Assembly: GCF_000317065.1 (NCBI RefSeq)
Contig: NC_019701.1
Location: 682,001-746,000 of the forward strand
Length of the DNA: 64,000 bases
From: Pseudanabaena sp. PCC 7367
GTDB lineage: Bacteria > Cyanobacteriota > Cyanobacteriia > Pseudanabaenales > Pseudanabaenaceae
Direction: 5' to 3'
The translations under genes and the position numbers were made by a program. The notes under the pieces were generated by a model. It saw only the letters and a program-made list of their open reading frames with translations. It was not told the origin of the DNA and ran no database searches. Shown one piece after another: positions 1 to 64,000 of this stretch. The stretch's first letter is position 1; every line of letters starts with the position of its first letter.

Positions 1-2
1 AT

Positions 3-1532
3 TTTGAGTTGGTCAACCAGAGCCTTTGCCAGATTTTAGGCTATAGCCGACAAGAGCTATTGGGGCAGAGTTTGGCTAAGTTTATTCATCAAGAGGACTT
101 TGCTATTTATGAGGTCTATGCCAGCGATCTGCAACGGGGACAGCTTGAGCAAAATACCTTCACGATGGAAAGTCGGTTTATCACCAAGTCAGAGCAAGTG
201 ATCTGGTGTAATCTGACCATGTCCTTACTGCGATCGCCCCAGGGAACACCAGAAAAGGTGGTGGGGATTGTTGAAGATATTAGTGCGCGCAAATTAGTAG
301 AAGCAACGATCCGCGAGCGGATGGCTGTGGTTACCCATGCGCCAGTGGTGCTGTGGAAAACTGACCAAAATGGCATAATTACCCTTTCAGAAGGTAAGGG
401 GCTGGCACAATTTGGCTATCAACCTGGCGAATTAGAAGGGGTTTCGATCGATAGCCTTGAGCCAAGATTTCCCGCAGTGATTGCTCAAACTAAGTTCACC
501 CTGCGCACTGGTCAACCCTTTGATATTGCCCTTGAACATGATGACTACATTTTTAAATATTCAGGGGAGCCAACCTTTGATAATGCCGGCAAAGTAAACG
601 GCATGATCGGCGTGGCCGTGGACATTAGCGATCGCATTCACGCCGAGAAAGCCCAAAATGACCTGGAGAAAGAAAAGCAGCTTAGCCAAACCCGAATCCA
701 GTTCTTCTCAATGGCTTCCCATGAATTCCGCACGCCTCTAGCTACGATCCTGGGCACTACGCAAATATTGGAAACCGCTAGCACCCAAATTCCACCGGAA
801 AAGCTCCAGCGCAATGTGAGTCGGATTAGAAATTCAGCAAATCAGATCAATCGCCTGCTCACCGACATTCTCACGATCAATCGCGCTGAAACGGGCAGGC
901 TGGAATTCACGCCCCAACCGATCGACCTGCTCAACTTCTGCCAGCATTTGGTTGAAGAAATTCAAATTGGCGTGGGCATTGAACATCACATAAAATTCGA
1001 CCGAGAACATTGGCAGGCTAGCGATGATACGGCGGCCAGAATTAAAGTATTGGCGGACGAACAACTATTACTTTCTATTCTGAATAACTTGTTATCCAAT
1101 GCGGTGAAATATTCCCCCCCTGGCAGCACCGTTACACTCAAGCTCAGTCAGTCAGCGATCGCCCCAGAGGCTCAATTAGCTCTGTCAAAGCAAGTAGAGC
1201 GATCGGCTTTAACCAATAATTCATCCACTGCTCCTGAAGCTACCCTAGATGATTCTGAATATGACTATTGGGCTGTTTTCCAGGTAGGCGATCAAGGGCG
1301 GGGCATTTCGCCAGAAGATCAAGCACAACTCTTCGAGGTGTTCTTTCGAGGCAAAAACGTCGATCGGATTGTGGGCTCTGGAATCGGACTTACGGTAGTC
1401 AAGAAATGTGTAGATATTCACAACGGCGAAATCAGCGTTCAAAGTGGGTTAGGGCAAGGAACTGCTTTTACAGTTAGAATTCCGGTTAAAGAAGTTACAC
1501 CTAACTTGAGTAGCGTGCAATCAAATGCATAA
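3..1532 (+). CDS. PAS-domain sensor histidine kinase, 5' end cut by window
   Basis: Two-component sensor kinase that autophosphorylates on histidine and passes the phosphate to an unseen response regulator. The frame is open to the left edge, so the N-terminus lies outside the window. Visible domains, counted from the TTG at base 9, are the end of a PAS domain (1-95), a second PAS (about 105-210), a dimerisation domain with the H-box SHEFRTP (His238), and an ATPase domain with N-box LLSNAVKYSPPG and G-boxes GRGIS and GSGIGL. No membrane segment is visible in this part, so sensing through the PAS domains could be cytoplasmic. No receiver domain follows. About 40 residues of low-complexity sequence sit between the N and G1 boxes. 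No response regulator is adjacent downstream. Confidence 0.93.
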   Translation, partial: FELVNQSLCQILGYSRQELLGQSLAKFIHQEDFAIYEVYASDLQRGQLEQNTFTMESRFITKSEQVIWCNLTMSLLRSPQGTPEKVVGIVEDISARKLVEATIRERMAVVTHAPVVLWKTDQNGIITLSEGKGLAQFGYQPGELEGVSIDSLEPRFPAVIAQTKFTLRTGQPFDIALEHDDYIFKYSGEPTFDNAGKVNGMIGVAVDISDRIHAEKAQNDLEKEKQLSQTRIQFFSMASHEFRTPLATILGTTQILETASTQIPPEKLQRNVSRIRNSANQINRLLTDILTINRAETGRLEFTPQPIDLLNFCQHLVEEIQIGVGIEHHIKFDREHWQASDDTAARIKVLADEQLLLSILNNLLSNAVKYSPPGSTVTLKLSQSAIAPEAQLALSKQVERSALTNNSSTAPEATLDDSEYDYWAVFQVGDQGRGISPEDQAQLFEVFFRGKNVDRIVGSGIGLTVVKKCVDIHNGEISVQSGLGQGTAFTVRIPVKEVTPNLSSVQSNA

Positions 1533-1898
1533 TCATGATTTATGTTTGTTGATCATCTTAAACACTTCATCCCTGACCTGGTTCAAGCTTATTCGCAAAA
1601 AGATCGGTTTAGCTTAAACGAATGTTAATCGCAATGCAAAAATTGCTTGGTTCAAAAAAGCTCGCTCTATAATTCTTCTCTGGCAAGCATCATACTATTG
1701 CATTCATGCAAGTTATGTTGATGCTTCCCGATGAGATGTCTTAGCTGAGACATTCACCTAAATCGCCTTACATTATGCGCTCTGAATCTAATGTATATTT
1801 CGAGATAACCTTGCTGCGACATCTTGTTGATTTGTAAGCTGGCTAAGGCAGAGAATTACGACTAGTTATTTAGAATTACGAAACCTTTCGAGGTAAAT
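1533..1898. other. intergenic spacer with one hairpin
   Basis: No gene is visible between the kinase stop and the permease start. The only structure I see is an inverted repeat, ATGTCT-TAGCTG-AGACAT (1736-1753). It has no T-tract, so it is not a standard terminator and could be an operator or a mRNA leader hairpin for the permease. Confidence 0.5.
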
Positions 1899-3212
1899 AT
1901 GGCAAGCGATCATACCCCACAGCAGCTCAAACGCGAGCTAGGAATCTGGGGGGCGGTGCTGATGGGCTTGGGCTCGATCGTGGGCACCGGGGTATTTGTG
2001 AGTGTGGGAATTGCCGCAAATATTGCTGGCCCAGCGGTGATCCTGGCGATCGCAATTGGCGCGATCGTGGCTACTTGCAATGGCCTTAGCAGTGCCCAGT
2101 TGGCAGCCAACCATGCGGTCAGTGGTGGCACCTATGAATATGGCTATCGCTATTTATCGCCAAGGTTAGGGTTCATTGCTGGATGGTTGTTTTTGTTGGC
2201 CAAGTCTGCCTCTGCCGCCACCGCAGCATTGGGATTTGCAGGCTATTTACTCGGTGCCTTTGGGATTGAAGGAATTGCAGAGCAAAGATATTTAATTCCC
2301 ACCGCGATCGCTGCCGTAGTTCTATTTACAGTTCTGGTGCTGAGTGGCATCAAGCGGTCTAATGTGGCGAATATTGCGATCGTTTCGATTACGCTCCTCA
2401 CCCTAGCTTTTTTTATTACATTTGGGATTGGTAATCTAGCTGAACTGGGAACTAGCAATCTGGTTCCTTTTTTTAAAAGTAAAGATAAATCTACTTTTGC
2501 AAACGTCCTTCATGCCAGTGCATTGATGTTTGTGGCCTATACTGGCTATGGCCGGATTGCCACCCTGGGCGAAGAGGTAAAAGAACCACGTCGCACCATT
2601 CCCAGAGCCATGATTACAGCAATGATCGTGATCGCTTTGCTCTACATCTGCGTGGGATTGGTGAGCGTTGGCTTGGGGGTTGGCAATTTACCAGAAACAA
2701 CCACCCAGGCCGCCCCCTTGGAAGCGATCGCCCAGAATTTTAATTTTGCTGGCAGTGCTCAAATTATGGCCGTGGGGGCAATTACGGCAATGCTAGGCGT
2801 TTTGCTCAATCTGATCCTGGGTCTATCGCGCGTGTTGCTGGCCATGGGTCGTCGCCAGGATATGCCGATTTGGTTCGCCTGGTTGAATCGTGCTAATACC
2901 ACCCCCTATGTGGCCGTGACCACCGTGGGCATAGCGATCGCCCTGTTGGTGTTGATCGGCAATGTCAGAACTACCTGGTCGTTCAGTGCCTTTAATGTGT
3001 TGATTTACTATGCGATCACTAATTTAGCCTCGCTGCAACTGAACAATAATGAACGCCTCTATCCTCGCTGGATCTCGATCGTGGGCTTGGCTTCTTGCCT
3101 GTTTCTGGCCTTTTGGGTGGAATGGCAGATCTGGCTGGTGGGGCTAGGCATCATTGCGATCGGCTTAGGTTGGCATACGCTGGCATTGCGTCTTAAACAG
3201 AACAGCGCGTAA
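1899..3212 (+). CDS. APC-family amino acid permease
   Basis: Predicted inner-membrane amino-acid/proton symporter or exchanger. The 437-residue length and about twelve hydrophobic helices match the amino acid-polyamine-organocation superfamily. The first helix carries the expected glycine-rich unwound motif (GLGSIVGTGVFVSVG, about 21-36), where the substrate amine and carboxylate bind in this family. A conserved-looking YTGYGRIATLGEEVKEPRRTIPRA stretch near residue 215-240 is typical of helix 6 and the loop after it. ATG at 1899 is preceded by a purine-rich TTCGAGGTAA. Monocistronic, convergent with the following peptidase, with only 5 bases between the stops. The substrate cannot be told from sequence. 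Confidence 0.88.
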   Translation: MASDHTPQQLKRELGIWGAVLMGLGSIVGTGVFVSVGIAANIAGPAVILAIAIGAIVATCNGLSSAQLAANHAVSGGTYEYGYRYLSPRLGFIAGWLFLLAKSASAATAALGFAGYLLGAFGIEGIAEQRYLIPTAIAAVVLFTVLVLSGIKRSNVANIAIVSITLLTLAFFITFGIGNLAELGTSNLVPFFKSKDKSTFANVLHASALMFVAYTGYGRIATLGEEVKEPRRTIPRAMITAMIVIALLYICVGLVSVGLGVGNLPETTTQAAPLEAIAQNFNFAGSAQIMAVGAITAMLGVLLNLILGLSRVLLAMGRRQDMPIWFAWLNRANTTPYVAVTTVGIAIALLVLIGNVRTTWSFSAFNVLIYYAITNLASLQLNNNERLYPRWISIVGLASCLFLAFWVEWQIWLVGLGIIAIGLGWHTLALRLKQNSA

Positions 3213-3217
3213 GCAAG

Positions 3218-4168
3218 CTAAGGATTCGCCGCAAAGCGATCGGTAGCTTCGATCAGGGCATCCCGAATCCCAGGCTCCGTGACCGAATGACCCGCATCGG
3301 GAATAATCATTAACTCCGCCTCCGGCCAAACCTGGTGCAACTCCCAGGCACTAATCATCGGGCAGACCACATCATACCGACCCTGCACAATCACGCTGGG
3401 AATGTGGCGAATCTTGTCTACGTTTCGCAAAAGCTGATCTTCGCCGTCTAAAAAACCCTTATTCATAAAATAGTGGCATTCAATCCGTGCAAATGCCGTA
3501 GCAAAGCTATCCCCTGCCGCCGCTGCGATCGCGTCTTGATGGGGGAATAATTTGCTAGTGCTGGCCTCCCACACCGACCAGGCTCTTGCCGCTTCCAGTT
3601 GCACCGCTTTATCCTCACTGGTTAGGCGCTTATAATAGGCCGAAATCAAATCATGCCTTTCCTCTGGTGGGATTGGTTTGAGGTATGCCTGCCAGGCATC
3701 GGGGAAAATATTACTAGTTCCTTCCTGATAAAACCATTGCAGTTCCTTTTGGCGCAGCATAAAAATGCCACGTAAGATAATCTCGGTACAGCGATCGGCA
3801 TAGGTTTGACTGTATGCCAGCGCCAGCGTGCTACCCCAACTACCACCAAAAACCGCCCACCGATCGATGCCCAAAAATTCGCGCAGCTTCTCAATGTCAC
3901 TCACCAAATTCCAGGTGGTGTTCTCCACCAAAGAGGCATGGGGTGTACTTTTGCCACAACCGCGCTGATCGAATAGCACAATCCGCCAGCGATCGGGATC
4001 AAAATAACGCCGATAGATCGGTTGAATACCACCACCAGGCCCACCATGCAAAAACACCACGGCCTTACCTTCTGGGTTGCCAACCTGTTCGTAGTAGATG
4101 CTGTGCAGGTCGGAAACACGCAGATGATCGCGGTGGTAGGGTTCGATCGGCGGATAGAGTGGTTTCAT
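3218..4168 (-). CDS. pip: prolyl iminopeptidase
   Basis: Alpha/beta hydrolase that removes N-terminal proline from peptides in the cytoplasm (peptidase family S33). The protein has the usual length, 316 residues. HGGPGGG (41-47) forms the oxyanion region, DQRGCGKS (67-74) is a family signature, and GGSWGS (108-113) holds the nucleophile Ser110. The acid and base are likely Asp266 (GRYDVVCP) and His294 (DAGHSVTEPG). No signal peptide. All catalytic features are present, so I expect an active enzyme. It stands alone, convergent with the permease. Confidence 0.93.
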   Translation of the reverse strand: MKPLYPPIEPYHRDHLRVSDLHSIYYEQVGNPEGKAVVFLHGGPGGGIQPIYRRYFDPDRWRIVLFDQRGCGKSTPHASLVENTTWNLVSDIEKLREFLGIDRWAVFGGSWGSTLALAYSQTYADRCTEIILRGIFMLRQKELQWFYQEGTSNIFPDAWQAYLKPIPPEERHDLISAYYKRLTSEDKAVQLEAARAWSVWEASTSKLFPHQDAIAAAAGDSFATAFARIECHYFMNKGFLDGEDQLLRNVDKIRHIPSVIVQGRYDVVCPMISAWELHQVWPEAELMIIPDAGHSVTEPGIRDALIEATDRFAANP

Positions 4169-4676
4169 AGATTTGGGCGATCGCGATCGCTAATTATTGA
4201 ATCTAATTAGAATTTGGATGAATAAAATCGCAACATAATGATCAAAAAGTATTTCAATCCGTATGCTGACAAAACGGTTGCAGGTGATTTAATTAAAGGC
4301 TTGTGAGGTAAGCTTAATCAGAATTTGTTAGTGTTTCTTAATATTGCTCGCCCCACGGCTCTAGCAATCTCCATCTGATCGATTGATGCCCAGGTAGAGT
4401 ATCTATGGGATGGGATTCTGCCTTTGTTTTTTGCAGCCATATACTGCCGAAGTAAAAATGCGACAATCAATATTTGGATAGGTTATATAGTGCATCTTCC
4501 ATAGACTTATTTTGCATGAATACCTGAGCGATCAAAGCAGCTAGATTACTACTTGCCCAAAATCTCGATTGAAATAGCAGTAGAGAGCATGAGTTTAGAA
4601 ATATTTTGGTTTAACGCCTTATAATACGATCGGCGATCGTTACTCAGGTAATTTTGCTAAACCAGTGATTAAGTAA
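4169..4676. other. intergenic spacer upstream of Uma2 gene
   Basis: No gene is visible. A TATAAT hexamer (4620-4625) lies about 52 bases before the Uma2 ATG and is followed directly by a perfect short palindrome ACGATC-GGC-GATCGT (4626-4640). The palindrome is built of HIP1-like GATCG steps, so its regulatory meaning is uncertain. Confidence 0.35.
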
Positions 4677-5228
4677 ATGGTTGCAACCAATCCTAGCTCT
4701 AATCTGAAGGCCACCTCGATCAGTCTCGATGATTGGTTATTATGTCCGATCGAGCAAACCGAGTGGGTAGATGGGCAACTGGTCACCAAGGATCATATGA
4801 CTCTCAGGCATGGTCGAATTCAGGCCAGGTTGGCTTATTTGTTGAAAACTCATTTGGTCACAAATCAGATTGGTGGCGAAGTCTATACTGATGTGCCTTG
4901 CCGAACGGGCGATCGCGGTCGTAGACCCGATGTGGCTTACCTGACCCCCGAATTATTAAGCCAGCTTGGGGAGGTAGATGTTTTGTCTCAAAGTTTTCCA
5001 CTAGTGGTAGAAATTGTCTCACCCACCGATCGCGCTGAAGATGTTTTTGCCAAGGCTACTGAATATTTAAATACGGGCAGTAGTGAGGTATGGCTGGTGC
5101 TACCACAAAGCGAGCTAGTGATTATTGCTACGATGCAAGAACAAGTTATTTGCGATCGCCAGGGAATTGTTAACAGCCCGATCGTCTTACCAGGTTTTAG
5201 CGTTTCTGTAGCTGAATTAATCGCCTAG
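4677..5228 (+). CDS. Uma2-family (DUF820) putative restriction endonuclease-fold protein
   Basis: Member of the Uma2/DUF820 family, a PD-(D/E)XK nuclease-fold family that is greatly expanded in cyanobacteria and of unproven function. The 183-residue length is typical. Visible elements are the N-terminal EWVDGQLV strand, RRPDVAYL with Asp85, VVEIVSP with Glu112, and Lys126 in the helix AKATEYL. Together they form the expected acidic metal-binding centre. No partner methylase or toxin-antitoxin gene is adjacent, so nothing here links it to restriction. The next gene follows after 13 bases and may be co-transcribed. Confidence 0.9.
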   Translation: MVATNPSSNLKATSISLDDWLLCPIEQTEWVDGQLVTKDHMTLRHGRIQARLAYLLKTHLVTNQIGGEVYTDVPCRTGDRGRRPDVAYLTPELLSQLGEVDVLSQSFPLVVEIVSPTDRAEDVFAKATEYLNTGSSEVWLVLPQSELVIIATMQEQVICDRQGIVNSPIVLPGFSVSVAELIA

Positions 5229-5241
5229 ATAATGAAAATTA

Positions 5242-5766
5242 ATGCCAGAATCATTCATCCCAATTATTAATCCAACTCCGCCCAGTTATGGAGCCCAGCG
5301 CCTTGATGCTGAAAGCTCTTACTATTGCCCAATTTGTAGACGCGGCACGATCGCGCCGATGATCATGATGGAGGCGTTTGCCTGTAATCTGTGTCAGCAT
5401 ATTTTCGAGCCAGATTTAAAAACCCAAACCCTCAAAACCGCAGACAGTTTTCCGCCCCTGGTGTGGCGCTGGAATGGCCGGATTTGGCAGGGAGCGCACC
5501 GAGAGGGCATTGAGCTAGGTTGGGGTACGTTGGTGGCGGCGATCGCTATTTTAGTGATCCCCACATTGCTAGTCGGTTCTTCGGTTTATATTTATGCACC
5601 GCGCCCCGGTGTGCCGTTGTGGTGGTTTCCCTATGTCTGGACATTGTTGGTATTTATCTGCCATGCGTATTTTTTGCTCAGGGTAGCGATCGATTATTAT
5701 CAATTTCCAGTCTGGCTCTATTTGCGATCGTGGGGGCAGAGTTTTACAAGCCTGTGGCAGCGTTAG
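5242..5766 (+). CDS. zinc-ribbon membrane protein of unknown function
   Basis: Not recognised as a named family. The 174-residue protein begins with a likely zinc ribbon: Cys29-x2-Cys32 and Cys48-x2-Cys51 (CPICRRG and CNLCQH). A short linker follows, then two strongly hydrophobic segments (about 95-115 and 125-150) with an aromatic-rich end. This suggests a membrane-anchored protein with a cytosolic metal-binding head. It starts 13 bases after the Uma2 stop on the same strand, so the two probably share a transcript. Rubredoxin-type electron transfer is unlikely because the spacing between the Cys pairs is too short and the aromatic pattern is missing. Confidence 0.8.
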   Translation: MPESFIPIINPTPPSYGAQRLDAESSYYCPICRRGTIAPMIMMEAFACNLCQHIFEPDLKTQTLKTADSFPPLVWRWNGRIWQGAHREGIELGWGTLVAAIAILVIPTLLVGSSVYIYAPRPGVPLWWFPYVWTLLVFICHAYFLLRVAIDYYQFPVWLYLRSWGQSFTSLWQR

Positions 5767-5921
5767 CCCCTAAAAATTGAGCTTAAAATATTTCAGACGA
5801 TGTTTAGTAACGGCATGATTAAATATCTTGAGTTTTGAGCTTTGGTCAAGCCTGGTTCAGAAATATCTTTGATATTGGTAATATCTATATTTCTAGCCCT
5901 AATTTCGACAATGCCAAATTT

Positions 5922-7916
5922 TTAAACATTGAGATCGACCTGATAGCTAGCCGCTTGCAAATTAAACATTTGCGCATATAAACCATCAAGCTGGATTAGC
6001 TGATCATGGCTCCCCGTTTCGACAATGCGACCAGCTTCGAGTACCACAATCCGATCGGCCATGCGTACGGTCGAAAAGCGATGACTGACCAGAAAGGTCA
6101 TCTTATCCTGGGTCAGTTGGCGGAAACGCTGAAACAGATCATGCTCAGCGATCGCATCAACGGCAGCGGTTGGCTCATCTAAAATTAATACCTGCGCCTG
6201 GGACATAAATGCTCTGGCCAGACCAATTTTTTGCCATTGCCCACCGGAAAGCTCTACACCACCAGTGAAAATTTTGCCCAGAATGGTTTGATAGCCATGA
6301 TCTAGTCCGTCTACCACTTGCGCTGCACCGGCATTTGAGGCGGCTTGATGAATCCGGTTTGTGTTCTTTTGCAAATTTACTGACTGCTCAGAATCAGAGC
6401 GATCGGCTGACTCAACTTGCTGAATTTGCTTGTAGCTGTGCAGATCACCAAAACCGATATTATCCTCCACGCTGAGGGCATAGCGGGCAAAGTCCTGGAA
6501 CAAAACGCCAATTTTGCTGCGTAGTTCGGTTAGATCAAGATCTTGGATCGGAATGCGATCGAAGCTAATTTTGCCCCTATCCACATCATAAAAACGGGTG
6601 ATTAATTTCAAAAGCGTGGTTTTACCAGAACCATTCACACCCACCAGGGCAATGCATTCACCAGGGCTAACTTGTAAGTTGATATGGTGCAAAGTCGGTT
6701 CACTTGCGCCGGGATAGGTGAAGCTGACATCTTCTAGCCGCAGGCCAGATTTGAGCGGTTGTGGGAAAGGTTTGGCTTGTGCCTGGCTGATTACTTTTGG
6801 CTTCAAGCTCAAAAATTCAAAATACTGCGACACATAGAGGTTATATTCATAGACCGCCGCAATATCAGTCAAAATGCCTTCTACAGTGCCCTGAGCCCGC
6901 TGGAATGCCCCAGTGTACATGGTTAAATCTCCCAGGGTAATCAAGCGTTGCACCGCCTGCCACAACACTAACCCATAGGCTCCATAAAAACCCACATTGG
7001 CCAATACACCGATCGCAAAACCCGATAGACTCCGCTTGGCTGCTAGATCGCGGGATTCCTGGTTAAAGCGATCGCGGATTTCTTCATACTGATCCAGCAT
7101 GTGATCGCCAAGGTTAAACAGCCGTACCTCTTTGACATAGGTAGCCGAAGTGAGAATATCACCAAAATAGTCAGCCAGTCGCTTTGATTGGGTTTGATGG
7201 CGCAGCATCCAGAAGCGTTTGCCGGAATATTTGACCCCCTGCCAGAACGCCGGGGCAGTAGTCACTAATAGCAGTAACAAAATCAACGGATTGAACCTGA
7301 GTAAGAGGGCAACCAGGCCGATCGCACCGCCAATCTTACCCACCAGTTGAGTGATTGTATTCAGCACCCGCATTGGATAGAAGCTACCGCTTTCCTGGGC
7401 GCGATTGAGGATGTCGTGGAACTCAGAAGACTCGTAGTGAGCCAAGTCCAGGGCAGTAGCTTTTTTGAGCAAAACGCTGTTGGCATGGAGCGAAAACTTA
7501 TCGCTGAGTACCCGCGAGACATAGAAATTGCCATGATTGAAGGCATCTTGCAACATGGAAATACCCAATGCCAAACCCACTAGCCCCAACAAGGGCATTA
7601 GGGTGGGATCGCTGGTGTTAATGATATCTACGACTCGATCGACAATTAGCTTGCTGACATAGAGATTGGCGACCGGCAGGGTGGAGTTGGCGATCGCCAT
7701 AATTAAATTGAGTACCAACCAACCTGGAGCCGCTGTCCAAACTAGTTTGAATAGCTTGGGCATATTCCCCATCAGGGATTTTAGGCTGGTATGTTTATTT
7801 TTTTTCGGGCTTTTCTTGTTGTTGTTTTGTCTGCTCTTTGAAGAAGAGGATTGAGCAGATTTTTTTGTTTTGCTGGCTCTGCCAGGTTTAGGTTTTTTAC
7901 CATGATTAAAAGTCAT
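5922..7916 (-). CDS. ABC exporter, fused permease and ATPase
   Basis: Half-size ABC transporter expected to work as a homodimer exporting an unknown compound. An unusual Lys/Ser/Asn-rich N-terminal tail (1-47) precedes six membrane helices (about 60-350) and a nucleotide-binding domain: Walker A GVNGSGKT (426-433), Q-loop LFQDF, signature LSGGQ (556-560), Walker B VLILDE (576-581) and H-loop His612. A roughly 35-residue polar insert (about 493-528) separates Q-loop and signature and is not usual for the family. All catalytic motifs are intact. No dedicated biosynthesis or membrane-fusion gene flanks it, so the cargo is open. Confidence 0.9.
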   Translation of the reverse strand: MTFNHGKKPKPGRASKTKKSAQSSSSKSRQNNNKKSPKKNKHTSLKSLMGNMPKLFKLVWTAAPGWLVLNLIMAIANSTLPVANLYVSKLIVDRVVDIINTSDPTLMPLLGLVGLALGISMLQDAFNHGNFYVSRVLSDKFSLHANSVLLKKATALDLAHYESSEFHDILNRAQESGSFYPMRVLNTITQLVGKIGGAIGLVALLLRFNPLILLLLLVTTAPAFWQGVKYSGKRFWMLRHQTQSKRLADYFGDILTSATYVKEVRLFNLGDHMLDQYEEIRDRFNQESRDLAAKRSLSGFAIGVLANVGFYGAYGLVLWQAVQRLITLGDLTMYTGAFQRAQGTVEGILTDIAAVYEYNLYVSQYFEFLSLKPKVISQAQAKPFPQPLKSGLRLEDVSFTYPGASEPTLHHINLQVSPGECIALVGVNGSGKTTLLKLITRFYDVDRGKISFDRIPIQDLDLTELRSKIGVLFQDFARYALSVEDNIGFGDLHSYKQIQQVESADRSDSEQSVNLQKNTNRIHQAASNAGAAQVVDGLDHGYQTILGKIFTGGVELSGGQWQKIGLARAFMSQAQVLILDEPTAAVDAIAEHDLFQRFRQLTQDKMTFLVSHRFSTVRMADRIVVLEAGRIVETGSHDQLIQLDGLYAQMFNLQAASYQVDLNV

Positions 7917-8140
7917 ATTGCTATTAAAGCACGCCCCAATAACTTTTGATATTAGTCATGGTCATTACTGAAATGCTCTCGATTGCTGAGTCTCTCCCCA
8001 TCCAGTTAAGCAAAACTCGGTTCGAGGCAAACGATTACGATCGAAACAATAGAGATCCCAGCATATCTTCAGCAATAATCAGGTAAGGAATTGCTAAGAT
8101 CTATCGAACTCAGATTTATCCGATCTGAGGACTTGATATT

Positions 8141-9187
8141 CTAATCTTGCTTTGCCAATCGCACCAATCGGAACCCAAACAAAATATGCCGCGAATCGAT
8201 CGGCCTGGTGTGCTGGTATGCGCTACGGCAAAAACCCGGTAGATCGTCCCAGGAACAGCCCTTCATCACCGATCGGGTTGACTTACCTTCCCGCTCTTGC
8301 AAGGTAGAAGTATATTCAAACACATTCCCAGCCATATCCTTGGCTCCATACGCACTGCGATCGAGCAGGAACTTTCCCACCATATTGGTATGGCCAGCCC
8401 GATCGCCCCAATTGGTGGCATCATCGCGCCATTCATTGCCCCAGGGGAAATACTGCCCATCAGTGCCCCTGGCGGCCTTTTCCCATTCCAGCACCGTCGG
8501 CAATCGATAGGTGTAATTATCTTGCTGCGATCGCCACTGGGCATAAGTAATCGCGTCATCATAGGAAACCAGCACCACCGGATGATTTGCTTCACCCTCT
8601 GGGAAATCTTGACCTTGCCACAGAAAGCGCTTTACATCGGCATAGGGATGCACCAGAAAGCCTTGATCTTGATATTCAGCTTCAGTGATCCCTGGCGATC
8701 GATGATCGTTAGCCTCAATAAATTCTTGATATTCAACATTAGTGACTAAATTTCGGGCGATGCAGAAGCTATCAAGAGTTTGCGTCTGGCGATCGCTTTC
8801 CCGCTCAAACCAGCGATCTTCCTTGAGTCTTGCTTCAGCAGCGGCAACTTTGGCCGGATCGTTTTTATCATTTACGGCCGCTTCCGCCGAAATGCGATAG
8901 CCATAGTCCCGTTCCTGGCGATCGCTACCGCTAATAAATTCACCGGCGGGAACATAGGAAAATTGTTCGTCGGCTTCGCAACTTTCTTGATCTATGTTTG
9001 CTGATTTAGCAGATGTAGTTACTTCTGCGCTGAAATCTAGCTCTGAAGATTGATTGATCGATATGTTGGCATTGCAAGAGCAAAGCAAAAGAGTTGCCCA
9101 TAAAAATAATTTAATGGGTATAATTGCAAAAGAATTGTGGAGGATTGCAAGAAATTTTTGATCAAAGTCTTGCTTAATAAAATTCAA
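8141..9187 (-). CDS. FGE/SUMF1-domain lipoprotein lacking one active-site cysteine
   Basis: The C-terminal 270 residues (from YVPAGEF to FGFRLVR) form a formylglycine-generating-enzyme-type sulfatase-modifying domain. A hydrophobic N-terminal stretch ending LLLCSC resembles a lipobox, suggesting a lipoprotein in the periplasmic face of a membrane. True FGEs carry two close cysteines around a SW-x-C...YC motif. Here Cys311 and Cys320 are present (KGCSW...GFCR), but the residue expected to be the first active cysteine is Asp, so formylglycine formation is doubtful. In many bacteria such domains serve ergothioneine synthesis, signalling or regulation instead. No sulfatase gene is nearby. Divergent from the next gene. 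Confidence 0.85.
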   Translation of the reverse strand: MNFIKQDFDQKFLAILHNSFAIIPIKLFLWATLLLCSCNANISINQSSELDFSAEVTTSAKSANIDQESCEADEQFSYVPAGEFISGSDRQERDYGYRISAEAAVNDKNDPAKVAAAEARLKEDRWFERESDRQTQTLDSFCIARNLVTNVEYQEFIEANDHRSPGITEAEYQDQGFLVHPYADVKRFLWQGQDFPEGEANHPVVLVSYDDAITYAQWRSQQDNYTYRLPTVLEWEKAARGTDGQYFPWGNEWRDDATNWGDRAGHTNMVGKFLLDRSAYGAKDMAGNVFEYTSTLQEREGKSTRSVMKGCSWDDLPGFCRSAYQHTRPIDSRHILFGFRLVRLAKQD

Positions 9188-9238
9188 AATGTAGTTAAAT
9201 TTGTAATTAATTTAAATCCATTCAATAAGAAGAAGAAC

Positions 9239-10021
9239 ATGCAAAATATATCTCTAGAATTTGAGTCTAGCTTAGACGAATTAGTGGCTTTAGCTCTCTC
9301 CATGGCAGCGATCGAGATGCTGGGATACAAGGGAATTCAAAAGCAAATAGCGGATTATCCTGAGTCTAGCCTCCATATCGGTGTTGGAGATCCAAATGAT
9401 CCTGGAGTTGTCGAAAATTCATCCAGAATGATGTTTGTCAATATTTTAGCAAGTTATACAAATCGCACGGTTAACGTTGAGGAGCTTATTCACTCTCAAA
9501 TGATTCAACTATGGTTAGAATTTCTAGATCAGATTTTCTATGAGATATTACAGCTACAAGCATCTGGCAATGCAACAATAAAAGCAAATGAGCTAAAAAT
9601 CGATATTAAAAAGCTAGATTTATCGCAACTCGGCACTAATTCTTTTAACAACACCTTACTTGATAAAGCTTTAAGAGATTTTCAATTTTTACAGTATGGT
9701 AGCAAGATTCAAACTATTAAGAAGATGGTAGGAGCTAATGGAATAGATGAAGAAAAATTAGTTTCTGCTAAAAAGCATGTCTTATGTCGTAATCTGCTTC
9801 AACATCATAAGGGGGTTCTCAGGCAAGAAGATATAAATGGACCTGGATATGGACTAGGACGAAATTTCTCAATGATTGGCATTGATAAAAAACCTCAAGT
9901 TATAGGTGTCGGACAGAGAATTAATATTACGTATTGGGAAATTGAGCAAATTAGAGATGACTTCGTAGTATTGGCAAAGGAAATTGTCAGTTGTGCAACT
10001 CAACCACCTCATGATTCATAA
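9239..10021 (+). CDS. hypothetical protein with HEPN-type R-x4-H motif
   Basis: No named family recognised. I start at the ATG at 9239 because AAGAAGAAG lies just upstream, while the longer frame from base 9137 would overlap the divergent FGE-like gene. The 260-residue product is mostly helical. Near the end, RNLLQHHKG (Arg184, His189) matches the R-x4-6-H motif of HEPN ribonuclease domains, and a long amphipathic helix (WEIEQIRDDFVVLAKEIV) follows, as in that fold. The gene is visibly AT-richer than its neighbours, which hints at transfer. No MNT nucleotidyltransferase antitoxin is next to it; the downstream thioredoxin gene follows after 36 bases. The HEPN call is inference from one motif and helix pattern. 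Confidence 0.7.
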   Translation: MQNISLEFESSLDELVALALSMAAIEMLGYKGIQKQIADYPESSLHIGVGDPNDPGVVENSSRMMFVNILASYTNRTVNVEELIHSQMIQLWLEFLDQIFYEILQLQASGNATIKANELKIDIKKLDLSQLGTNSFNNTLLDKALRDFQFLQYGSKIQTIKKMVGANGIDEEKLVSAKKHVLCRNLLQHHKGVLRQEDINGPGYGLGRNFSMIGIDKKPQVIGVGQRINITYWEIEQIRDDFVVLAKEIVSCATQPPHDS

Positions 10022-10057
10022 TTAGAGTGTATTTACAATTTCCCCAAATCAGTAGTA

Positions 10058-10609
10058 ATGATTATGGATTCCCAACCAAGCCAACCCGCCGCCAAGACCA
10101 GAAACTTAATTATTGCGATCGCCGCAATTATCCTCGCTGCTGCGCTGTTTTTTGGCATCAAACTAGACAGTCAGGGCAATTCCCTTGGTGCATTGGCCAA
10201 AACTGCCACCTCCTATGAAGTGGCGATCGCTAGCGATAAACCCACCATGATTGAATTCTATGCCGATTGGTGTGCCAGTTGTCAGGCGATGGCAAAGGAT
10301 AACCTAGCCCTGGAGCGGGAGTATGGCGATCGGGTGAATTTCGTGATGCTCAACGTGGATAATAACAAGTGGCTACCGGAGTTAGAGCAATATAACGTGG
10401 ATGGGATTCCGGAGTTTGTGTTTCTAGATGGGGCAAAAAACACCCAGGGGACAGCGATCGGCACCGTGCCCAAGCAAATTATGGCCGAGAACCTGGAAGC
10501 GTTAATTGCTGGCAATGACTTACCCCATGCCCAGTTAGTTGATGGCAATGCTTCGCAGTTTAATGCCCCCAAACCAGCGGACAATACTGCACCCCGCGAT
10601 CACGGTTAG
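10058..10609 (+). CDS. txlA: thioredoxin-domain membrane protein, TxlA/HCF164 type
   Basis: Thiol-disulfide protein anchored by one N-terminal helix (about 14-32), with a thioredoxin fold facing the lumen or periplasm. The active site is WCASC (in MIEFYADWCASCQAM, about residues 65-80), and the cis-proline is in DGIPEFVFLDG. In cyanobacteria and chloroplasts this family (TxlA/HCF164) supplies reductant for cytochrome maturation and thylakoid redox control; that role is from the family, not shown here. A second ATG two codons in (10064) is equally possible. Length of 183 is normal. Downstream on the opposite strand lies the beta-lactamase-like gene. Confidence 0.85.
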   Translation: MIMDSQPSQPAAKTRNLIIAIAAIILAAALFFGIKLDSQGNSLGALAKTATSYEVAIASDKPTMIEFYADWCASCQAMAKDNLALEREYGDRVNFVMLNVDNNKWLPELEQYNVDGIPEFVFLDGAKNTQGTAIGTVPKQIMAENLEALIAGNDLPHAQLVDGNASQFNAPKPADNTAPRDHG

Positions 10610-10623
10610 TTATTAATTATTGG

Positions 10624-10657
10624 CTTATTGGCTACTAGTTCTTATTGGCTACTAGTT
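10624..10657. repeat. 17-bp perfect tandem duplication
   Basis: CTTATTGGCTACTAGTT occurs twice head to tail (10624-10640 and 10641-10657). The second copy covers the stop codon of the beta-lactamase-like gene (10652-10654), so slippage here would alter its C-terminus or its 3' untranslated region. Confidence 0.9.
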
Positions 10658-12172
10658 ATTGGGAATTGCGATCGAATTTCCCGGCACCAAATTAGCGGGC
10701 ACTTGTAATTGAAAGCCATCATCAAAGCCATTTTCAGTGGTTGGTGTAGTTGAATCCGTTGGCGCTGAGGGCGATTGATTGGGATCTTGCCCTTCAGTCG
10801 AGTCGATCGCCTCAGCAGGATCTGGGACTACGGGTGCAGGGGGAGGCGTAGTGGCTTTAAAATGCTGATAAGTGGCATCAGAAACCTGGCGGATTAGATC
10901 ATTGGCGCGCTGATCGTTGTCCGGGCGTTGCACCAATGCCGCCATAATATAGCGTCTACCATTGGGCATATCAATAATTCCTGCATCCCCCACCACAGAA
11001 GCAATGTCACCGGTTTTGTGGGCGATCCTGGCTTCGGGGCCAATCCCCTGGGGCAAGAGGGTATCAGTCAGGGTACGGCGGGTAATATCCATGAAGCGAT
11101 CGCGGCTGCGGGGTGCGATTAACTTGCCTTGGTCAACCATTGCCAATAAATTCACCAGATCCTGGGGACTAGTAGTGTTAGTGCCTTCTAGGTCGGGAAG
11201 CGGATTGCGAATTACGGTGGCATTAAGCCCCCAACTGGCGAACCGCTCATTAACAGCCCCAGCCCCACCCAGCCGTTTAATCACCATATTTGTAGCGGTG
11301 TTATCACTGATTGTAATCATGAGGGTGATCGTTTCTAGGGCTGAAACGGTTGTGCCTGGTTCGGTATATTGCAGTTCACCGGCATGGCCAACCCGCACAT
11401 CCTCGCTTATTTCAAGTTGCTCATCCAGGCGAATCTTGCCAGCATCTACATCCTGCAAGAAGGCTACTAACAAAGGTAGTTTGATCGTGCTAGCCGCTGC
11501 GATCGGCACATCAGCATTAATATTTACATAACTTTCAGTATCAATATTTACCAGCAGGGCTTGCAGGCCTAGATCGGGCTCTGCCGCCGTCAACTGATTA
11601 ATTTGTGCTTTTAATTCGGTTGCTTCTGTTCCCAGGGTTGCACCGATGAATTGCCGTTGGTTTTCCACCTGTTCCGTTGGATCACCTGCCAATTGACCAT
11701 TATTGCCAGCCGAGTAGCTATTCCAAAATGATATTAGAGTACCAACGATCACACTAATGCCAATTCCAGCCACGGCCAGCTTAAAAAGTTGCAGCAGCAC
11801 AATCCGAATAATTACTTCGGGGCCGGTGGGCTGTTTGAAGTTACGGCCAGCTCTGCCATTGATCGCCCTGGGCGCAGATTTAGATGTAGCGGTTCTGCTG
11901 GGGCGAGCGCGATTGGCTTTGCTTACTTTGCCAGAATTTTTGGCCACTGCTTTAATACTGCCGGATTTATCACTATTATTACTACCCTTCGATCGCACCG
12001 TAGTCACCGGGCGCAGGGGTGTGACTGAACCACTACTCGCACCGTTTAAGCTGGTAGGTTCTTGACTAGGGCTAGATTGGATAATCTTTTTACGGCGATC
12101 GCGCAATCTTTTCAATCGTTCCTCGCGCCGCCTGCGGGTATTGTCTTGGGACAGAAACATTCTATGCTCCAC
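10652..12172 (-). CDS. class A beta-lactamase-like membrane-anchored serine hydrolase
   Basis: Penicillin-recognising serine enzyme. Domain order is a basic, Ser/Arg-rich cytoplasmic tail (1-115), one membrane helix (about 120-148), then a periplasmic beta-lactamase domain (about 195-440) and a Pro/Thr/Asp-rich tail. The three catalytic motifs are intact: S228-T-I-K231, S289-D-N291 and K386-T-G388. E329-G-T-N resembles the omega-loop E-x-x-N that deacylates in class A enzymes. Many cyanobacteria carry such anchored homologues that act on peptidoglycan or weakly on beta-lactams; which applies here is unknown. The 506-residue length is well above a plain beta-lactamase (about 290) because of the two disordered tails. 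ATG at 12160 is an alternative start. Confidence 0.87.
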   Translation of the reverse strand: MEHRMFLSQDNTRRRREERLKRLRDRRKKIIQSSPSQEPTSLNGASSGSVTPLRPVTTVRSKGSNNSDKSGSIKAVAKNSGKVSKANRARPSRTATSKSAPRAINGRAGRNFKQPTGPEVIIRIVLLQLFKLAVAGIGISVIVGTLISFWNSYSAGNNGQLAGDPTEQVENQRQFIGATLGTEATELKAQINQLTAAEPDLGLQALLVNIDTESYVNINADVPIAAASTIKLPLLVAFLQDVDAGKIRLDEQLEISEDVRVGHAGELQYTEPGTTVSALETITLMITISDNTATNMVIKRLGGAGAVNERFASWGLNATVIRNPLPDLEGTNTTSPQDLVNLLAMVDQGKLIAPRSRDRFMDITRRTLTDTLLPQGIGPEARIAHKTGDIASVVGDAGIIDMPNGRRYIMAALVQRPDNDQRANDLIRQVSDATYQHFKATTPPPAPVVPDPAEAIDSTEGQDPNQSPSAPTDSTTPTTENGFDDGFQLQVPANLVPGNSIAIPNN

Positions 12173-12270
12173 GATTTACACTACACTCCTCAAAACAGTT
12201 GGGAAAGTTAATCTCTGGTGGTTGGGAAAATTCACCCTGAAGGCTGGGCTAGGTATTCAGGTATGGATAT

Positions 12271-13485
12271 TCAGGTATCACGATCGCCATGCTTTGCCGC
12301 CCAGGCAATTTGCGATAGCATTCCCCGGAGCATAGTTACCTCTGATTCTGTCAGGGCTGCTTTATTAAATATGCGTCTTAGTTTCTTCATGCGACTAAAG
12401 GCGGTGTGAGGATATAAAAAACCGATTTCTAATAATACTGTTTCCAGGTGCTGGTAGTATGCTTCGATCGCATCTATGCTTGCAGAATCTAGCAAATCTT
12501 TGTCATTTTGACTAGTGTTTTGTCCAAACTTACTGGCATTATGCTCTTCCCGATCGAGGTGATTAGGGTTTGTTAGGTTAGGAGCATGGCGATTAGCTTG
12601 ATCGAGGCGATCGACATTTTGATCAATATTTTGATCAATGTTGACATCCTGGCCGATCTCAGTGATTGCATTACTTTGCTCACTTGAATCAAGCTGCAAA
12701 TTGGCATTGGTCTTAGGCGATCGGCTTTGATTTTTCAGTGATAATGGTTTTCGCCTGCTGATGTCGGCAATTGGTGCAGCAGGTTGGTAATCAGAATTGG
12801 TTATCGCACTATTGCCTTGCTGATTGTTATTTCTATCGGTGGTTGGCTCTGGTATGTCTGAGTCCCGTACTAATATTTGTATTGCTAATAATTTGAGCTG
12901 ATAGCAGCAAATACCCACCGCTTGCGCCAGATTCAGCGAAGGATAGGTTGCACTGGTGGGGATGGTCAGAATGGCTTGGCAGTAGGCGATCTCCCGATTG
13001 CTCAGGCCGCGATCTTCGGGGCCAAATACGATCGCACTGCTAGAAACAGCCGCTAACCACTCTATCCCAGTGATCACATCCTTAGCTTCAGCAAGCATTT
13101 GATCAGTAAAATCAATCCGACCAACCGTAGCGATCGCCCGTTGGCAGCCCGCCAAGGCTTCTGGCAGGCTCGTTACCACCTGAGCGGTATCCAGAATATC
13201 TTTAGCATGGACGGCCATATGCTGGGCATCCTCACTGTGGCGATCGGCATGGGGATTTACCAGATATAGCTGGCTTAGCCCCATATTTTTCATTACCCGC
13301 GCCACCGATCCCAAATTCAACTCACCGGCAGGCTCCACCAGAACAATCCGCACGTCTAGGTTTAAATCATTTAAATCATTTAAATCATTTAGATCATTTA
13401 GATCATTATTTAGAGCACTGTGGCGATCGCCACTTGAATCCTTGTGCAAATCATTAGTCAAATTATTTTTTATGTTATCAACCAA
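12271..13485 (-). CDS. trmJ: TrmJ-like SPOUT RNA 2'-O-methyltransferase with two low-complexity inserts
   Basis: S-adenosylmethionine-dependent methyltransferase of the TrmH/TrmJ SPOUT class, expected to 2'-O-methylate residue 32 of tRNAs. SPOUT motifs are clear: NLGSVARVMKN (57-67), FGPEDRGLSN (154-163) and YPSLNLAQAV (181-190), which form the knotted SAM pocket. A C-terminal helical segment (336-400) matches the TrmJ extension. Two features are unusual: an N-terminal run of DLN triplets (28-43) and an Asn/Gln/Asp-rich insert of about 125 residues (210-335) between the two domains. Normal TrmJ is about 250 residues; this is 404. The domains on both sides of the insert keep frame, so it is an insertion and not an error. 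Confidence 0.85.
   Translation of the reverse strand: MVDNIKNNLTNDLHKDSSGDRHSALNNDLNDLNDLNDLNDLNLDVRIVLVEPAGELNLGSVARVMKNMGLSQLYLVNPHADRHSEDAQHMAVHAKDILDTAQVVTSLPEALAGCQRAIATVGRIDFTDQMLAEAKDVITGIEWLAAVSSSAIVFGPEDRGLSNREIAYCQAILTIPTSATYPSLNLAQAVGICCYQLKLLAIQILVRDSDIPEPTTDRNNNQQGNSAITNSDYQPAAPIADISRRKPLSLKNQSRSPKTNANLQLDSSEQSNAITEIGQDVNIDQNIDQNVDRLDQANRHAPNLTNPNHLDREEHNASKFGQNTSQNDKDLLDSASIDAIEAYYQHLETVLLEIGFLYPHTAFSRMKKLRRIFNKAALTESEVTMLRGMLSQIAWAAKHGDRDT
13357..13404 (-). repeat. in-frame 9-bp coding repeat (Asp-Leu-Asn)n
   Basis: On the plus strand the unit AAATCATTT or AGATCATTT is repeated about five times. On the coding strand it reads Asp-Leu-Asn repeated, residues 28-43 of the TrmJ-like protein. 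Because the unit is nine bases, slippage changes length without breaking frame. Confidence 0.9.
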
Positions 13486-13645
13486 TTTCTTGACTGGAGC
13501 GATTTTAGATCTGGTTAAACCGCAAACATGCGATCGAAATCTTAGCTAACCAATATTTTTGCAAAATCTCAACATCAGGGTCTAAAAAGCTAGTAGACCT
13601 GTTGGGAAATAAGGGATAATAAACAAAATCAAGAGATTACTATCA

Positions 13646-14065
13646 ATGTTGAACTTAGAGCAAATCCTAAAGCAAGACCACCTTTTGCGGGCAATGACAG
13701 GACTGAATCGTCAAGCCTTTGAATCGCTCTTGCCCAATTTTACTCAAGCTTATCAAGATAGCCAGAACAAGCCAGAGAAACGTCGTAAACGAGCACCTGG
13801 CGGTGGACGCAAAGCCACATTACAGACGATAGAGTCCAAGCTATTTTACAGTTTGTTCTACTGTAAATGCTACCCCACGTTTGATTTGGCAAGTGTGTTG
13901 TTCAACTTTGATCGTTCCCAAGCCCACGAATGGGTACATCGTTTAGTGCCAATCTTAGAAACCGGATTAGGATACCGCATGGTTTTGCCAGAGCGAAAAC
14001 TGCATAGTATGGATGAATTTGTGAAACGCTTTCCAGAGGTGAAGCGGGTCATGATAGACGGGTGA
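13646..14065 (+). pseudogene. IS5-family transposase, N-terminal part
   Basis: First 139 residues of an IS5-family DDE transposase: an N-terminal helix-turn-helix region (ESLLPNFTQAYQDSQ, then the basic linker KRRKRAPGGGRKATL) and the start of the catalytic domain up to RVMIDG, which includes the first catalytic Asp. It stops at TGA in 14063-14065. The frame is lost because the 14 bases at 14062-14075 (GTGATCATAGATGG) nearly repeat the preceding 14 (11 of 14 the same). Removing them restores the continuous reading RVMIDGTERPV. A programmed frameshift is the alternative, but a 14-base duplication explains the doubled IDG better. Confidence 0.75.
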
Positions 14066-14559
14066 TCATAGATGGTACAGAGCGACCGGTACAACGCCCC
14101 AAGGATCAAGCCCAACAGCAGGCAAACTATTCGGGTAAGAAACGTCGGCATACACGCAAGCACATAGGTGCAGTAGATGAGCACAAGCGGATCTTGGTTT
14201 TAACTCAAGCCCGAGAGGGTAAAGTGCATGACAAACGACTTTTGGATGAAGAAGACCTAGTTGCAGCAATTCCAGATGAGATACCAATTGACGTAGATTT
14301 AGGTTTCTTAGGTTTACACAAGGAGTATGTCAACATACGCATCCCGCATAGAAAGCCGAGAGGAGGTAGTTTGAGTCCGGCTCAAAAGGATGAGAACTTA
14401 GCCCTGTCTCGAGAGCGAGTGCTCTGTGAAAATGCCTTTGCTGGCGTGAAGCGCTACAATTCTGTTGCAGCAGTTTATAGAAATCGTGTGACTGATTTTG
14501 ATGACCGTCTGATGTTGGTTGCTTCAGGGCTATGGAACTTCTATTTAGAGGCAGCTTAA
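14062..14559 (+). pseudogene. IS5-family transposase, C-terminal part
   Basis: Remaining catalytic domain in the -1 frame. It opens with a second IDGTERP (first DDE Asp), followed by the second Asp in DVDLGFLG and the catalytic Glu in ERVLCENAFAGVKRYN. The open frame begins at a GTG overlapping the upstream stop by four bases, so translational coupling could make a separate C-terminal polypeptide. On its own this would lack the DNA-binding N-terminus. The full DDE set is present, so a single frame repair would give a complete transposase of about 300 residues. Confidence 0.75.
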
Positions 14560-14674
14560 AAGCAAGACTGTCCCCAAAGAAAAGATAAGCCAATTGTTTG
14601 ACCTGAAAATTTATTTCCCAACAACTCTAATAATCGATATCTAATATCTATTGATTAATGATTAATCTATTGCT

Positions 14675-15502
14675 CTAGAGGCGGATTTTGGTGATCGCCA
14701 CATTCCCCGAAAAACACACGTCAATGTCACAGGCAGGGGTACGATCGCGGTTTTCATAGACCCCCACATTGGTCACATATTCAGTGATCCGATCGTGCTG
14801 ATCATGCTGGTCAAAGTTAACTTTGAACTCAATTGGCAAAGGGCGATTGTCAGAATTACAATAAACCAGCTCTGGCTCTGGTGAACCGGGCATTGGGTGG
14901 GGTAAATTTACATTCCAAAATGTGCCGGGCTCAAAATCTTTTTGCAAAAGCTGATCCAAAACTCTGCGTGTCAAATTGGCAGCACCTGGCCAATCAAATT
15001 CGCGTCCTTTGTGGCGATAGTGGGATAGGGCGATCGCTGGAATCCCCAACATGGTCGCTTCGCGGACAGCGGCCACCGTACCAGAAATATAATTATCGAT
15101 GCCCAAATTGCCACCGGCATTAATACCAGACAACACTAATTTGATCGGAATAGAGCCAGAGCCATCAGCGCTTTTCGCCAAGTGACCATAGGCCACCCGC
15201 ACACAATCGGCTGGTGTGCCACTGATCGCAAACTCTGTGTCTGAGCGACGCTCAATCCCGATCGGGTGGTAGGTGGTTACCTGATGGCCACAACCGGAAT
15301 ACTGGCGATCGGGAGCTACTAAAACAACCTCCGGAGTTTTTATACCCTCAGCATAATTAGCATCTGGCGATTTGAGATTAGAGGCAGGGCGATCGGCGCG
15401 ATCGGTTAACAAGCTGGGCGGTAAATCTAAGCTTGTCGCCACTTCATACAGCACCCTAATTCCAGGTGCATCGATCCCATCATCATTAGTAAGAACCAGC
15501 AT
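14675..15502 (-). CDS. surE: 5'/3'-nucleotidase SurE
   Basis: Metal-dependent phosphatase that dephosphorylates nucleoside monophosphates in the cytoplasm. The N-terminal MLVLTNDDGIDAPG holds the paired metal-binding Asp residues, and SGINAGGNLGIDNYISGTVAAVREA carries the conserved Asn and loop typical of SurE. Length of 275 is normal for the family. A roughly 30-residue stretch near 33-60 (RADRPASNLKSPDANYAEG) looks like a lineage insertion. It lies 45 bases after ndhO on the same strand and may be co-transcribed with it. Confidence 0.94.
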   Translation of the reverse strand: MLVLTNDDGIDAPGIRVLYEVATSLDLPPSLLTDRADRPASNLKSPDANYAEGIKTPEVVLVAPDRQYSGCGHQVTTYHPIGIERRSDTEFAISGTPADCVRVAYGHLAKSADGSGSIPIKLVLSGINAGGNLGIDNYISGTVAAVREATMLGIPAIALSHYRHKGREFDWPGAANLTRRVLDQLLQKDFEPGTFWNVNLPHPMPGSPEPELVYCNSDNRPLPIEFKVNFDQHDQHDRITEYVTNVGVYENRDRTPACDIDVCFSGNVAITKIRL

Positions 15503-15547
15503 TTAAACTATAACCACCAAATATTTACTGGTATTTATGAATATCTA

Positions 15548-15760
15548 TTAAGCTTCTTCGACTTGATCAAGCCGTAACCATACTGGTGGAGTGGGTACCT
15601 GGCCAAACTTAATTTGCACATAATCACCGCGTACATCTAGCACCTCGCCCTTGGTCTCAAAAATATAACTAGACCAGCGGGTATCATTGGCTTGCGCTTC
15701 CACACTATTATCTAGCTTCTCACGCACCGCCTTAACCATTGCCCCTTTTTTGAGTTCCAT
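15548..15760 (-). CDS. ndhO: NAD(P)H-quinone oxidoreductase subunit O
   Basis: Small peripheral subunit of the cyanobacterial/chloroplast NDH-1 complex, which drives cyclic electron flow and respiration at the thylakoid membrane. The family is found only in oxygenic phototrophs, and this gene is a main reason for calling the organism a cyanobacterium. The 70-residue protein has the family pattern: [13 protein letters not shown] at the start, [18 protein letters not shown] in the middle, and the near-invariant [16 protein letters not shown] at the end. Start ATG is preceded by AAT-rich sequence. surE follows after 45 bases. Confidence 0.96.
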
Positions 15761-16015
15761 AACTGTATTTATTTAGCCTGATTTCTAATTTATTGGCACT
15801 ATTGCGAACAAGTCCGCATCACCATACCGATTAAACTATATCAACATTCGATCGGCAATTACCTGCTTTTAGGAAGAGAATTGTTAGTATATGTTTGTGA
15901 GCTAAGTTTACTAATTCGATCGATTGAATTTGCTGGCTTGCAAATGATTTCAAATATCAAATACCTGATAAACCACACATCATGCCGTTGCGTTCGGGCA
16001 AAGCCCCTAAAGCTT

Positions 16016-16264
16016 ATGTGTATCTGCGTTAATTGCCATTATGTCGATCGCTGTTCCACTTACAATGCGGTTGAGCATCAACACCAGCAACCCCATCTGA
16101 CTGAAAATCCTAATTTTGAACCAGACTCACCCACGATCAATGTCAACATTCGCACCGAGGATGATGGCATCCAGATGGAATGGGATGTGGTTGGTTGTGC
16201 CAGTTTTGTAGAAGAAGCCGGAAAATGGGCTAAGCTCCGCCCCGGTGAACTAGTCCCCACTTGA
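16016..16264 (+). CDS. ycf34: Ycf34 family protein
   Basis: Conserved cyanobacterial and red-plastid protein, reported to bind an iron-sulfur cluster and to influence photosynthetic electron transport. I start at ATG 16016 (MCICVNCHYVDRC), because this is where family members begin; the longer frame from 15881 adds 45 residues unlike the family. Cys2, Cys4, Cys7 and Cys13 lie near the start and Cys in VVGCASF near the end, a suitable set of cluster ligands. The conserved HLTENPNFEPDSPTINV and KWAKLRPGELVP tails are present. 82 residues is the usual length. Divergent from ndhO. Confidence 0.93.
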   Translation: MCICVNCHYVDRCSTYNAVEHQHQQPHLTENPNFEPDSPTINVNIRTEDDGIQMEWDVVGCASFVEEAGKWAKLRPGELVPT

Positions 16265-16390
16265 GTCTATTGTCTCTTTAGATTGTATGTCCTGAGCTTG
16301 ATGCGCTAACCATCAGGCACGTATTATCTACTGCTAATTTTTTTTGCGTTGCACATTAGCGGGCTGATTAAACGATCAAGCCAGCGGTCA

Positions 16391-16432
16391 AACTGATATC
16401 GGACAACTGATATCGGACAACTGATATCGGAC
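16391..16432. repeat. 14-bp tandem repeat, three perfect units
   Basis: AACTGATATCGGAC repeated three times without mismatch, followed by ATATGACATATG. Each unit centres on the palindrome GATATC. It lies in the 249-bp space between the stops of ycf34 and the deacetylase gene, so it is 3' to both. Function unknown. Confidence 0.92.
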
Positions 16433-16513
16433 ATATGACATATGTTTAATATTTATGTTGATATTGGCTGCATTTTTATCCCTGGATTAGGCAGTGCTTT
16501 TTGGGGATAATTG

Positions 16514-18481
16514 TTAGCGATCGCTTTGCCGAGCTGGTCGATTTGACTTAGATCTCGAAGCTACGTCAAACGTGGCAGGACAGGAATGTTCCGAGCTATC
16601 TTCTACATTTACTTCGCTCACCTGTGGCACTTCCGGTGGCAGCAACGCCACAATATGGGGCACGGGGCGTGGTTCATAGGCCATCACTGATTTACCACGA
16701 TAGGCCAGCGCTGCACTGGCACCAGAATCAAGCATGACTACTTCCTGCATGCCAATTTCGGCCAGGATTTCACCCAAACCAACCGAGTCGATCATCTCCA
16801 TCGACACACCAATCATCGGTCTACCGGTGCGATCGATTCCCCAGAAGGCACGATCGCGGTAGGCATCAAACCCAAACAAATCGCCAAAACTTTCCGCCGG
16901 TTGGGGTTCACCATCCCGCACTAGCCAACCTGCCCCCACAAAGGCATCGGTCACACCGGGTAGCTCTGCTTCGACCGCTGACAGGCTGGTATGTTCGTCG
17001 GGATCATAGGGCACAAATTTAATTGTGTCGGGGCTGATTAACACTAAAGGACGGCCGCGCAGCAAAGGATTCTCGCCGCGATTGCCCGGTAGAAATCGAC
17101 CCGCCAGATTGGAGTTTTGGCTCAAAATTGGCCCGATCATGGTGTTGCTATCTAAATATTCCAACGAGAAGAAGGTGCCATCCACCGCCGCGATCGCATC
17201 GGTATCCTCCATGATTTCCTCGACCGCATAGCGCGAATCCGCATGGACAGTGATGGGCTTACCCCCAAATACCAGCGTCAGCGGCAAATTATCCACTGTT
17301 ACCAGGCGTTTTTCCACCGGCTGGCTATAGTCAACGGGCAAGGGCACCGCCACATTGGGCACAATTTCCTTATCCCCCGCATAGGGGCCACCATCGGCAT
17401 AGGCTAGCACCTCATACAGGCGCGATTGGCCATAGCGCATCACCGTTAGTAAATCCTGAGACTCGTTAGCTACAGTTTCCAGATAGGGATCAAGGCTCAT
17501 GGTCAGGGCGGCCTCATAGCCTGCCGCTGCCACCAACTCAGTTACCCGTTCGGTATAAGTGCCTTCGGGGTAAGTAAAGTAGCGAATTTTAACGCCTAGG
17601 TTTTCTTCCAGGATTTGCTTGGATTCGGCTAACTCCTGGCGGATTTCTGAATCGGTTAGCTCCGAGAAATTGCGGTGACTGGCGGAATGGGAAGCGATCG
17701 TAACCAGGCCGCTATCCACCATCTCCTGTAGTTGATCCCAATCGCTTTTGGGTTTACCCGGTAGCTTGCCCACAAAATCTGTATGCACCGAAAATAGCGC
17801 CGGATAGCCATATTCCTGCAACAGTGGGAAGGCATGTTCATATTGCCCTAGATAGTTATCATCAAAGGTCAATACGATCGGCTTGGCGGGAAGCGATACC
17901 CCGGTTTGCAGATGGTTATAGAGTTCATCCATGCTGATCGGGGTCAGTCCCTCATCTTCGATCGCCTGGAATTGAGCCTCTAGCTCATCCGGTAGCACAT
18001 CATAAAAAACATCTTTTTCAGCGGTGATGTCGTGATACATGATAATTGGCACCGCTGCCGATCGGGCGCGATCGCTGATTTGCGGCCAGGGTGAAGGGTT
18101 GAGCCGAGCGAATAGATCGGGGCTGAGGTTGGTGCTGAGGTTGGCCACCGTTGGCAATGGGTTGTCGGCGACTTTGCCCAATCGGCCTACTTGCTTGAGC
18201 GAAACCGAGATCGAAGCCAGGGCATCGGGTTCACAGGTGTAGCGATCGCGGTTCACGGATGGATTAGTGCTTGGAATCGATCGATCGTTGTTATTACTGC
18301 GATCCTCAGATTCACGGCTTTCTCGGTTAGTTTCTTGGTTAGTGGCATCACTCACCACTTGGTTGCGCTCGATCCTGGCACCATTTCCGCTTAAAGCTAT
18401 TAGTGCCGCTGCTGTGCCCGCACCCAGGCCAACCCCGCCTAAAAATAGCCCCACTAAAATCGTCAACGTCGATCTACTCAT
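16514..18481 (-). CDS. polysaccharide deacetylase fused to phosphodiester glycosidase (NAGPA/DUF2233) domain
   Basis: Predicted exported or membrane-anchored cell-envelope enzyme of 655 residues. Order: N-terminal hydrophobic signal/anchor (7-30), polar linker, NodB-type polysaccharide deacetylase (about 143-365) with metal-binding motif TFDD (205-208), SHSASH (264-269) and YPEG (304-307), then a phosphodiester-glycosidase-like domain (about 385-615) with AAVDGTFFS (431-439) and LDSGASAALAY (584-594). The first removes acetyl groups from amino sugars; the second family cleaves sugar phosphodiesters. The fusion suggests both act on one envelope polymer, an inference. Catalytic residues look intact in both halves. 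Monocistronic. Confidence 0.9.
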   Translation of the reverse strand: MSRSTLTILVGLFLGGVGLGAGTAAALIALSGNGARIERNQVVSDATNQETNRESRESEDRSNNNDRSIPSTNPSVNRDRYTCEPDALASISVSLKQVGRLGKVADNPLPTVANLSTNLSPDLFARLNPSPWPQISDRARSAAVPIIMYHDITAEKDVFYDVLPDELEAQFQAIEDEGLTPISMDELYNHLQTGVSLPAKPIVLTFDDNYLGQYEHAFPLLQEYGYPALFSVHTDFVGKLPGKPKSDWDQLQEMVDSGLVTIASHSASHRNFSELTDSEIRQELAESKQILEENLGVKIRYFTYPEGTYTERVTELVAAAGYEAALTMSLDPYLETVANESQDLLTVMRYGQSRLYEVLAYADGGPYAGDKEIVPNVAVPLPVDYSQPVEKRLVTVDNLPLTLVFGGKPITVHADSRYAVEEIMEDTDAIAAVDGTFFSLEYLDSNTMIGPILSQNSNLAGRFLPGNRGENPLLRGRPLVLISPDTIKFVPYDPDEHTSLSAVEAELPGVTDAFVGAGWLVRDGEPQPAESFGDLFGFDAYRDRAFWGIDRTGRPMIGVSMEMIDSVGLGEILAEIGMQEVVMLDSGASAALAYRGKSVMAYEPRPVPHIVALLPPEVPQVSEVNVEDSSEHSCPATFDVASRSKSNRPARQSDR

Positions 18482-18798
18482 CGCACCTCACCCTATTTCT
18501 GATTGCTCTTGACTCAAACTCTTGCGAAAATTATTTAACTATCAGGCGAGAGCAACCCTCGCTGCCAATGTTTTTGGTATTAATTCATAAATAATTCTAA
18601 GTAATTAGTTGGGAATATCAAGTCTGGTTAAATATACTGCATAAAATTGCCACCGCTTTTTAGATCCAAGTATTGCGATCGTGGTCAGGCTCGCAGCTTT
18701 GATGTAAACATTTAAACCAGGCCAGAAATTACTTAGCCAATTGGTTTACCCAAACTAGCGCCTATTTAAGCAAACTAATCAAGTTCCGACAAGCTCTA
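18482..18798. other. intergenic spacer
   Basis: 317 bases between the deacetylase start and the YdcF stop. I see no open frame, hairpin with T-tract or repeat worth naming. Confidence 0.5.
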
Positions 18799-19662
18799 TT
18801 ATGCCCAACCTTTAAGTTGATAGATGAGCATACCAATATATTCCTTGATCGCATCGGTGGTATGGTCGAGCACTTCGGCACTGGGTAACAGGTCGATCAA
18901 CCCGCCCGCCCAGTTTTTATTGCTATTACCAGCCACGATCGCAAAGTCAGTGGGGGCAGCGATCGGCGTAAATCCTACTTTCTTAAACACCGCCATTGAC
19001 CTGGGCATATGCAGGGCAGAGGTAACTAAAAGAATATTAGTAATCTGGCGCGGTTCCAGGATTTTGGCCACGTTGATCGCATTTTCGCGTGTATTAAATG
19101 ATTCACTCTCTTGAATGATGCTGGTTGCCGGTACGCCTAGTGCAGTGGCGATCGCTGCCATATCCGCTGATTCCGGATTGCCACCATCTCCCAGCCAATC
19201 AGCTCTACCACCAGTGACCACTAACAACGGTGCTTTATTCATTTGCCACAACTTGGCTCCATACAAAATCCGATCGCCCGCTTCAGCCACCTCCGCCGTG
19301 GGGCGAGGGAAAACATGGGGACGGGTGCCACCACCAAGCACCACGATCGCATCGGCATTGGGTAAATTGGTAATTATTTGCTCTCCGGAGCGTGATGCTG
19401 AGGTCTGGTCTACATATTGCCACTCCAGCGATCGCACTAAATTACTGGCAAAACTATAGCTACTGCCCAGGCCAATAATCACGATCGCCAACGAGATCGA
19501 GGCGATCGACACCCGCCGCCAAATTTTACGTTTTAGAAACATCCCCACCAACGCAAGGATTAACAACAAAAGCACCAATCCCAGCGGATAGACAAACAGG
19601 GGTAGAATTTTGGTGATTGCAAACGCCATAGGTACTAGATGTTCGACAATATGAGCTAGCAA
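18799..19662 (-). CDS. YdcF/DUF218 family membrane protein
   Basis: Inner-membrane protein of the SanA/YdcF/ElyC group. Two N-terminal membrane helices (about 13-37 and 46-70) precede the DUF218 domain with ADAIVVLGGGTRP, LLVVTGG and NTRENAINVAKILE, the usual nucleotide- or polyprenol-phosphate-binding pattern. ElyC in enterobacteria affects use of the lipid carrier in envelope synthesis; that role is a family guess here. Length of 287 is normal. It diverges from the next gene with only 28 bases between starts, so the promoters must overlap the opposite gene or its 5' region. Confidence 0.9.
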   Translation of the reverse strand: MLAHIVEHLVPMAFAITKILPLFVYPLGLVLLLLILALVGMFLKRKIWRRVSIASISLAIVIIGLGSSYSFASNLVRSLEWQYVDQTSASRSGEQIITNLPNADAIVVLGGGTRPHVFPRPTAEVAEAGDRILYGAKLWQMNKAPLLVVTGGRADWLGDGGNPESADMAAIATALGVPATSIIQESESFNTRENAINVAKILEPRQITNILLVTSALHMPRSMAVFKKVGFTPIAAPTDFAIVAGNSNKNWAGGLIDLLPSAEVLDHTTDAIKEYIGMLIYQLKGWA

Positions 19663-19690
19663 GACAGCAAGTTAAGTTGGAGTAATTACT

Positions 19691-20065
19691 ATGAACATGA
19701 CTTACGATGATCAAGTTGATGCAATGTATTTGCAAATTAAAGACGCAGAAATTGCGAGGTCTGAGGCGATCGAGACAGATATCGTATGTGATTATGATGC
19801 CGCGAATAATGTTTTAGGGATTGAATTATTGTGGGTATCTTGCAACTTTAATAATGCTTTCTCGACTATTCAACGCATCGAATTTGCTGATTCAAACCAA
19901 AAGAAAGCATGCTTGTACTATTTGCTAGAACATGTAGACGTTAGCAGATCAGATGATCCTACTCTTTCAACTAGGATCGATGCAGCAAAGAAACTATTTA
20001 GGAACAACAATCTGGTGATTGAAGATACTAAAGATAGGCTTGAAGGCATTTTTAAAAAGAGTTAA
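19691..20065 (+). CDS. DUF2283 domain protein with C-terminal extension
   Basis: The first 55 residues follow the DUF2283 pattern (YDDQVDAMYLQIKDAEIARSEAIETDIVCDYDAANNVLGIELL), a small beta-rich domain of unknown function common in cyanobacteria and often next to toxin-antitoxin or defence genes. Here it is followed by about 65 helical residues that I do not recognise. ATG at 19697 (two codons in) is an alternative start. No DUF4258 or other common DUF2283 partner is adjacent. Codon use is AT-richer than the flanking transporter gene. Confidence 0.8.
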   Translation: MNMTYDDQVDAMYLQIKDAEIARSEAIETDIVCDYDAANNVLGIELLWVSCNFNNAFSTIQRIEFADSNQKKACLYYLLEHVDVSRSDDPTLSTRIDAAKKLFRNNNLVIEDTKDRLEGIFKKS

Positions 20066-20419
20066 TCTTTTAAAATGGCCAACTTTTAATATAGGGGATG
20101 ATGTTTTAGTCAAATTGGTCAAAACTACACATCAGCTTATATCCAGGCCATAAAAAACATATAGGGGACATAGCTCGGTTCAAGTTAAGTTGAATTTAGG
20201 CTGAACTAAGGTATATTGCACTATGATCGAAGAAGGATTTAGCCTAATCCGATCGCCAAAACTGTAAATTCCCACGCTCACCGCCTGATTAATCAACTTT
20301 AGTCGAGTTAATTGCGGCATAGTCTGGCTGTTTCTGTAATCCTGAGTAAATCTAGCTATTGCTAACTATTTGGTCAGGTTTATTCAAGCGCAAAATGCGA
20401 TCGCCAAGCCAAGAGGTAG
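20066..20419. other. intergenic spacer with a direct repeat
   Basis: No gene visible. ATATAGGGGA occurs twice, 70 bases apart (20089-20098 and 20159-20168). Distant direct repeats of this size could be chance. Confidence 0.4.
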
Positions 20420-22129
20420 TTGCCCCCGCCCATGAACGACCCCAACCTCTCCCCCAATTCCTATCAGAAAACCATGTCTGGCATTGCCAAAGACCTGCAA
20501 ACTTTGCGGGTAAATCTTTTGAGCAGGCTCAGTCGTGAAGTATTGGCGCTCCAATCACAAAAACAATCCCTTACTGCAGAAATTGAACAGCTCAAGGCCG
20601 AGCGTAAAGAACTAGAAGTCCAAATTGTGGCGCAACAGGGGGTATCGCAACAGGAAATCCAGCGCCAACAATGGATCGAACAATTAGCCAGGGCGATCGC
20701 CATTCACCTGCGCGCAGACGTAGACGGGCACAATTCCAAACTGGTCAAGAATCATGCCCAGAGCTTCGATCGCCAATTAATCAGTCTTGATAGCGCTCTC
20801 CATGCGGCTTTTCATAGCCTCCAAAAAGATGTAAATAGCTATAGCCGCGATCTGAATGAGCAAATGCTGCGCATGTTCAGCCAGAAGCAGCGGGGTGAGG
20901 CTTTACTCGAAGCATTGGTGGAAAGACTCGATCGCCAATTGCGCCAAACTTCCGATCTAGCCCCCGACCAAAATGCCACTAATGGCACAGGAGCCCTGAA
21001 TGGAGATCCAATTAATCCAATTAGTCGTAGCGATCGTAGGGTAAATGGTGCAGTTAATGGCGATCGCTTGAGTGCCAAGGCCAATGATGTTACCACCTAC
21101 GTGCCTTCCCCCCCGCCCGCCAAGAAAACCGAACCAAAGGTTTTAAACAACTGGTGGCGCGGTCTGATTTTAGTATTATTGGCATCCCTGAGCCTGTCGC
21201 TACAAAATGTGTTGGTGCGGGTAATCTTTGTGCCTTCGCAAGTGATTGGTATAGCTGAGGAAGTGGGTGGGTTGGTCTCACCTGGGATCGGCAGCTCATT
21301 TTTGCTCTTAATGATGCGGATGATTTTTGCGATGCCGCTGATGTGGTTGGTGGCAACCAAACTGTTTAAGGTGAATGTGGCGAGTGATCTCAACGGCTTG
21401 ATCGCCAATACCAAGAAGGGGTTGTCGATCCGGGTTTTGCTCAGTGCCGTACTCCAATTTGTTTCGTTTGCGCTGATGTTCACTGCCTTTAGCTATGGCA
21501 TGAAGCCAGCGGTGGTAGTCACAATTTTCTTCCTGTTTCCAGTATTCACTTCGCTGATGTCGTGGTTTTTCTTTGGCGATCGAATCCCGCTCAAACGTGG
21601 GCTGATTATTGTGCTGATTGTCTCTGGTATTTTGTTAACCCAGGACTTTTTTAGTGCCATGTCGGCGGGGGCAAATATTAATTGGGTTTCCTTTGCCTGT
21701 GCAGTGACGGCAGCGGTCACCTTTGCTGGCTACATCATTACTTCGGCGGCCTGCTTTAAACAAATCAATCCGGTTTCCTTTACGGCGATCAATTTCATTA
21801 TTGTGTTGCTGCTCTCGATACTTTGCGTCATGGTTTCGGTCCCATTCCAGCTTGATTTAATTGGCTTCTTGATGATGCCCAGCCTGTGGGGGATGTGCTT
21901 CCTGGTGGCTCTCACCACGATGGGTGGTTATTTGTTTACTAACTTTGGCACCAAACTAATGGGGGCGGCTCCGGCTTCGTTGGTTAGCTCCAGTGGCCCT
22001 GTATTCACTACGATCCTGGCCTGGTTGCTGATCAGCGATCAACTCAGTCGAGTGCAGGTTGGAGGGGTGTTTATTGTGACGCTGGGGGTATTGATGTTGA
22101 GTTTGCAGAATTTGACTAAGAAACGTTAG
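20420..22129 (+). CDS. EamA/DMT-superfamily transporter with N-terminal coiled coil
   Basis: Drug/metabolite-type transporter with an unusual cytoplasmic extension. Residues 1-230 are soluble and contain a coiled coil (about 30-85: LSREVLALQSQKQSLTAEI onward) and a helical region, then a Pro-rich linker. Residues about 240-565 hold ten membrane helices arranged as two EamA repeats of five. EamA proteins normally have about 300 residues; this has 569. The coiled coil suggests oligomerisation or tethering to a cytoplasmic partner, an inference. The in-frame ATG at 20432 is another start. Substrate unknown. IS1 has inserted 56 bases after its stop. Confidence 0.88.
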   Translation: MPPPMNDPNLSPNSYQKTMSGIAKDLQTLRVNLLSRLSREVLALQSQKQSLTAEIEQLKAERKELEVQIVAQQGVSQQEIQRQQWIEQLARAIAIHLRADVDGHNSKLVKNHAQSFDRQLISLDSALHAAFHSLQKDVNSYSRDLNEQMLRMFSQKQRGEALLEALVERLDRQLRQTSDLAPDQNATNGTGALNGDPINPISRSDRRVNGAVNGDRLSAKANDVTTYVPSPPPAKKTEPKVLNNWWRGLILVLLASLSLSLQNVLVRVIFVPSQVIGIAEEVGGLVSPGIGSSFLLLMMRMIFAMPLMWLVATKLFKVNVASDLNGLIANTKKGLSIRVLLSAVLQFVSFALMFTAFSYGMKPAVVVTIFFLFPVFTSLMSWFFFGDRIPLKRGLIIVLIVSGILLTQDFFSAMSAGANINWVSFACAVTAAVTFAGYIITSAACFKQINPVSFTAINFIIVLLLSILCVMVSVPFQLDLIGFLMMPSLWGMCFLVALTTMGGYLFTNFGTKLMGAAPASLVSSSGPVFTTILAWLLISDQLSRVQVGGVFIVTLGVLMLSLQNLTKKR

Positions 22130-22177
22130 ATTTCCTGTACATCGCCAGATATCGATAGATTCTAAGTCTGCTTAGTA

Positions 22178-22185
22178 AATTATTT
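22178..22185. repeat. IS1 target-site duplication, left copy
   Basis: AATTATTT directly abuts the element and is repeated exactly at 22969-22976. Eight-base duplications are usual for IS1 (8-9). Confidence 0.9.
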
Positions 22186-22192
22186 GGTAGTG

Positions 22193-22594
22193 CTATACAA
22201 GTAAGGATGAGTTGTAATGATGCACAAATAACCAGATAGCGCCAACATGGTTAGCTAACTTTTTCGAGAAAGAAAGAGATTTGCGAACCAGTCTTGAAGC
22301 TCTTTGCCTAAGAGTGCAATTAAATCGCTCAATTCTATTAGTCAAGCCTGAACCTTTGTCCACTGGTTGATGACGCATACTCGGAACTACCTGAGCATAG
22401 GCACGCCAGAAATCAGTGTAACAAACAGCACATTGTCGATAAACGGGTGGTAAAGACTGCCATAATCCTTGAGCACCAACCTCATCTCTAGAACCGATAT
22501 ACACTCCTACGATCTCCTTAGTATCAACATCTATAGCTAACCAAACCCAAACCTTGACTCGTTTCTTGCCTACAAAAGACCACAGCTCATCCAT
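22193..22594 (-). CDS. insB: IS1 InsB, catalytic part of transposase
   Basis: DDE-type catalytic half of the IS1 transposase. The frame contains MDELWSFVGKKR (first Asp), the DFWRAYAQV region (second Asp) and TNRIERFNCTLRQRASRL (catalytic Glu and basic helix), in the order found in IS1. In vivo it is expected only as an InsAB' fusion. A -1 slip on the run of eight A (plus-strand T at 22613-22620) changes the InsA end into KKKGHLTIQMDELWSF, which continues into this frame. Independent translation from the internal ATG is less likely to matter. Confidence 0.93.
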   Translation of the reverse strand: MDELWSFVGKKRVKVWVWLAIDVDTKEIVGVYIGSRDEVGAQGLWQSLPPVYRQCAVCYTDFWRAYAQVVPSMRHQPVDKGSGLTNRIERFNCTLRQRASRLVRKSLSFSKKLANHVGAIWLFVHHYNSSLLV

Positions 22595-22602
22595 TTGAAT
22601 GG

Positions 22603-22914
22603 TTAAGTGCCCTTTTTTTTAGCCTGTACCTGCACTTGTTGGGGCACTTGAGCATATTTGTGATTAACATATTGCTGTAGCCATCTTGGTGATACACCTA
22701 CAACTCTGGCAATACCTGCGAGTGAAACCCTCTCTAGCAGAAGTTTGTCGATTTGAGCTTTAGTCTCATTAGCGATATATTTCTTCTTAGAATTGGCTAC
22801 AAATTGTCTATTGCATTGTTTACATTTGAAGTTTTGTTTACCGTTGTGAATTTTGCCATTTTTGACAATTTTGAGTGAATTGCATCTTGGACAAGTTAGC
22901 TTAGATGTATCCAT
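22603..22914 (-). CDS. insA: IS1 InsA, DNA-binding regulator
   Basis: N-terminal part of the IS1 transposase and, when made alone, the element's repressor. It has a zinc-ribbon at the start (CPRCNSLKIVKNG...FKCKQCNRQF, four cysteines) and a helix-turn-helix near 58-85 (SLAGIARVVGVSPRWLQQYVN). It ends with AKKKGT just after the A8 slippery run, where most ribosomes stop to give the repressor and some slip to give the full transposase. 103 residues is close to the InsA of enterobacterial IS1 (91). Confidence 0.94.
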   Translation of the reverse strand: MDTSKLTCPRCNSLKIVKNGKIHNGKQNFKCKQCNRQFVANSKKKYIANETKAQIDKLLLERVSLAGIARVVGVSPRWLQQYVNHKYAQVPQQVQVQAKKKGT

Positions 22915-22968
22915 GAGAGAGAATTTTTGTATCTTCTATCCCATTATCCTTACTTCTGCATGACTACC

Positions 22969-22976
22969 AATTATTT
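22969..22976. repeat. IS1 target-site duplication, right copy
   Basis: Exact copy of AATTATTT at 22178-22185. It marks the site where IS1 entered, about 110 bases before the RTX gene. Confidence 0.9.
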
Positions 22977-23043
22977 AAATAGTTGGAATGATTGCCCGAT
23001 CGACCTAGCCCAGCCAGGCGTAACGCTTTCACTTGGGAAAAAT

Positions 23044-23049
23044 TATAAT
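23044..23049 (+). promoter_or_regulatory. possible -10 element of the RTX gene
   Basis: TATAAT, 37 bases upstream of the ATG at 23086. I see no good -35 hexamer at the usual distance. IS1 lies about 75 bases further upstream. Confidence 0.4.
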
Positions 23050-23085
23050 AAAAGAGTGGGATGCGATCCGATCGAGGGGAAAACA

Positions 23086-23787
23086 ATGGCGATATTTTTT
23101 GATTTGACCAATTTTAATGATGTACGCGGGTTCATTCCCACTGAGCTGTGGGGATTTAATCAGGGCGTGCGTGGTCTAGGCGGTGATGACTTTATTCGTG
23201 GCTCTAGTGATCCGGAAATTTTTAATGGTAATAGGGGCCGTGACACCTTAAGAGGTAACTTTGGTGAGGATACGCTCTATGGCGGTAGGGATAATGACCT
23301 GATTGATGGCGAGGGCAACAACGATCGGGTAGATGGCGGCTTTGGCGATGATACGGTACGCGGTGGCGACAACGAAGACCTGGTATTTGGCAATGATGGC
23401 AATGACGATGTGTTTGGCGACAATGGCGACGACACCTTAATTGGTGGCTTTGGCGTTGATAATCTCACCGGTGGGGAAGGGCGCGATTTATTTGTATTTA
23501 GCGACGACGACACTGTGTTTGATATTTTTGATGCCGATGCGGTGTTTGACTTCAGCCGGGGTCAGGGCGATCTGATTGGTATAAACGACGATGCCTTTGG
23601 CGGGCGCGGTGTGATCCTCGACGATCGCTTCGACTATTCCGACATCTTTGGCGGCGGCATGTCCGTTGATACGGTGATCGAAGAAGATTTCTCCGGCCGC
23701 ATTTTGGGCGTAGTAATCGACACTGACATTGGCGATCTACGCGATCGGATCGTATCAGTGCCCAATGACCTGTTTGGCTTTGCCTAA
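23086..23787 (+). CDS. RTX-type calcium-binding repeat protein
   Basis: Predicted secreted protein with hemolysin-type nonapeptide repeats. I start at ATG 23086 (MAIFFDLTNF), which has GAGGGGA upstream; the longer frame runs back into IS1. Residues about 45-140 contain at least nine GGxGxDxxx-like units (DTLRGNFGEDTLYGGRDND, DTVRGGDNED, DTLIGGFGVD), each expected to bind calcium on a beta-roll. A C-terminal 80 residues with FDFSRGQGDLIGIND resembles the capping/secretion region of type I-secreted RTX proteins. It is short (233) and has no enzyme domain, so it may act as a surface or S-layer-like protein. No type I secretion genes are adjacent. Confidence 0.9.
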   Translation: MAIFFDLTNFNDVRGFIPTELWGFNQGVRGLGGDDFIRGSSDPEIFNGNRGRDTLRGNFGEDTLYGGRDNDLIDGEGNNDRVDGGFGDDTVRGGDNEDLVFGNDGNDDVFGDNGDDTLIGGFGVDNLTGGEGRDLFVFSDDDTVFDIFDADAVFDFSRGQGDLIGINDDAFGGRGVILDDRFDYSDIFGGGMSVDTVIEEDFSGRILGVVIDTDIGDLRDRIVSVPNDLFGFA

Positions 23788-24007
23788 ATCTCCTGGAAGC
23801 CTAAAGCTCGTAGTTGTTAGTAGTAGTCCACCACAATGAATTTGACGGTTAAAAAGATAGCCGATCGATAACTTCGTTAAATTGCTAGCCATCAAAATTA
23901 AACTGGCTGGCAAATAGAGCTAGAGCAACACCATCTCAGTGAAAAATAATCGTTAAGATTACCAAGATCTGGCGAGCCCAAGTAGAGCAAATTTTGCTCC
24001 AGTCAAC

Positions 24008-25453
24008 TTAATGCAAACTCTTAGCCGTAGATTTCATCTTGTGTTCTGGCATATGCTCTGCCGCTAGATATATCCCTACCTGGCGGCCTGCTTCCCTGGC
24101 GGTTTGGCCAACAATGCCCACGTAGGTGGGGTAGGCGATCTCCAGTTCTGCCAATTGTTCCACCCGCAACCCCGAACTCATCCCCGCCGCCACCAAATTA
24201 ACCGTTTCCACTGCCCGCTCACCCACCACATGAGCTCCAATAATCTTGCGGGTATCCACATCAACAATCAGCTTGCAAAAACCAGCGGTGCGATTGTCAA
24301 TTACCGCTCTGACAAAATCCGAGAACCAGATAATCCCTACCACATACTCGCAACCATCGCCGATCTCATGCTCGCGCAGCCCCACGCTGGCATATTCAGG
24401 ATCGGTAAAACTCCCCAGCGGCGCGATCTTATGCTTGTATTTACGTTTGTTGCCCAAAATCGCATTTTCTGCCGCCAATCGTCCTTCATGGGTCGCACCG
24501 GAAACCACCATCATCAAACCAGTGATATCGCCAGCGGCATAAATATTCGGGTTGCTGGTTTGCAAATAATCATTAACCTCAATGTAGCCGCGCTTGGTGG
24601 TATTTACGCCCACGGCGGCCAGGTTTAGCTGGGCAGTGTTACCCGGCCAGCCAGCGGCCATGATCAAAGCATCACAGGCCAGGGATTGCTCTTCGCCGTT
24701 AATGTCATAGAAAAACTCAAAGCTACCATCGGCTTGCTTTTCTAAGCGCTTAATTCCACCATAGCCATAGACAATATTAATGCCGCGATTGGTAAACTCT
24801 GCCGCGACTACCTGCGAGACCAACTCGTCTTCAGTGCGCAAAATCCGCTGCGATCGATCAAATAAATGCACTTCCGCGCCAAACGCCGACAACACCGAGG
24901 CTACCTGGCAACCGGTTGCTCCTGTCCCAGTTACCACGACCCGCTTAGGTAAGTTGGATTGTGCCCAAATGTCACTATGGGTCAAGGCATATTCACTGCC
25001 GGGGAAATTGAGGCGGCGACCATGTCCTCCGGCACAAATAATAAATTTCTGGGACTGAATCTGCCTGCCATCGCCCAGCACCAGGGTACGTTCATCCTTA
25101 AAACTGCTACCACTAGCATGTTCAAATACATCCACATCCACACTGGCTAGCTGACCCGGTAAATCTTTTTTGGCATGGATCGTATCGACCACATCTCTGA
25201 CTCTGGCCAACACCTTGGCAAAGTCAACCTGGGGGCGATCGCCACCGCAAATGCCATATAGCTCAAACTGCTCCGACTCGCGTGCCAATCTAGCCGCATG
25301 GGCAAGGGCTCGTACCGGTACACAGCCATCATTGGTACTAATTCCACCCAATCGCCACCTTTCCACCAGGGCGGTTTTGGCGCCTAGCTCACCTGCCTTA
25401 AGCGCTGCTTCAATGCCGGCGGGGCCACCACCAATGACTACAATGTCGTACAT
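24008..25453 (-). CDS. FAD/NAD(P) oxidoreductase of the lipoamide dehydrogenase family, active-site residues lost
   Basis: Overall fold of pyridine nucleotide-disulfide oxidoreductases: FAD motif VVIGGGPAGIEAA (5-17), second dinucleotide site VVVTGTGATGCQVASV (near 170-185), the AAGDITGL FAD signature, and a C-terminal dimerisation domain. The redox-active C-x4-C is broken: the GGTCLNVGC pattern reads GGISTNDGC, so Ser39 replaces the first Cys and only Cys44 remains. The C-terminal HPT-x-x-E that supplies the catalytic base reads YPTYVG (Tyr441). It therefore cannot work as lipoamide dehydrogenase or mercuric reductase by the known mechanism. It may be a diaphorase or quinone reductase. hfq lies 52 bases upstream on the same strand. 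Confidence 0.88.
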   Translation of the reverse strand: MYDIVVIGGGPAGIEAALKAGELGAKTALVERWRLGGISTNDGCVPVRALAHAARLARESEQFELYGICGGDRPQVDFAKVLARVRDVVDTIHAKKDLPGQLASVDVDVFEHASGSSFKDERTLVLGDGRQIQSQKFIICAGGHGRRLNFPGSEYALTHSDIWAQSNLPKRVVVTGTGATGCQVASVLSAFGAEVHLFDRSQRILRTEDELVSQVVAAEFTNRGINIVYGYGGIKRLEKQADGSFEFFYDINGEEQSLACDALIMAAGWPGNTAQLNLAAVGVNTTKRGYIEVNDYLQTSNPNIYAAGDITGLMMVVSGATHEGRLAAENAILGNKRKYKHKIAPLGSFTDPEYASVGLREHEIGDGCEYVVGIIWFSDFVRAVIDNRTAGFCKLIVDVDTRKIIGAHVVGERAVETVNLVAAGMSSGLRVEQLAELEIAYPTYVGIVGQTAREAGRQVGIYLAAEHMPEHKMKSTAKSLH

Positions 25454-25505
25454 ATTTTCTGCTTAACTATCTAAACTAAATTATGCCAAACCTTAACCAC
25501 GGGAT

Positions 25506-25718
25506 CTAACATTTCACGAAAGCGATCGCATGGTGCCAGATGATCGTATCGGGCGATTCACCCGGTTCCCCTACGCATAGACATTGAGTATCAACCCACT
25601 TCACTTTGCCCTTAATTTCATCGCCGGTGAGCAATTTAACTTCTATTTCCTGTTTTTCCTTGATGCTGTTGTGGAGGCGGCGGATCGTGGGGCTGGTGAT
25701 ATCAAGTTGGGCAGTCAT
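25506..25718 (-). CDS. hfq: cyanobacterial Hfq-family protein
   Basis: Short Sm-fold protein of 70 residues. Sm1 is seen in EIEVKLLTGDEIKGKVKWVD and Sm2 in the IIWHHAIAFVK strand. In enterobacteria Hfq binds small RNAs; the cyanobacterial form has a divergent RNA face and in Synechocystis is needed for type IV pilus motility through binding the pilus ATPase PilB. That role is family knowledge. The protein lacks the YKH motif of enterobacterial Sm2 and has WHH in its place, in keeping with the divergent cyanobacterial group. The next gene on the strand, the FAD protein, begins 52 bases on. Confidence 0.88.
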   Translation of the reverse strand: MTAQLDITSPTIRRLHNSIKEKQEIEVKLLTGDEIKGKVKWVDTQCLCVGEPGESPDTIIWHHAIAFVKC

Positions 25719-25934
25719 AATTTTTTAGAAGTAGCTTAAAGAATGATCGACTAATTAACTATAGCGCTAGATGCAAGTTGCGTTAACTTGATCATCTTGA
25801 TCATATTGAGACTAAAAGTGATATTAACCTGAGTTAGACAAATTTTGGTTAGGCAAATTTGAATCATCCCCAACTAATTGATCCTGACTAATTGTTACTG
25901 ACGATCGAGATGAGACGATTGCGGTTACTTTTAC

Positions 25935-27419
25935 CTAAAAGCCCAATCGCCCCAGATCAACATGCTCAGCGATCGCTTTGGCCAAATCATCTAATAGTTG
26001 ATCGCGTTGCTCATTATAATCAGGAACTTCGATTGTGAGAGGCGGTAAATTCTTCTTTTCGCGCAACAAATTAAGCCACGATCGCCGCCATTTGCCATTA
26101 TCAAAAATGCCATGCAAATAAGTAGCCCACACCTGCCGATCGCTGGTCACAAAACCCAAATTTGGATCAGCAAACCAAGGCATAACTTGTTCATTTTCTA
26201 ATGGCGAAAAATTAGACTTTCCCTGATGAATTTCATAGCCAGTAATTGGCAAATTAGGTGGGGCTAAATTTGTGGTTGTGCTGCGTTGTTGTGCAGTTTT
26301 GATTGGTGTAATTACTGTTTCGATCGGCAATAAATTCAAACCGATTGCACTGTTTAAATCTCCTTCTAGGCATTCTGGATCAACAATTGATTTGCCGAGC
26401 ATTTGTAAGCCGCCACAAATTCCCATAATCACGCCACCATTGTTTACAAATTGGCGCAATTGATCGATCATTCCCGTCGATCGCAATACCTCCAAATCAG
26501 CGATCGTAGTTTTAGAACCAGGCAGAATCACTGCATCCGGTTGACCCAAAGATTGCCCCGGCAAAATGTATTTTAAATCGATCGATGGCTCTGCTAAAAG
26601 TGGATCGAAATCAGTAAAGTTAGAGATTCTGGGCAATCTAATTACGACAATTTGTAGCTCCGCAGGATTCAGGCGCGATCGTCGTTCAAATAAGCTAGCA
26701 GAATCTTCCGCCGGAAAAGCAATATCTAAATAAGGAATTACACCAAGTACCGAAATTCCGGTGTATTTTTCTAGCCATTCGACCCCGGAATCTAATAGCG
26801 ATCGTTGGCCCCTAAACTTATTAATAATTATGCCTTTAATTAAGGCTCTTTCTTCTGGCGGTAAAAGCTGTAAAGTACCAACTACATGGGCAAAAGCCCC
26901 CCCTAAATCTATATTAACCACCAGAATAGTTTGGGCTTTTAAATGCAGAGCAACCCGCATATTAGTTAAATCTCGATGCCTTAAATTAACTTCCGCTGGA
27001 CTACCTGCGCCCTCACAAACTACTACTTCAAAATCAGCTGCTAACTTAGCAAGTGAAGCTTGGATACATTGCCACCCAGAATCAAAATAGTTCCGGTAAT
27101 AATTGGCTGCTTTAGTAATACCAACTGGCTTACCTAAGTGAATTACTTGCGAGGTCATGTCCCCTTGTGGTTTTAGTAGAATAGGATTCATAGCCACAGT
27201 TGGTTTTACCTGTGCTGCCCATGCCTGTACTGCTTGGGCATATCCTATTTCGCCAGAGCCATTTAAATTGTTTTCCACCACATAGGAATTAAGCGCCATA
27301 TTCTGCCCTTTAAAGGGGGTTACGTTGTATCCCTTTTGCTTGAGTAGCCGACAAAAAGCCGCGCATAATAAAGATTTACCAGCATTAGATGCTGTGCCCA
27401 CCACCATTATCGATCGCAT
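25935..27419 (-). CDS. cobQ: cobyric acid synthase CobQ
   Basis: Glutamine-dependent amidotransferase that amidates side chains b, d, e and g of adenosylcobyrinic a,c-diamide in cobalamin synthesis. The N-terminal synthetase domain has the P-loop-like VVGTASNAGKS (6-16) and FKGQNMALNS. The C-terminal class I-like glutaminase domain has the nucleophile Cys in MGICGGLQMLG and the His in TYLHGIFDNG. 494 residues is the normal size. Implies that this organism makes cobalamin or pseudocobalamin. No other cob gene is in the window, as is common in cyanobacteria where the pathway is scattered. No cobalamin riboswitch is evident upstream. Confidence 0.96.
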   Translation of the reverse strand: MRSIMVVGTASNAGKSLLCAAFCRLLKQKGYNVTPFKGQNMALNSYVVENNLNGSGEIGYAQAVQAWAAQVKPTVAMNPILLKPQGDMTSQVIHLGKPVGITKAANYYRNYFDSGWQCIQASLAKLAADFEVVVCEGAGSPAEVNLRHRDLTNMRVALHLKAQTILVVNIDLGGAFAHVVGTLQLLPPEERALIKGIIINKFRGQRSLLDSGVEWLEKYTGISVLGVIPYLDIAFPAEDSASLFERRSRLNPAELQIVVIRLPRISNFTDFDPLLAEPSIDLKYILPGQSLGQPDAVILPGSKTTIADLEVLRSTGMIDQLRQFVNNGGVIMGICGGLQMLGKSIVDPECLEGDLNSAIGLNLLPIETVITPIKTAQQRSTTTNLAPPNLPITGYEIHQGKSNFSPLENEQVMPWFADPNLGFVTSDRQVWATYLHGIFDNGKWRRSWLNLLREKKNLPPLTIEVPDYNEQRDQLLDDLAKAIAEHVDLGRLGF

Positions 27420-28263
27420 ATTTAGTTGAATTTATTTTTGAGATCATCTATTTACTTACATTACTTCAAACTCTAATTGAGCTAGTTTAATTGTTACCTC
27501 TAGTTATAAAAAACAAGTTAGATATTTAAGCTTATTACTGGCTAAATAACTATCTAAAGATAAGCCTTAAATTGCTTTTACCTAGCTTGAATTATTAATC
27601 AATAAATGGACAATCAATGTATTGTTTGAAACTGCTATGTATATGCATATTACTCAACAATAATTGGTGCGTATTTGTGCAGATTGGCTAACCTCAAAGC
27701 GCAGTAATTCATGCTCACTCTAGTAGCAGAATAAGCGGGAATAGTTAATGCATTCTGACTATTAGAAAGGCTACATTAATACACATAAAGACCTTGCCAC
27801 CCTATATGGTCTTCTTCCAGAGGCTCAGCTATGAGCTTCTTTTTTTTATTCTTAAAAACTGAATATAAAAACTGAATACATTTGCTTATATATTTACTTA
27901 ACCAAACTTAGCTAAACTTAGCCCAACGATCGCCAGTAACATAACTTCCAAGCGATGTGATTATTGCTCTGCCTAAGTTCTGCCTTGAAGTTATTAGTAA
28001 TCACGGCTAACTATTGCTGCATTCACCCAGAGCTGAATGATCTTTTAGATCTAGCGATCGCCCATACCTGGCTTAGAATAAGCTGTAAGTTCAGTTCTAA
28101 GTTATCTACATGACATAAAAGGCTTGAAGATTTCTGGGTACTGCACCCATAGAGATATCCCTATCGATCGAGTTTAATGTGGTCGAGTAATGATTCTCAG
28201 TTTGGTTGGTTGTATGAATTCTTTCTTAGTTTTTTGAACCAGATGAGGCAAATCATACGGTAA
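27420..28263. other. 844-bp spacer holding a candidate small RNA
   Basis: No convincing coding frame. The stretch is AT-rich. Its one clear structure is the double hairpin with T-tract at 27788-27848, given separately. The rest, including the 100 bases before the debranching-enzyme ATG, shows nothing I can name. Confidence 0.5.
27788..27848 (+). ncRNA. possible 3' end of a small RNA with intrinsic terminator
   Basis: Two successive stems on the plus strand: AAGACC (27788-27793) with GGTCTT (27808-27813), and GCTCA-GCTA-TGAGC (27823-27836), followed by a run of T with one C to 27848. No gene on this strand ends just upstream (the nearest, on the other strand, is cobQ, starting at 27419), so the terminator must serve an independent transcript. 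The 5' end cannot be placed from sequence. Confidence 0.45.
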
Positions 28264-30306
28264 ATGGTAGTTGAATTTGGCAGAGGAATTTGTGGTGAAC
28301 TGGCTGCGGCGGAAACCCGTGAATGGCTGGTTACTAATGGGATTGGTGGTTATGCCTCCGGTACGATCGCTGGCCTGCTGACCAGGCGCTATCATGGCCT
28401 GTTGATCGCCGCGCTCAAGGCTCCGGTCAATCGCACCCTTTTGTTGTCTAAGCTGGAAGAAACGATCGACTATGACGGTGGTCAATATGCGCTGAGTGCC
28501 AATCGTTGGGTGGGTGGGAAGATCGAGCCCCAGGGCTACCATCATCTTGAACGGTTTTATTTAGATGGCACAATCCCAGTCTGGCAATATGCCTGTGGTG
28601 ATGCACTCCTGGAAAAGCGGGTCTGGATGCAACTGGGTGAAAACACCACCTACATTCGCTATTACCTCGATCGCGGTAGCTCTAATTTCAAACTTTCAAT
28701 CAAAGCATTGGTTAATTACCGCACCCATCACAGCGAAACCAGATGCGGCGATTGGCAAATGGACATCAATACGATCGAGCATGGGATTAGTGTCTCTGCT
28801 TTCCCTGAGGCCAAAACCCTATATTTATTTACCAACCAGGGCATCGTTTCCCCTGCCCATGACTGGTATCGGGATTATGATTTGGCGCAGGAGCGCTATC
28901 GAGGCCTGGCCGATCGAGAAGACCACCTAAATGCAGCTAAATTTGCGATTAACCTGGAGCCAGGGGATTCAATTACGATCGTGGCTAGCACCAATCCTGA
29001 GCCCAACCTGGATGGAGAGGCAGCCCTCCAGCAAAGACTTGAATATGAGCGGGGTTTAATCGAAAACTGGCGATCGGTTGACTATCTCGATAATAAAGCG
29101 GCACCCAGGTGGGTTGAGCATCTAGTTCTGGCTGCCGATCAATTTGTGGTCGATCGCCCCTTGGCGGAACAGCCTGATGGTAAAACGATCGTGGCTGGCT
29201 ATCCCTGGTTTAGCGATTGGGGGCGCGATACGATGATTAGCCTCAGTGGCCTGACCGTTAGTGCTGGTCGCCCGAAACTAGCTAAAAACATTATTGCTAC
29301 CTCTGCCCGCTTCCTCGATCAGGGGATGCTACCGAATGTTTTCCCCGATGAAACCGATGTACCTGGCTATAACACCGTTGATGCCACCCTTTGGTACTTT
29401 GAGGCGATCCGCGCCTATTTTGCTGCCACCCAGGATTTTGAATTTATTAAAGACCTCTATCCCAAGCTGGTTGAGGTGATCGATTGGCATGTACGTGGTA
29501 CCAGATATAAAATTTGCCTCGATCCCACCGATGGGCTGCTCTATGCGGGCGAAGCGGGGATGCAGCTAACCTGGATGGATGCCAAGATTGGTGATTGGGT
29601 GGTAACGCCCAGAATTGGCAAACCGATCGAAGTAAATGCACTCTGGTATAACGCGCTGTTAATTATGGTGGCGATCGCCAAGGTCTTGGATCAGCCCTAT
29701 GCGACCTATGAGAAAATGGCGATCAAGGCGGCAACGGGGTTTAATCGATTCTGGAATCCAGCTTTGGGTTATTGTTTTGATGTATTAGATACGCCCACTG
29801 GCGATGACGATTCTTTGCGCCCCAATCAAATTTTGGCGGTAGCACTGCCCCACCCAGACCTAGATCTTGACAATAACCATAAATTACACCCAGTACCTTT
29901 ATTAAACATTTCCCAACAGCAAAAGGTGGTGGAAACATGTGCCAGGCGGCTGCTCACTTCCCACGGGTTGCGATCGCTCTCCCCCGATCATCGTCAGTAT
30001 CAGGGTCATTATGGTGGCGATCAAGTGCTCAGGGATTGTGCCTATCATCAAGGGACGGTGTGGGGGTGGCTGATTGGTTCCTTTATTCAGGCTCATCTGC
30101 GCGTTTATAAAGAGCCAGCGCAGGCTCATCGGATTTTGGCAGCGATCGCCAGCAATTTAAATACCCACGGTGTCGGCAGTATGAGTGAAATTTTTGATGG
30201 GAATGCACCAATGTATCCACGCGGCTGTGTGGCTCAAGCCTGGACAGTGGCAGAAGTGTTGCGGGCTTGGTTGCTGATCGAGCACGATCGCCTCCAGGGC
30301 AGCTAA
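28264..30306 (+). CDS. glycogen debranching enzyme (amylo-alpha-1,6-glucosidase type)
   Basis: Glycoside hydrolase acting on alpha-1,6 branch points of glycogen or limit dextrin. The N-terminal domain (about 1-225) has EWLVTNGIGGYASGT and RRYHGLL, typical of the bacterial GDE N-terminal module. The catalytic (alpha/alpha)6 domain (about 270-670) has PWFSDWGRDTMISLSGL (about 313-329), YNTVDATLWYFEAI, and QGTVWGWLIGSF near the end. 680 residues is normal. In cyanobacteria this type occurs beside or instead of GlgX; neither glgX nor glgP is adjacent. ATG at 28264 overlaps no other feature. Confidence 0.92.
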   Translation: MVVEFGRGICGELAAAETREWLVTNGIGGYASGTIAGLLTRRYHGLLIAALKAPVNRTLLLSKLEETIDYDGGQYALSANRWVGGKIEPQGYHHLERFYLDGTIPVWQYACGDALLEKRVWMQLGENTTYIRYYLDRGSSNFKLSIKALVNYRTHHSETRCGDWQMDINTIEHGISVSAFPEAKTLYLFTNQGIVSPAHDWYRDYDLAQERYRGLADREDHLNAAKFAINLEPGDSITIVASTNPEPNLDGEAALQQRLEYERGLIENWRSVDYLDNKAAPRWVEHLVLAADQFVVDRPLAEQPDGKTIVAGYPWFSDWGRDTMISLSGLTVSAGRPKLAKNIIATSARFLDQGMLPNVFPDETDVPGYNTVDATLWYFEAIRAYFAATQDFEFIKDLYPKLVEVIDWHVRGTRYKICLDPTDGLLYAGEAGMQLTWMDAKIGDWVVTPRIGKPIEVNALWYNALLIMVAIAKVLDQPYATYEKMAIKAATGFNRFWNPALGYCFDVLDTPTGDDDSLRPNQILAVALPHPDLDLDNNHKLHPVPLLNISQQQKVVETCARRLLTSHGLRSLSPDHRQYQGHYGGDQVLRDCAYHQGTVWGWLIGSFIQAHLRVYKEPAQAHRILAAIASNLNTHGVGSMSEIFDGNAPMYPRGCVAQAWTVAEVLRAWLLIEHDRLQGS

Positions 30307-30808
30307 TTGCTTAATATTCTGAACATAATTAATATTCAATTAATACCCATGGGTAGATAGCGCTAGGCTGGCCACTGCGCCATAATTAGATTAAGTTTGG
30401 TTAAGCAATTATTATAGTAATAGTTAAGCAAAAGCTGATTAAACAAATTTATTCGACTTTATTCAATCGGGTAGCAATGGTATTGGCGTTTATGGATTTA
30501 GATTTTGGTTTAGATCAAACTTCATCCCTATTTACATAACCTGCTTGCATAATTTGTGTAATTGCGCATTTTTACTTGTAATTAAATTTGAAAATAAGAA
30601 ATACCATAAATCTAACTATTAGCTTCATCTAGCTCCATCAGCGGTTGTGGTTAGGCCGATCGCCTAAAGCCAGCCTAGAGTATGTCAATGGGCTGATGAT
30701 TAGCGATTTTAGTAACTAATTAATAGCTAGTTAATAGCTCAGTTTCATCATCAAAAGTTTAATAATTAAATAATTTCAGTAGATACCGAGTTAAAGGCTC
30801 CTTGCAAT
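30307..30808. other. intergenic spacer upstream of ftsH
   Basis: 502 AT-rich bases with no supported gene. TAATAGCTAGTTAATAGCT-type short repeats occur near 30720-30740. I see no terminator or riboswitch. The ftsH promoter should lie here. Confidence 0.45.
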
Positions 30809-32695
30809 ATGAAAACATCTTGGAAAACAATATTACTGTGGGCGGTGCCGATCGCAGTGATTGGCTTTTTTGTCTGGCAAAGCTTCTTTTCGCAGCCAGT
30901 CCAATCAATGAGCATCAATGCTGCTAATACCCGCCTGTCCTACAGCAGATTCCTGGAGTACCTCGATGAAGACATGGTGCGCCGGGTTGATATTTATGAT
31001 GGCGGCCGCACTGCCGTAGTGGCGGCGATCGATCCGCAACTGCAAAACCGGGAGCAACGCGCCAGGGTTGACCTGCCCATGTATGCACCGGAATTGATGA
31101 GCAAGCTCAAGGATTCTGGGGTTGATCTGGCGGTCTATCCACCGCGCAACAATGGTGCAATCTGGGGCTTTTTGAGTAACTTGATCTTCCCGATCGCCCT
31201 AATTGGTGGCTTGTTTTTCCTATTCCGTCGTTCCAGCCAGATGGGTGGCCCTGGGCAGGCAATGGACTTTGGTAAATCTAAGGCCAGATTCTCAATGGAT
31301 GCCAGTACCGGCATTAAATTCGATGATGTGGCTGGGATCGAAGAAGCCAAAGAGGAGCTGCAAGAGATTGTTGGTTTCTTGAAGAAGCCAGAACGGTTCA
31401 CCGCAGTGGGAGCCAAAATCCCCAAGGGGGTATTGCTAATTGGCCCGCCTGGAACTGGTAAAACGCTCTTGGCCAAGGCGATCGCTGGTGAAGCTGGTGT
31501 GCCCTTTTTCTCGGTTTCTGGGTCTGAATTTGTAGAAATGTTTGTGGGTGTTGGTGCTTCACGCGTCCGCGATTTGTTCAAGAAGGCTAAAGAAAGTGCC
31601 CCTTGTATTATCTTCGTCGATGAAATCGATGCGGTTGGTCGTCAGCGTGGTGCTGGGATCGGCGGCGGTAATGACGAGCGGGAACAAACCCTGAACCAGA
31701 TCCTGACCGAAATGGATGGGTTTGAGGGTAATACTGGCATTATTGTGATTGCAGCCACAAACCGTCCTGATGTGTTGGATGCGGCGTTGCTTCGTCCTGG
31801 TCGTTTCGATCGCCAGGTCACTGTTGATGCGCCGGACATGAAGGGGCGTTTGCAAATCCTGCATGTTCATGCCCGTGGTAAAAAGATTGCTGAAGATGTT
31901 TCCCTCGACTCGATCGCCCGTCGTACCCCTGGTTTTACTGGTGCGGATTTGTCTAACTTGCTCAATGAAGCTGCGATCCTGACTGCCCGTCGCCGCAAGG
32001 ATGCGATCACGCTGCTGGAAATTGATGATGCCGTCGATCGGGTGATTGCTGGCCTGGAGGGCAAGCCTTTAGTCGATAGCAAATACAAACGCATTATTGC
32101 CTACCATGAAGTCGGCCATGCGATCGTGGGCTCTTTGATTAAAGAACATGATCCAGTCCAGAAAGTAACCTTGATCCCCCGTGGTCAAGCCGCTGGACTA
32201 ACCTGGTTTGCCCCTTCGGAAGAGCAAATGTTGATCTCTCGTGCCCAGATTCTGGCGCGGATCACTGGTGCTTTGGGCGGTCGTGCTGCCGAAGAAGCAG
32301 TATTTGGTCATGGTGAAGTAACCACTGGTGCTGGCAACGACTTGCAACAGGTCACTGGCATGGCAAGGCAGATGGTGACCCGGTTTGGTATGTCTGATGT
32401 GATTGGGCCACTGTCGCTGGAAGGCCAGAGTAGTCAGGTATTCCTGGGACGCGATCTGATGTCTCGATCGGAATTTTCGGAGGACATTTCCTCGCGGGTC
32501 GATAATCAGGTTAGAGATATTGTGAATTCCTGCTATAACAAAGCTTTGCAGATTATGAATGATAACCGCGAGGCGATCGATCGGGTAGTGGATATCCTGG
32601 TCGAAAAGGAGAGCATCGATGGCGAAGAGTTCCGTCAAATCCTGGCTGAGTATACAGTTGTGCCTGAGAAGGAAACTGCCACACCAGTATTGTAG
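30809..32695 (+). CDS. ftsH: ATP-dependent zinc metalloprotease FtsH
   Basis: Membrane-bound AAA+ protease that degrades damaged membrane proteins; in cyanobacteria the thylakoid forms remove photodamaged D1 during photosystem II repair. Two membrane helices (about 8-26 and 118-139) flank a lumenal domain. The AAA module has Walker A GPPGTGKT (212-219), Walker B IIFVDE (267-272), the second region of homology [20 protein letters not shown], and the peptidase has HEVGH (433-437) with third zinc ligand Asp511. 628 residues and the sequence near the N-terminus resemble the FtsH2 (Slr0228) type. All catalytic residues are present. Followed by a strong terminator candidate. Confidence 0.96.
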
Positions 32696-32737
32696 ACATT
32701 CAGTAGGCATTCTAGCCACTAATAATTAAATCAATTT

Positions 32738-32791
32738 AGCGATCGGATCCTGTAACTTCTCCACGAGAAGCGGTGCGATCGCTAAGTTTTT
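32738..32791 (+). terminator. nested-hairpin terminator after ftsH
   Basis: Outer stem AGCGATCG (32738-32745) with CGATCGCT (32776-32783), and an inner stem CTTCTC-CAC-GAGAAG, followed by AAGTTTTTGG. The outer arms are HIP1 octamers, so HIP1 sites may have been recruited as a terminator stem. Confidence 0.6.
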
Positions 32792-32846
32792 GGTATAAAT
32801 GCTACTTTAATAACAGGATTTGCCGTCGAGTAACTCTTGATTAAAA

Positions 32847-33215
32847 ATGTTTCTGAGCATAACCAATCAAAAATTTCGGCTTGAGCTGGATCAATGGTAT
32901 GAAAAACTATTTGCCTTTCATTTTGGCGGCATTATCACAGTGCCGATCGAGCATATTACGGCCGTTAGCACCACCAAGCCAGAATTTTCCTGGAAAACGC
33001 TCCGTGCGCCTGGTACCGGTTTGCCAGGGGTACTCATGGCGGGTACTTTTTATACCGAGAATGGGCGCGAGTTCTGGTACATTAAGCGCGATCCTAACTA
33101 CCTGGTGATCGATCTCAAGGATGAATATTACAAGCGGATTGTGCTGACTCTAGATAATCATGAATTCTGGGCAGAGCGCATTAGCCAGACGATCTCGTCT
33201 ACAAGTATTAGTTAG
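32847..33215 (+). CDS. conserved protein, PH-like fold predicted
   Basis: 122-residue protein not recognised by name. The pattern of beta strands ending in a helix (KFRLELDQWYEKLFAFHFGG, ITVPIEHITAV, GTFYTENGREFWYIKRDP, LVIDLKDEYYKRIVLTLDNHEFWAERI) resembles bacterial pleckstrin-homology-like proteins that are small and cytoplasmic. The motif FYTENGREFWYI followed by LDLKDEYYKRIVL recurs in related small proteins. No signal peptide. The IS remnants begin right after its stop. I cannot offer a function. Confidence 0.75.
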   Translation: MFLSITNQKFRLELDQWYEKLFAFHFGGIITVPIEHITAVSTTKPEFSWKTLRAPGTGLPGVLMAGTFYTENGREFWYIKRDPNYLVIDLKDEYYKRIVLTLDNHEFWAERISQTISSTSIS

Positions 33216-33223
33216 CTGGCTAG

Positions 33224-33340
33224 TGACCCTGTCTCGAAAAAATGGACACTCCGCAAGAGTTGAAAATATAGGAGAATGTCCAAATGACAAAAACAAAAAA
33301 AGCACGTCGGCTATTTACAGCCAAACAAACTGTAAAATAG
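33224..33340 (+). pseudogene. 5' remnant of another IS, with orfA start
   Basis: The GACCCTGTCTCGAAAAAATGG stretch and a GGAG ribosome site lead to ATG at 33284. The frame reads MTKTKKARRLFTAKQ and then stops inside IS5-derived sequence at 33340. The basic RR-x-FTAKQ start is typical of IS3-type OrfA helix-turn-helix proteins. The rest of the element is missing. It joins the truncated IS5 copy near 33313-33324, where both partners share ATTTACAG. Confidence 0.5.
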
Positions 33341-33535
33341 CTTAGACTCTATTGTCTGTAATGTGGCTTTGCGTCCACCGCCAGGTGCGCGTTTACGACG
33401 TTTCTCTGGCTTGTTCTGGCTATCTTGATAGGCTTGAGTAAAACTGGGCAAGAGCGACTCAAAGGCTTGACGATTCAGTCCTGTCATTGCTCGCAAAAGT
33501 CGATCTCGTTTTAGGATTTGCTCTAAGTTCAACAT
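33311..33535 (-). pseudogene. IS5 transposase fragment
   Basis: 74 residues matching the N-terminus of the transposase at 13646, from MLNLEQILK to SKLFYSLF, with differences such as KRDR for KQDH and LLPS for LLPN. It stops after GCK where the sequence enters the other IS remnant. It lacks every catalytic residue. Confidence 0.85.
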
Positions 33536-33585
33536 CGATATTTAACTCTTGACTTGGTTTATTATCCCTTATTTCCCAACAGGTC
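33313..33585 (-). mobile_element. truncated IS5-family copy
   Basis: Left quarter of the same element as at 13596-14628, in opposite orientation. The outer end GACCTGTTGGG (reversed) is at 33585, followed by TA and then directly by the stop codon of the DUF423 gene. The other end is lost at the IS3-like junction (33313-33324). Its open frame (33311-33535) encodes the first 70 residues of the transposase and differs from the full copy at only a handful of positions. Non-functional. Confidence 0.85.
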
Positions 33586-33587
33586 TA

Positions 33588-33977
33588 TTAGCTTTTCAAC
33601 TGGAATGCGGCCACTGCCAGGCAACCCCAGCCGATCAAAAAAGCCACCCCGCCCAAGGGAGTGATTGCACCGAGCCATTTAATCCCGCTGAGGCTGAGGG
33701 CATAGAGACTGCCAGAAAAGATGGCGATCCCAGCAATAAAAGCAAATCCAGTGACATTGAACAAAGGATTACCATCACTATCACTACCTAAGCTAAGCAA
33801 AAGCAAGCCCACAGCAAGCAGCGCCAGGGCATGATACATCTGATAGCGCACACCGGTTTCAAAAATGGCGATCGCCTTTTCCGTAATTCTATCCTTGAGG
33901 GCATGGGAGGCAAACGCCCCAGCCGCCACGCCAATCCCCGCCAGGATCGCAGCTATGGCTATAAATATTTTGGCCAT
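33588..33977 (-). CDS. DUF423 family inner-membrane protein
   Basis: Four-helix membrane protein of the DUF423/YgdD family, function unknown. Sequence shows four hydrophobic segments (about 4-24, 40-60, 70-92, 97-120), with the family's AGAFASHALKDR motif after helix 1 and FETGVRYQMYHALALL in helix 2. 129 residues is usual. The IS5 remnant ends only two bases beyond its stop codon, so insertion has probably replaced the original 3' region but left the reading frame whole. Confidence 0.92.
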   Translation of the reverse strand: MAKIFIAIAAILAGIGVAAGAFASHALKDRITEKAIAIFETGVRYQMYHALALLAVGLLLLSLGSDSDGNPLFNVTGFAFIAGIAIFSGSLYALSLSGIKWLGAITPLGGVAFLIGWGCLAVAAFQLKS

Positions 33978-34076
33978 TTTTAGATCTTAAATGCACACTT
34001 AAAAAATAAAGCGATCGCCCTAATTAACTAATTCCCAGATTTACCAAACTTATCTATTCTATTACCGATCTATTAC

Positions 34077-34922
34077 CTAAGCACCACAGCCAGCCGCAGA
34101 GCCGCGACAGGTGATTACCCGTTCCGTAAATAATTCAAACCCCTGAACCGTAACACTATAGTTGGCGCGATTGACCACATGGCGAATGTTGCCATCATTG
34201 GCAGTGTAACCATTACTAGTGGTGGCAGCCGGCAAGACCAGGGGGCGAGTCGATTGGCCTTGAGCCACAACCAGATAGTTTTGCGCCGGATTAGCTGAGC
34301 CACCCATGCGACCACGACAGATATAAACATCATGATTATGGGTGGTATAGCGAGCGATCATCACGCCACTGCCGGCATTTGCTGGGCAACGCCCCGCCAC
34401 AGGTAAAGTGGGTGTTTCGGGAATGGGCACACCAGGGTTTGTGGGCAAGCCTGGGTTAGCAGCAGTAGTGGCTAAAACCTGCTCAGAATAGATGGTGCCA
34501 TTTTGGGAAATTCTAATTTGGGCATTATCCACCGCATAGGCAAAGGGGCTGTTGTTAGCAATATAACCACCATTACCGCTAGGCATGGCAAAGCCCACAT
34601 AATTACCCGTCCCACCCTGAGTCTTATTGGCTAAATAGTAGTAAAGCTGATTCGCACTATTGGCACAAATCAGGACATAGTAGGTCTGGCTTTCATACCC
34701 AGCAATGCGTCGAAGTGATTGATTGGCAAATCCTTGTCCGGGTAGGGGGCAGAAGGGATTATCGATCGCCCTAGTTACAACCGGCAATTGGGCAACGAGT
34801 TGGCTTGGCATTTGCGTCTCTTGAGCCTCTTGAGCTTCTTGAGCATGAGTGCTACCAACTGATACGCCAATGGCGCTCACAATTCCAGCCATAAATAGAG
34901 CCGCTGATCTTAAAAGTTTCAT
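34077..34922 (-). CDS. secreted protein with internally duplicated domain
   Basis: No named family recognised. I prefer the start at 34922 (MKLLRSAAL), since a Sec signal peptide begins there (hydrophobic core, then GSTHAQE), and GTGGAG lies just upstream. The 18-base longer frame is possible. After an EAQ tandem run come two copies of one domain of about 95 residues: each has a YVLIC/DVYIC strand with Cys, a PSG/PA-x4-GY-x-AN motif, a Tyr-x-Val strand and NG/QG-x4-EQVL/ERVI at the end. A Pro/Thr linker joins them. Four further cysteines lie near the domain ends. Probably a periplasmic or extracellular binding protein. Confidence 0.8.
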   Translation of the reverse strand: MKLLRSAALFMAGIVSAIGVSVGSTHAQEAQEAQETQMPSQLVAQLPVVTRAIDNPFCPLPGQGFANQSLRRIAGYESQTYYVLICANSANQLYYYLANKTQGGTGNYVGFAMPSGNGGYIANNSPFAYAVDNAQIRISQNGTIYSEQVLATTAANPGLPTNPGVPIPETPTLPVAGRCPANAGSGVMIARYTTHNHDVYICRGRMGGSANPAQNYLVVAQGQSTRPLVLPAATTSNGYTANDGNIRHVVNRANYSVTVQGFELFTERVITCRGSAAGCGA

Positions 34923-35380
34923 TGTCTCCACAATAAGCAACTTACGGAGGTACGCAGTAAGTTAGGTGTTTTACTCTTAATAAAATTAAATAATATTCCT
35001 GCTACTTCCAGGAGTTCATATTTTTGCCAGGGCAATTCAAATTACAAGGTTCTGACCGCAGCATATGGAAGTATGGCCTATTATTCATAAGCGATCAATA
35101 AAATAATTGATTACTAATCGTGCTAAATAGCAAATTAGAGTAATCCAGGCTGTTATGGGATCATACCGCATTGCTCTAGCTGAGCAAACTCAATTGTTAG
35201 CAATGGCAATAATTAATTTTCAGCTCTAAACTGAGAGTAAGCGGCCGAGGGATATTACCATGAGGCCAGGATCAGGTGCGATCGCCCTCTGTTGCTTACT
35301 AGCACAACGAAATTTTTATGGTAAAAATGCTGGCAAATCAACTAACTAACTTCAACTAACTAACTTGAGGAGAGCAAAGT
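34923..35380. other. intergenic spacer between divergent genes
   Basis: 458 bases with no gene supported. It ends with TCAACTAACTAACT repeated twice (35338-35365), which runs into the GAGGAGA ribosome site of the next gene. Confidence 0.5.
35338..35365 (+). repeat. 14-bp tandem duplication ahead of a ribosome site
   Basis: TCAACTAACTAACT occurs twice in exact tandem, then TGAGGAGAGC and the ATG at 35381. It is within the likely 5' leader of the TerB-like gene, so copy number could affect leader structure. Confidence 0.85.
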
Positions 35381-35827
35381 ATGTTGACCATATCCTATGA
35401 TGATATTTTTCGTAGCAATGCTGAAACTGCAACAGCTCTAGATTCAGATCAGGCGATCTGTGCGATCGGTGTTTTGATGATGACGATCGACGGGGAAATT
35501 GCCAGCCCAGAAGTTTCTTATTTGGTGAGTGCCCTCGAAAAGCTCAATCATGATCTCGAGCAAATTGAGCAGATTTATGCCAAAGTGATGCAAATCTTAA
35601 ATCAAGATGGGCCTGGAGCCCTGTTCAATGCTGCCATAGCTGGCCTAGCAGATGAACAAAAGGAAGTAGCCTTCGAGGTGGCCGTGAGGGTTGCCCTGGC
35701 GGACAAGAAGATTATGGATGCGGAAAATGATTGCTTGACAGCTTTAGCAGAGGCTCTAGACTTATCTAGCGATGTCATGATTAAGATCATTGATTGGGTG
35801 CTTGGCCAGGAGCAAAATAATAGCTAG
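35381..35827 (+). CDS. TerB-like tellurite-resistance-family protein
   Basis: All-helical 148-residue protein of the TerB family. Typical features are acidic helices with DSDQAICAIGVLMMTIDGEIASPE near the start and a second repeat-like VAVRVALADKKIMDAENDCLTALAEALDL, where the acidic Asp/Glu pairs can bind metal. Such proteins are common in cyanobacteria and are not proof of tellurite resistance. A strong GAGGAGA ribosome site lies 8 bases before ATG. Monocistronic. Confidence 0.85.
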   Translation: MLTISYDDIFRSNAETATALDSDQAICAIGVLMMTIDGEIASPEVSYLVSALEKLNHDLEQIEQIYAKVMQILNQDGPGALFNAAIAGLADEQKEVAFEVAVRVALADKKIMDAENDCLTALAEALDLSSDVMIKIIDWVLGQEQNNS

Positions 35828-36112
35828 GATTCAATCGGCAGATTATGAGTGGTGTTGATTCGAGCAGATCAATCTGGCTCTTGGCAAATGCTTTGGAGAG
35901 GGCGGTAAGCTCAACAAGTTAGGTAGTTAAGAGTTAGCTCAGGTAATAATCAGGTAATAGCGATCGCCAAACTAAGCAACAGTTAAGAATGCTTTAATTG
36001 CCCTATTGAACTAATAAATTGAACTAATAAAATAATAAAATCCCTTACCATTTACCTATAGCCTATAATGGCTGCGGAGCTGTTCAGGTCTGGTTAAAGG
36101 ACTTAAATCTAA

Positions 36113-36700
36113 ATGTTTGGACTACTTTTATTATTGGTAATTGCGGCTGTCCTGGTGGGGATCTATTTTCTCGCGCAACAGGGTAAAGCAAGTCCAAGTG
36201 CCAGCAACGAGCGCGATCGTAACGAAGCACCAACCATCTTCAATCTACGGATTGGCGACTTTGTGCAGTATATGGGCACCGACTGGGCAGTTGAAGGTAA
36301 ATTAACCTATAGCAGTAATGGTTATAGCTGGCTGGAATATATGCTCCAGGATGGTAATGGCATCCGCTGGATGTCGGTGGAAGAAGATGATTTAGTAGAG
36401 GTAACCTGGACTGAGCCAGTCTCTGACAATCAGATATCTGGATTGCCACCCAATCCAATTACGTTTCAAGGTGAGCAATATCGCCTGACAGAATCCGGTG
36501 AAGCAGTGATGATTCGCTCCGGTGGCACGATCAATAAACGGGCGGAACGATGTAAATATTACGAATATGAAGGGACAGAAAATAAGGTCTTGTCGATCGA
36601 GGATTGGGGCAGCGAAATGGAAGTAAACGCTGGCTTGAAAATTAACCCACGCTTGCTAGAACTCCTGCCTGGTGATGGTAAGAGTGTGTATAACAGTTAG
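36113..36700 (+). CDS. DUF4178 domain protein, membrane-anchored
   Basis: One N-terminal membrane helix (2-22), a short polar linker, then a DUF4178 domain (about 42-185) with IGDFVQYMGTDWAVEGKLTYSSNGYSWLEYML and the later YRLTESGEA...YYEYEG pattern. DUF4178 proteins in other bacteria are often next to phage-shock or potassium-channel-linked genes; here the neighbours are unrelated. 195 residues. A TATAAT hexamer lies at 36064-36069. Function unknown. Confidence 0.87.
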   Translation: MFGLLLLLVIAAVLVGIYFLAQQGKASPSASNERDRNEAPTIFNLRIGDFVQYMGTDWAVEGKLTYSSNGYSWLEYMLQDGNGIRWMSVEEDDLVEVTWTEPVSDNQISGLPPNPITFQGEQYRLTESGEAVMIRSGGTINKRAERCKYYEYEGTENKVLSIEDWGSEMEVNAGLKINPRLLELLPGDGKSVYNS

Positions 36701-36706
36701 AAGATG

Positions 36707-38428
36707 TCAGTTGGGAGTTGAGGTAGTATAAGGGAATTTAACTGTAAATACAGATCCTTGCTCTATGCTGCTTTCAACCGTAATTAAACCACCGCATAGC
36801 TCAATAACTTGTTTAGTGATCGACAAACCTAAACCGGTGCCTTGAATACTTTCAGAATTACTTCCGCGTTGAAACGATTGAAAAATGTTTTCAATATCCT
36901 TCTCTGCAATGCCTATTCCATGATCTGATATCTGTACGCTAACAAAACTGGCATTTCTGGATACTGCGAAACAGACGGTAGAATCTTCATACGAATACTT
37001 GATGGCGTTGGAAATTATATTGCGTAAAGCCATAGCAATAAGCTTTTTATCCATCCATAAGCAATCATAATTACCGTCGACTTTGAGATCTACATCAATT
37101 AATTTTTGTTTTCCGATCAGTTCAAATTCGTTACATATCTCTTGACATAAAGCATTGAAATTATGGAAATCAGGTTTATATGTAAGTTTCCCTGACTCTA
37201 ATCTAGCTAGTATTAATAGCTCATCTAGTAAGTCACGCATTTGATTGCAGGCTTGCAAGATTTTTTTGTAGCTCTTTTGCTTTTTCTGATCGTCATATCT
37301 ATCAGCATATTTGATTAAGTTTTGAATAGTTAAACTGATACTTGCAACTGGATTGCGAAACTCATGGGAAGTAATATTCACAAATTGTGATTTAAGCTGG
37401 TTAATCTCTTTTTCCTGCTTCAAAGTATTTCTCAGTTTAGTTTCAATAAACTTGAGTTGCGTTTTTTCAACTTCTTGCAGTCTAATTAACAAAATAATGA
37501 ATGCGCCAACCAGACCAATAATGGTGAAAAACATTAAATCTAGCGGGCGTAGCTTTTCTTCAATATTTCTTCTGGGAATAACTAATGCGATCGACCAATC
37601 AGCCTCTCTAAGGGGAACCTGGGCAACAAAAACCGACTCATTGTCAATCGTAGCTAGTTCAATTTTTTTTATCCCTTCTACCATTTGTTTGGCAATAGTT
37701 CTTAAATCATCCGATTCAGACTCAAGAAAACTTTGGGCTGGCATTTCAAGAGTGCCTGTTTTACTACTATCTGGATGGATGATGGGAGCTCCCTCAGAAT
37801 TTAGCGCAAATGCATAACTATGTTCCCCATAGCCCAGCTCTTTGACTACGTTGGATAGTCGATTAATATCAATGCCAGCCGTATTTAATCCTATTACTTT
37901 TCTCTGAAAAGTTGAGTCTACCCAAATTGGCGCAACTACTATTATTAGTGGTATGCCATATACTCTAGAAATAAGAGGATTAGAAACTGTTACTTTCCCT
38001 GATAATCCCATCTGAATATGGGGGCGGTCTCTGACATTAGCGTCTACTTTACCAATATGAGTAACGTAGTATTCTCCGCTAGGAAATACTAGGGCAAAGT
38101 GATAAAACTCTTCGATTCGATCAGCTTCAGCTTCAAGATATGGCCCCGCAATAGTCCAATCCAATGTTTTTAGACTAGTTGAATTTGCTATAGTGCTAAC
38201 TTCTGACTTTCTTACCGCAAGCCATGTATCAATTTTATCTACCCCTTCTTGAACCTGAACTAAAGCCGCCTCCTTTAGAGTTTCTAAAATCAGTTTTCGA
38301 GCCGATCTGTAGCTATAATAGGCTCCTCCCCACATCATAAAGACTATGGTGACTATACTTAAACGAATGATAATCTTTTTGGGATTAAACCCTCTGTGCT
38401 TAAACTTCATACGCCTAAGATCGGCCAT
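36707..38428 (-). CDS. Cache-domain sensor histidine kinase
   Basis: Membrane sensor kinase. Two helices (about 20-38 and 297-317) enclose a periplasmic double-Cache-like domain (about 45-290) that includes the FALVFPSGEYYVTHIGK and DRPHIQMGLSGK patterns of dCache ligand modules for small amines or acids. A coiled linker (320-350) leads to a dimerisation domain with SHEFRNP (His355) and an ATPase domain with N-box RNIISNAIKYSYED, G1 DHGIGI and G2 GTGLGLSI. All kinase motifs are intact. No response regulator is adjacent, so the partner must be encoded elsewhere. M7 (MKFKHRG) is an alternative start. Confidence 0.93.
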   Translation of the reverse strand: MADLRRMKFKHRGFNPKKIIIRLSIVTIVFMMWGGAYYSYRSARKLILETLKEAALVQVQEGVDKIDTWLAVRKSEVSTIANSTSLKTLDWTIAGPYLEAEADRIEEFYHFALVFPSGEYYVTHIGKVDANVRDRPHIQMGLSGKVTVSNPLISRVYGIPLIIVVAPIWVDSTFQRKVIGLNTAGIDINRLSNVVKELGYGEHSYAFALNSEGAPIIHPDSSKTGTLEMPAQSFLESESDDLRTIAKQMVEGIKKIELATIDNESVFVAQVPLREADWSIALVIPRRNIEEKLRPLDLMFFTIIGLVGAFIILLIRLQEVEKTQLKFIETKLRNTLKQEKEINQLKSQFVNITSHEFRNPVASISLTIQNLIKYADRYDDQKKQKSYKKILQACNQMRDLLDELLILARLESGKLTYKPDFHNFNALCQEICNEFELIGKQKLIDVDLKVDGNYDCLWMDKKLIAMALRNIISNAIKYSYEDSTVCFAVSRNASFVSVQISDHGIGIAEKDIENIFQSFQRGSNSESIQGTGLGLSITKQVIELCGGLITVESSIEQGSVFTVKFPYTTSTPN

Positions 38429-38936
38429 ACTCCGATATCTATCGATTTATTTCTGAAAAATAAAAGCTAACCAACTAATATGCCACTTCGTAGTAGTCAT
38501 TTGCTTAACTCAGTGGCACAACGCAATTGCATATAATATCAACAAATTTCAGACTTTAAATTTTACTGTTTGGATAGATATTGGGTAATTTGATTTTTAG
38601 AGTAATGTACCCTTTTATCGTGAAACCACCTGTTCAATTGCAAAAGAGAAACAAGTAAGCTTAGTTGAAATATACCGACAACTCTAGGCTTATGTGCGTT
38701 ATAAGTATTTTATTATTTGAATTTCTCTGTTTAGATAAAATACGGAATTAAGTGATTTGAGCAAGAAGCAAAATTATGGCGTTATACCTTAGCGGGATGG
38801 TCTAAAGAGTAAGCTAATTGGTCAAGCTATTATTATGTAGACGCTTTTGTAGACGCTTTGATATTTTCACCAATGGCGTTTTCATCCCTGAATTACGCAA
38901 TGCCAAAATCATCTTACATTTGTTGTAAAAGAGAGC
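38429..38936. other. intergenic spacer
   Basis: 508 AT-rich bases without a supported gene. TGTAGACGCTTT is present twice in near-tandem (38835 onward). No T-tract hairpin for either flanking gene was found. Confidence 0.45.
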
Positions 38937-39857
38937 TCAATTTGGTAACTCTACGGAAGCGGGCTTGGAAATATGGGGTAGACCCCAGCCCAGTTTTTCG
39001 CGCAATACTTTAAAGAACTCACCCGCATGTAAGCGAATGAACCTGGCCGGGTGGGGCGATCGCTCGATTACGACATGATTATCGGGATAGACATAGCAAC
39101 CCGCATTGCCATCGGCCACCAAAACTAGACGGTGTTTATTGGCGGGGGTAATTACCACTGGCTCAGTATTGGCAAAAACCAATGCCCGTGAAGCCATCGA
39201 ATGGGCACAAATCGGCACCAATTGCAGCACTGGGATCGCTGGCTCGATCACTGGCCCCCCGGCCGAAAGCGCATAGGCAGTTGATCCGGTGGGGGTAGCA
39301 ATAATCACACCATCGGCAGCCACATCAACGGGCATATGTTGGCCGATCGTAATTTCAAAATGACACATGCTGGTCAGTGGCTCGCGGTGGATCACCATCT
39401 CATTGAGGGCAAGCGCTTCCCATAGCAATGTTTTGCCATCATAGACCCTAACCGTAATCATCGATCGCTGTTCGATAATATATTCATTATCAACTACATG
39501 CTGCATATCTTCTTGCCAGCCGCCCATATAGCCTTCAGTCAGAAAGCCCATGTGGCCAGTGTTGATCGAAATGACGGGCAAGCCAGCGGGGGCAATCTGG
39601 CGGAAAGTGGACAATACTGTGCCATCACCACCGAGGGCAACGACAAAAGACATGTCTTGATCGAATCCTGGCGGCACCAAGCTTTCGATCGGTGTGTGGC
39701 AAACGGGGCTGTCGGGCTTAGCATAGCCTAAAATGCCTCCCCAGCCAGTGGTGACAACTACTTGCCATCCTAAATCGGAGAACCAACTTTTAATTGCACT
39801 GGTTGCCTCTTTGGCAACTGGCTTTGCATCGTTGTAGATGATGCCTACTTTCGGCAC
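38937..39857 (-). CDS. nadK: NAD kinase
   Basis: ATP-dependent kinase converting NAD to NADP. The invariant GGDGT (76-80) sits after ALGGD, and the catalytic and NAD-binding segments NEMVIHREP and [15 protein letters not shown] are present. 306 residues is normal. Cyanobacteria usually have two NAD kinases, one serving photosynthesis and one serving sugar metabolism; I cannot tell which this is. It is preceded on its strand by a spacer rich in TGATCA palindromes. Confidence 0.96.
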
Positions 39858-40209
39858 GCTAAGAAACCATCCGAAAAACTAAGATTTATGGCAATGATCC
39901 GTTAATCATCCATTGCCGTGTTAGCAAATTATAGCCTTATCAGGAGCATTTAACTGCCTCAATTATAGTCTTAGTCATGTTTGCTAATTTTTCGCCGGAC
40001 TGTAATTACATTACTGATCGCAAAATTGAATATTCAGTAATGCTTAAAGTAATGCTTAGGCATGGCTACAAACCTAATTAGACGAACCTTCTTTACTACT
40101 TTAGCCCAAATGTAATATTGATCAATTGATCATCAGTGCAATGAAAAATGATCACTAATGATCACTAAAGTCACAATACGGTTTTTAGGCGATCGCCGAT
40201 AACGAAACA
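39858..40209. other. spacer upstream of nadK with TGATCA cluster
   Basis: No gene. It contains a perfect 14-bp palindrome TGATCAATTGATCA (40119-40132) and a tandem TGATCACTAA repeat (40149-40168), together four TGATCA hexamers in 50 bases, lying 260-310 bases before the nadK start. Confidence 0.5.
40119..40168. promoter_or_regulatory. TGATCA palindrome cluster, possible operator
   Basis: A perfect 14-bp palindrome and two tandem TGATCACTAA units, as noted for the spacer. It does not match NtcA (GTA-N8-TAC) or CRP sites. It could also be where the upstream aminotransferase transcript ends. Confidence 0.3.
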
Positions 40210-41391
40210 TTAGGCAGCGCCAAAACTAGCCGCGATCGTTTGGATTGCTTGAGCCAGGAGTTTATATTCACTTTCCTGGTTGTAAGCCTGTGCCGATATG
40301 CGTAGCCACAATCGATCGGCAAAGGGCATAACTGGCACTTCGATTTGATATTCTTGCCAGAGTCGATCGTTTAACTCAACCGCAGAAATTGGCATGGTGG
40401 GCAAGGCGATCGTAGCCATTGAGCCCAACATTTCTGTTGGTGCATTTGGTGATTGCTGCCAAGCCTGGTTTAAATAATCCACCGCCCAGATTACTAGATT
40501 ATGGTTGCGCTGTTTAATAGATTTGGCCTGGGATGTCATTTGGTCAAGCGATCGCTGAAACTTGATCGCCTCGCTGACTGCTAACCAAGCACTGGGATCG
40601 CGGGTGCCGACCCAATCAAACTCAGCCACATAGCCAGAACCATAACCGTGGGAAATAACCGTAGGGTGAATCTGATCTGTTAGCTGAGGGAAGGGTGAAT
40701 TGGGATTAGTCCACAAAAAACCACAACCCTTGGGCGCGCAGAGCCACTTATGGCAATTGCCCACATACCAATCCGCGCCGATCGCTTGCAAATCCAGATC
40801 GATCATTCCTGGCGCGTGGGCTCCATCGATCAAAGTGGGGATTTTGTGCTCTCTGGCTAATTTCACCAATTCAATTACTGGCAAGATCAAGGCGGTGGCG
40901 GAGGTAATATGATCAACTACTAACAATTTGGTGCTTGAGCTAATCACCCCAGCGATTGCCTCGATTACCTGCTCTGGCCGCTCAATCGGGAAAGGCACAA
41001 CTGCTTCGATTGGCCTTATTCCAACCCGATCGCCAATGAACTCTAATGTTTTACGCACCGCGCCATAGGTATGGTTGGTAACGACAATCTGATCACCAGG
41101 ACTAAACTGGAGCGATCGCACCACCGCATTCACCCCCGCCGTGGCATTTTCCACAAATACTAAATCCTGCCCTGTGGCTCCCACAAACTCGGCCAGATCA
41201 GCAGCGGCAGCCCTGAGTAAGACAGGCAATTCCTGACCCATGAAGCGGACTGGTTGCCTTTCCAGTTGCGATCGCCATTGCTGCTGTTTTTCTAGCACCG
41301 CGATCGGACATGCCCCAAAAGAGCCATGATTGAGAAAAATGCAATCCGGTTCTAATCGCCACAGGTTGCGGATCGATTTGCCAAAAGCCAA
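40210..41391 (-). CDS. class V aminotransferase, isopenicillin-N-epimerase-like
   Basis: PLP-dependent enzyme of aminotransferase class V, closest in pattern to the CefD/isopenicillin N epimerase-like group (FLNHGSFGACP at 19-29, ATAGVNAVVRSL). LIDGAHAPG (Asp189) binds the cofactor nitrogen and NCHKWLCAPKG carries the Schiff-base Lys215. 393 residues is usual. It lacks the conserved active-site Cys loop of cysteine desulfurases, so it is not a IscS/SufS. Such genes in cyanobacteria are generally annotated by similarity only; the real substrate may be an amino acid epimerisation or cleavage. Stands alone. Confidence 0.87.
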   Translation of the reverse strand: MAFGKSIRNLWRLEPDCIFLNHGSFGACPIAVLEKQQQWRSQLERQPVRFMGQELPVLLRAAAADLAEFVGATGQDLVFVENATAGVNAVVRSLQFSPGDQIVVTNHTYGAVRKTLEFIGDRVGIRPIEAVVPFPIERPEQVIEAIAGVISSSTKLLVVDHITSATALILPVIELVKLAREHKIPTLIDGAHAPGMIDLDLQAIGADWYVGNCHKWLCAPKGCGFLWTNPNSPFPQLTDQIHPTVISHGYGSGYVAEFDWVGTRDPSAWLAVSEAIKFQRSLDQMTSQAKSIKQRNHNLVIWAVDYLNQAWQQSPNAPTEMLGSMATIALPTMPISAVELNDRLWQEYQIEVPVMPFADRLWLRISAQAYNQESEYKLLAQAIQTIAASFGAA

Positions 41392-41827
41392 ATTTCACCT
41401 CACCCCAAATTACTTGACCAATCTTGACTAATCTCGACCAATAGCGATTAAACCATAGAATCGTTAAAAGAATCATGATTACAGCCTAAAGTCGAGTAAA
41501 AAGGCGATAATCAAGTTTTGCGACTAAGTTATGGTTATTAACTCAGGTAAAACAGATCGGTTTTTAAGCGGATAGATAATCTAGTCACTGCTGGTTTTAG
41601 CTATTACCAAATACTTAATAAACTAGGATAAAACAGGCCGAATTTACCTATGATCAAACTATGCTCTATTAGATAGTAGAGTAGGTAAGTCTTGATTAAT
41701 TTAATCGATTAATCTAAGTATGGCCTAGATTTTGAATTCAGTTTGGCGATCGTTGCCTACATTAATGCCTGGATCAAGAGTTTCGCGCAAATTAGCAGAG
41801 TGGGTTATGGCTGGTAGGAGGTTTTAG
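41392..41827. other. intergenic spacer
   Basis: 436 bases between divergent genes with no gene, repeat or hairpin that I can support. It ends in the strong ribosome site TAGGAGG. Confidence 0.45.
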
Positions 41828-42553
41828 ATGATATCAGGACTCAAGTCATCCACCCTTGAGTTACTAAGGCGATTTAATACTAGCTTTCCCCAATTCTACG
41901 AGCAGTTTGTGAGTAGTGAAATTCAGCTGCAAAATTTGAAGCTGGCCTACAAGCTATATCAAACCAGGCAAGCAGTAATTGAAATCAACCCTGAAGGCAG
42001 CAAGAGTATTCTTTATTTTGCCTATCGTAATCAATCGTTCCTGCTCAATGATATTTTTGGGGTTTTGGCTGCCTATGGTCTAACGATCCACAGCCTGAGT
42101 TTGTATGGGCAGATCTATCCACCCATGCTGATGTTTATGAAATTAACCATCTCGCGGGGTGGCAAGACTTTGCCTGCCAAGACCTCCGAGAATGTGCATA
42201 AGGCGATCAAAGAAACTCTGCTGGGGCATTTTGAAGTTGAAGAAATGCTAGCGCTGGAATTCAACCTTGATAGTGGCCTGCGGCGCGTAGAGACAAATTT
42301 TTATGTCGATCGGGTTTTTCACCTGCCTGCCCTGCTGATCGAAGCGGACAACCAACCAGGTTTGTTCTATAAGGTGATGAATGCATTGTGGCAAGAGGAT
42401 TTGCTGGTGGTAAATGCCAACTTGCTGGTGTGGCGTGGACGCACCCGCTTGATTTTGTATTTGCTGGGCCCCAATGAAGGTTTGATCCCAGAATATTTGG
42501 GGACTAAGATCGCCGATAGTTTAAAAAATCGTTTGCTTGAAAAGCAGTATTAA
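41828..42553 (+). CDS. ACT-domain-like conserved cyanobacterial protein
   Basis: 241-residue protein whose two halves look like ACT regulatory domains. The first (about 65-150) has SFLLNDIFGVLAAYGLTIHSLSLYG, the second (about 167-235) PALLIEADNQPGLFYKVMNALWQEDLLVVNANLLVWRG; both fit the ACT pattern of a glycine-rich ligand turn between the first strand and helix. ACT domains bind amino acids and other small ligands and regulate enzymes. No catalytic domain is attached, so it may be a stand-alone sensor, like GlnD C-termini or GcvR. The strong TAGGAGG lies 7 bases before ATG. Confidence 0.75.
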   Translation: MISGLKSSTLELLRRFNTSFPQFYEQFVSSEIQLQNLKLAYKLYQTRQAVIEINPEGSKSILYFAYRNQSFLLNDIFGVLAAYGLTIHSLSLYGQIYPPMLMFMKLTISRGGKTLPAKTSENVHKAIKETLLGHFEVEEMLALEFNLDSGLRRVETNFYVDRVFHLPALLIEADNQPGLFYKVMNALWQEDLLVVNANLLVWRGRTRLILYLLGPNEGLIPEYLGTKIADSLKNRLLEKQY

Positions 42554-42707
42554 TCTACATATTGCTTGATCCAGTGATGGCAACCACAGCACTAACTGTA
42601 AATATTCGGCACCTGACCGATCGCTTATTGCTCGATCGTCTGGTCATCCTGCCAATATGCAAAGTTCATTTATGGTGCGGTAACTGATGCAAAAAAATTG
42701 AGATTGG

Positions 42708-43505
42708 CTAACTAGCCACAGAGCTACGATCGATACTCTTGCGATCGGGATTGTTGGTTGCCAGCCATCGCAATAAAACCTGTTCCAGGGTGTGATTATT
42801 TTTATGCACGCCTTGCTTTAGCCACTGGCCGATCGCATCAAAGGGCGTAAAACTATTGCCAGCTTGCCAATTAAAGTCAATCCCCATAGAAGTTAAATGG
42901 GTGCCAGGTAATGCTTGTACCTTAACCGTCTCCGGGAACTTGAGCTTTAGTTGGGTGGAAAGGTCAGTGATTTCATCAATGCTGTCGTCAAAAAAACGTA
43001 CTAGCAAATTGTGGCGGGTTTTATACTGGCGATCGACCAGATCCCTGGTAGCTTCTGGCGAGGGATAGAATTCCATTTCCGCCATTTCCGGAATTGTAAC
43101 CGCCAGCTCTTTGAAAAAAGGAACCGATCGCTTAGCACTGTAGTTGTTGTAGGCGATGAACATATTGCCAGTACGATCGCAGTTGTAGTAGCAGTTCAGC
43201 AACAAATGCACCTTGCAGCCCATGCTATGCCCCAGACCATAGACGGGGAAATAGTCTAAGAATAATTTGCTGCGGGCTTTTTGAAAGGTTTTATAAGTCT
43301 CGGCGGCAATCTGACCGTGATCAAAGGTATTGTTCGCAAAGGGCGTAGCCACAATCACATAACCATAACTGGCCAGCTTTTCTAGCAAACGGCGATAGGC
43401 AATGTGCGGCGCTGCGGCAAAAAATGCCCCGCCCAGGAAGTGGATTACTCCTTTGGGTTTGGGTGGGGTTAACACCCAGTTTTGTTCTACCTGTAGCCAT
43501 TCCAT
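42708..43505 (-). CDS. DUF1350 family alpha/beta-hydrolase-fold protein
   Basis: Member of DUF1350, restricted largely to cyanobacteria and chloroplasts. GVIHFLGGAFFAAAPHIAYRRLLEKLA begins the core, and GLGHSMGCKVHLLLN matches an alpha/beta-hydrolase nucleophile elbow (G-x-S-x-G, as GHSMG). LPGTHLTSMG near the end may provide the His. 265 residues, no signal peptide. The elbow looks intact, so an esterase or lipase activity is possible, but no substrate is established for the family. Confidence 0.9.
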   Translation of the reverse strand: MEWLQVEQNWVLTPPKPKGVIHFLGGAFFAAAPHIAYRRLLEKLASYGYVIVATPFANNTFDHGQIAAETYKTFQKARSKLFLDYFPVYGLGHSMGCKVHLLLNCYYNCDRTGNMFIAYNNYSAKRSVPFFKELAVTIPEMAEMEFYPSPEATRDLVDRQYKTRHNLLVRFFDDSIDEITDLSTQLKLKFPETVKVQALPGTHLTSMGIDFNWQAGNSFTPFDAIGQWLKQGVHKNNHTLEQVLLRWLATNNPDRKSIDRSSVAS

Positions 43506-43728
43506 AGATTATGCTGCACTAAAATGCTAGAGCGATCGCCAAATTTGCTATTTCAATCTTAAGTGATCGGTCTTTATCTCTGTTCCCCCAACAGAGGTAA
43601 ACCTTCTTAGCTCCAATTTACATAGGTGCTGCCTTAACTTGAGGTGCTTTTTCAAGAATTGCGATTACATGAATAAAATTACCGTTTTGGGGATTAAAAC
43701 CTGCCTGATAATTCGTTTGAACAAGGAT

Positions 43729-44256
43729 TTAAGCAAGAATATTAAAATCTCCCGACTTACCACCACTTTTATGCACCAATCGCACCGCCGAGATCACCAT
43801 CGTTTTTTCTAAAGCCTTCGCCATATCATAAATAGTTAGCGCCGCCACTGTCGCTGCTGTCAGCGCTTCCATTTCTACGCCGGTTTCCGCCTTGGTCTTT
43901 ACTTCGGCAATAATTTGATAACCAGGAATATTCTCGTCCAATTCAATTTTTACATCGATCGAAGTGAGGGGAAGGGGATGGCAGAGCGGAATTAGGTTAG
44001 CGGTTTGTTTTGCGGCCATGATCCCCGCCAATCGTGCCGTACCTAGCACATCGCCTTTCTTGACATTTTTGTCCTGAATCGCATCAAGGGTAGTAGTTTT
44101 CATGGCGATTTCGCAGGTAGCGATCGCCTTTCTGATAGTTTGCTCTTTTTCGGTCACATCCACCATTCGGGCTGTACCAGTATGATCGATATGGGAAAGC
44201 GATTGACTTGGCGTTGAATTGGCTTTACTAAGAGCAGTGTTTTCTGAATTACTCAT
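43729..44256 (-). CDS. moaC: cyclic pyranopterin monophosphate synthase MoaC
   Basis: Second step of molybdenum cofactor synthesis. The family runs [32 protein letters not shown] and [23 protein letters not shown] are both present, including the catalytic Lys and His region. The 20-residue N-terminal extension ([19 protein letters not shown]) is longer than the E. coli protein. No other moa gene is adjacent. In cyanobacteria Mo-cofactor serves nitrate reductase. Confidence 0.96.
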
Positions 44257-44454
44257 TTATAATCGAAGAAAGAATTTCTCTGTCCGGTATTCCTAGCTAG
44301 ATTATTGCCATTGGCCACCACGATCTTAATTTGCTTGGCGCAAGTGATCGGTGAAGTGGCACAAAGTTAAAGCAGGCATCAATCTATTTTCTTACATTCT
44401 TGCTGTTTTGCTTGGCACTCTGGCTAAATAAACTCAATTTCTAGAGGGGATAAC

Positions 44455-45216
44455 GTGTCATTGAAACTGTCATTAAAATTAAAACTTAAAAATTTTGCCA
44501 AAAAGATCAGTAATAGGCGATCGCTCAGGAATCATCAAAGTCATCAAAAACGCCGTTGGCTTATTGGTCTATGCATGATCATGGCTATTCTGGTTAGTTT
44601 TAATTTGCTCTTTAGCTGCCCCAAGCCGATCGCCGGCCTGTTTCCACCGCAACCGGGTGAACCCACTAAAACCCTCTATATTGTGCGGCAAGCATGGCAT
44701 ACAGGTTTAGCCTGGTCACAACAAGATTTACCCCAAATGGGGCCGGAGGCATGGCGAGATGCCCCCTATATAGAAATTGGTTGGGGCGATCGCCGCTTTT
44801 ACTATGACAGTGACTTTTCGGTTAATTCAGTGTTGCAGGCAATATTCATCCCGACAACAAGTGTGATGCATGTGGTGGGGTTTGCGGAGCCACCAAAGGA
44901 GTTCTTTCACTATACGGATGTGTGGGAGTTGGAACTTTCGGAACGTGGTTTCAAAAATCTATTTAAGTTTGTGCAGCAGACTTACGCTGGGTTTGATGGC
45001 GGGGCAGGAGTAACAGGGCGATCGCCTCTAGCAGGCAAAAGTTTGTATGGGGTAGGCAATTATTATGAGGCATTGCCTAGCTATAGTTTCTGGCAAACTT
45101 GCAATGGTTGGACAGCACAAGCACTTTTACAGGCGGGGGTGCCCATTTGCCCAAAGCGAACTTTGTTAGTCAGGGATGTGGTGGCGCAATTGCGGCGATT
45201 TTTTGTACCTAATTAG
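44455..45216 (+). CDS. DUF2459 (TIGR02117) family protein
   Basis: GTG start at 44455, preceded by AGGGGATAAC, giving 253 residues. A membrane helix (about 37-58, ending LLFSCP) anchors the protein; the remaining domain with LYIVRQAWHTGLAWS, YIEIGWGDRRFYYD and NYYEALPSYSFWQTCNGWTAQAL matches DUF2459, once called a urease-associated family. His and Cys (WHTG, QTCN) in these motifs suggest a papain- or NlpC-like fold, an inference. The hydrophobic N-terminus ends in LFSC, so a lipoprotein cannot be excluded. Confidence 0.88.
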   Translation: MSLKLSLKLKLKNFAKKISNRRSLRNHQSHQKRRWLIGLCMIMAILVSFNLLFSCPKPIAGLFPPQPGEPTKTLYIVRQAWHTGLAWSQQDLPQMGPEAWRDAPYIEIGWGDRRFYYDSDFSVNSVLQAIFIPTTSVMHVVGFAEPPKEFFHYTDVWELELSERGFKNLFKFVQQTYAGFDGGAGVTGRSPLAGKSLYGVGNYYEALPSYSFWQTCNGWTAQALLQAGVPICPKRTLLVRDVVAQLRRFFVPN

Positions 45217-45285
45217 TTTTCTAATTAGTTTTGGTATAGCCAGCTTGAATGATTGGCTTTCCTGAACACTAAATATCCTAAATAT

Positions 45286-45313
45286 TAAAAAAGCCCAGGG
45301 GGATAACTGGGCT
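45286..45313 (-). terminator. intrinsic terminator, minus strand
   Basis: Stem AGCCCAG (45307-45313 reversed) and CTGGGCT (45292-45298 reversed) with an 8-base loop, followed on the minus strand by TTTTTTAATATT. It lies about 150 bases beyond the stop of the NUDIX/NrtR-like gene and is the best terminator in the window. Confidence 0.8.
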
Positions 45314-45459
45314 GGTGAGTATTTGAGACGTTCACAGTTTAATTAAGCCATGAAGCCTGATGAGAATAAACATGATTTTGTCAGTTGTTCGATCACTTTT
45401 AACATGATCTGCTAGCCCGATCGCCCTGCCAAGATAATTCCGAAATCGACACAATGGAA

Positions 45460-46149
45460 TTAGATTTCAAAGCTAAAGCCCCTATATCTAAGCTGCTCAT
45501 ATCTTTTTTTGTCGAAGCGATAGAGCCTTGCAGCACGATGGGACACGCCAGTTTCTCGCTCATTTAAATCGATCAATAAATTCATTTTTAAAATTTTTTT
45601 ACGAAAATTCCGTTTGTCGAGTTTTTGATCTAAAACTATTTCATAGAGAGTTTGAAGCTGAGTGAGAGTGAATTTCTGCGGCAATAATTCAAAGCCGATC
45701 GGCTGGTAGCGTAACTTGCCCTGTAATCGTTGTAATGCCACTTGCAAAATCTGGTCATGATCAAAGGCCAGTTTGGGTAAATTAGCGATCGCAAACCAGG
45801 CCGCATCACTGGCATCGGTTGTGGCTCTGATTTGATGTTCCCAGAGATTCACCAGAGCATAGTAGGCTACGGTAATAATCCGATCGCGGGGGTCTCTATT
45901 CACCGCCCCAAATGTATAGAGTTGTTCTAGGAAAGCTTGTTTAATGCCGGTTTCTTCCTCTAATTCTCGCTTTGCTGCTTGGTCAAGGGATTCATTGAGC
46001 TGCACAAATCCCCCTGGCAATGCCCAATCCCCCTTAAAAGGAGCCACGCCACGTTTAATTAGCATTACTTTTAAATCCTGGCGATCGAGCCCAAATACAA
46101 CACAGTCAACGGCGACGGTTGGCTTATACTGAGCAAAAGCTTTAGACAT
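45460..46149 (-). CDS. NUDIX hydrolase / NrtR-like transcription regulator
   Basis: N-terminal NUDIX domain (about 8-140) with an intact NUDIX box (47-69: G-x5-E-x7-REL-x-EE-x-G-I, seen in [24 protein letters not shown] spread over these positions) and a C-terminal winged-helix domain (about 150-229). This two-part layout is that of NrtR, which binds ADP-ribose or related ligands and represses NAD-synthesis and salvage genes. In NrtR regulators the NUDIX box is often degenerate, but here it is whole, so it may also be an ADP-ribose pyrophosphatase. It diverges from a PP2C/nicotinamidase-like pair, with a perfect inverted repeat between. Confidence 0.87.
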
Positions 46150-46213
46150 GACTAACTTATTATTGCTACTAATAGCAAAGTATGACGATTAGGGAAGTAG
46201 AGCTTGATTGACT

Positions 46214-46232
46214 TAGTGTATATTTTACACTA
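46214..46232. promoter_or_regulatory. perfect inverted repeat, candidate NrtR operator
   Basis: TAGTGTA-TATTT-TACACTA, arms of seven bases without mismatch, located midway between the divergent starts of the NUDIX/NrtR-like gene (46149) and the PP2C-like gene (46353). The A+T-rich centre and dyad are what a winged-helix dimer would bind. Binding is inference. Confidence 0.6.
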
Positions 46233-46260
46233 TAGTAAGTCTAGCATCCTATTACTTGGT

Positions 46261-46282
46261 TAGGCATTTGTTAGGCATTTGT
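46261..46282. repeat. 11-bp tandem repeat, two units
   Basis: TAGGCATTTGT occurs twice, exact tandem, 30 bases after the candidate operator. Confidence 0.75.
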
Positions 46283-46352
46283 TAAGTATTTTAAGAACTA
46301 GCAATAAACTAACAATTGAGTAGATCCTTAAAGCAAAAGAAACAAAAGAGAC

Positions 46353-47450
46353 GTGAAAGCCAAGCCAGAGCCAGAATCTGAGTCAGCGCAATCAGCATCG
46401 ATCGAACAAGAGAAACCACAATCGAGCAATGGGCAACCTGCTAATCTTGCCAGTCTATTTGAAGTTGCCTCCGGTTCTGTGATGGGTAGGCATCATCGGC
46501 TCAATGGTAAAAATAATCAGGATGCTAGCTATTATGCAACGAACGATGCGGCAATGGCGGCAGTAGTGTGTGATGGTTGTGGCAGTTGTCAGCATAGCGA
46601 AGTTGGCGCAAAACTGGGAGCCAAGCTCGTGGTAAATACCCTGCTGCAAATGCTGGTATGTCCACCGGGTGGGAAGGTGGCCGATCCCACAAATAACTTC
46701 TTCTGGCAGTTGCTCAAACAAAATCTGGTGGAACAGTTGGGACGAGTGGCGATCGCCTTGGCTGGCTTCTGTCCACAACCGGATACCAGGTTTGCCAATC
46801 ACCCCCAGGCCTATTTGCCAGAGGTTAAACAGGTAATTACTGATTATCTGTTGTTTACGGTCGTAGGCGCATTGATTACCCCGCAAATAACCGTGCTTTT
46901 TTCGATCGGGGATGGCTTGGTTTGTCTGAACGAACAAACAATCCGGATTGGACCTTTTCCTGGCAATGCACCGCCCTATATTGCCTATGCCCTGTTGAAG
47001 CCTAAGCATGGTATGGTTTTGCCCTCTGATTTGAGCATTCATGCCCAGCGATCGACTAGTGTGGTTAATTCAATTCTGTTGGGAACCGACGGAGTAGACG
47101 ATCTAATCGCAATGGCGGGGCAGAAATTGCCTGATAAGCATGAGTTGGTGGGGCCAGTTTCGCAATTTTGGCAGAGCGATCGCTATTTTTATAATCCTGA
47201 TCTAGTGCGGCGCAAATTATGGTTAATCAATCAAGAGGGAGTGAAGCCCAATTGGTCATCGCGGCGATTGCATAAGCAGCCTGGACTTTTGCCCGATGAT
47301 ACGACCCTAATTGCGATTCGCAGAATTGGCACCATGCAGAGCGATCGGAACCTGGCTGCAACCGAAGAGGAATTAACTACAATTCAAAGCGTGGCCCCCA
47401 GAAAGATACCTCAAAAGACATCCAGCAAGACACCCAAAAAGATGAAGTAA
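46353..47450 (+). CDS. PP2C-like Ser/Thr phosphatase
   Basis: 365-residue cytoplasmic protein of the PPM/PP2C family. It starts at a GTG (46353) preceded by AAGAGA. The [13 protein letters not shown] segment and [10 protein letters not shown] (the DG of the metal centre, usually DGHG, here DGCG) are followed by a later VLFSIGDG and [10 protein letters not shown], the expected strand order with metal-binding Asp residues. The His of DGHG is Cys here, which is seen in some bacterial members. About 30 residues of Ser/Glu-rich tail precede the domain. The next gene starts 5 bases after its stop, so they form an operon. Confidence 0.83.
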
Positions 47451-47454
47451 GAAT

Positions 47455-48510
47455 ATGACTTCCACAACCACGGAATTAACCGAACTACCACTCCCCCCTC
47501 ATTTTGCTCCCACTCAAGTTGGCGAAGTGTGGCGAGTACCCTATCAACAGCGAGCAACAGCAGCGCGGGAATGGGCGCAAAAGCATCAGATTCCGCCAGC
47601 TTCTGAAGATCGAATTCGCACTTGCCTGTTGGCGATCGATGTCCAGAACACTTTTTGTATCCCTGGCTTCGAGCTATTTGTGGGCGGTCGATCGGGTATT
47701 GGTGCGGTTGAAGATAATCGGCGACTATGCGAATTCATCTATCGTAATTTAGCCACGATTACGGAAATTGCACCGACCCTGGACACCCATACAGCAATGC
47801 AGATTTTCCATCCTATTTTTTGGGTGAATCAGTCGGGGGAACACCCAGCCCCAATGACGAATATTACCCTGGAGCAGGTGCAACAGGGGATCTGGCAAGT
47901 CAATCCAGCGATCGCTGCTAGTATCGTCGAAGAGCATAGTAGTTACCAATATAATTACCAAGATTTGCAAAAACATGCCCTTTATTATGTACAGAAATTG
48001 CATGATGAGGGTAAATATCCACTCACGATCTGGCCCTATCACTCTATGCTGGGTGGCATTGGCCATGCCTTGGTTTCCGCCGTGGAAGAGGCTACTTTCT
48101 TTCATAATATTGCCCGCCACAGCCAAACTAAGTTTGAGCTTAAAGGAAGCAATCCGCTCACGGAAAACTATTCTGTTTTGAGCCCAGAAGTATTGTCTAC
48201 GATTGGAGAACAACCGATCGCCCAGAAGAATCAACGCTTCTTACAGAAGTTACTATCATTCGATCGTGTAATCATCGCTGGACAAGCCAAGAGTCATTGC
48301 GTGGCCTGGACGATCGCGGATTTGCTAACTGAGATTCATGAAATTGATCCTAAATTAGCGCACAAGGTATATTTGCTCGAAGATTGCACCTCGCCGGTGG
48401 TGGTGCCAGGGGTAGTTGATTTTACGGAGCAAGCCAATCATGCCTTCCAACGATTCACACAGGCGGGAATGCACATAGTTAGGTCTACCGAGCCGATCAA
48501 CCGTTGGTAG
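47455..48510 (+). CDS. nicotinamidase-like cysteine hydrolase
   Basis: 351-residue member of the isochorismatase/nicotinamidase superfamily, bigger than PncA (about 200). Features of nicotinamidase are present: Asp62 in [10 protein letters not shown], the metal-site pattern Asp110-x-His112 with His119 ([10 protein letters not shown]), a WPYH segment near 193, and the nucleophile Cys282 in [11 protein letters not shown] helical insert (about 130-185) is extra. Nicotinamidase makes nicotinic acid for NAD salvage; the link to NAD also comes from the divergent NrtR-like gene. Actual substrate is not proven. Starts 5 bases after the PP2C-like stop. Confidence 0.82.
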
Positions 48511-48526
48511 GGAATGCAAGATGAGA

Positions 48527-49450
48527 TTATTTGACTGCTTCAAATTCCGAGAAGTGGCTAAGCATTTCACCATAGTTGGAATTACTAGCCGGAAGCTCTT
48601 GCTTAGCTCGCTTGAGCAAATCGGTAATATAAACTAATTCATCACGGGCATCCATTGGGTGTGCTCTCAGCTCAAAGTGAGTGCCCCACGGTTTTTCCTT
48701 GATCAATACCGAAATGGGCAAGCTCAGTTGAGTATATTTACTAGTTTGGGCGACGCGATAAAGAATATGCATCACCCGATTCACATCGACATCATGGTTG
48801 AAGTAGAAATCAGTAACCACCATTGATTCCAGCTTACCAGTATTGACATTGACGATCGGTGAAGTCCAGATGGTGTTGTGGGGAACCTTGACAATGCAGC
48901 CATCACCAGTGAGCAGGCGAATCCCTCGCAAACCATAGCCAACCACCTCGCCATAATACTCACCAATCCTGACCCGATCGCCCACTTGGTAAGTAGATTC
49001 AAACAGGGTAATCACCCCAGCAATAACCGAGCTGGCATAATCCTTGAAGGCAAAACCGATCGCTACTGCGGCAGTACCTGAGATCGCCAAAAAGTTACTA
49101 GGTGAAAGCTTGACAAACAGGTTGAGTAAATAACTACCGCTAAGCAACAAAATTGCGGCACGACAAAAGGGGAGCGATTGTTTAACGGTTAGGCGAAACT
49201 GACGCGGTACTTTTTCCGAGACCCAGGTGATGAATTTGTCCACTGCAGCCATGGTCAAATAGGCCAGCAACACCACTAATCCTGCTTTGGTAATCTTTAG
49301 AGTGGTGATGTCAGTCAGAAAATCCTTGGCCTTCTCGGCGGCGGAATCATTATTTTTAATTAGTGATAACTGAATTGGCAAGGTTAGGGCGGCAAGGCGA
49401 TCGGCAAAATTAATAAAAATTCCCCCTCCTCCGAAATTATCCATTAGCAT
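48527..49450 (-). CDS. mscS: MscS-family mechanosensitive channel
   Basis: Small-conductance mechanosensitive channel-type membrane protein. Hydrophobic helices lie at about 50-72, 85-105 and 110-140, the last including the pore-lining pattern NFLAISGTAAVAIGFAFKDYASSVIAGV, followed by the beta domain FESTYQVGDRVRIGEYYGEVVGYGLRGIRL typical of MscS. 307 residues is near the E. coli length of 286. The ATG lies two bases after the stop of the upstream gene, so the two are almost certainly translated from one mRNA. Confidence 0.92.
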   Translation of the reverse strand: MLMDNFGGGGIFINFADRLAALTLPIQLSLIKNNDSAAEKAKDFLTDITTLKITKAGLVVLLAYLTMAAVDKFITWVSEKVPRQFRLTVKQSLPFCRAAILLLSGSYLLNLFVKLSPSNFLAISGTAAVAIGFAFKDYASSVIAGVITLFESTYQVGDRVRIGEYYGEVVGYGLRGIRLLTGDGCIVKVPHNTIWTSPIVNVNTGKLESMVVTDFYFNHDVDVNRVMHILYRVAQTSKYTQLSLPISVLIKEKPWGTHFELRAHPMDARDELVYITDLLKRAKQELPASNSNYGEMLSHFSEFEAVK

Positions 49451-49452
49451 GA

Positions 49453-50841
49453 TTAGTTACCCTCCCAAATCAAAAAATTGTTATTAGCCAGATCATTTTT
49501 TAAAGCCGCATAGTAAGCCGGATTCAACGAAATGATACCGTGATTATCCTCTAGCATTCCAGCTCCACTTAGTTTTTGCACCTGAGCACGCACTTCGCCC
49601 TGCTCATCTCCCAGACTAGTAGCCAAGTGAGTTAGGCTAATTTCTTCATGCAACACCAGTGAAAATAGTAAGTAGCGATTGTCGGCGCTCAGTTTTGGCA
49701 GACTGGGTAGCGTGGGACGAGTGCGCCTAATGTGGCTAAGGGTTTCCCCACATATTTCTTCATTGTCGATTTGCTCAATTACCAGATCAGCGTCATTTTG
49801 AGCATCGTCAGCCGGATTAGTACCATTATTACTCTGGCCATTAACAATAGCTTTACGCTTGGCTTGATTTAAATTTTCTTCAGTTGGCATTTCAGACTGC
49901 TTAGTATGATCAAGGTCATATTTCAAAGAGCGAAGCCAGGCTTTCCCTGCTACCTGTGGTAATCCAGTTGAAATATTCAACAAGCTATTAAAATAGAGCT
50001 TTTGTGATCGGGAAACCCAATCTTCACTATTTTGATCGCTATTATCTGTAGATAAAGGTGATTGCTTAGGCTTGAAGTAAATCTGTGATTCTTGTGGATT
50101 AAATTCAATTTTGGCATCCACTGGCTCGAGTAACTGCCTGATTGCGGCGCGATCGAGTTTTGGTAAATGCTGGGTTTGCTCAAAATAAGCACTGATTTGA
50201 AATACCTGATCGAGATAGCGCCAAGCCCAGAAATTACAACCGATTAGCCAGAAACTGGTGCGATCCTGGGAAATTATATCTAACAGCAGTTGGATTGCCT
50301 CTAGCCCACCAAGACTACGCAAGAAACACCAGCTCAGGCTGGGAATCATAATTAAGGGTTGCGGTTTACGAGATATTTCCACCTCAGTATAGATCGGTTG
50401 ATCACCCCTAGCTGCATCGATCTCTGCCAGCAACTTACTCTCAATTTGGCGATACTTAAAGGGACGACCTGTCCAGCTAATCGGAATTGGCTTAATATTT
50501 AGAGACTCGATCACATCGGTATTTTGCTGCTGCCAGGTGCGCAACCCAGTATGCATGATTTCAGATATTCGCTCCGCTGGGCTGCCAAGGATAACCAGGT
50601 GATTATGTCCAGATTCAGAACCTTGCCACTGCTTGATTGCACTACTTAGTTTCTTGGTAACGGTTTGCACATATGCTGGGTGTGGTGCTAGCTGTCGGAT
50701 TTCCTGATTGAGCCAGGTAGTCAAAAATGTGGGTAGGTCATAGAGCTTTAACTCCCTTGTTTTTTGCTCCAGTTCTACTGCTTGGGCACGTGCTTTGGCG
50801 GCTCTTGCCCATTCTTTGACTCGATCGACTACTACATTCAT
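49453..50841 (-). CDS. ATPase-like protein with degenerate P-loop, paired with mscS
   Basis: 462-residue protein I do not recognise by name. The N-terminal half looks like an STAND/AAA core: a helix-rich start, then HNHLVILGSPAERISEIM (about 80-97) where a Walker A should be but the GKS/T is missing, and LIMIPSLSWCFLRS at about the Walker B place with no clear acidic pair. A second half includes an acidic linker (around 320-370) and a C-terminal winged-helix region (about 390-450: LVLHEEISLTHLATSLGDEQGEVRAQVQKLSGAGMLED). Two bases separate its stop from mscS, so it may regulate or assemble that channel, an inference. Confidence 0.7.
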   Translation of the reverse strand: MNVVVDRVKEWARAAKARAQAVELEQKTRELKLYDLPTFLTTWLNQEIRQLAPHPAYVQTVTKKLSSAIKQWQGSESGHNHLVILGSPAERISEIMHTGLRTWQQQNTDVIESLNIKPIPISWTGRPFKYRQIESKLLAEIDAARGDQPIYTEVEISRKPQPLIMIPSLSWCFLRSLGGLEAIQLLLDIISQDRTSFWLIGCNFWAWRYLDQVFQISAYFEQTQHLPKLDRAAIRQLLEPVDAKIEFNPQESQIYFKPKQSPLSTDNSDQNSEDWVSRSQKLYFNSLLNISTGLPQVAGKAWLRSLKYDLDHTKQSEMPTEENLNQAKRKAIVNGQSNNGTNPADDAQNDADLVIEQIDNEEICGETLSHIRRTRPTLPSLPKLSADNRYLLFSLVLHEEISLTHLATSLGDEQGEVRAQVQKLSGAGMLEDNHGIISLNPAYYAALKNDLANNNFLIWEGN

Positions 50842-51260
50842 CTTAAATATATACTGGCGTAGCTACTGGAATTGTCTAAACTTATGGCGCTTGGGAGAAT
50901 GAAGCAGAAAGTTCTGCGATCGTAAATGTTTTTACATAGTGACTACAATAATGAAGAAGAACTATAGTCGCAAACTCAGTTTAATTATATTCTGCCTGAA
51001 CTCAATACCGATTGCATGATGCGGCAGGCAGAATTCAAATACTAAAATAGAAGTAGATTTAAGCTGGTTGGAGCATTAGGATTAATTTGCCTATGGCTTG
51101 CAATAGCCGCCCCACAAGAGTTATCGCCAATCGAATGCACAACTTGCAAGCTGCTCCAGCCAAAGTCGATCGCCAGCTATTCCTAAGACATAGTTACAGC
51201 TTCAGGAGTTTGCTTGAGGATCGGTTATTTTGATATTGAGGCAAAGGACTAAAGAGACTC
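50842..51260. other. intergenic spacer
   Basis: 419 bases between divergent genes without a supported gene, repeat or terminator. Confidence 0.45.
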
Positions 51261-51671
51261 ATGGCTAATCCAACCCAAGTAAAAAACTATATTGCCCAGT
51301 GGATGCAACTCGGTAAGAAGGTATTTCTAAACGAGCAAGCGATCGGTACTACCAATGTATTGCAGGGTAATGGCTATTCTGCTGAATTTGAGCAAATTTG
51401 GACTAAGATTACCGCTGAATCGAGCAGAGCATATTTGGCCGGAACAGATCAAAGCATTGGTAATCTGCTTGAGCATAACTGGGAGATGCTTAATTGCGTT
51501 CGTTGTAACATGCTATCCCCATGCGTGGCGATCGGGCCAAGGGAAACGCCGACCTGTCCCTGTGCAGATCTAGAGTTATGGCCTGATTTAGAAACAGTAA
51601 CACCGCGATCGCCAATTAGCAATCAGGCGCAATTGAATCAAATCCGCGATCGGCTCTCTCTTAAGCAGTAA
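51261..51671 (+). CDS. small cysteine-rich conserved protein
   Basis: 136 residues, no named family recognised. The middle has Cys79, Cys82, Cys88, Cys99 and Cys101 within 23 residues (CVRCNMLSPC...TCPC), a grouping that could bind zinc or an iron-sulfur cluster. The rest is helical and polar without a signal peptide. It stands alone; the MITE follows at 51941. Similar cysteine-rich small proteins in cyanobacteria have no established role. Confidence 0.7.
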   Translation: MANPTQVKNYIAQWMQLGKKVFLNEQAIGTTNVLQGNGYSAEFEQIWTKITAESSRAYLAGTDQSIGNLLEHNWEMLNCVRCNMLSPCVAIGPRETPTCPCADLELWPDLETVTPRSPISNQAQLNQIRDRLSLKQ

Positions 51672-52023
51672 CTTAAGCAATAAAGTTTTTACTAGACAAT
51701 ATCCCAGAATACATCACCACATCAGTTTGATAATATTTCTTTGATGATATTTCGATAAACAAGCGATCGCAAGGGGTCACAATAGGATATTCCGGCGAGC
51801 TTAAGTAACCTTAAATAAGGCAAGTAAATAAGGCAAGTTAGGATTTGCAAAGATGCTTGCGAACCGAGATGCCACAAGTCGGGCATCCTAGCTGGCAGAT
51901 GGTTGGCGCTCAAACGTAGCAGGATCGAACTTAATTAATAGACTTCTTGCATAAATGCTAAATCTGCGCCTGAGAGTCTGATTCTCGCGGGGCAATCCTG
52001 GACTTTTGCAAGAGATCTAATTA
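51672..52023. other. spacer containing a MITE
   Basis: 352 bases. A 77-bp miniature inverted-repeat element lies at 51941-52017, just beyond the stop of the following minus-strand gene. The earlier part has no supported feature. Confidence 0.6.
51941..52017. mobile_element. candidate MITE, 77 bp
   Basis: Ends are inverted repeats: left GACTTCTTGCAT, right (reversed) GATCTCTTGCAA, 9 of 12 identical, bordered by TA on both sides (51939-51940 and 52018-52019). The interior has a small hairpin and no coding capacity. The layout matches non-autonomous elements mobilised by IS5/IS630-type transposases with TA targets. Confidence 0.65.
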
Positions 52024-52500
52024 CTAACTGGCAGGTGTACTGAGCCTGGTTCGCACTGGTAATTCTGCTCGGCCTAATTCCTGGCCTTCATACAGGTAAC
52101 GCACCGTACAAACATTGTTATATGAGCCTTCCGCATTGGGCAATAGATAACCTACGCCTTCTACTTTAATATTAAGAATAGCGTGATCTTTGTCGGCTTC
52201 AATCTTGATTGGGCGTTGCACCTTTTGGGGCTCACGGGTGGGGATTAATATTTCTAGCTCCACACCAACATCAATGTGCTGGTCAAGGGCTAGCAAGCGC
52301 TGAAAGAATGCCACCACAGTAACGCTGCCCAGTTGGATCGCAATGTTTTTTGCGATCGCGCCGTCATCGTTAATTTGCACCTCACCTTCGGCGGCCAGGC
52401 CAGTTAGAACACCATTAATATTGACATCGCCGGTTTCTGGTGTGGTGACAACACTTTTACAAAAGGTAGCCCACAAAAACTTAATTGGTAAATCTGCCAT
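52024..52500 (-). CDS. conserved hypothetical protein
   Basis: 158-residue, beta-rich cytoplasmic protein without a recognised name. Pattern of alternating strands (VNINGVLTGLAAEGEVQIND, VELEILIPTREPQKVQRPIKIEAD, AILNIKVEGVGYLLPNAEGSY, ELPVRTRLS) suggests a beta sandwich, as in the small families that bacterial genomes list under DUF6941 and relatives; that match is uncertain. The MITE starts 7 bases beyond its stop, close enough to act as its transcript end. Confidence 0.65.
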   Translation of the reverse strand: MADLPIKFLWATFCKSVVTTPETGDVNINGVLTGLAAEGEVQINDDGAIAKNIAIQLGSVTVVAFFQRLLALDQHIDVGVELEILIPTREPQKVQRPIKIEADKDHAILNIKVEGVGYLLPNAEGSYNNVCTVRYLYEGQELGRAELPVRTRLSTPAS

Positions 52501-52864
52501 GATTTGGGATTGGGATTTTTAATTTCTTTTACTACTACTCAAACTCTAAGGCTAACTCAAACAACAGTCATCTACATACAGGAAAAATTAAGGGCGGGGC
52601 TAACATAATGTTAAGCAGAGCTACCAAATTATCATGCGGTTGGCTAAATATCCGGTTGGGGGAAGTATAAATCTGGCGATCGGCAATAATGTTAATAATT
52701 TTAGTGAGGCGGCTAACTGACTATGGTAATTGTGAAGCACTAAGCTGATTAGGTTTTTTGATAAGGTCGATCGGTAGGCTCCATCTTGCTGTCTTGCATT
52801 TCGTAATCAAATCAAACTAGGATCGCCATATTCTTTCCTCTTTTAAGGTTATCTTTTAACTCCT
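52501..52864. other. intergenic spacer
   Basis: 364 bases between divergent genes; no gene or clear structure seen. Confidence 0.45.
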
Positions 52865-53875
52865 ATGCAACAATGGCAAATTGAAGCCCAAAATGGTCAG
52901 CAATCGCTAAATCTGGTCGATGTTCCCAAGCCTGAGGTGGCAGCAGGGCAGGTGTTGTTGAGAATGAAAGCAGCAGCCCTTAATTACCGGGATTTATTGA
53001 TGGTGAAAGGGAAGTATGGCGGGGCGCAATCTCTACCGCTAGTGCCATTGTCCGATGGAGTGGGCGAAGTTATCGCAGTTGGTGCTGGCGTAGATCGAGT
53101 TCAAATGGGCGATCGGGTGGCCACAATTTTTATGCAGCGATGGATCGATGGCGGTTTCAGCAATGAAAAATCTCAATCAGCCCTGGGGGGAGCATTACCA
53201 GGGGTTTTAGCGGAATATGTAGTTTTAGATCAAGCTGGCGTAGTTAAGGTTCCGGTGCACCTGAGCGATGAAGCGGCGGCAACTTTACCCTGTGCTGCGG
53301 TAACCGCATGGCATGCCTTAGTATCAACGGGGAAAGTCAAGGCCGGTGACACAGTGTTGCTGATCGGCACTGGTGGCGTGTCGATCTTCGCGCTGCAATT
53401 CGCCAAACTGCTGGGCGCAAGGGTGATTATTACTTCCAGTAGTGATGCCAAATTAGCGAAGGCTAAGGAGCTAGGCGCAAATGAATTGATTAATTATCGC
53501 ACCAACCCCGATTGGGAGCAGCAGGTATGGGAGTTAACTAATAAAGCAGGGGTTGATCATGTGGTGGAAGTTGGCGGCGCGGGCACATTAAATAAGTCGT
53601 TGCGATCGGTACGGATGGGTGGCAGAATCAGCTTGATTGGGGTGCTTGCTGGCATCAGTGGTGAGGTGAATACGGTAGCGATCTTGTCAAAGGCGATTAC
53701 AATCCAGGGGATTTATGTGGGTAGTCGGACGATGTTTGAAGATATGAATCGGGCGATCGACTTGCATAAACTAAATCCCATTGTCGATCGGGTGTTTGGG
53801 TTTGCTCAAGCTGAAGAGGCGTTTAGTTATCTAGAAAGTGGCGGCCACTTTGGCAAGATTGCGATTCGCTTTTAG
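52865..53875 (+). CDS. NAD(P)-dependent quinone oxidoreductase (medium-chain dehydrogenase)
   Basis: Zinc-free member of the medium-chain dehydrogenase/reductase superfamily, like QOR. The N-terminal GroES-like domain (1-130) contains LNYRDLLMVKGKYGG and PLSDGVGEVIAVGAGV; the Rossmann domain has DTVLLIGTGGVSIFALQFAKLLGARVIIT (about 158-186) with GTGGVS as cofactor loop. The usual Cys/His zinc ligands of alcohol dehydrogenases are not present. 336 residues is normal. Reaction is probably reduction of a quinone or enal using NADPH. Monocistronic. Confidence 0.9.
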   Translation: MQQWQIEAQNGQQSLNLVDVPKPEVAAGQVLLRMKAAALNYRDLLMVKGKYGGAQSLPLVPLSDGVGEVIAVGAGVDRVQMGDRVATIFMQRWIDGGFSNEKSQSALGGALPGVLAEYVVLDQAGVVKVPVHLSDEAAATLPCAAVTAWHALVSTGKVKAGDTVLLIGTGGVSIFALQFAKLLGARVIITSSSDAKLAKAKELGANELINYRTNPDWEQQVWELTNKAGVDHVVEVGGAGTLNKSLRSVRMGGRISLIGVLAGISGEVNTVAILSKAITIQGIYVGSRTMFEDMNRAIDLHKLNPIVDRVFGFAQAEEAFSYLESGGHFGKIAIRF

Positions 53876-53919
53876 GTTTGCAGCAGAGTGATTTTTTGGG
53901 CGGATATCTGGCGCGATCG

Positions 53920-54726
53920 CTACGCTGGCAAATTCCTGAGCGCCTGGAGCGCAGAATGAAATCGATCCTCCACCATTGGCTCTAGCATCAGGTCTAACCA
54001 ATCGGCAAATTGTTCCGACACCTGCACATGGGAGCGAAAGTCAATTTTTAATCGCCTTTGGGGTAACTCGGCAGGCGATCGGTGGGTGAGCAGGAATAAC
54101 AACACCGAACCTAAGCCATAGAGATCGGAAGCTGGATAAACCTGGCCGCGATCCTGCTCAGGAGCCATATAGCCAAAGGTTCCCACCACCGTTGCACCAG
54201 AACTATTCGTACTCCAGAAAGCACTGCGCACCGAACCAAAATCTACTAAGTAAATCTGACCGTCCTGACGGCAGATCGCATGTTCCGGCTTAATATCACG
54301 GTGGATTACTGGCGGTGTCAGCCGATGCAAATAGACCAGAATAGCCAGAATTTGCCGAGCGATCGCCTTCACTCCAGCTTCGTCAGTGCGCCACCCCTCC
54401 ACCACCATTTGGGATAGAGATTTACCAATGGCTAACTCCTGCACAATATAAAAATAGCGATTGGTGTCGGTATCAATCTCGAAGTAGTCTATGTAATTGG
54501 GGATCGCAGGGTGTTCAAGTACGGAAAGCACCCTGGCTTCGCGCTCGAACACATCCAACTCCTTCCACTCCTTCGCCCGTCGCATTGACATTTCTTTGAT
54601 CGCTACTTGCTCACCCGTCTGTAAATCAGTTGCCGCATAGGTCTTACCTGTAGCTCCCCGTCCCAATAAGTAGCTAATTTTATAGCGCTGAGCGATCTGA
54701 GTGCCTGATTGGTGTAAAGCTTCCAT
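53920..54726 (-). CDS. serine/threonine protein kinase, catalytic Asn replaced by His
   Basis: 268-residue eukaryotic-type kinase domain with no attached sensor or repeat domain. Present: glycine loop GRGATGKTY (22-30), VAIK with Lys44, HRDIKPEH (142-149), DFG (162-164) and MAPE (187-190). The catalytic-loop position that is nearly always Asn (HRDxKxxN) is His149. The catalytic Asp144 and the DFG Asp remain, so activity is reduced or altered rather than surely lost. No membrane segment follows, so the protein is cytoplasmic. Substrates unknown. Confidence 0.9.
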   Translation of the reverse strand: MEALHQSGTQIAQRYKISYLLGRGATGKTYAATDLQTGEQVAIKEMSMRRAKEWKELDVFEREARVLSVLEHPAIPNYIDYFEIDTDTNRYFYIVQELAIGKSLSQMVVEGWRTDEAGVKAIARQILAILVYLHRLTPPVIHRDIKPEHAICRQDGQIYLVDFGSVRSAFWSTNSSGATVVGTFGYMAPEQDRGQVYPASDLYGLGSVLLFLLTHRSPAELPQRRLKIDFRSHVQVSEQFADWLDLMLEPMVEDRFHSALQALRNLPA

Positions 54727-55166
54727 TTTGGTTCAGGTTGGCGAGTAGGATGATTGCTTGCGATTGAAGATTATATGGGGAACCTGAGCGAGCGAGGTGG
54801 TTAATATTCAATATTGCGTGGCTAATATGTTTAGCAACTCTTGATTCAAAGCGGCATAACCCTGTTTATTTAAGTGTAATTCATCCGCTTCATATTCTGG
54901 CTGTATTTGCCCCTGTTGATCAGCCAGGATTGTAAACGCATCAAATAAAACCCACATTTCGCGCTTTGCTTTAGAAATCAAATAATTAAATAGACGAAAT
55001 TATTCTGGAAACCCTATTGCAAGGTAGCTTGGTCAATTTCATGGGTTCTAATCTTACAGAGGAACGTTTGCTGATCCTGAATTTCCTTGCTGCTCCCTGT
55101 CAGAAATATTATCTACTTTGCTGACCTAACCGCGAAATGTAGGTTTAACCAATTGAATCCTAGTTT
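54727..55166. other. spacer with a hydrolase remnant
   Basis: 440 bases between the kinase start and the sbcD stop. The middle (54808-54999) is a remnant of a GDSL-type hydrolase, listed separately. No other gene is visible. Confidence 0.6.
54808..54999 (-). pseudogene. C-terminal remnant of a SGNH/GDSL hydrolase
   Basis: Read on the minus strand, the frame ends with MWVLFDAFTILADQQ, then PEYEADELHLNKQGYAAL and a TGA at 54808. The D-x-L-H-L-N-x-x-G-Y motif holds the catalytic Asp and His of SGNH hydrolases. Upstream in this frame there is a stop at 55000-55002, and the GDS nucleophile region is absent. So about 65 residues of a protein that normally has 200 or more remain; the gene is dead here. 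Confidence 0.7.
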
Positions 55167-56759
55167 CTAGTTAAACATGGTTAATTGCTGAGCTTGATGA
55201 TTAGGTGGTTTAGCCGATCGCTTGCGTTTCTTTTTTGCTTTTTGGGGCTGAAGTTGTTTAGGCGCTTGTTTACTGGTTGGTTTACTTTTCTCTGGATCAG
55301 AAACATCAGCACTTGGAACCACTAGTTTTAGATGCGCCTGTCGATCGCCACCAGGCTCTAGCTCAATTATTTCAACCGTTTGAGTCATTCCCTGGCTAGT
55401 TACAGCCGCAGGATTAGGTAATGCCTTTTCATCAGCCGAACCATATTCCAGCGCGATCGGTTCAGTAAGTTTAGTAGTAGGTTTTGATTCAACAATTTTT
55501 GAGTTCTCGTTTGTCTCAGTCTGTTCAATTGAATCACTACTAATTCCCAGCAATGCCCTTGTCGCGCCAAGCATTTCAGCTTTGAGGTTAGCTAAATCAG
55601 CACGAGTATCCAGATATGCAGTCAACGCCGCGATCGGATCGAGCACTTCGGTAATCTGTAAATTTGGCAATCGCGCCCGACTTGCTTGGCTAACCACATC
55701 CGGGGCGATCGTATGGGTGTGGGCAGTTTCTAGCGCCTCGTGTAGTTCCGCTTCATTAATTTGGCTGAGCTGTGCCGCTTGCAAGCGATAGATCAGCCTT
55801 ACGATCGCATTGTTGATCTCACCCTGGGCGATCGCCTTCAGGATTACTGCCTGCGGATCGGCCTCCTTAGTCACATCTAGCCGGATCGTCAGGAACGATC
55901 GCGTCGGCAAGGCGCAAAACTCAAACTTAGTCTCGAACTTGGCTTGTTTTTTTGAGATCTCTAACCAGCAATAGCCTTTTTCTTCTTTCTCTTCGCCGAA
56001 ATCTACCCGCTCAATGCTACCGGGATAGACCACCAGGGGATTTTTTGCCAAAACTTGATGACGATGCACATGCCCCAAGGCCACATAATCAAGCTCAGTT
56101 CGATGTAGCAAAGACAACGGCACCGTGAAACCTTTACCAGCCGCTAAGAATCTTTCTGCCCCATAGGCAGCCTTATCCACCATCGCATGGGCTAGCAGAA
56201 TAGTGGGTAAATTGGGATTGAGTTGGCGAATTTCTGATTCCAGGATAACCGCCAATCGATCGAGCAGGAGCCTATCTACAGCGGCGATCGACATGCCTTC
56301 CGTTTCCTGGCGGGTCAGCAGGGCAGATCGATTCAGCCAGGGCAAAGTAATAACTTGAATCTTGCCAGCGGCAGTGACGATTAAATGGGTTTCCAGGCGA
56401 TCGCCCACCGTAAACCCCGGCACGGCCAAACTACGGTAGATCGCCAGGCTTGCTCCCCCTTGCCCTTGGGTATGTTGATCGTGATTGCCCACCAGCAACA
56501 CGGCGGGAATCTGCACATCAGCGAGGCGGCGGAATTGACGGGCGAAGGCTTGCTGTACATAGGGGGGCGGCGTAGCATCAGGAAAGGCATCGCCACCAAA
56601 CAGAACCAGATCGGCGGGTGCTTGGACAGCGCGATCGATGCAGCGGGTCAACGCGGCGAGGAAGTCTTCGAATCTGGTATTTAATCCGGTTTTGGGGTTA
56701 ATTTTGCCGTGGGTGGTGCTGCCCAGGTGAATATCGGAGAGGTGCAGAACTTTAATCAT
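55167..56759 (-). CDS. sbcD: SbcD/Mre11-type DNA repair nuclease
   Basis: Calcineurin-like phosphoesterase, nuclease subunit of SbcCD, which processes DNA hairpins and protein-blocked ends. Metal motifs are in order: HLSDIHLG, FGGDAF, GNHDQH, LAHAMV and LGHVHRHQ. A capping domain follows (about 290-410). Residues 410-530 are an extended Ser/Lys/Pro/Gln-rich tail ending in a basic KPKAKKKRKRS-like patch, not found in E. coli SbcD. The ATPase partner sbcC is not adjacent here; it must lie elsewhere. The minus-strand neighbour upstream is the eight-module protein. Confidence 0.92.
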   Translation of the reverse strand: MIKVLHLSDIHLGSTTHGKINPKTGLNTRFEDFLAALTRCIDRAVQAPADLVLFGGDAFPDATPPPYVQQAFARQFRRLADVQIPAVLLVGNHDQHTQGQGGASLAIYRSLAVPGFTVGDRLETHLIVTAAGKIQVITLPWLNRSALLTRQETEGMSIAAVDRLLLDRLAVILESEIRQLNPNLPTILLAHAMVDKAAYGAERFLAAGKGFTVPLSLLHRTELDYVALGHVHRHQVLAKNPLVVYPGSIERVDFGEEKEEKGYCWLEISKKQAKFETKFEFCALPTRSFLTIRLDVTKEADPQAVILKAIAQGEINNAIVRLIYRLQAAQLSQINEAELHEALETAHTHTIAPDVVSQASRARLPNLQITEVLDPIAALTAYLDTRADLANLKAEMLGATRALLGISSDSIEQTETNENSKIVESKPTTKLTEPIALEYGSADEKALPNPAAVTSQGMTQTVEIIELEPGGDRQAHLKLVVPSADVSDPEKSKPTSKQAPKQLQPQKAKKKRKRSAKPPNHQAQQLTMFN

Positions 56760-56865
56760 GCGATGCCCTGCTATGATTTCTGTACTCTCAATATATATTA
56801 TTTTTGCGGTTTTATGCTATTTTTTGGCTCATTTAGGAATATCAGCTCCTAGATCATCACGATTA

Positions 56866-59800
56866 CTACCATATTTCAGGCCATTGAAAATCATTCCTAG
56901 AACTAGCTTTTTTAATTGCTGCTAGTTCAGTTTTGAATTCTCTTCTTAGCTGTAAGAAAGCACTCGTCTCTTCCGTTGTAACCTTATCTAATAAGCCTGC
57001 TGAGATTATTTCGTTCAGTTTGTCCAGGCATCGATCCAAGGTCATTGCAAATTGCGCACGAGTTATATCTTGGTTTTCACGTTCAGCAAAAGATATACAG
57101 CCGATGCGCTTTGATAATCTTGTCATGATGGGATAAACCCATGCAGGCGTAGGTAATCTAGTGCTTTGTTCAATAGTACTTTTAGCTAGTTCAACATCGT
57201 TATAGTGAAGATTACCCCAACCCTCCAATTTCCATAAAGCTAAGATATCTTCTCTGGGTAGTTCGTCTTTGCCTAAATCGATCCTTTCATATATCTCTTT
57301 CAGACAATCTCTTACCCCAAGGGAAAACTCATAGCGACTCAGTGCCTGTAACTTATGTCGATCGCTATCAGTTCGTTTCAATTCCTCGCACCCATATCGT
57401 TTGCCGAGATCAAGAAGAGACTTGTAAATTGCATCATTAGGGGCAACGCTATAGCCATCAATGTAGCCTGAAGGTTTGATAATCTCCCCATCTGCCAGGT
57501 TATCATCGTCAGAGTAAAAGTTCGCTCTTAAAGGTGAAGGTAAGGCTTCTAGACCAGAAAGACCAGCTATATCTGCGGCAAATTCTTCCTGTAATCGTGC
57601 CAGCGCTGCCAAGTCTTCTTTGGCGATTGTGTCCACGAGACCAGATGAAATTATTTCGTTGATCTTATCCAAACAAGCATTAAGTCCAGCGGCAAATTCA
57701 CGTCGAGAAATAACTACATCTTTCTCAGGTTCACCTTTATACTCTTGAATACATTCGTACTTCTCAATAAGCTTGACTAGTGCTTTATATTCCCAATCGC
57801 TTGTTTTTATAGATCTAAATACAAAAAATTCAGAACCAAAACGATTGTAAAGCTTCCAGCCTAAATCAGAATCTTCCTTAGAAACTTGGATTCGCCCATC
57901 ATCATGAATTCGCAGTGTAGTAACTATAGATGAATCATCGGATGAGCTTACCGTTGAGAGGCTTCGGGCGATCGGTAAACGGCTAATCCTCTTTAAACAA
58001 GGGCTTAACTTTGCGATAAACTCATCACGCGGTATGGGCAAAGAGCTGTATTTAGGGTCAAGTGGAACACAACCATATTTGTGGGCTAGTCTTTCTAAAT
58101 CCACACGAGCCCAATACGTTGGGTTAACAACCTCCCCATCTGCATCGCCATTTCCTTCTTCAATTTGTGCTAAAGGTTGATGCTCTTGATCGCTATTGCT
58201 AATTGCTAGCTTAGGCGATCGTAAACTCAGAACAATAGGCGAATAATGGCTATAAGGATCTGCGCCAATTGGATAGAGAACAGCTCTTCTAGAGGCAAGC
58301 TCAGCAGCGAATCTCTCTTGTAATCTTTGCATGGAAGACAAATCTTGCTTGGAGAATCTTTCAGCAAGGCCAGACGAAATAACTTCACTAAGATAGTCTA
58401 GACAGACTTCCAAAACCCAAGAAAAATCCAAGCGATTTATAGTAGATCGATCCAGATCAAATGGATAATTAGCGATGCATCCGTGTTTTTTGATGACTTG
58501 CTCGATCGCCATAAAGTCTTCTGCCTTAGCAGGCCAATCGTTGATGTCTGTGGGGTCTGATGCAATGCTGTCTCTAGTAGAAGATCGGGAGTCATAATCC
58601 GGTGCGCCTGACAAAGCAAGAATAGCTCTATCAGCAAATTTGGTAGTTGGGGCAAACTGTAGTGCTTCTAGTCGAGCAGTTGCAGCTTCTAAGGAATCAA
58701 CTCGACCACGCAAAGTAGCCAATTCAGCAGCATATTCTTCCTGCAATCGCTGCAAAACCACCAGTTCCCCTCTCGATATCTCATCTGCCCCATTAGCACT
58801 AATGATTTCATTCACCACATCCAAACAGTTGCTTAGGCTCTGGGCAAACTCATTTCTGGTTATTCCTTGCTTTTGAAGCAGGTATTGCCCAATGCAATTG
58901 CGTATCTCTCCCAGTGCAATCAGGTCGTGGATATCCTGAGCAGTAGGATTAGTATTACTACTTCTGTGATTGAGAGAGTCAATTGGCGATCTCCTCCGTG
59001 TCCGTGGTCTTCTACGTAGAGCAGAATGACGCGCTGCCGAATAATCGATCCGTTTTTGCATCACCGCTAATTCAGAGGCAAATTGTACCTGAAGCTTGCG
59101 TAAGGCAGATAAATCATTGGCTGAAACTTTTTCCGTTTGCTGCTGCGTAATATCATCGATCAGGATTTCTTCAATATTATTGACACAGATATACAGCTTA
59201 CGTGTAAATTCATAGAGGGTCATTTTCCCGATTGGGAAGTTAGGGCTATGACCTTTGGTAACGCATCGATATCGTTTTTCCAGCGATGCTAAAGTAGTCA
59301 TCTCCCAATCATCAGGTTGAAGAGTTTTTTGAAAGAAATCACTTTCGGGGCTAATTGCTTCTGGTGGCTCTGGCAACTCAAACTCAGGGCTATTCGCAAC
59401 CTCGATCGACTCTGCGACAGAAAATTGTTGTAATTCAAGTTGGGCGTTTTTTGTCTTAGCCTGTCGGCCACGAATATCCTCCAACTCAGAGGCAAACTCC
59501 TCCTCCAGCCGCCGTATATTTTCCAAGTCCTGCTCAGAAACCTGATTCGGTCTAGAATTGAGAATTAAATTCACCCGATCGATACATTGATCCAGCACAG
59601 CGGCAAAGTCGTAGCGGTTAATCTTGATCCGCCCAAACCTAGACGTATCATCATGCCCAGGAATGCAATCGTGGCGATCGGCCAAGGCAAACAAAGCCGA
59701 AAATTCCCAGCCATTGGGTTGTATATAAATACTCTCTGGCGAGGTGTTTTGGGCAATTTCTGCGTCTGAAGATGTAAAGACATCAGCATCTCTAACCTCG

Positions 59801-59901
59801 ATCGACTCCGCAACTACTCCCGACGCATTGCCAACAAATAAAACGATCGCCACCGCCACCGATCGCCAAATGAAGCGATCGCCAGATCTAAACCTGCCCA
59901 T
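56866..59901 (-). CDS. secreted protein with eight repeated two-cysteine (porin N-terminus-like) modules
   Basis: 1011 residues with a Sec signal peptide (hydrophobic 14-29, cleavage likely after VVA31). The rest is eight divergent copies of one module of 75-120 residues: a Tyr/His-x-Cys-(I/V/E) start, a YEF- or REF-type helix, a second Cys-(L/I/V)-(D/K/N), an NEII helix, and a coiled coil of the L-x-x-L-x-x-EF(A)-x-E(L) type. Cys pairs: 79/106, 213/239, 336/359, 475/500, 611/635, 717/743, 838/866, 935/958, with no other Cys. The pattern matches the SLH-plus-coiled-coil N-terminus of cyanobacterial iron-uptake-type porins, but no barrel follows. Modules 5 and 7 are the most degenerate. Envelope linking or scaffolding is inferred. 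Confidence 0.85.
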   Translation of the reverse strand: MGRFRSGDRFIWRSVAVAIVLFVGNASGVVAESIEVRDADVFTSSDAEIAQNTSPESIYIQPNGWEFSALFALADRHDCIPGHDDTSRFGRIKINRYDFAAVLDQCIDRVNLILNSRPNQVSEQDLENIRRLEEEFASELEDIRGRQAKTKNAQLELQQFSVAESIEVANSPEFELPEPPEAISPESDFFQKTLQPDDWEMTTLASLEKRYRCVTKGHSPNFPIGKMTLYEFTRKLYICVNNIEEILIDDITQQQTEKVSANDLSALRKLQVQFASELAVMQKRIDYSAARHSALRRRPRTRRRSPIDSLNHRSSNTNPTAQDIHDLIALGEIRNCIGQYLLQKQGITRNEFAQSLSNCLDVVNEIISANGADEISRGELVVLQRLQEEYAAELATLRGRVDSLEAATARLEALQFAPTTKFADRAILALSGAPDYDSRSSTRDSIASDPTDINDWPAKAEDFMAIEQVIKKHGCIANYPFDLDRSTINRLDFSWVLEVCLDYLSEVISSGLAERFSKQDLSSMQRLQERFAAELASRRAVLYPIGADPYSHYSPIVLSLRSPKLAISNSDQEHQPLAQIEEGNGDADGEVVNPTYWARVDLERLAHKYGCVPLDPKYSSLPIPRDEFIAKLSPCLKRISRLPIARSLSTVSSSDDSSIVTTLRIHDDGRIQVSKEDSDLGWKLYNRFGSEFFVFRSIKTSDWEYKALVKLIEKYECIQEYKGEPEKDVVISRREFAAGLNACLDKINEIISSGLVDTIAKEDLAALARLQEEFAADIAGLSGLEALPSPLRANFYSDDDNLADGEIIKPSGYIDGYSVAPNDAIYKSLLDLGKRYGCEELKRTDSDRHKLQALSRYEFSLGVRDCLKEIYERIDLGKDELPREDILALWKLEGWGNLHYNDVELAKSTIEQSTRLPTPAWVYPIMTRLSKRIGCISFAERENQDITRAQFAMTLDRCLDKLNEIISAGLLDKVTTEETSAFLQLRREFKTELAAIKKASSRNDFQWPEIW

Positions 59902-60118
59902 AACTTTTCCTCACGCACCACACCAGAAAATCTAATGCGACTAATCTAGCACATCAAATTGCGGAAAAATGCAGGCAGGGGTTAATTTTTGGGAAACTTT
60001 GTTGCTAATTATTAACAATCAAAAAAAGTGATTGCTAACCTGTGTGGAGATATAGCTAGAGTATAGCCTTCACAGATTAGGGCAATCGATCGAATAAAAA
60101 TATTAGATTTAACATCAA

Positions 60119-60190
<72 letters not shown>

Positions 60191-60405
60191 TCATTTCAGC
60201 GTTTTTAATAGTACCGCATCTACGGGCTAATCACAAACAAATTCGCCAAAAAAATTCTATATCTATCCACAGTTATAGATTAGCTTTCCGATCGCCCTGC
60301 ACTCATCAATAGTAACTAGTGAATAGCAAAGCTAAGGCGATCGCATTAGGAGCAAAATAACGATCGCTCAAATTAAACATCATCAACAGGGCAGAGAGAA
60401 ATTAG

Positions 60406-60663
60406 CTAGAACATCTCCACACTAGAAGAGAAGACCGGTTCCACGTGGATCGCCGAGACCCGCTTAGGGCGCACAAACAAAATTTCATGCTCCTGCTTCA
60501 TTGGCATCGATACCAAATCATCATCATCGGACTTGGGCTTAATCTTGCTGGCGTACCAGCTTTTCACCTCTTCGATCGTATTGAAGCGAATATCCACCAC
60601 ATGGTTACCTTCAACCATCAGGTGGACTAGATACTCATTGGGCTTTCTGGGTTCTCTTGGCAT
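60406..60663 (-). CDS. conserved small cyanobacterial protein
   Basis: 85 residues, no name recognised. Starts MPREPRKPNEYLVHLM, with an EEVKSWYASKIKPKSDDDDLV acidic middle and a beta-rich VRPKRVSAIHVEPVF end. It resembles short proteins seen in many cyanobacterial genomes without known function. No signal or membrane segment. Followed by 215 bases to the tRNA-Asn. Confidence 0.75.
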   Translation of the reverse strand: MPREPRKPNEYLVHLMVEGNHVVDIRFNTIEEVKSWYASKIKPKSDDDDLVSMPMKQEHEILFVRPKRVSAIHVEPVFSSSVEMF

Positions 60664-60880
60664 ATTGGCTATTGCTACTCGGTTAGCTAAGTTAGGTTAT
60701 GTTTGCAGCTAATTTAGGCTCAATTACCGCAAATATCAATATCTAAATCAAATCGATCGCCATAATTTAGTCAAACTTTAAATTGCTGCTAAACATTTTA
60801 AGATGACTAATCCAGCTTAGTTGCTAAAGTAGAATTAATAATTTGGACTGATTTTAACGTAATTTAGATTATGCCCAATT

Positions 60881-61696
60881 ATGTCTAGTAAGCAAGCTTT
60901 AGCGATCGCAATCGGCAATACTCACCTCAAGGCTGCGATCGGCAATATATTTGATCCTGATTTGGATCAGGCGACTAGTCGCTATCAAAAAATCACTACA
61001 TATACAGTCAGGCATGACGAAATCGAAGGATTTGCCAGGGAACTCGATCCAGCGCTGAAGTTCAAAAATTTTGAGAAAATTGCGATCGCCTCCGTAGTAC
61101 CTCACTTAAGTACACCCTGGCATGGGCTGGTCCAGACCCAAGTTATTACTTCAACCCAAATCCCGATCGCCAATCTCTATGAAACCATCGGGGTCGATCG
61201 TGCCCTAGTTGCTCTGGGGGCAGGCGCAAAGTATGGCTATCCAGTTCTAGTAATTGATGCTGGCACGGCGATTACAATCACAGGCATTGACGAGCATCCA
61301 GCCTTAGTCGGTGGTGCAATTTTGCCAGGTATATATGCACAATTTCAGAGTTTGCATCAAGCCACAGCAGCTTTACCAGAAGTTCCGATCGAGATACCGA
61401 TCCACTCTACTGAACCAGGACAGGCGAAATCCCCAGGGCAGCAGCAAGAAATCAAACCCGATACGCCAGAAAGATGGGCAACCGATACGGTCGGCGCGAT
61501 CAAAAGCGGGGTATGGCATACGATCGCGGCGGGGATATATTCATTTATCCAGGATTGGTGCGATCGCTATCCTGGTAGTGGCATTGTGTTTACTGGCGGC
61601 GATGGCAAAAAATTGCAACAGTATTTAAACCTGGGTAAATATGACTCAGGGCTAATTTTTGATGGTATTACTAGGTTCTGGGATGCCAGGAATTGA
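60881..61696 (+). CDS. coaX: type III pantothenate kinase
   Basis: First step of coenzyme A synthesis, phosphorylating pantothenate with ATP. Family motifs: ALAIAIGNTHLKAAI (5-19) at the phosphate loop, IGVDRALVALGA, VIDAGTAITI and GGAILPG. 271 residues, normal for CoaX, the form used by most cyanobacteria, which lack CoaA. A roughly 20-residue insert with SPGQQQEIKPD (around 185-205) is extra. Start ATG follows an AT-rich leader. No coa neighbour. Confidence 0.95.
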   Translation: MSSKQALAIAIGNTHLKAAIGNIFDPDLDQATSRYQKITTYTVRHDEIEGFARELDPALKFKNFEKIAIASVVPHLSTPWHGLVQTQVITSTQIPIANLYETIGVDRALVALGAGAKYGYPVLVIDAGTAITITGIDEHPALVGGAILPGIYAQFQSLHQATAALPEVPIEIPIHSTEPGQAKSPGQQQEIKPDTPERWATDTVGAIKSGVWHTIAAGIYSFIQDWCDRYPGSGIVFTGGDGKKLQQYLNLGKYDSGLIFDGITRFWDARN

Positions 61697-61934
61697 GTTA
61701 TTAAAATCTACGGATCTTTGCAGATAGCTGATCTGGTTTTAGCCAATCTAATTAAATCTAGATCATATGGATACAAACGGCAAACTAGCCTGACAGCTTA
61801 CTTAAAGAGCATCAGACTAGTAATTCACTATCTAATTTTTAGGGGAACGGATATGTAATATTTGTTTTGGCAGAGCTGTTTGGTTTTAACTTGATTTCAA
61901 TACATTCAACAAGACAACTCAACAAAATAACGAT

Positions 61935-62360
61935 TTAGGCAACCGCTACCACCGATCGGCCTTGGCGCGTGGAGTTAACATATGCAATGAACTCATCTTG
62001 GCTACCAAAGACTGCAAACCTTTGATCTATTTTGGTTAGCTCAAGCACCAATCGCACGGAATTGTTTACACAACATAGAGATAGACTACTACCTGCTTTA
62101 TTGGCGTTGTGAAGTGCTGTTATCAAAACACTCAGGCCAGCGCTATCAAGAGACTCAACATCTTGGAAATCTAATAACAGGTTGGGAGATACGTCATCAC
62201 CAGCTAACGAATTTGCGGCGGTATAGGATTCAATCTGGCTGAACAATTCTGTTGCGCTTTGATTATCAAAGCTGCTGTCACTTAAACGAATGACCACTGC
62301 CTGACCACCATTGGAAATCGACTTAAATGATTTCTTAGCGGATTGTGTTTTAGTTTTCAT
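61935..62360 (-). CDS. STAS-domain anti-sigma-factor-antagonist-like protein
   Basis: 141-residue regulator of the SpoIIAA/RsbV type. I start at ATG 62360 (MKTKTQSAKK); the longer frame would begin at a TTG. The STAS core runs about 20-125 with LLLDFQDVESLDSAGLSVLITALHNAN, where Ser in DSAGL (near 96) is the usual site phosphorylated by the matching anti-sigma kinase. No rsbW/rsbU-type gene is adjacent, so partner unknown. Typical of cyanobacterial partner-switching regulators. Confidence 0.88.
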   Translation of the reverse strand: MKTKTQSAKKSFKSISNGGQAVVIRLSDSSFDNQSATELFSQIESYTAANSLAGDDVSPNLLLDFQDVESLDSAGLSVLITALHNANKAGSSLSLCCVNNSVRLVLELTKIDQRFAVFGSQDEFIAYVNSTRQGRSVVAVA

Positions 62361-63358
62361 GACCTTGTCAAGTATTACGTTTAAACTCAATTTTGTTCTT
62401 AATTAACATTCATAATAGACAACTATTTACCTGTTTAGTGCATCGCAGTATACAAAATGTAGGCAAATCTACCTCTAGACATATACACCGCGATCGCCAT
62501 TGCTTGAGATCTACTACTCCAGGACTATACAGGCACTTTTCTTAACTAAGCGATGTATTACATACGTAAGACAATATCTGCTACATGTTCATGCAACATC
62601 AGTTATTTGTCCCGCCCACTAATCAAATAGGGTCAAATGAAGTTAACCGATTTTCTGATGGTAAAGATAACTAGAACTGAAAGCACTTTACCAGAAGCTA
62701 TTGCCAAGTCTTAAATATAAATTGTGCTGCGGTGGATTGTGCAGCAAATTAAGTTTGCAAAGCGTAACACAATCTACCTACTTGCATATATTAGAATCAA
62801 TTATTAGGACAAATAACAAAGCTAACTTTATACTACCCTTTTTAAATTCAAACCTTAAACATAAATATATAATTTATTCTTATTTGAATTATTATTCGAA
62901 AACCTTTTAAGAAAATATTTTCCATTGCTTCAATAATTAGTGATTTTAGCGATCGCACATGGCTAATTTGATTTTGCTCCTGAGCCTATATTAAATAGGT
63001 TTTTGGATTAGGCTCTTTAACAATGGCCAAGGTTGGTTGTGAGGTTTCAAAGATATAACAGCTTTACCAGTATCTAGACTCATTCAGTGATTGCAAAGGC
63101 TGAACTGTTAGTGTTTTTTATGTTGTCAAAATATTGTCAAAATATGCAAATTTGAATTTCAAATAGTTGCTTAGCCCTGATGTTAAATGCCTTGGCAGGG
63201 ATTTGCGCAACCATATCTTTGAAGATCCTAAGCTTTTCTAGTTAGCAATGATTTAGGCGTAAAAATACAGGTTAATGCGAAATTTATTCGCTCCTTTTTG
63301 ATTATTGAAAACATAGAAACCACATCATATAAATTCATATTTAATAACTTTAGTTAAC
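62361..63358. other. large AT-rich spacer of about 1 kb
   Basis: No gene supported. A 69-codon frame (62701-62910) has no homology that I recognise and is rich in Asn/Lys/Tyr, as random AT-rich sequence would be. A direct repeat TTGTCAAAATA occurs twice near 63123-63146. Two alternative hairpins lie at 62982-63015. It is the longest spacer in the window. Confidence 0.5.
62982..63015 (+). promoter_or_regulatory. long-stem hairpin in the 1-kb spacer
   Basis: GAGCCTA (62982-62988) can pair with TAGGCTC (63009-63015), and inside, CCTAT can pair with ATAGG. These two pairings share bases, so they are alternatives. A short TTTAA follows. It may be the 3' end of an RNA or a leader element; I see no gene that it serves. 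Confidence 0.35.
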
Positions 63359-63700
63359 ATGCAATTCAAAATTACCGAAGTTATGAAACATCTTCGTGAC
63401 GAATGGGTTAATGATTGGTGCCAGGAAAATGGCTGGACTGATTTATACATAGAGCGTAATCATTATTGGGCTTTTCCGCCGGGTGCATTCATGCCGATGC
63501 CGATCCCTAGTAAGGCGCTGCGGTGTATTAAGGCGCAACATGGCATGTGCAATCAGGAAAAGTCCCTGGCGATCGCGGCGATCATTATTGCGATCGGTGC
63601 GGTGGGGCTGACTTTTTCGTTTAATTCACCAATGCCGTTGATTTTTGCATTTGCGTTTGGGGCGATCACGGTGGCACTTTTGGAAGTTGAGGATCTTTAA
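63359..63700 (+). CDS. small conserved membrane protein
   Basis: 113 residues, name not recognised. A soluble first half with FKITEVMKHLRDEWVNDWCQENGWTDLYIER and the motif YWAFPPGAFMPMPIP is followed by two membrane helices (about 68-86 and 92-110). The Cys in WCQEN and CIKAQHGMCNQ could matter. Similar small proteins with WAFPPGAVMP motifs occur in cyanobacteria, function unknown. Confidence 0.75.
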   Translation: MQFKITEVMKHLRDEWVNDWCQENGWTDLYIERNHYWAFPPGAFMPMPIPSKALRCIKAQHGMCNQEKSLAIAAIIIAIGAVGLTFSFNSPMPLIFAFAFGAITVALLEVEDL

Positions 63701-63847
63701 GCTGTGCTAGCTCGATTGTTTAAGAAAAGTTTATTAAGAAATCTATAGCATCGACAACAAATCCTAAAGAAATAGCAAGAAAATCGTAGCGATCGGCAGC
63801 ATCCCAATAATCTGATCGAGTAAGTAAATTAGCTTTTTTAGGTGTCT

Positions 63848-64000
63848 ATGCAAAAGCATTATTTTATTATCGGGGCAGGTGTCGCTGGGATCACTGCCGC
63901 CGAGCAACTGCGTCGGGGTGATGCCGAAGCAAGCATTACGGTGATTAATGGCGAAGATTATCCTTTCTATCGTCGCCTTTCTTTGTCCACCTATCTACAA
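63848..64000 (+). CDS. FAD-dependent oxidoreductase, 3' end cut by window
   Basis: The ATG at 63848 opens a frame reaching the right edge (51 codons). It begins with HYFIIGAGVAGITAAEQLRRGDAEASITVI, an FAD dinucleotide-binding motif, then GEDYPFYRRLSLSTYL. This matches the start of NirB-like or rubredoxin-reductase-like pyridine nucleotide oxidoreductases. The rest lies outside, so the substrate cannot be given. Confidence 0.8.
   Translation, partial: MQKHYFIIGAGVAGITAAEQLRRGDAEASITVINGEDYPFYRRLSLSTYLQ

Follow-up and report, generated by a model that had tools for sequence, protein, structure and literature searches.

An eight-module, barrel-free protein related to SomB-type porin N-termini in Pseudanabaena sp. 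PCC 7367

The window, a 64,000-nucleotide stretch of the Pseudanabaena sp. PCC 7367 genome (NC_019701.1, positions 682,001 to 746,000), carries on its minus strand a gene of 1011 codons, all open, with an ATG start and a GAGG a short distance 5′ of it. A tRNA-Asn (60119–60190) lies upstream, and an SbcD-like calcineurin-like phosphoesterase gene (Pfam Metallophos) is found on the same strand 106 bases downstream. A remnant barrel-coding frame downstream of the gene was considered and rejected, as the distance to the next gene leaves no room for one. No promoter-like site was found upstream in a crude scan. The GC3 of the gene is 0.37, low compared with about 0.45–0.55 in most genes of the window, and on codon composition it could be weakly expressed. 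In 24 relatives, no related gene was found up to 1.5 kb from the orthologue of the phosphoesterase gene. The phosphoesterase itself (55167–56759) has a C-terminus some 100 residues longer than its family orthologues, matches to which stop near residue 405–425 of 530. The features of the gene are as follows:

56866..59901, minus strand: whole gene of the eight-module, putatively secreted protein, 1011 aa (ORF; NF033921, 415 bits over eight stretches)
59809..59901, minus strand: signal-peptide-like N-terminus, residues 1–31, cut likely after GVVA (sequence read by eye)
59464..59724, minus strand: module 1, residues 60–146, Cys 79/106; the sole module with the Trp, Gly29 and Arg43 equivalents all present (alignment, NF033921, porin HMM)
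59050..59322, minus strand: module 2, residues 194–284, Cys 213/239; Leu in place of Arg43 (alignment, NF033921, porin HMM)
58702..58947, minus strand: module 3, residues 319–400, Cys 336/359 (alignment, NF033921, porin HMM)
58594..58701, minus strand: relic of a porin coil end and barrel start behind module 3, residues 401–436 (OprB, 28.1 bits; the genome's own porin L001)
58285..58518, minus strand: module 4, residues 462–539, Cys 475/500; Trp shifted by 5 residues (alignment, NF033921, porin HMM)
57925..58128, minus strand: module 5, residues 592–659, Cys 611/635; among the most diverged (NF033921 E 0.001; porin HMM 2.7e-7)
57553..57813, minus strand: module 6, residues 697–783, Cys 717/743; nearest to porins (59% amino acid identity; 81% DNA identity over 128 bases; model)
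57223..57447, minus strand: module 7, residues 819–893, Cys 838/866; without coil (alignment, NF033921, porin HMM)
56911..57144, minus strand: module 8, residues 920–997, Cys 935/958; stops 14 residues short of the protein end (alignment, NF033921, porin HMM)

The N-terminus, MGRFRSGDRFIWRSVAVAIVLFVGNASGVVA followed by ES, resembles a signal peptide by eye, and the product would be secreted to the periplasm. Behind it, a porin-only HMM, for which 44 porin N-termini were taken from this genome and from others, found eight domains, far beyond chance, with i-E-values of 2.7e-07 to 1.7e-32 in a one-protein search. The eight modules that a sequence-only reading had described after a signal peptide were thereby recovered. 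Its cysteine count was likewise exact: the 1011 residues contain 16 Cys, which form eight pairs with no extra Cys, spaced in order by 27, 26, 23, 25, 24, 26, 28 and 23 residues. The motif pattern proposed for every module was recovered in part. The Cys pairs are present throughout, but NEII is exact in no more than three modules (3, 6 and 8), and the helix motif, given as REF/YEF, varies across the modules (YDF/YEF/NEF/LDF/DEF/REF/YEF/AQF). The same applies to the coiled coil assigned to each module, which is full length in module 3 only, shortened in modules 1 and 2 and truncated in modules 4–8. All eight keep their two Cys, a core Phe and a coil Leu.

The whole protein matches NCBIfam NF033921, the family of SomB-type iron uptake porins, with 415 bits (cut-off 100) in eight stretches. 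Scanned singly, all eight modules match it, with E-values from 3.4e-25 (module 6) to 0.001 (module 5), in agreement with the proposal that they correspond to the N-terminal SLH and coil part of cyanobacterial iron-uptake-type porins. In both kinds of scan the matches are confined to profile positions 7–130 of 485, and no stretch was listed past position 130, in the barrel part of the profile (about positions 131–485). Pfam OprB also passes its cut-off (28.1 against 22.9 bits), yet it aligns over only 49 of 372 profile positions, at residues 382–431. This match comprises the coil of module 3 and a barrel start; it lies mid-protein, and an OprB barrel sought in the last 300 residues was absent. 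Since the modules tile the chain up to 14 residues before its end, no NF033921 stretch extends past position 130 and the OprB match is partial, the barrel is judged from these profiles to be absent, as the earlier reading had claimed. FAPTTKFADRAILALSGAPD, which follows the full-length coil of module 3, has as its counterpart FSTTTKLAGRAILALSGAAG in the genome's own porin L001, a barrel start by position. Such a relic favours descent from complete porin genes. With the NF033921 (415 against 100 bits) and OprB thresholds both passed, the gene is an annotation trap that would likely be labelled automatically as an iron uptake porin, though its product is poreless.

In structural comparisons the closest PDB matches are SLH domains, and the modules may share their fold. 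An AlphaFold2 model of module 6, computed from an input alignment rich in porins, has a pLDDT of 75, with helices near 85–89. Its best fold match in the PDB is 8bz2, the crystal structure of the OmpM1 SLH domain (probability 1.00, TM 0.78 by target, E only 0.007), and the next unrelated match has an E of 2. A profile of modules and porins together matches 8bz2 at 5e-9 and SlpA (7zgx) at 3e-8, the 8bz2/SlpA/OmpM matches ranging from 5e-9 to 2e-7. A profile of the modules only also gives 8bz2 as the top match (E 0.0085), and a single-sequence PDB search gave no match. In a model of modules 1–3 the helices of each bead are present, with low-confidence linkers, a pTM of 0.31 and no reliable packing between beads. 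Each bead would be a disulfide-closed, SLH-like helical hairpin.

Every module is nearer to porins than to its fellows, with 28–59% identity to the porin N-terminus, itself near-invariant across the porins compared, versus 18–40% among modules. Module 6 shares 59% amino acid identity with one of the genome's own porins, and its DNA is 81% identical over 128 bases to that of the genome's porin L003, which scored higher than any other porin, own or foreign. Because the modules are closer to porins than to each other, and because the best DNA match of module 6 is to L003, the modules probably stem from porin genes of this genome or from close ancestors of such genes, by internal duplication or repeated capture. 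A tree of modules and porins is star-like and unresolved, with end branches of 0.7–3.6 changes per column versus about 0.05 in porins, and a single origin of the modules was not rejected (p-AU 0.40).

The same genome encodes eight ordinary full-length SomB-type porins. No second multi-module protein was found in 38 genomes of the same family, in which every or nearly every candidate was scored; the homologues with the same copy number for which the sequence-only reading had suggested a search were not found among them. Apart from the protein itself, the best matches there are porin-length frames with a single porin N-terminus. In 390 further genomes from the class and 391 from another order, with the first 2–7 candidates per genome scored, the matches were porin frames with one module and no longer than about 725 aa; at this depth a very diverged multi-module protein could escape. 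With modules 7–8 as the query, all of the matches listed outside the gene in the window correspond to module 8 alone, in porin-length frames. A close-relative search of genome contigs with the full protein and with modules 7–8 found none, and a tblastn search against plasmids returned 30 records; in none did a single place span 80% of the query, and the matches listed are porins or unannotated. No two-module porin ORF was found with the porin-only HMM among the porin loci checked. As far as tested, the eight-module protein is restricted to one genome, and this apparent single-genome occurrence limits its generality. Two full-length porins of the same genome, L007 (G000:C2:1730259-1731830) and L008 (G000:C2:4315009-4316646), were considered as double-module porins and rejected, each being one module with a loop insert. 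These inserts of about 15–20 residues (GYEISGAAPSRTVPRLKQTTRVYRG and a similar one) are located at the ligand groove, in the near-invariant GYPD loop of the SLH domain.

The cyanobacterial outer membrane is attached to the wall largely via the SLH stalks of porins. In Synechocystis, less pyruvylation of the wall-linked polysaccharide leads to detachment of the outer membrane (PMC9163127). The residues of SLH domains that engage the pyruvylated wall polymer are Trp13, which stacks on the sugar, Gly29 of GIIxG, which undergoes a backbone flip and on which the ligand flip depends, and Arg43 of TRAE, which forms a salt bridge (PMC6081394). All three are kept in the 44 porin N-termini. Among the modules, Arg43 is kept in seven of eight and Trp13 in six (five strictly in place), and Gly29 is kept in module 1 alone. 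It is replaced in the other seven, with a Gly at the adjacent position in modules 2 and 3 and an Asn in module 4. Trp13, Gly29 and Arg43 occur together only in module 1. When positions at least 93% conserved in the 44 porins were scored over the eight modules, those in the SLH loop were kept in a mean of 1.4 of 8, versus 3.7 of 8 elsewhere in the SLH part (p 0.005 by permutation and 0.0003 by Fisher test). At the level of this alignment, the GYPDxTxRG ligand loop has been selectively lost from the modules. Pfam SLH (PF00395) matches none of the eight at E-values up to 10; it matches an own porin at 4.8e-8. The comparison with known profiles suggested earlier thus succeeded for the porin N-terminal family (8/8 with NF033921) and failed for SLH. 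The genome encodes the wall-pyruvylation pyruvyltransferase CsaB (354.8 bits), so the cell probably makes the pyruvylated ligand. As an own porin keeps its SLH match and the ligand is probably made, the loss of binding residues is specific to the modules.

These findings bear directly on the earlier proposal that the protein binds peptidoglycan at eight points. As a multivalent wall anchor, each of the eight SLH modules would grip the pyruvylated polymer or peptidoglycan, and the whole would hold tightly by avidity as a spacer or scaffold. The module family does descend from a wall-binding domain, Arg43 and Trp13 largely persist, the genome has CsaB for a ligand that is probably made, and weak sites could sum. 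Against this stand the replacement of Gly29 in seven modules, the disappearance of the GYPDxTxRG loop and the lack of any Pfam SLH match; moreover, binding in solution became undetectable in SpaA when Gly29 was changed to Ala in both binding grooves (PMC6081394). Judged on these residues, canonical wall binding at eight points is unlikely, and the proposal is not supported in that form. The modules could possibly bind a different wall ligand.

A decaying chimaera, that is, a recombinant of porin genes that has lost its barrel and drifts, its frame open by chance or its product a harmless periplasmic filler, is similarly doubtful. It would fit the single-genome occurrence, the long branches (0.7–3.6 versus about 0.05 changes per column), the low GC3 and the failure of the crude scan to find a promoter-like site. 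However, all 1011 codons are open, and 16 of 16 Cys are kept, with none extra, at a mean retention over all porin-conserved positions of 42%. The core Phe and Leu persist in every module, and the loss is centred on the ligand loop, a bias not expected from drift alone.

The best reading is a lineage-specific scaffold with its glycan grooves mostly abandoned. More precisely, the protein is proposed, at about even confidence, to be a secreted, soluble, periplasmic beads-on-a-string spacer or cross-linking scaffold derived from porin stalks, with at most one canonical wall site. The SLH and coiled-coil stalk of the genome's own SomB-type porins would have been multiplied and the beta-barrel discarded. 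The copies have diverged much faster than the porins, retaining core and Cys and giving up the ligand loop. Arg43 interlocks adjacent SLH domains, and TRAE is important in the folding of SLH trimers (PMC6081394), roles that may explain its persistence in the modules. Because the conserved Arg has these roles, packing of the beads with each other or with the stalks of porins would still be expected. At most, module 1 would bind the pyruvylated polymer in the canonical way, through one groove to which module 2 contributes its Trp and module 3 its Arg. Near the wall, such a protein would act as a flexible spacer or cross-linking scaffold, rather than as an eight-point wall clamp. Of the earlier suggestion of an envelope spacer or scaffold, the scaffold is still plausible, and the wall grip at eight points is weakened by the loss of Gly29. 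A more specific form, in which an eightfold wall-anchor concatemer had its grooves switched off and kept the trimer-forming core, making it a soluble periplasmic cross-linker that joins or caps porin stalks, is rather improbable. A role as porin partner is very unlikely; in it, the modules would slot into the trimeric SLH/coiled-coil stalks of the porins, cap them or keep them from contacting the wall, and would thereby connect or regulate several trimers. The modules do come from the same trimer-forming element, keep its core and Arg, and share the genome with eight porins, but the coil is truncated in modules 4–8.

The building block of this protein is well known. SomA/SomB-type porins (NF033921; OprB/SLH) are secreted and have an N-terminal SLH-like hairpin with a Cys pair, the NEII helix and the LQEEFAAEL coil. 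They differ from the eight-module protein in having one module instead of eight, a barrel, an intact ligand loop and a coil that is not mostly shortened. OmpM of Veillonella (8bz2/8bym) and SlpA of Deinococcus (7zgx), the best PDB fold and profile matches, share the homologous SLH element. Both are SLH–coiled coil–outer-membrane barrel connectors, trimers of three barrel-ended chains; this one-chain layout is not found here, as the barrel is missing. SlpA keeps the same three motifs (W, GVILG and TRYE; PMC9388160), unlike the eight modules, which mostly lack the full set. The monoderm S-layer anchors SpaA and Sap also have several SLH domains per chain. Theirs form a pseudo-trimer of three accompanied by a separate functional domain, and the active grooves retain the binding residues; the present protein has eight modules, and the W/G/R set is complete in one. 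Alr3608 of Anabaena is another cyanobacterial SLH-bearing protein in which OprB is absent, but it has only two SLH domains, in its C-terminal region (PMC9705863). Neither the papers nor the other genomes searched contained an eightfold, barrel-free concatenation that has lost its ligand loops, in line with the earlier statement that no described protein was known to have this layout. A natural protein of this kind uncouples ligand binding from fold, disulfide and trimer packing, and it may represent a lineage-specific envelope scaffold.

Three further features were observed elsewhere in the window. At 13646–14559, a transposase is encoded in two overlapping frames, with HTH_Tnp_4 in the first half, and is possibly frameshifted or subject to programmed frameshifting. 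An IS1-type transposase ORF (Pfam DDE_Tnp_IS1) is located at 22193–22594, and is followed at 22927–23787 by the gene of a small RTX calcium-binding repeat protein (HemolysinCabind, 67 bits).
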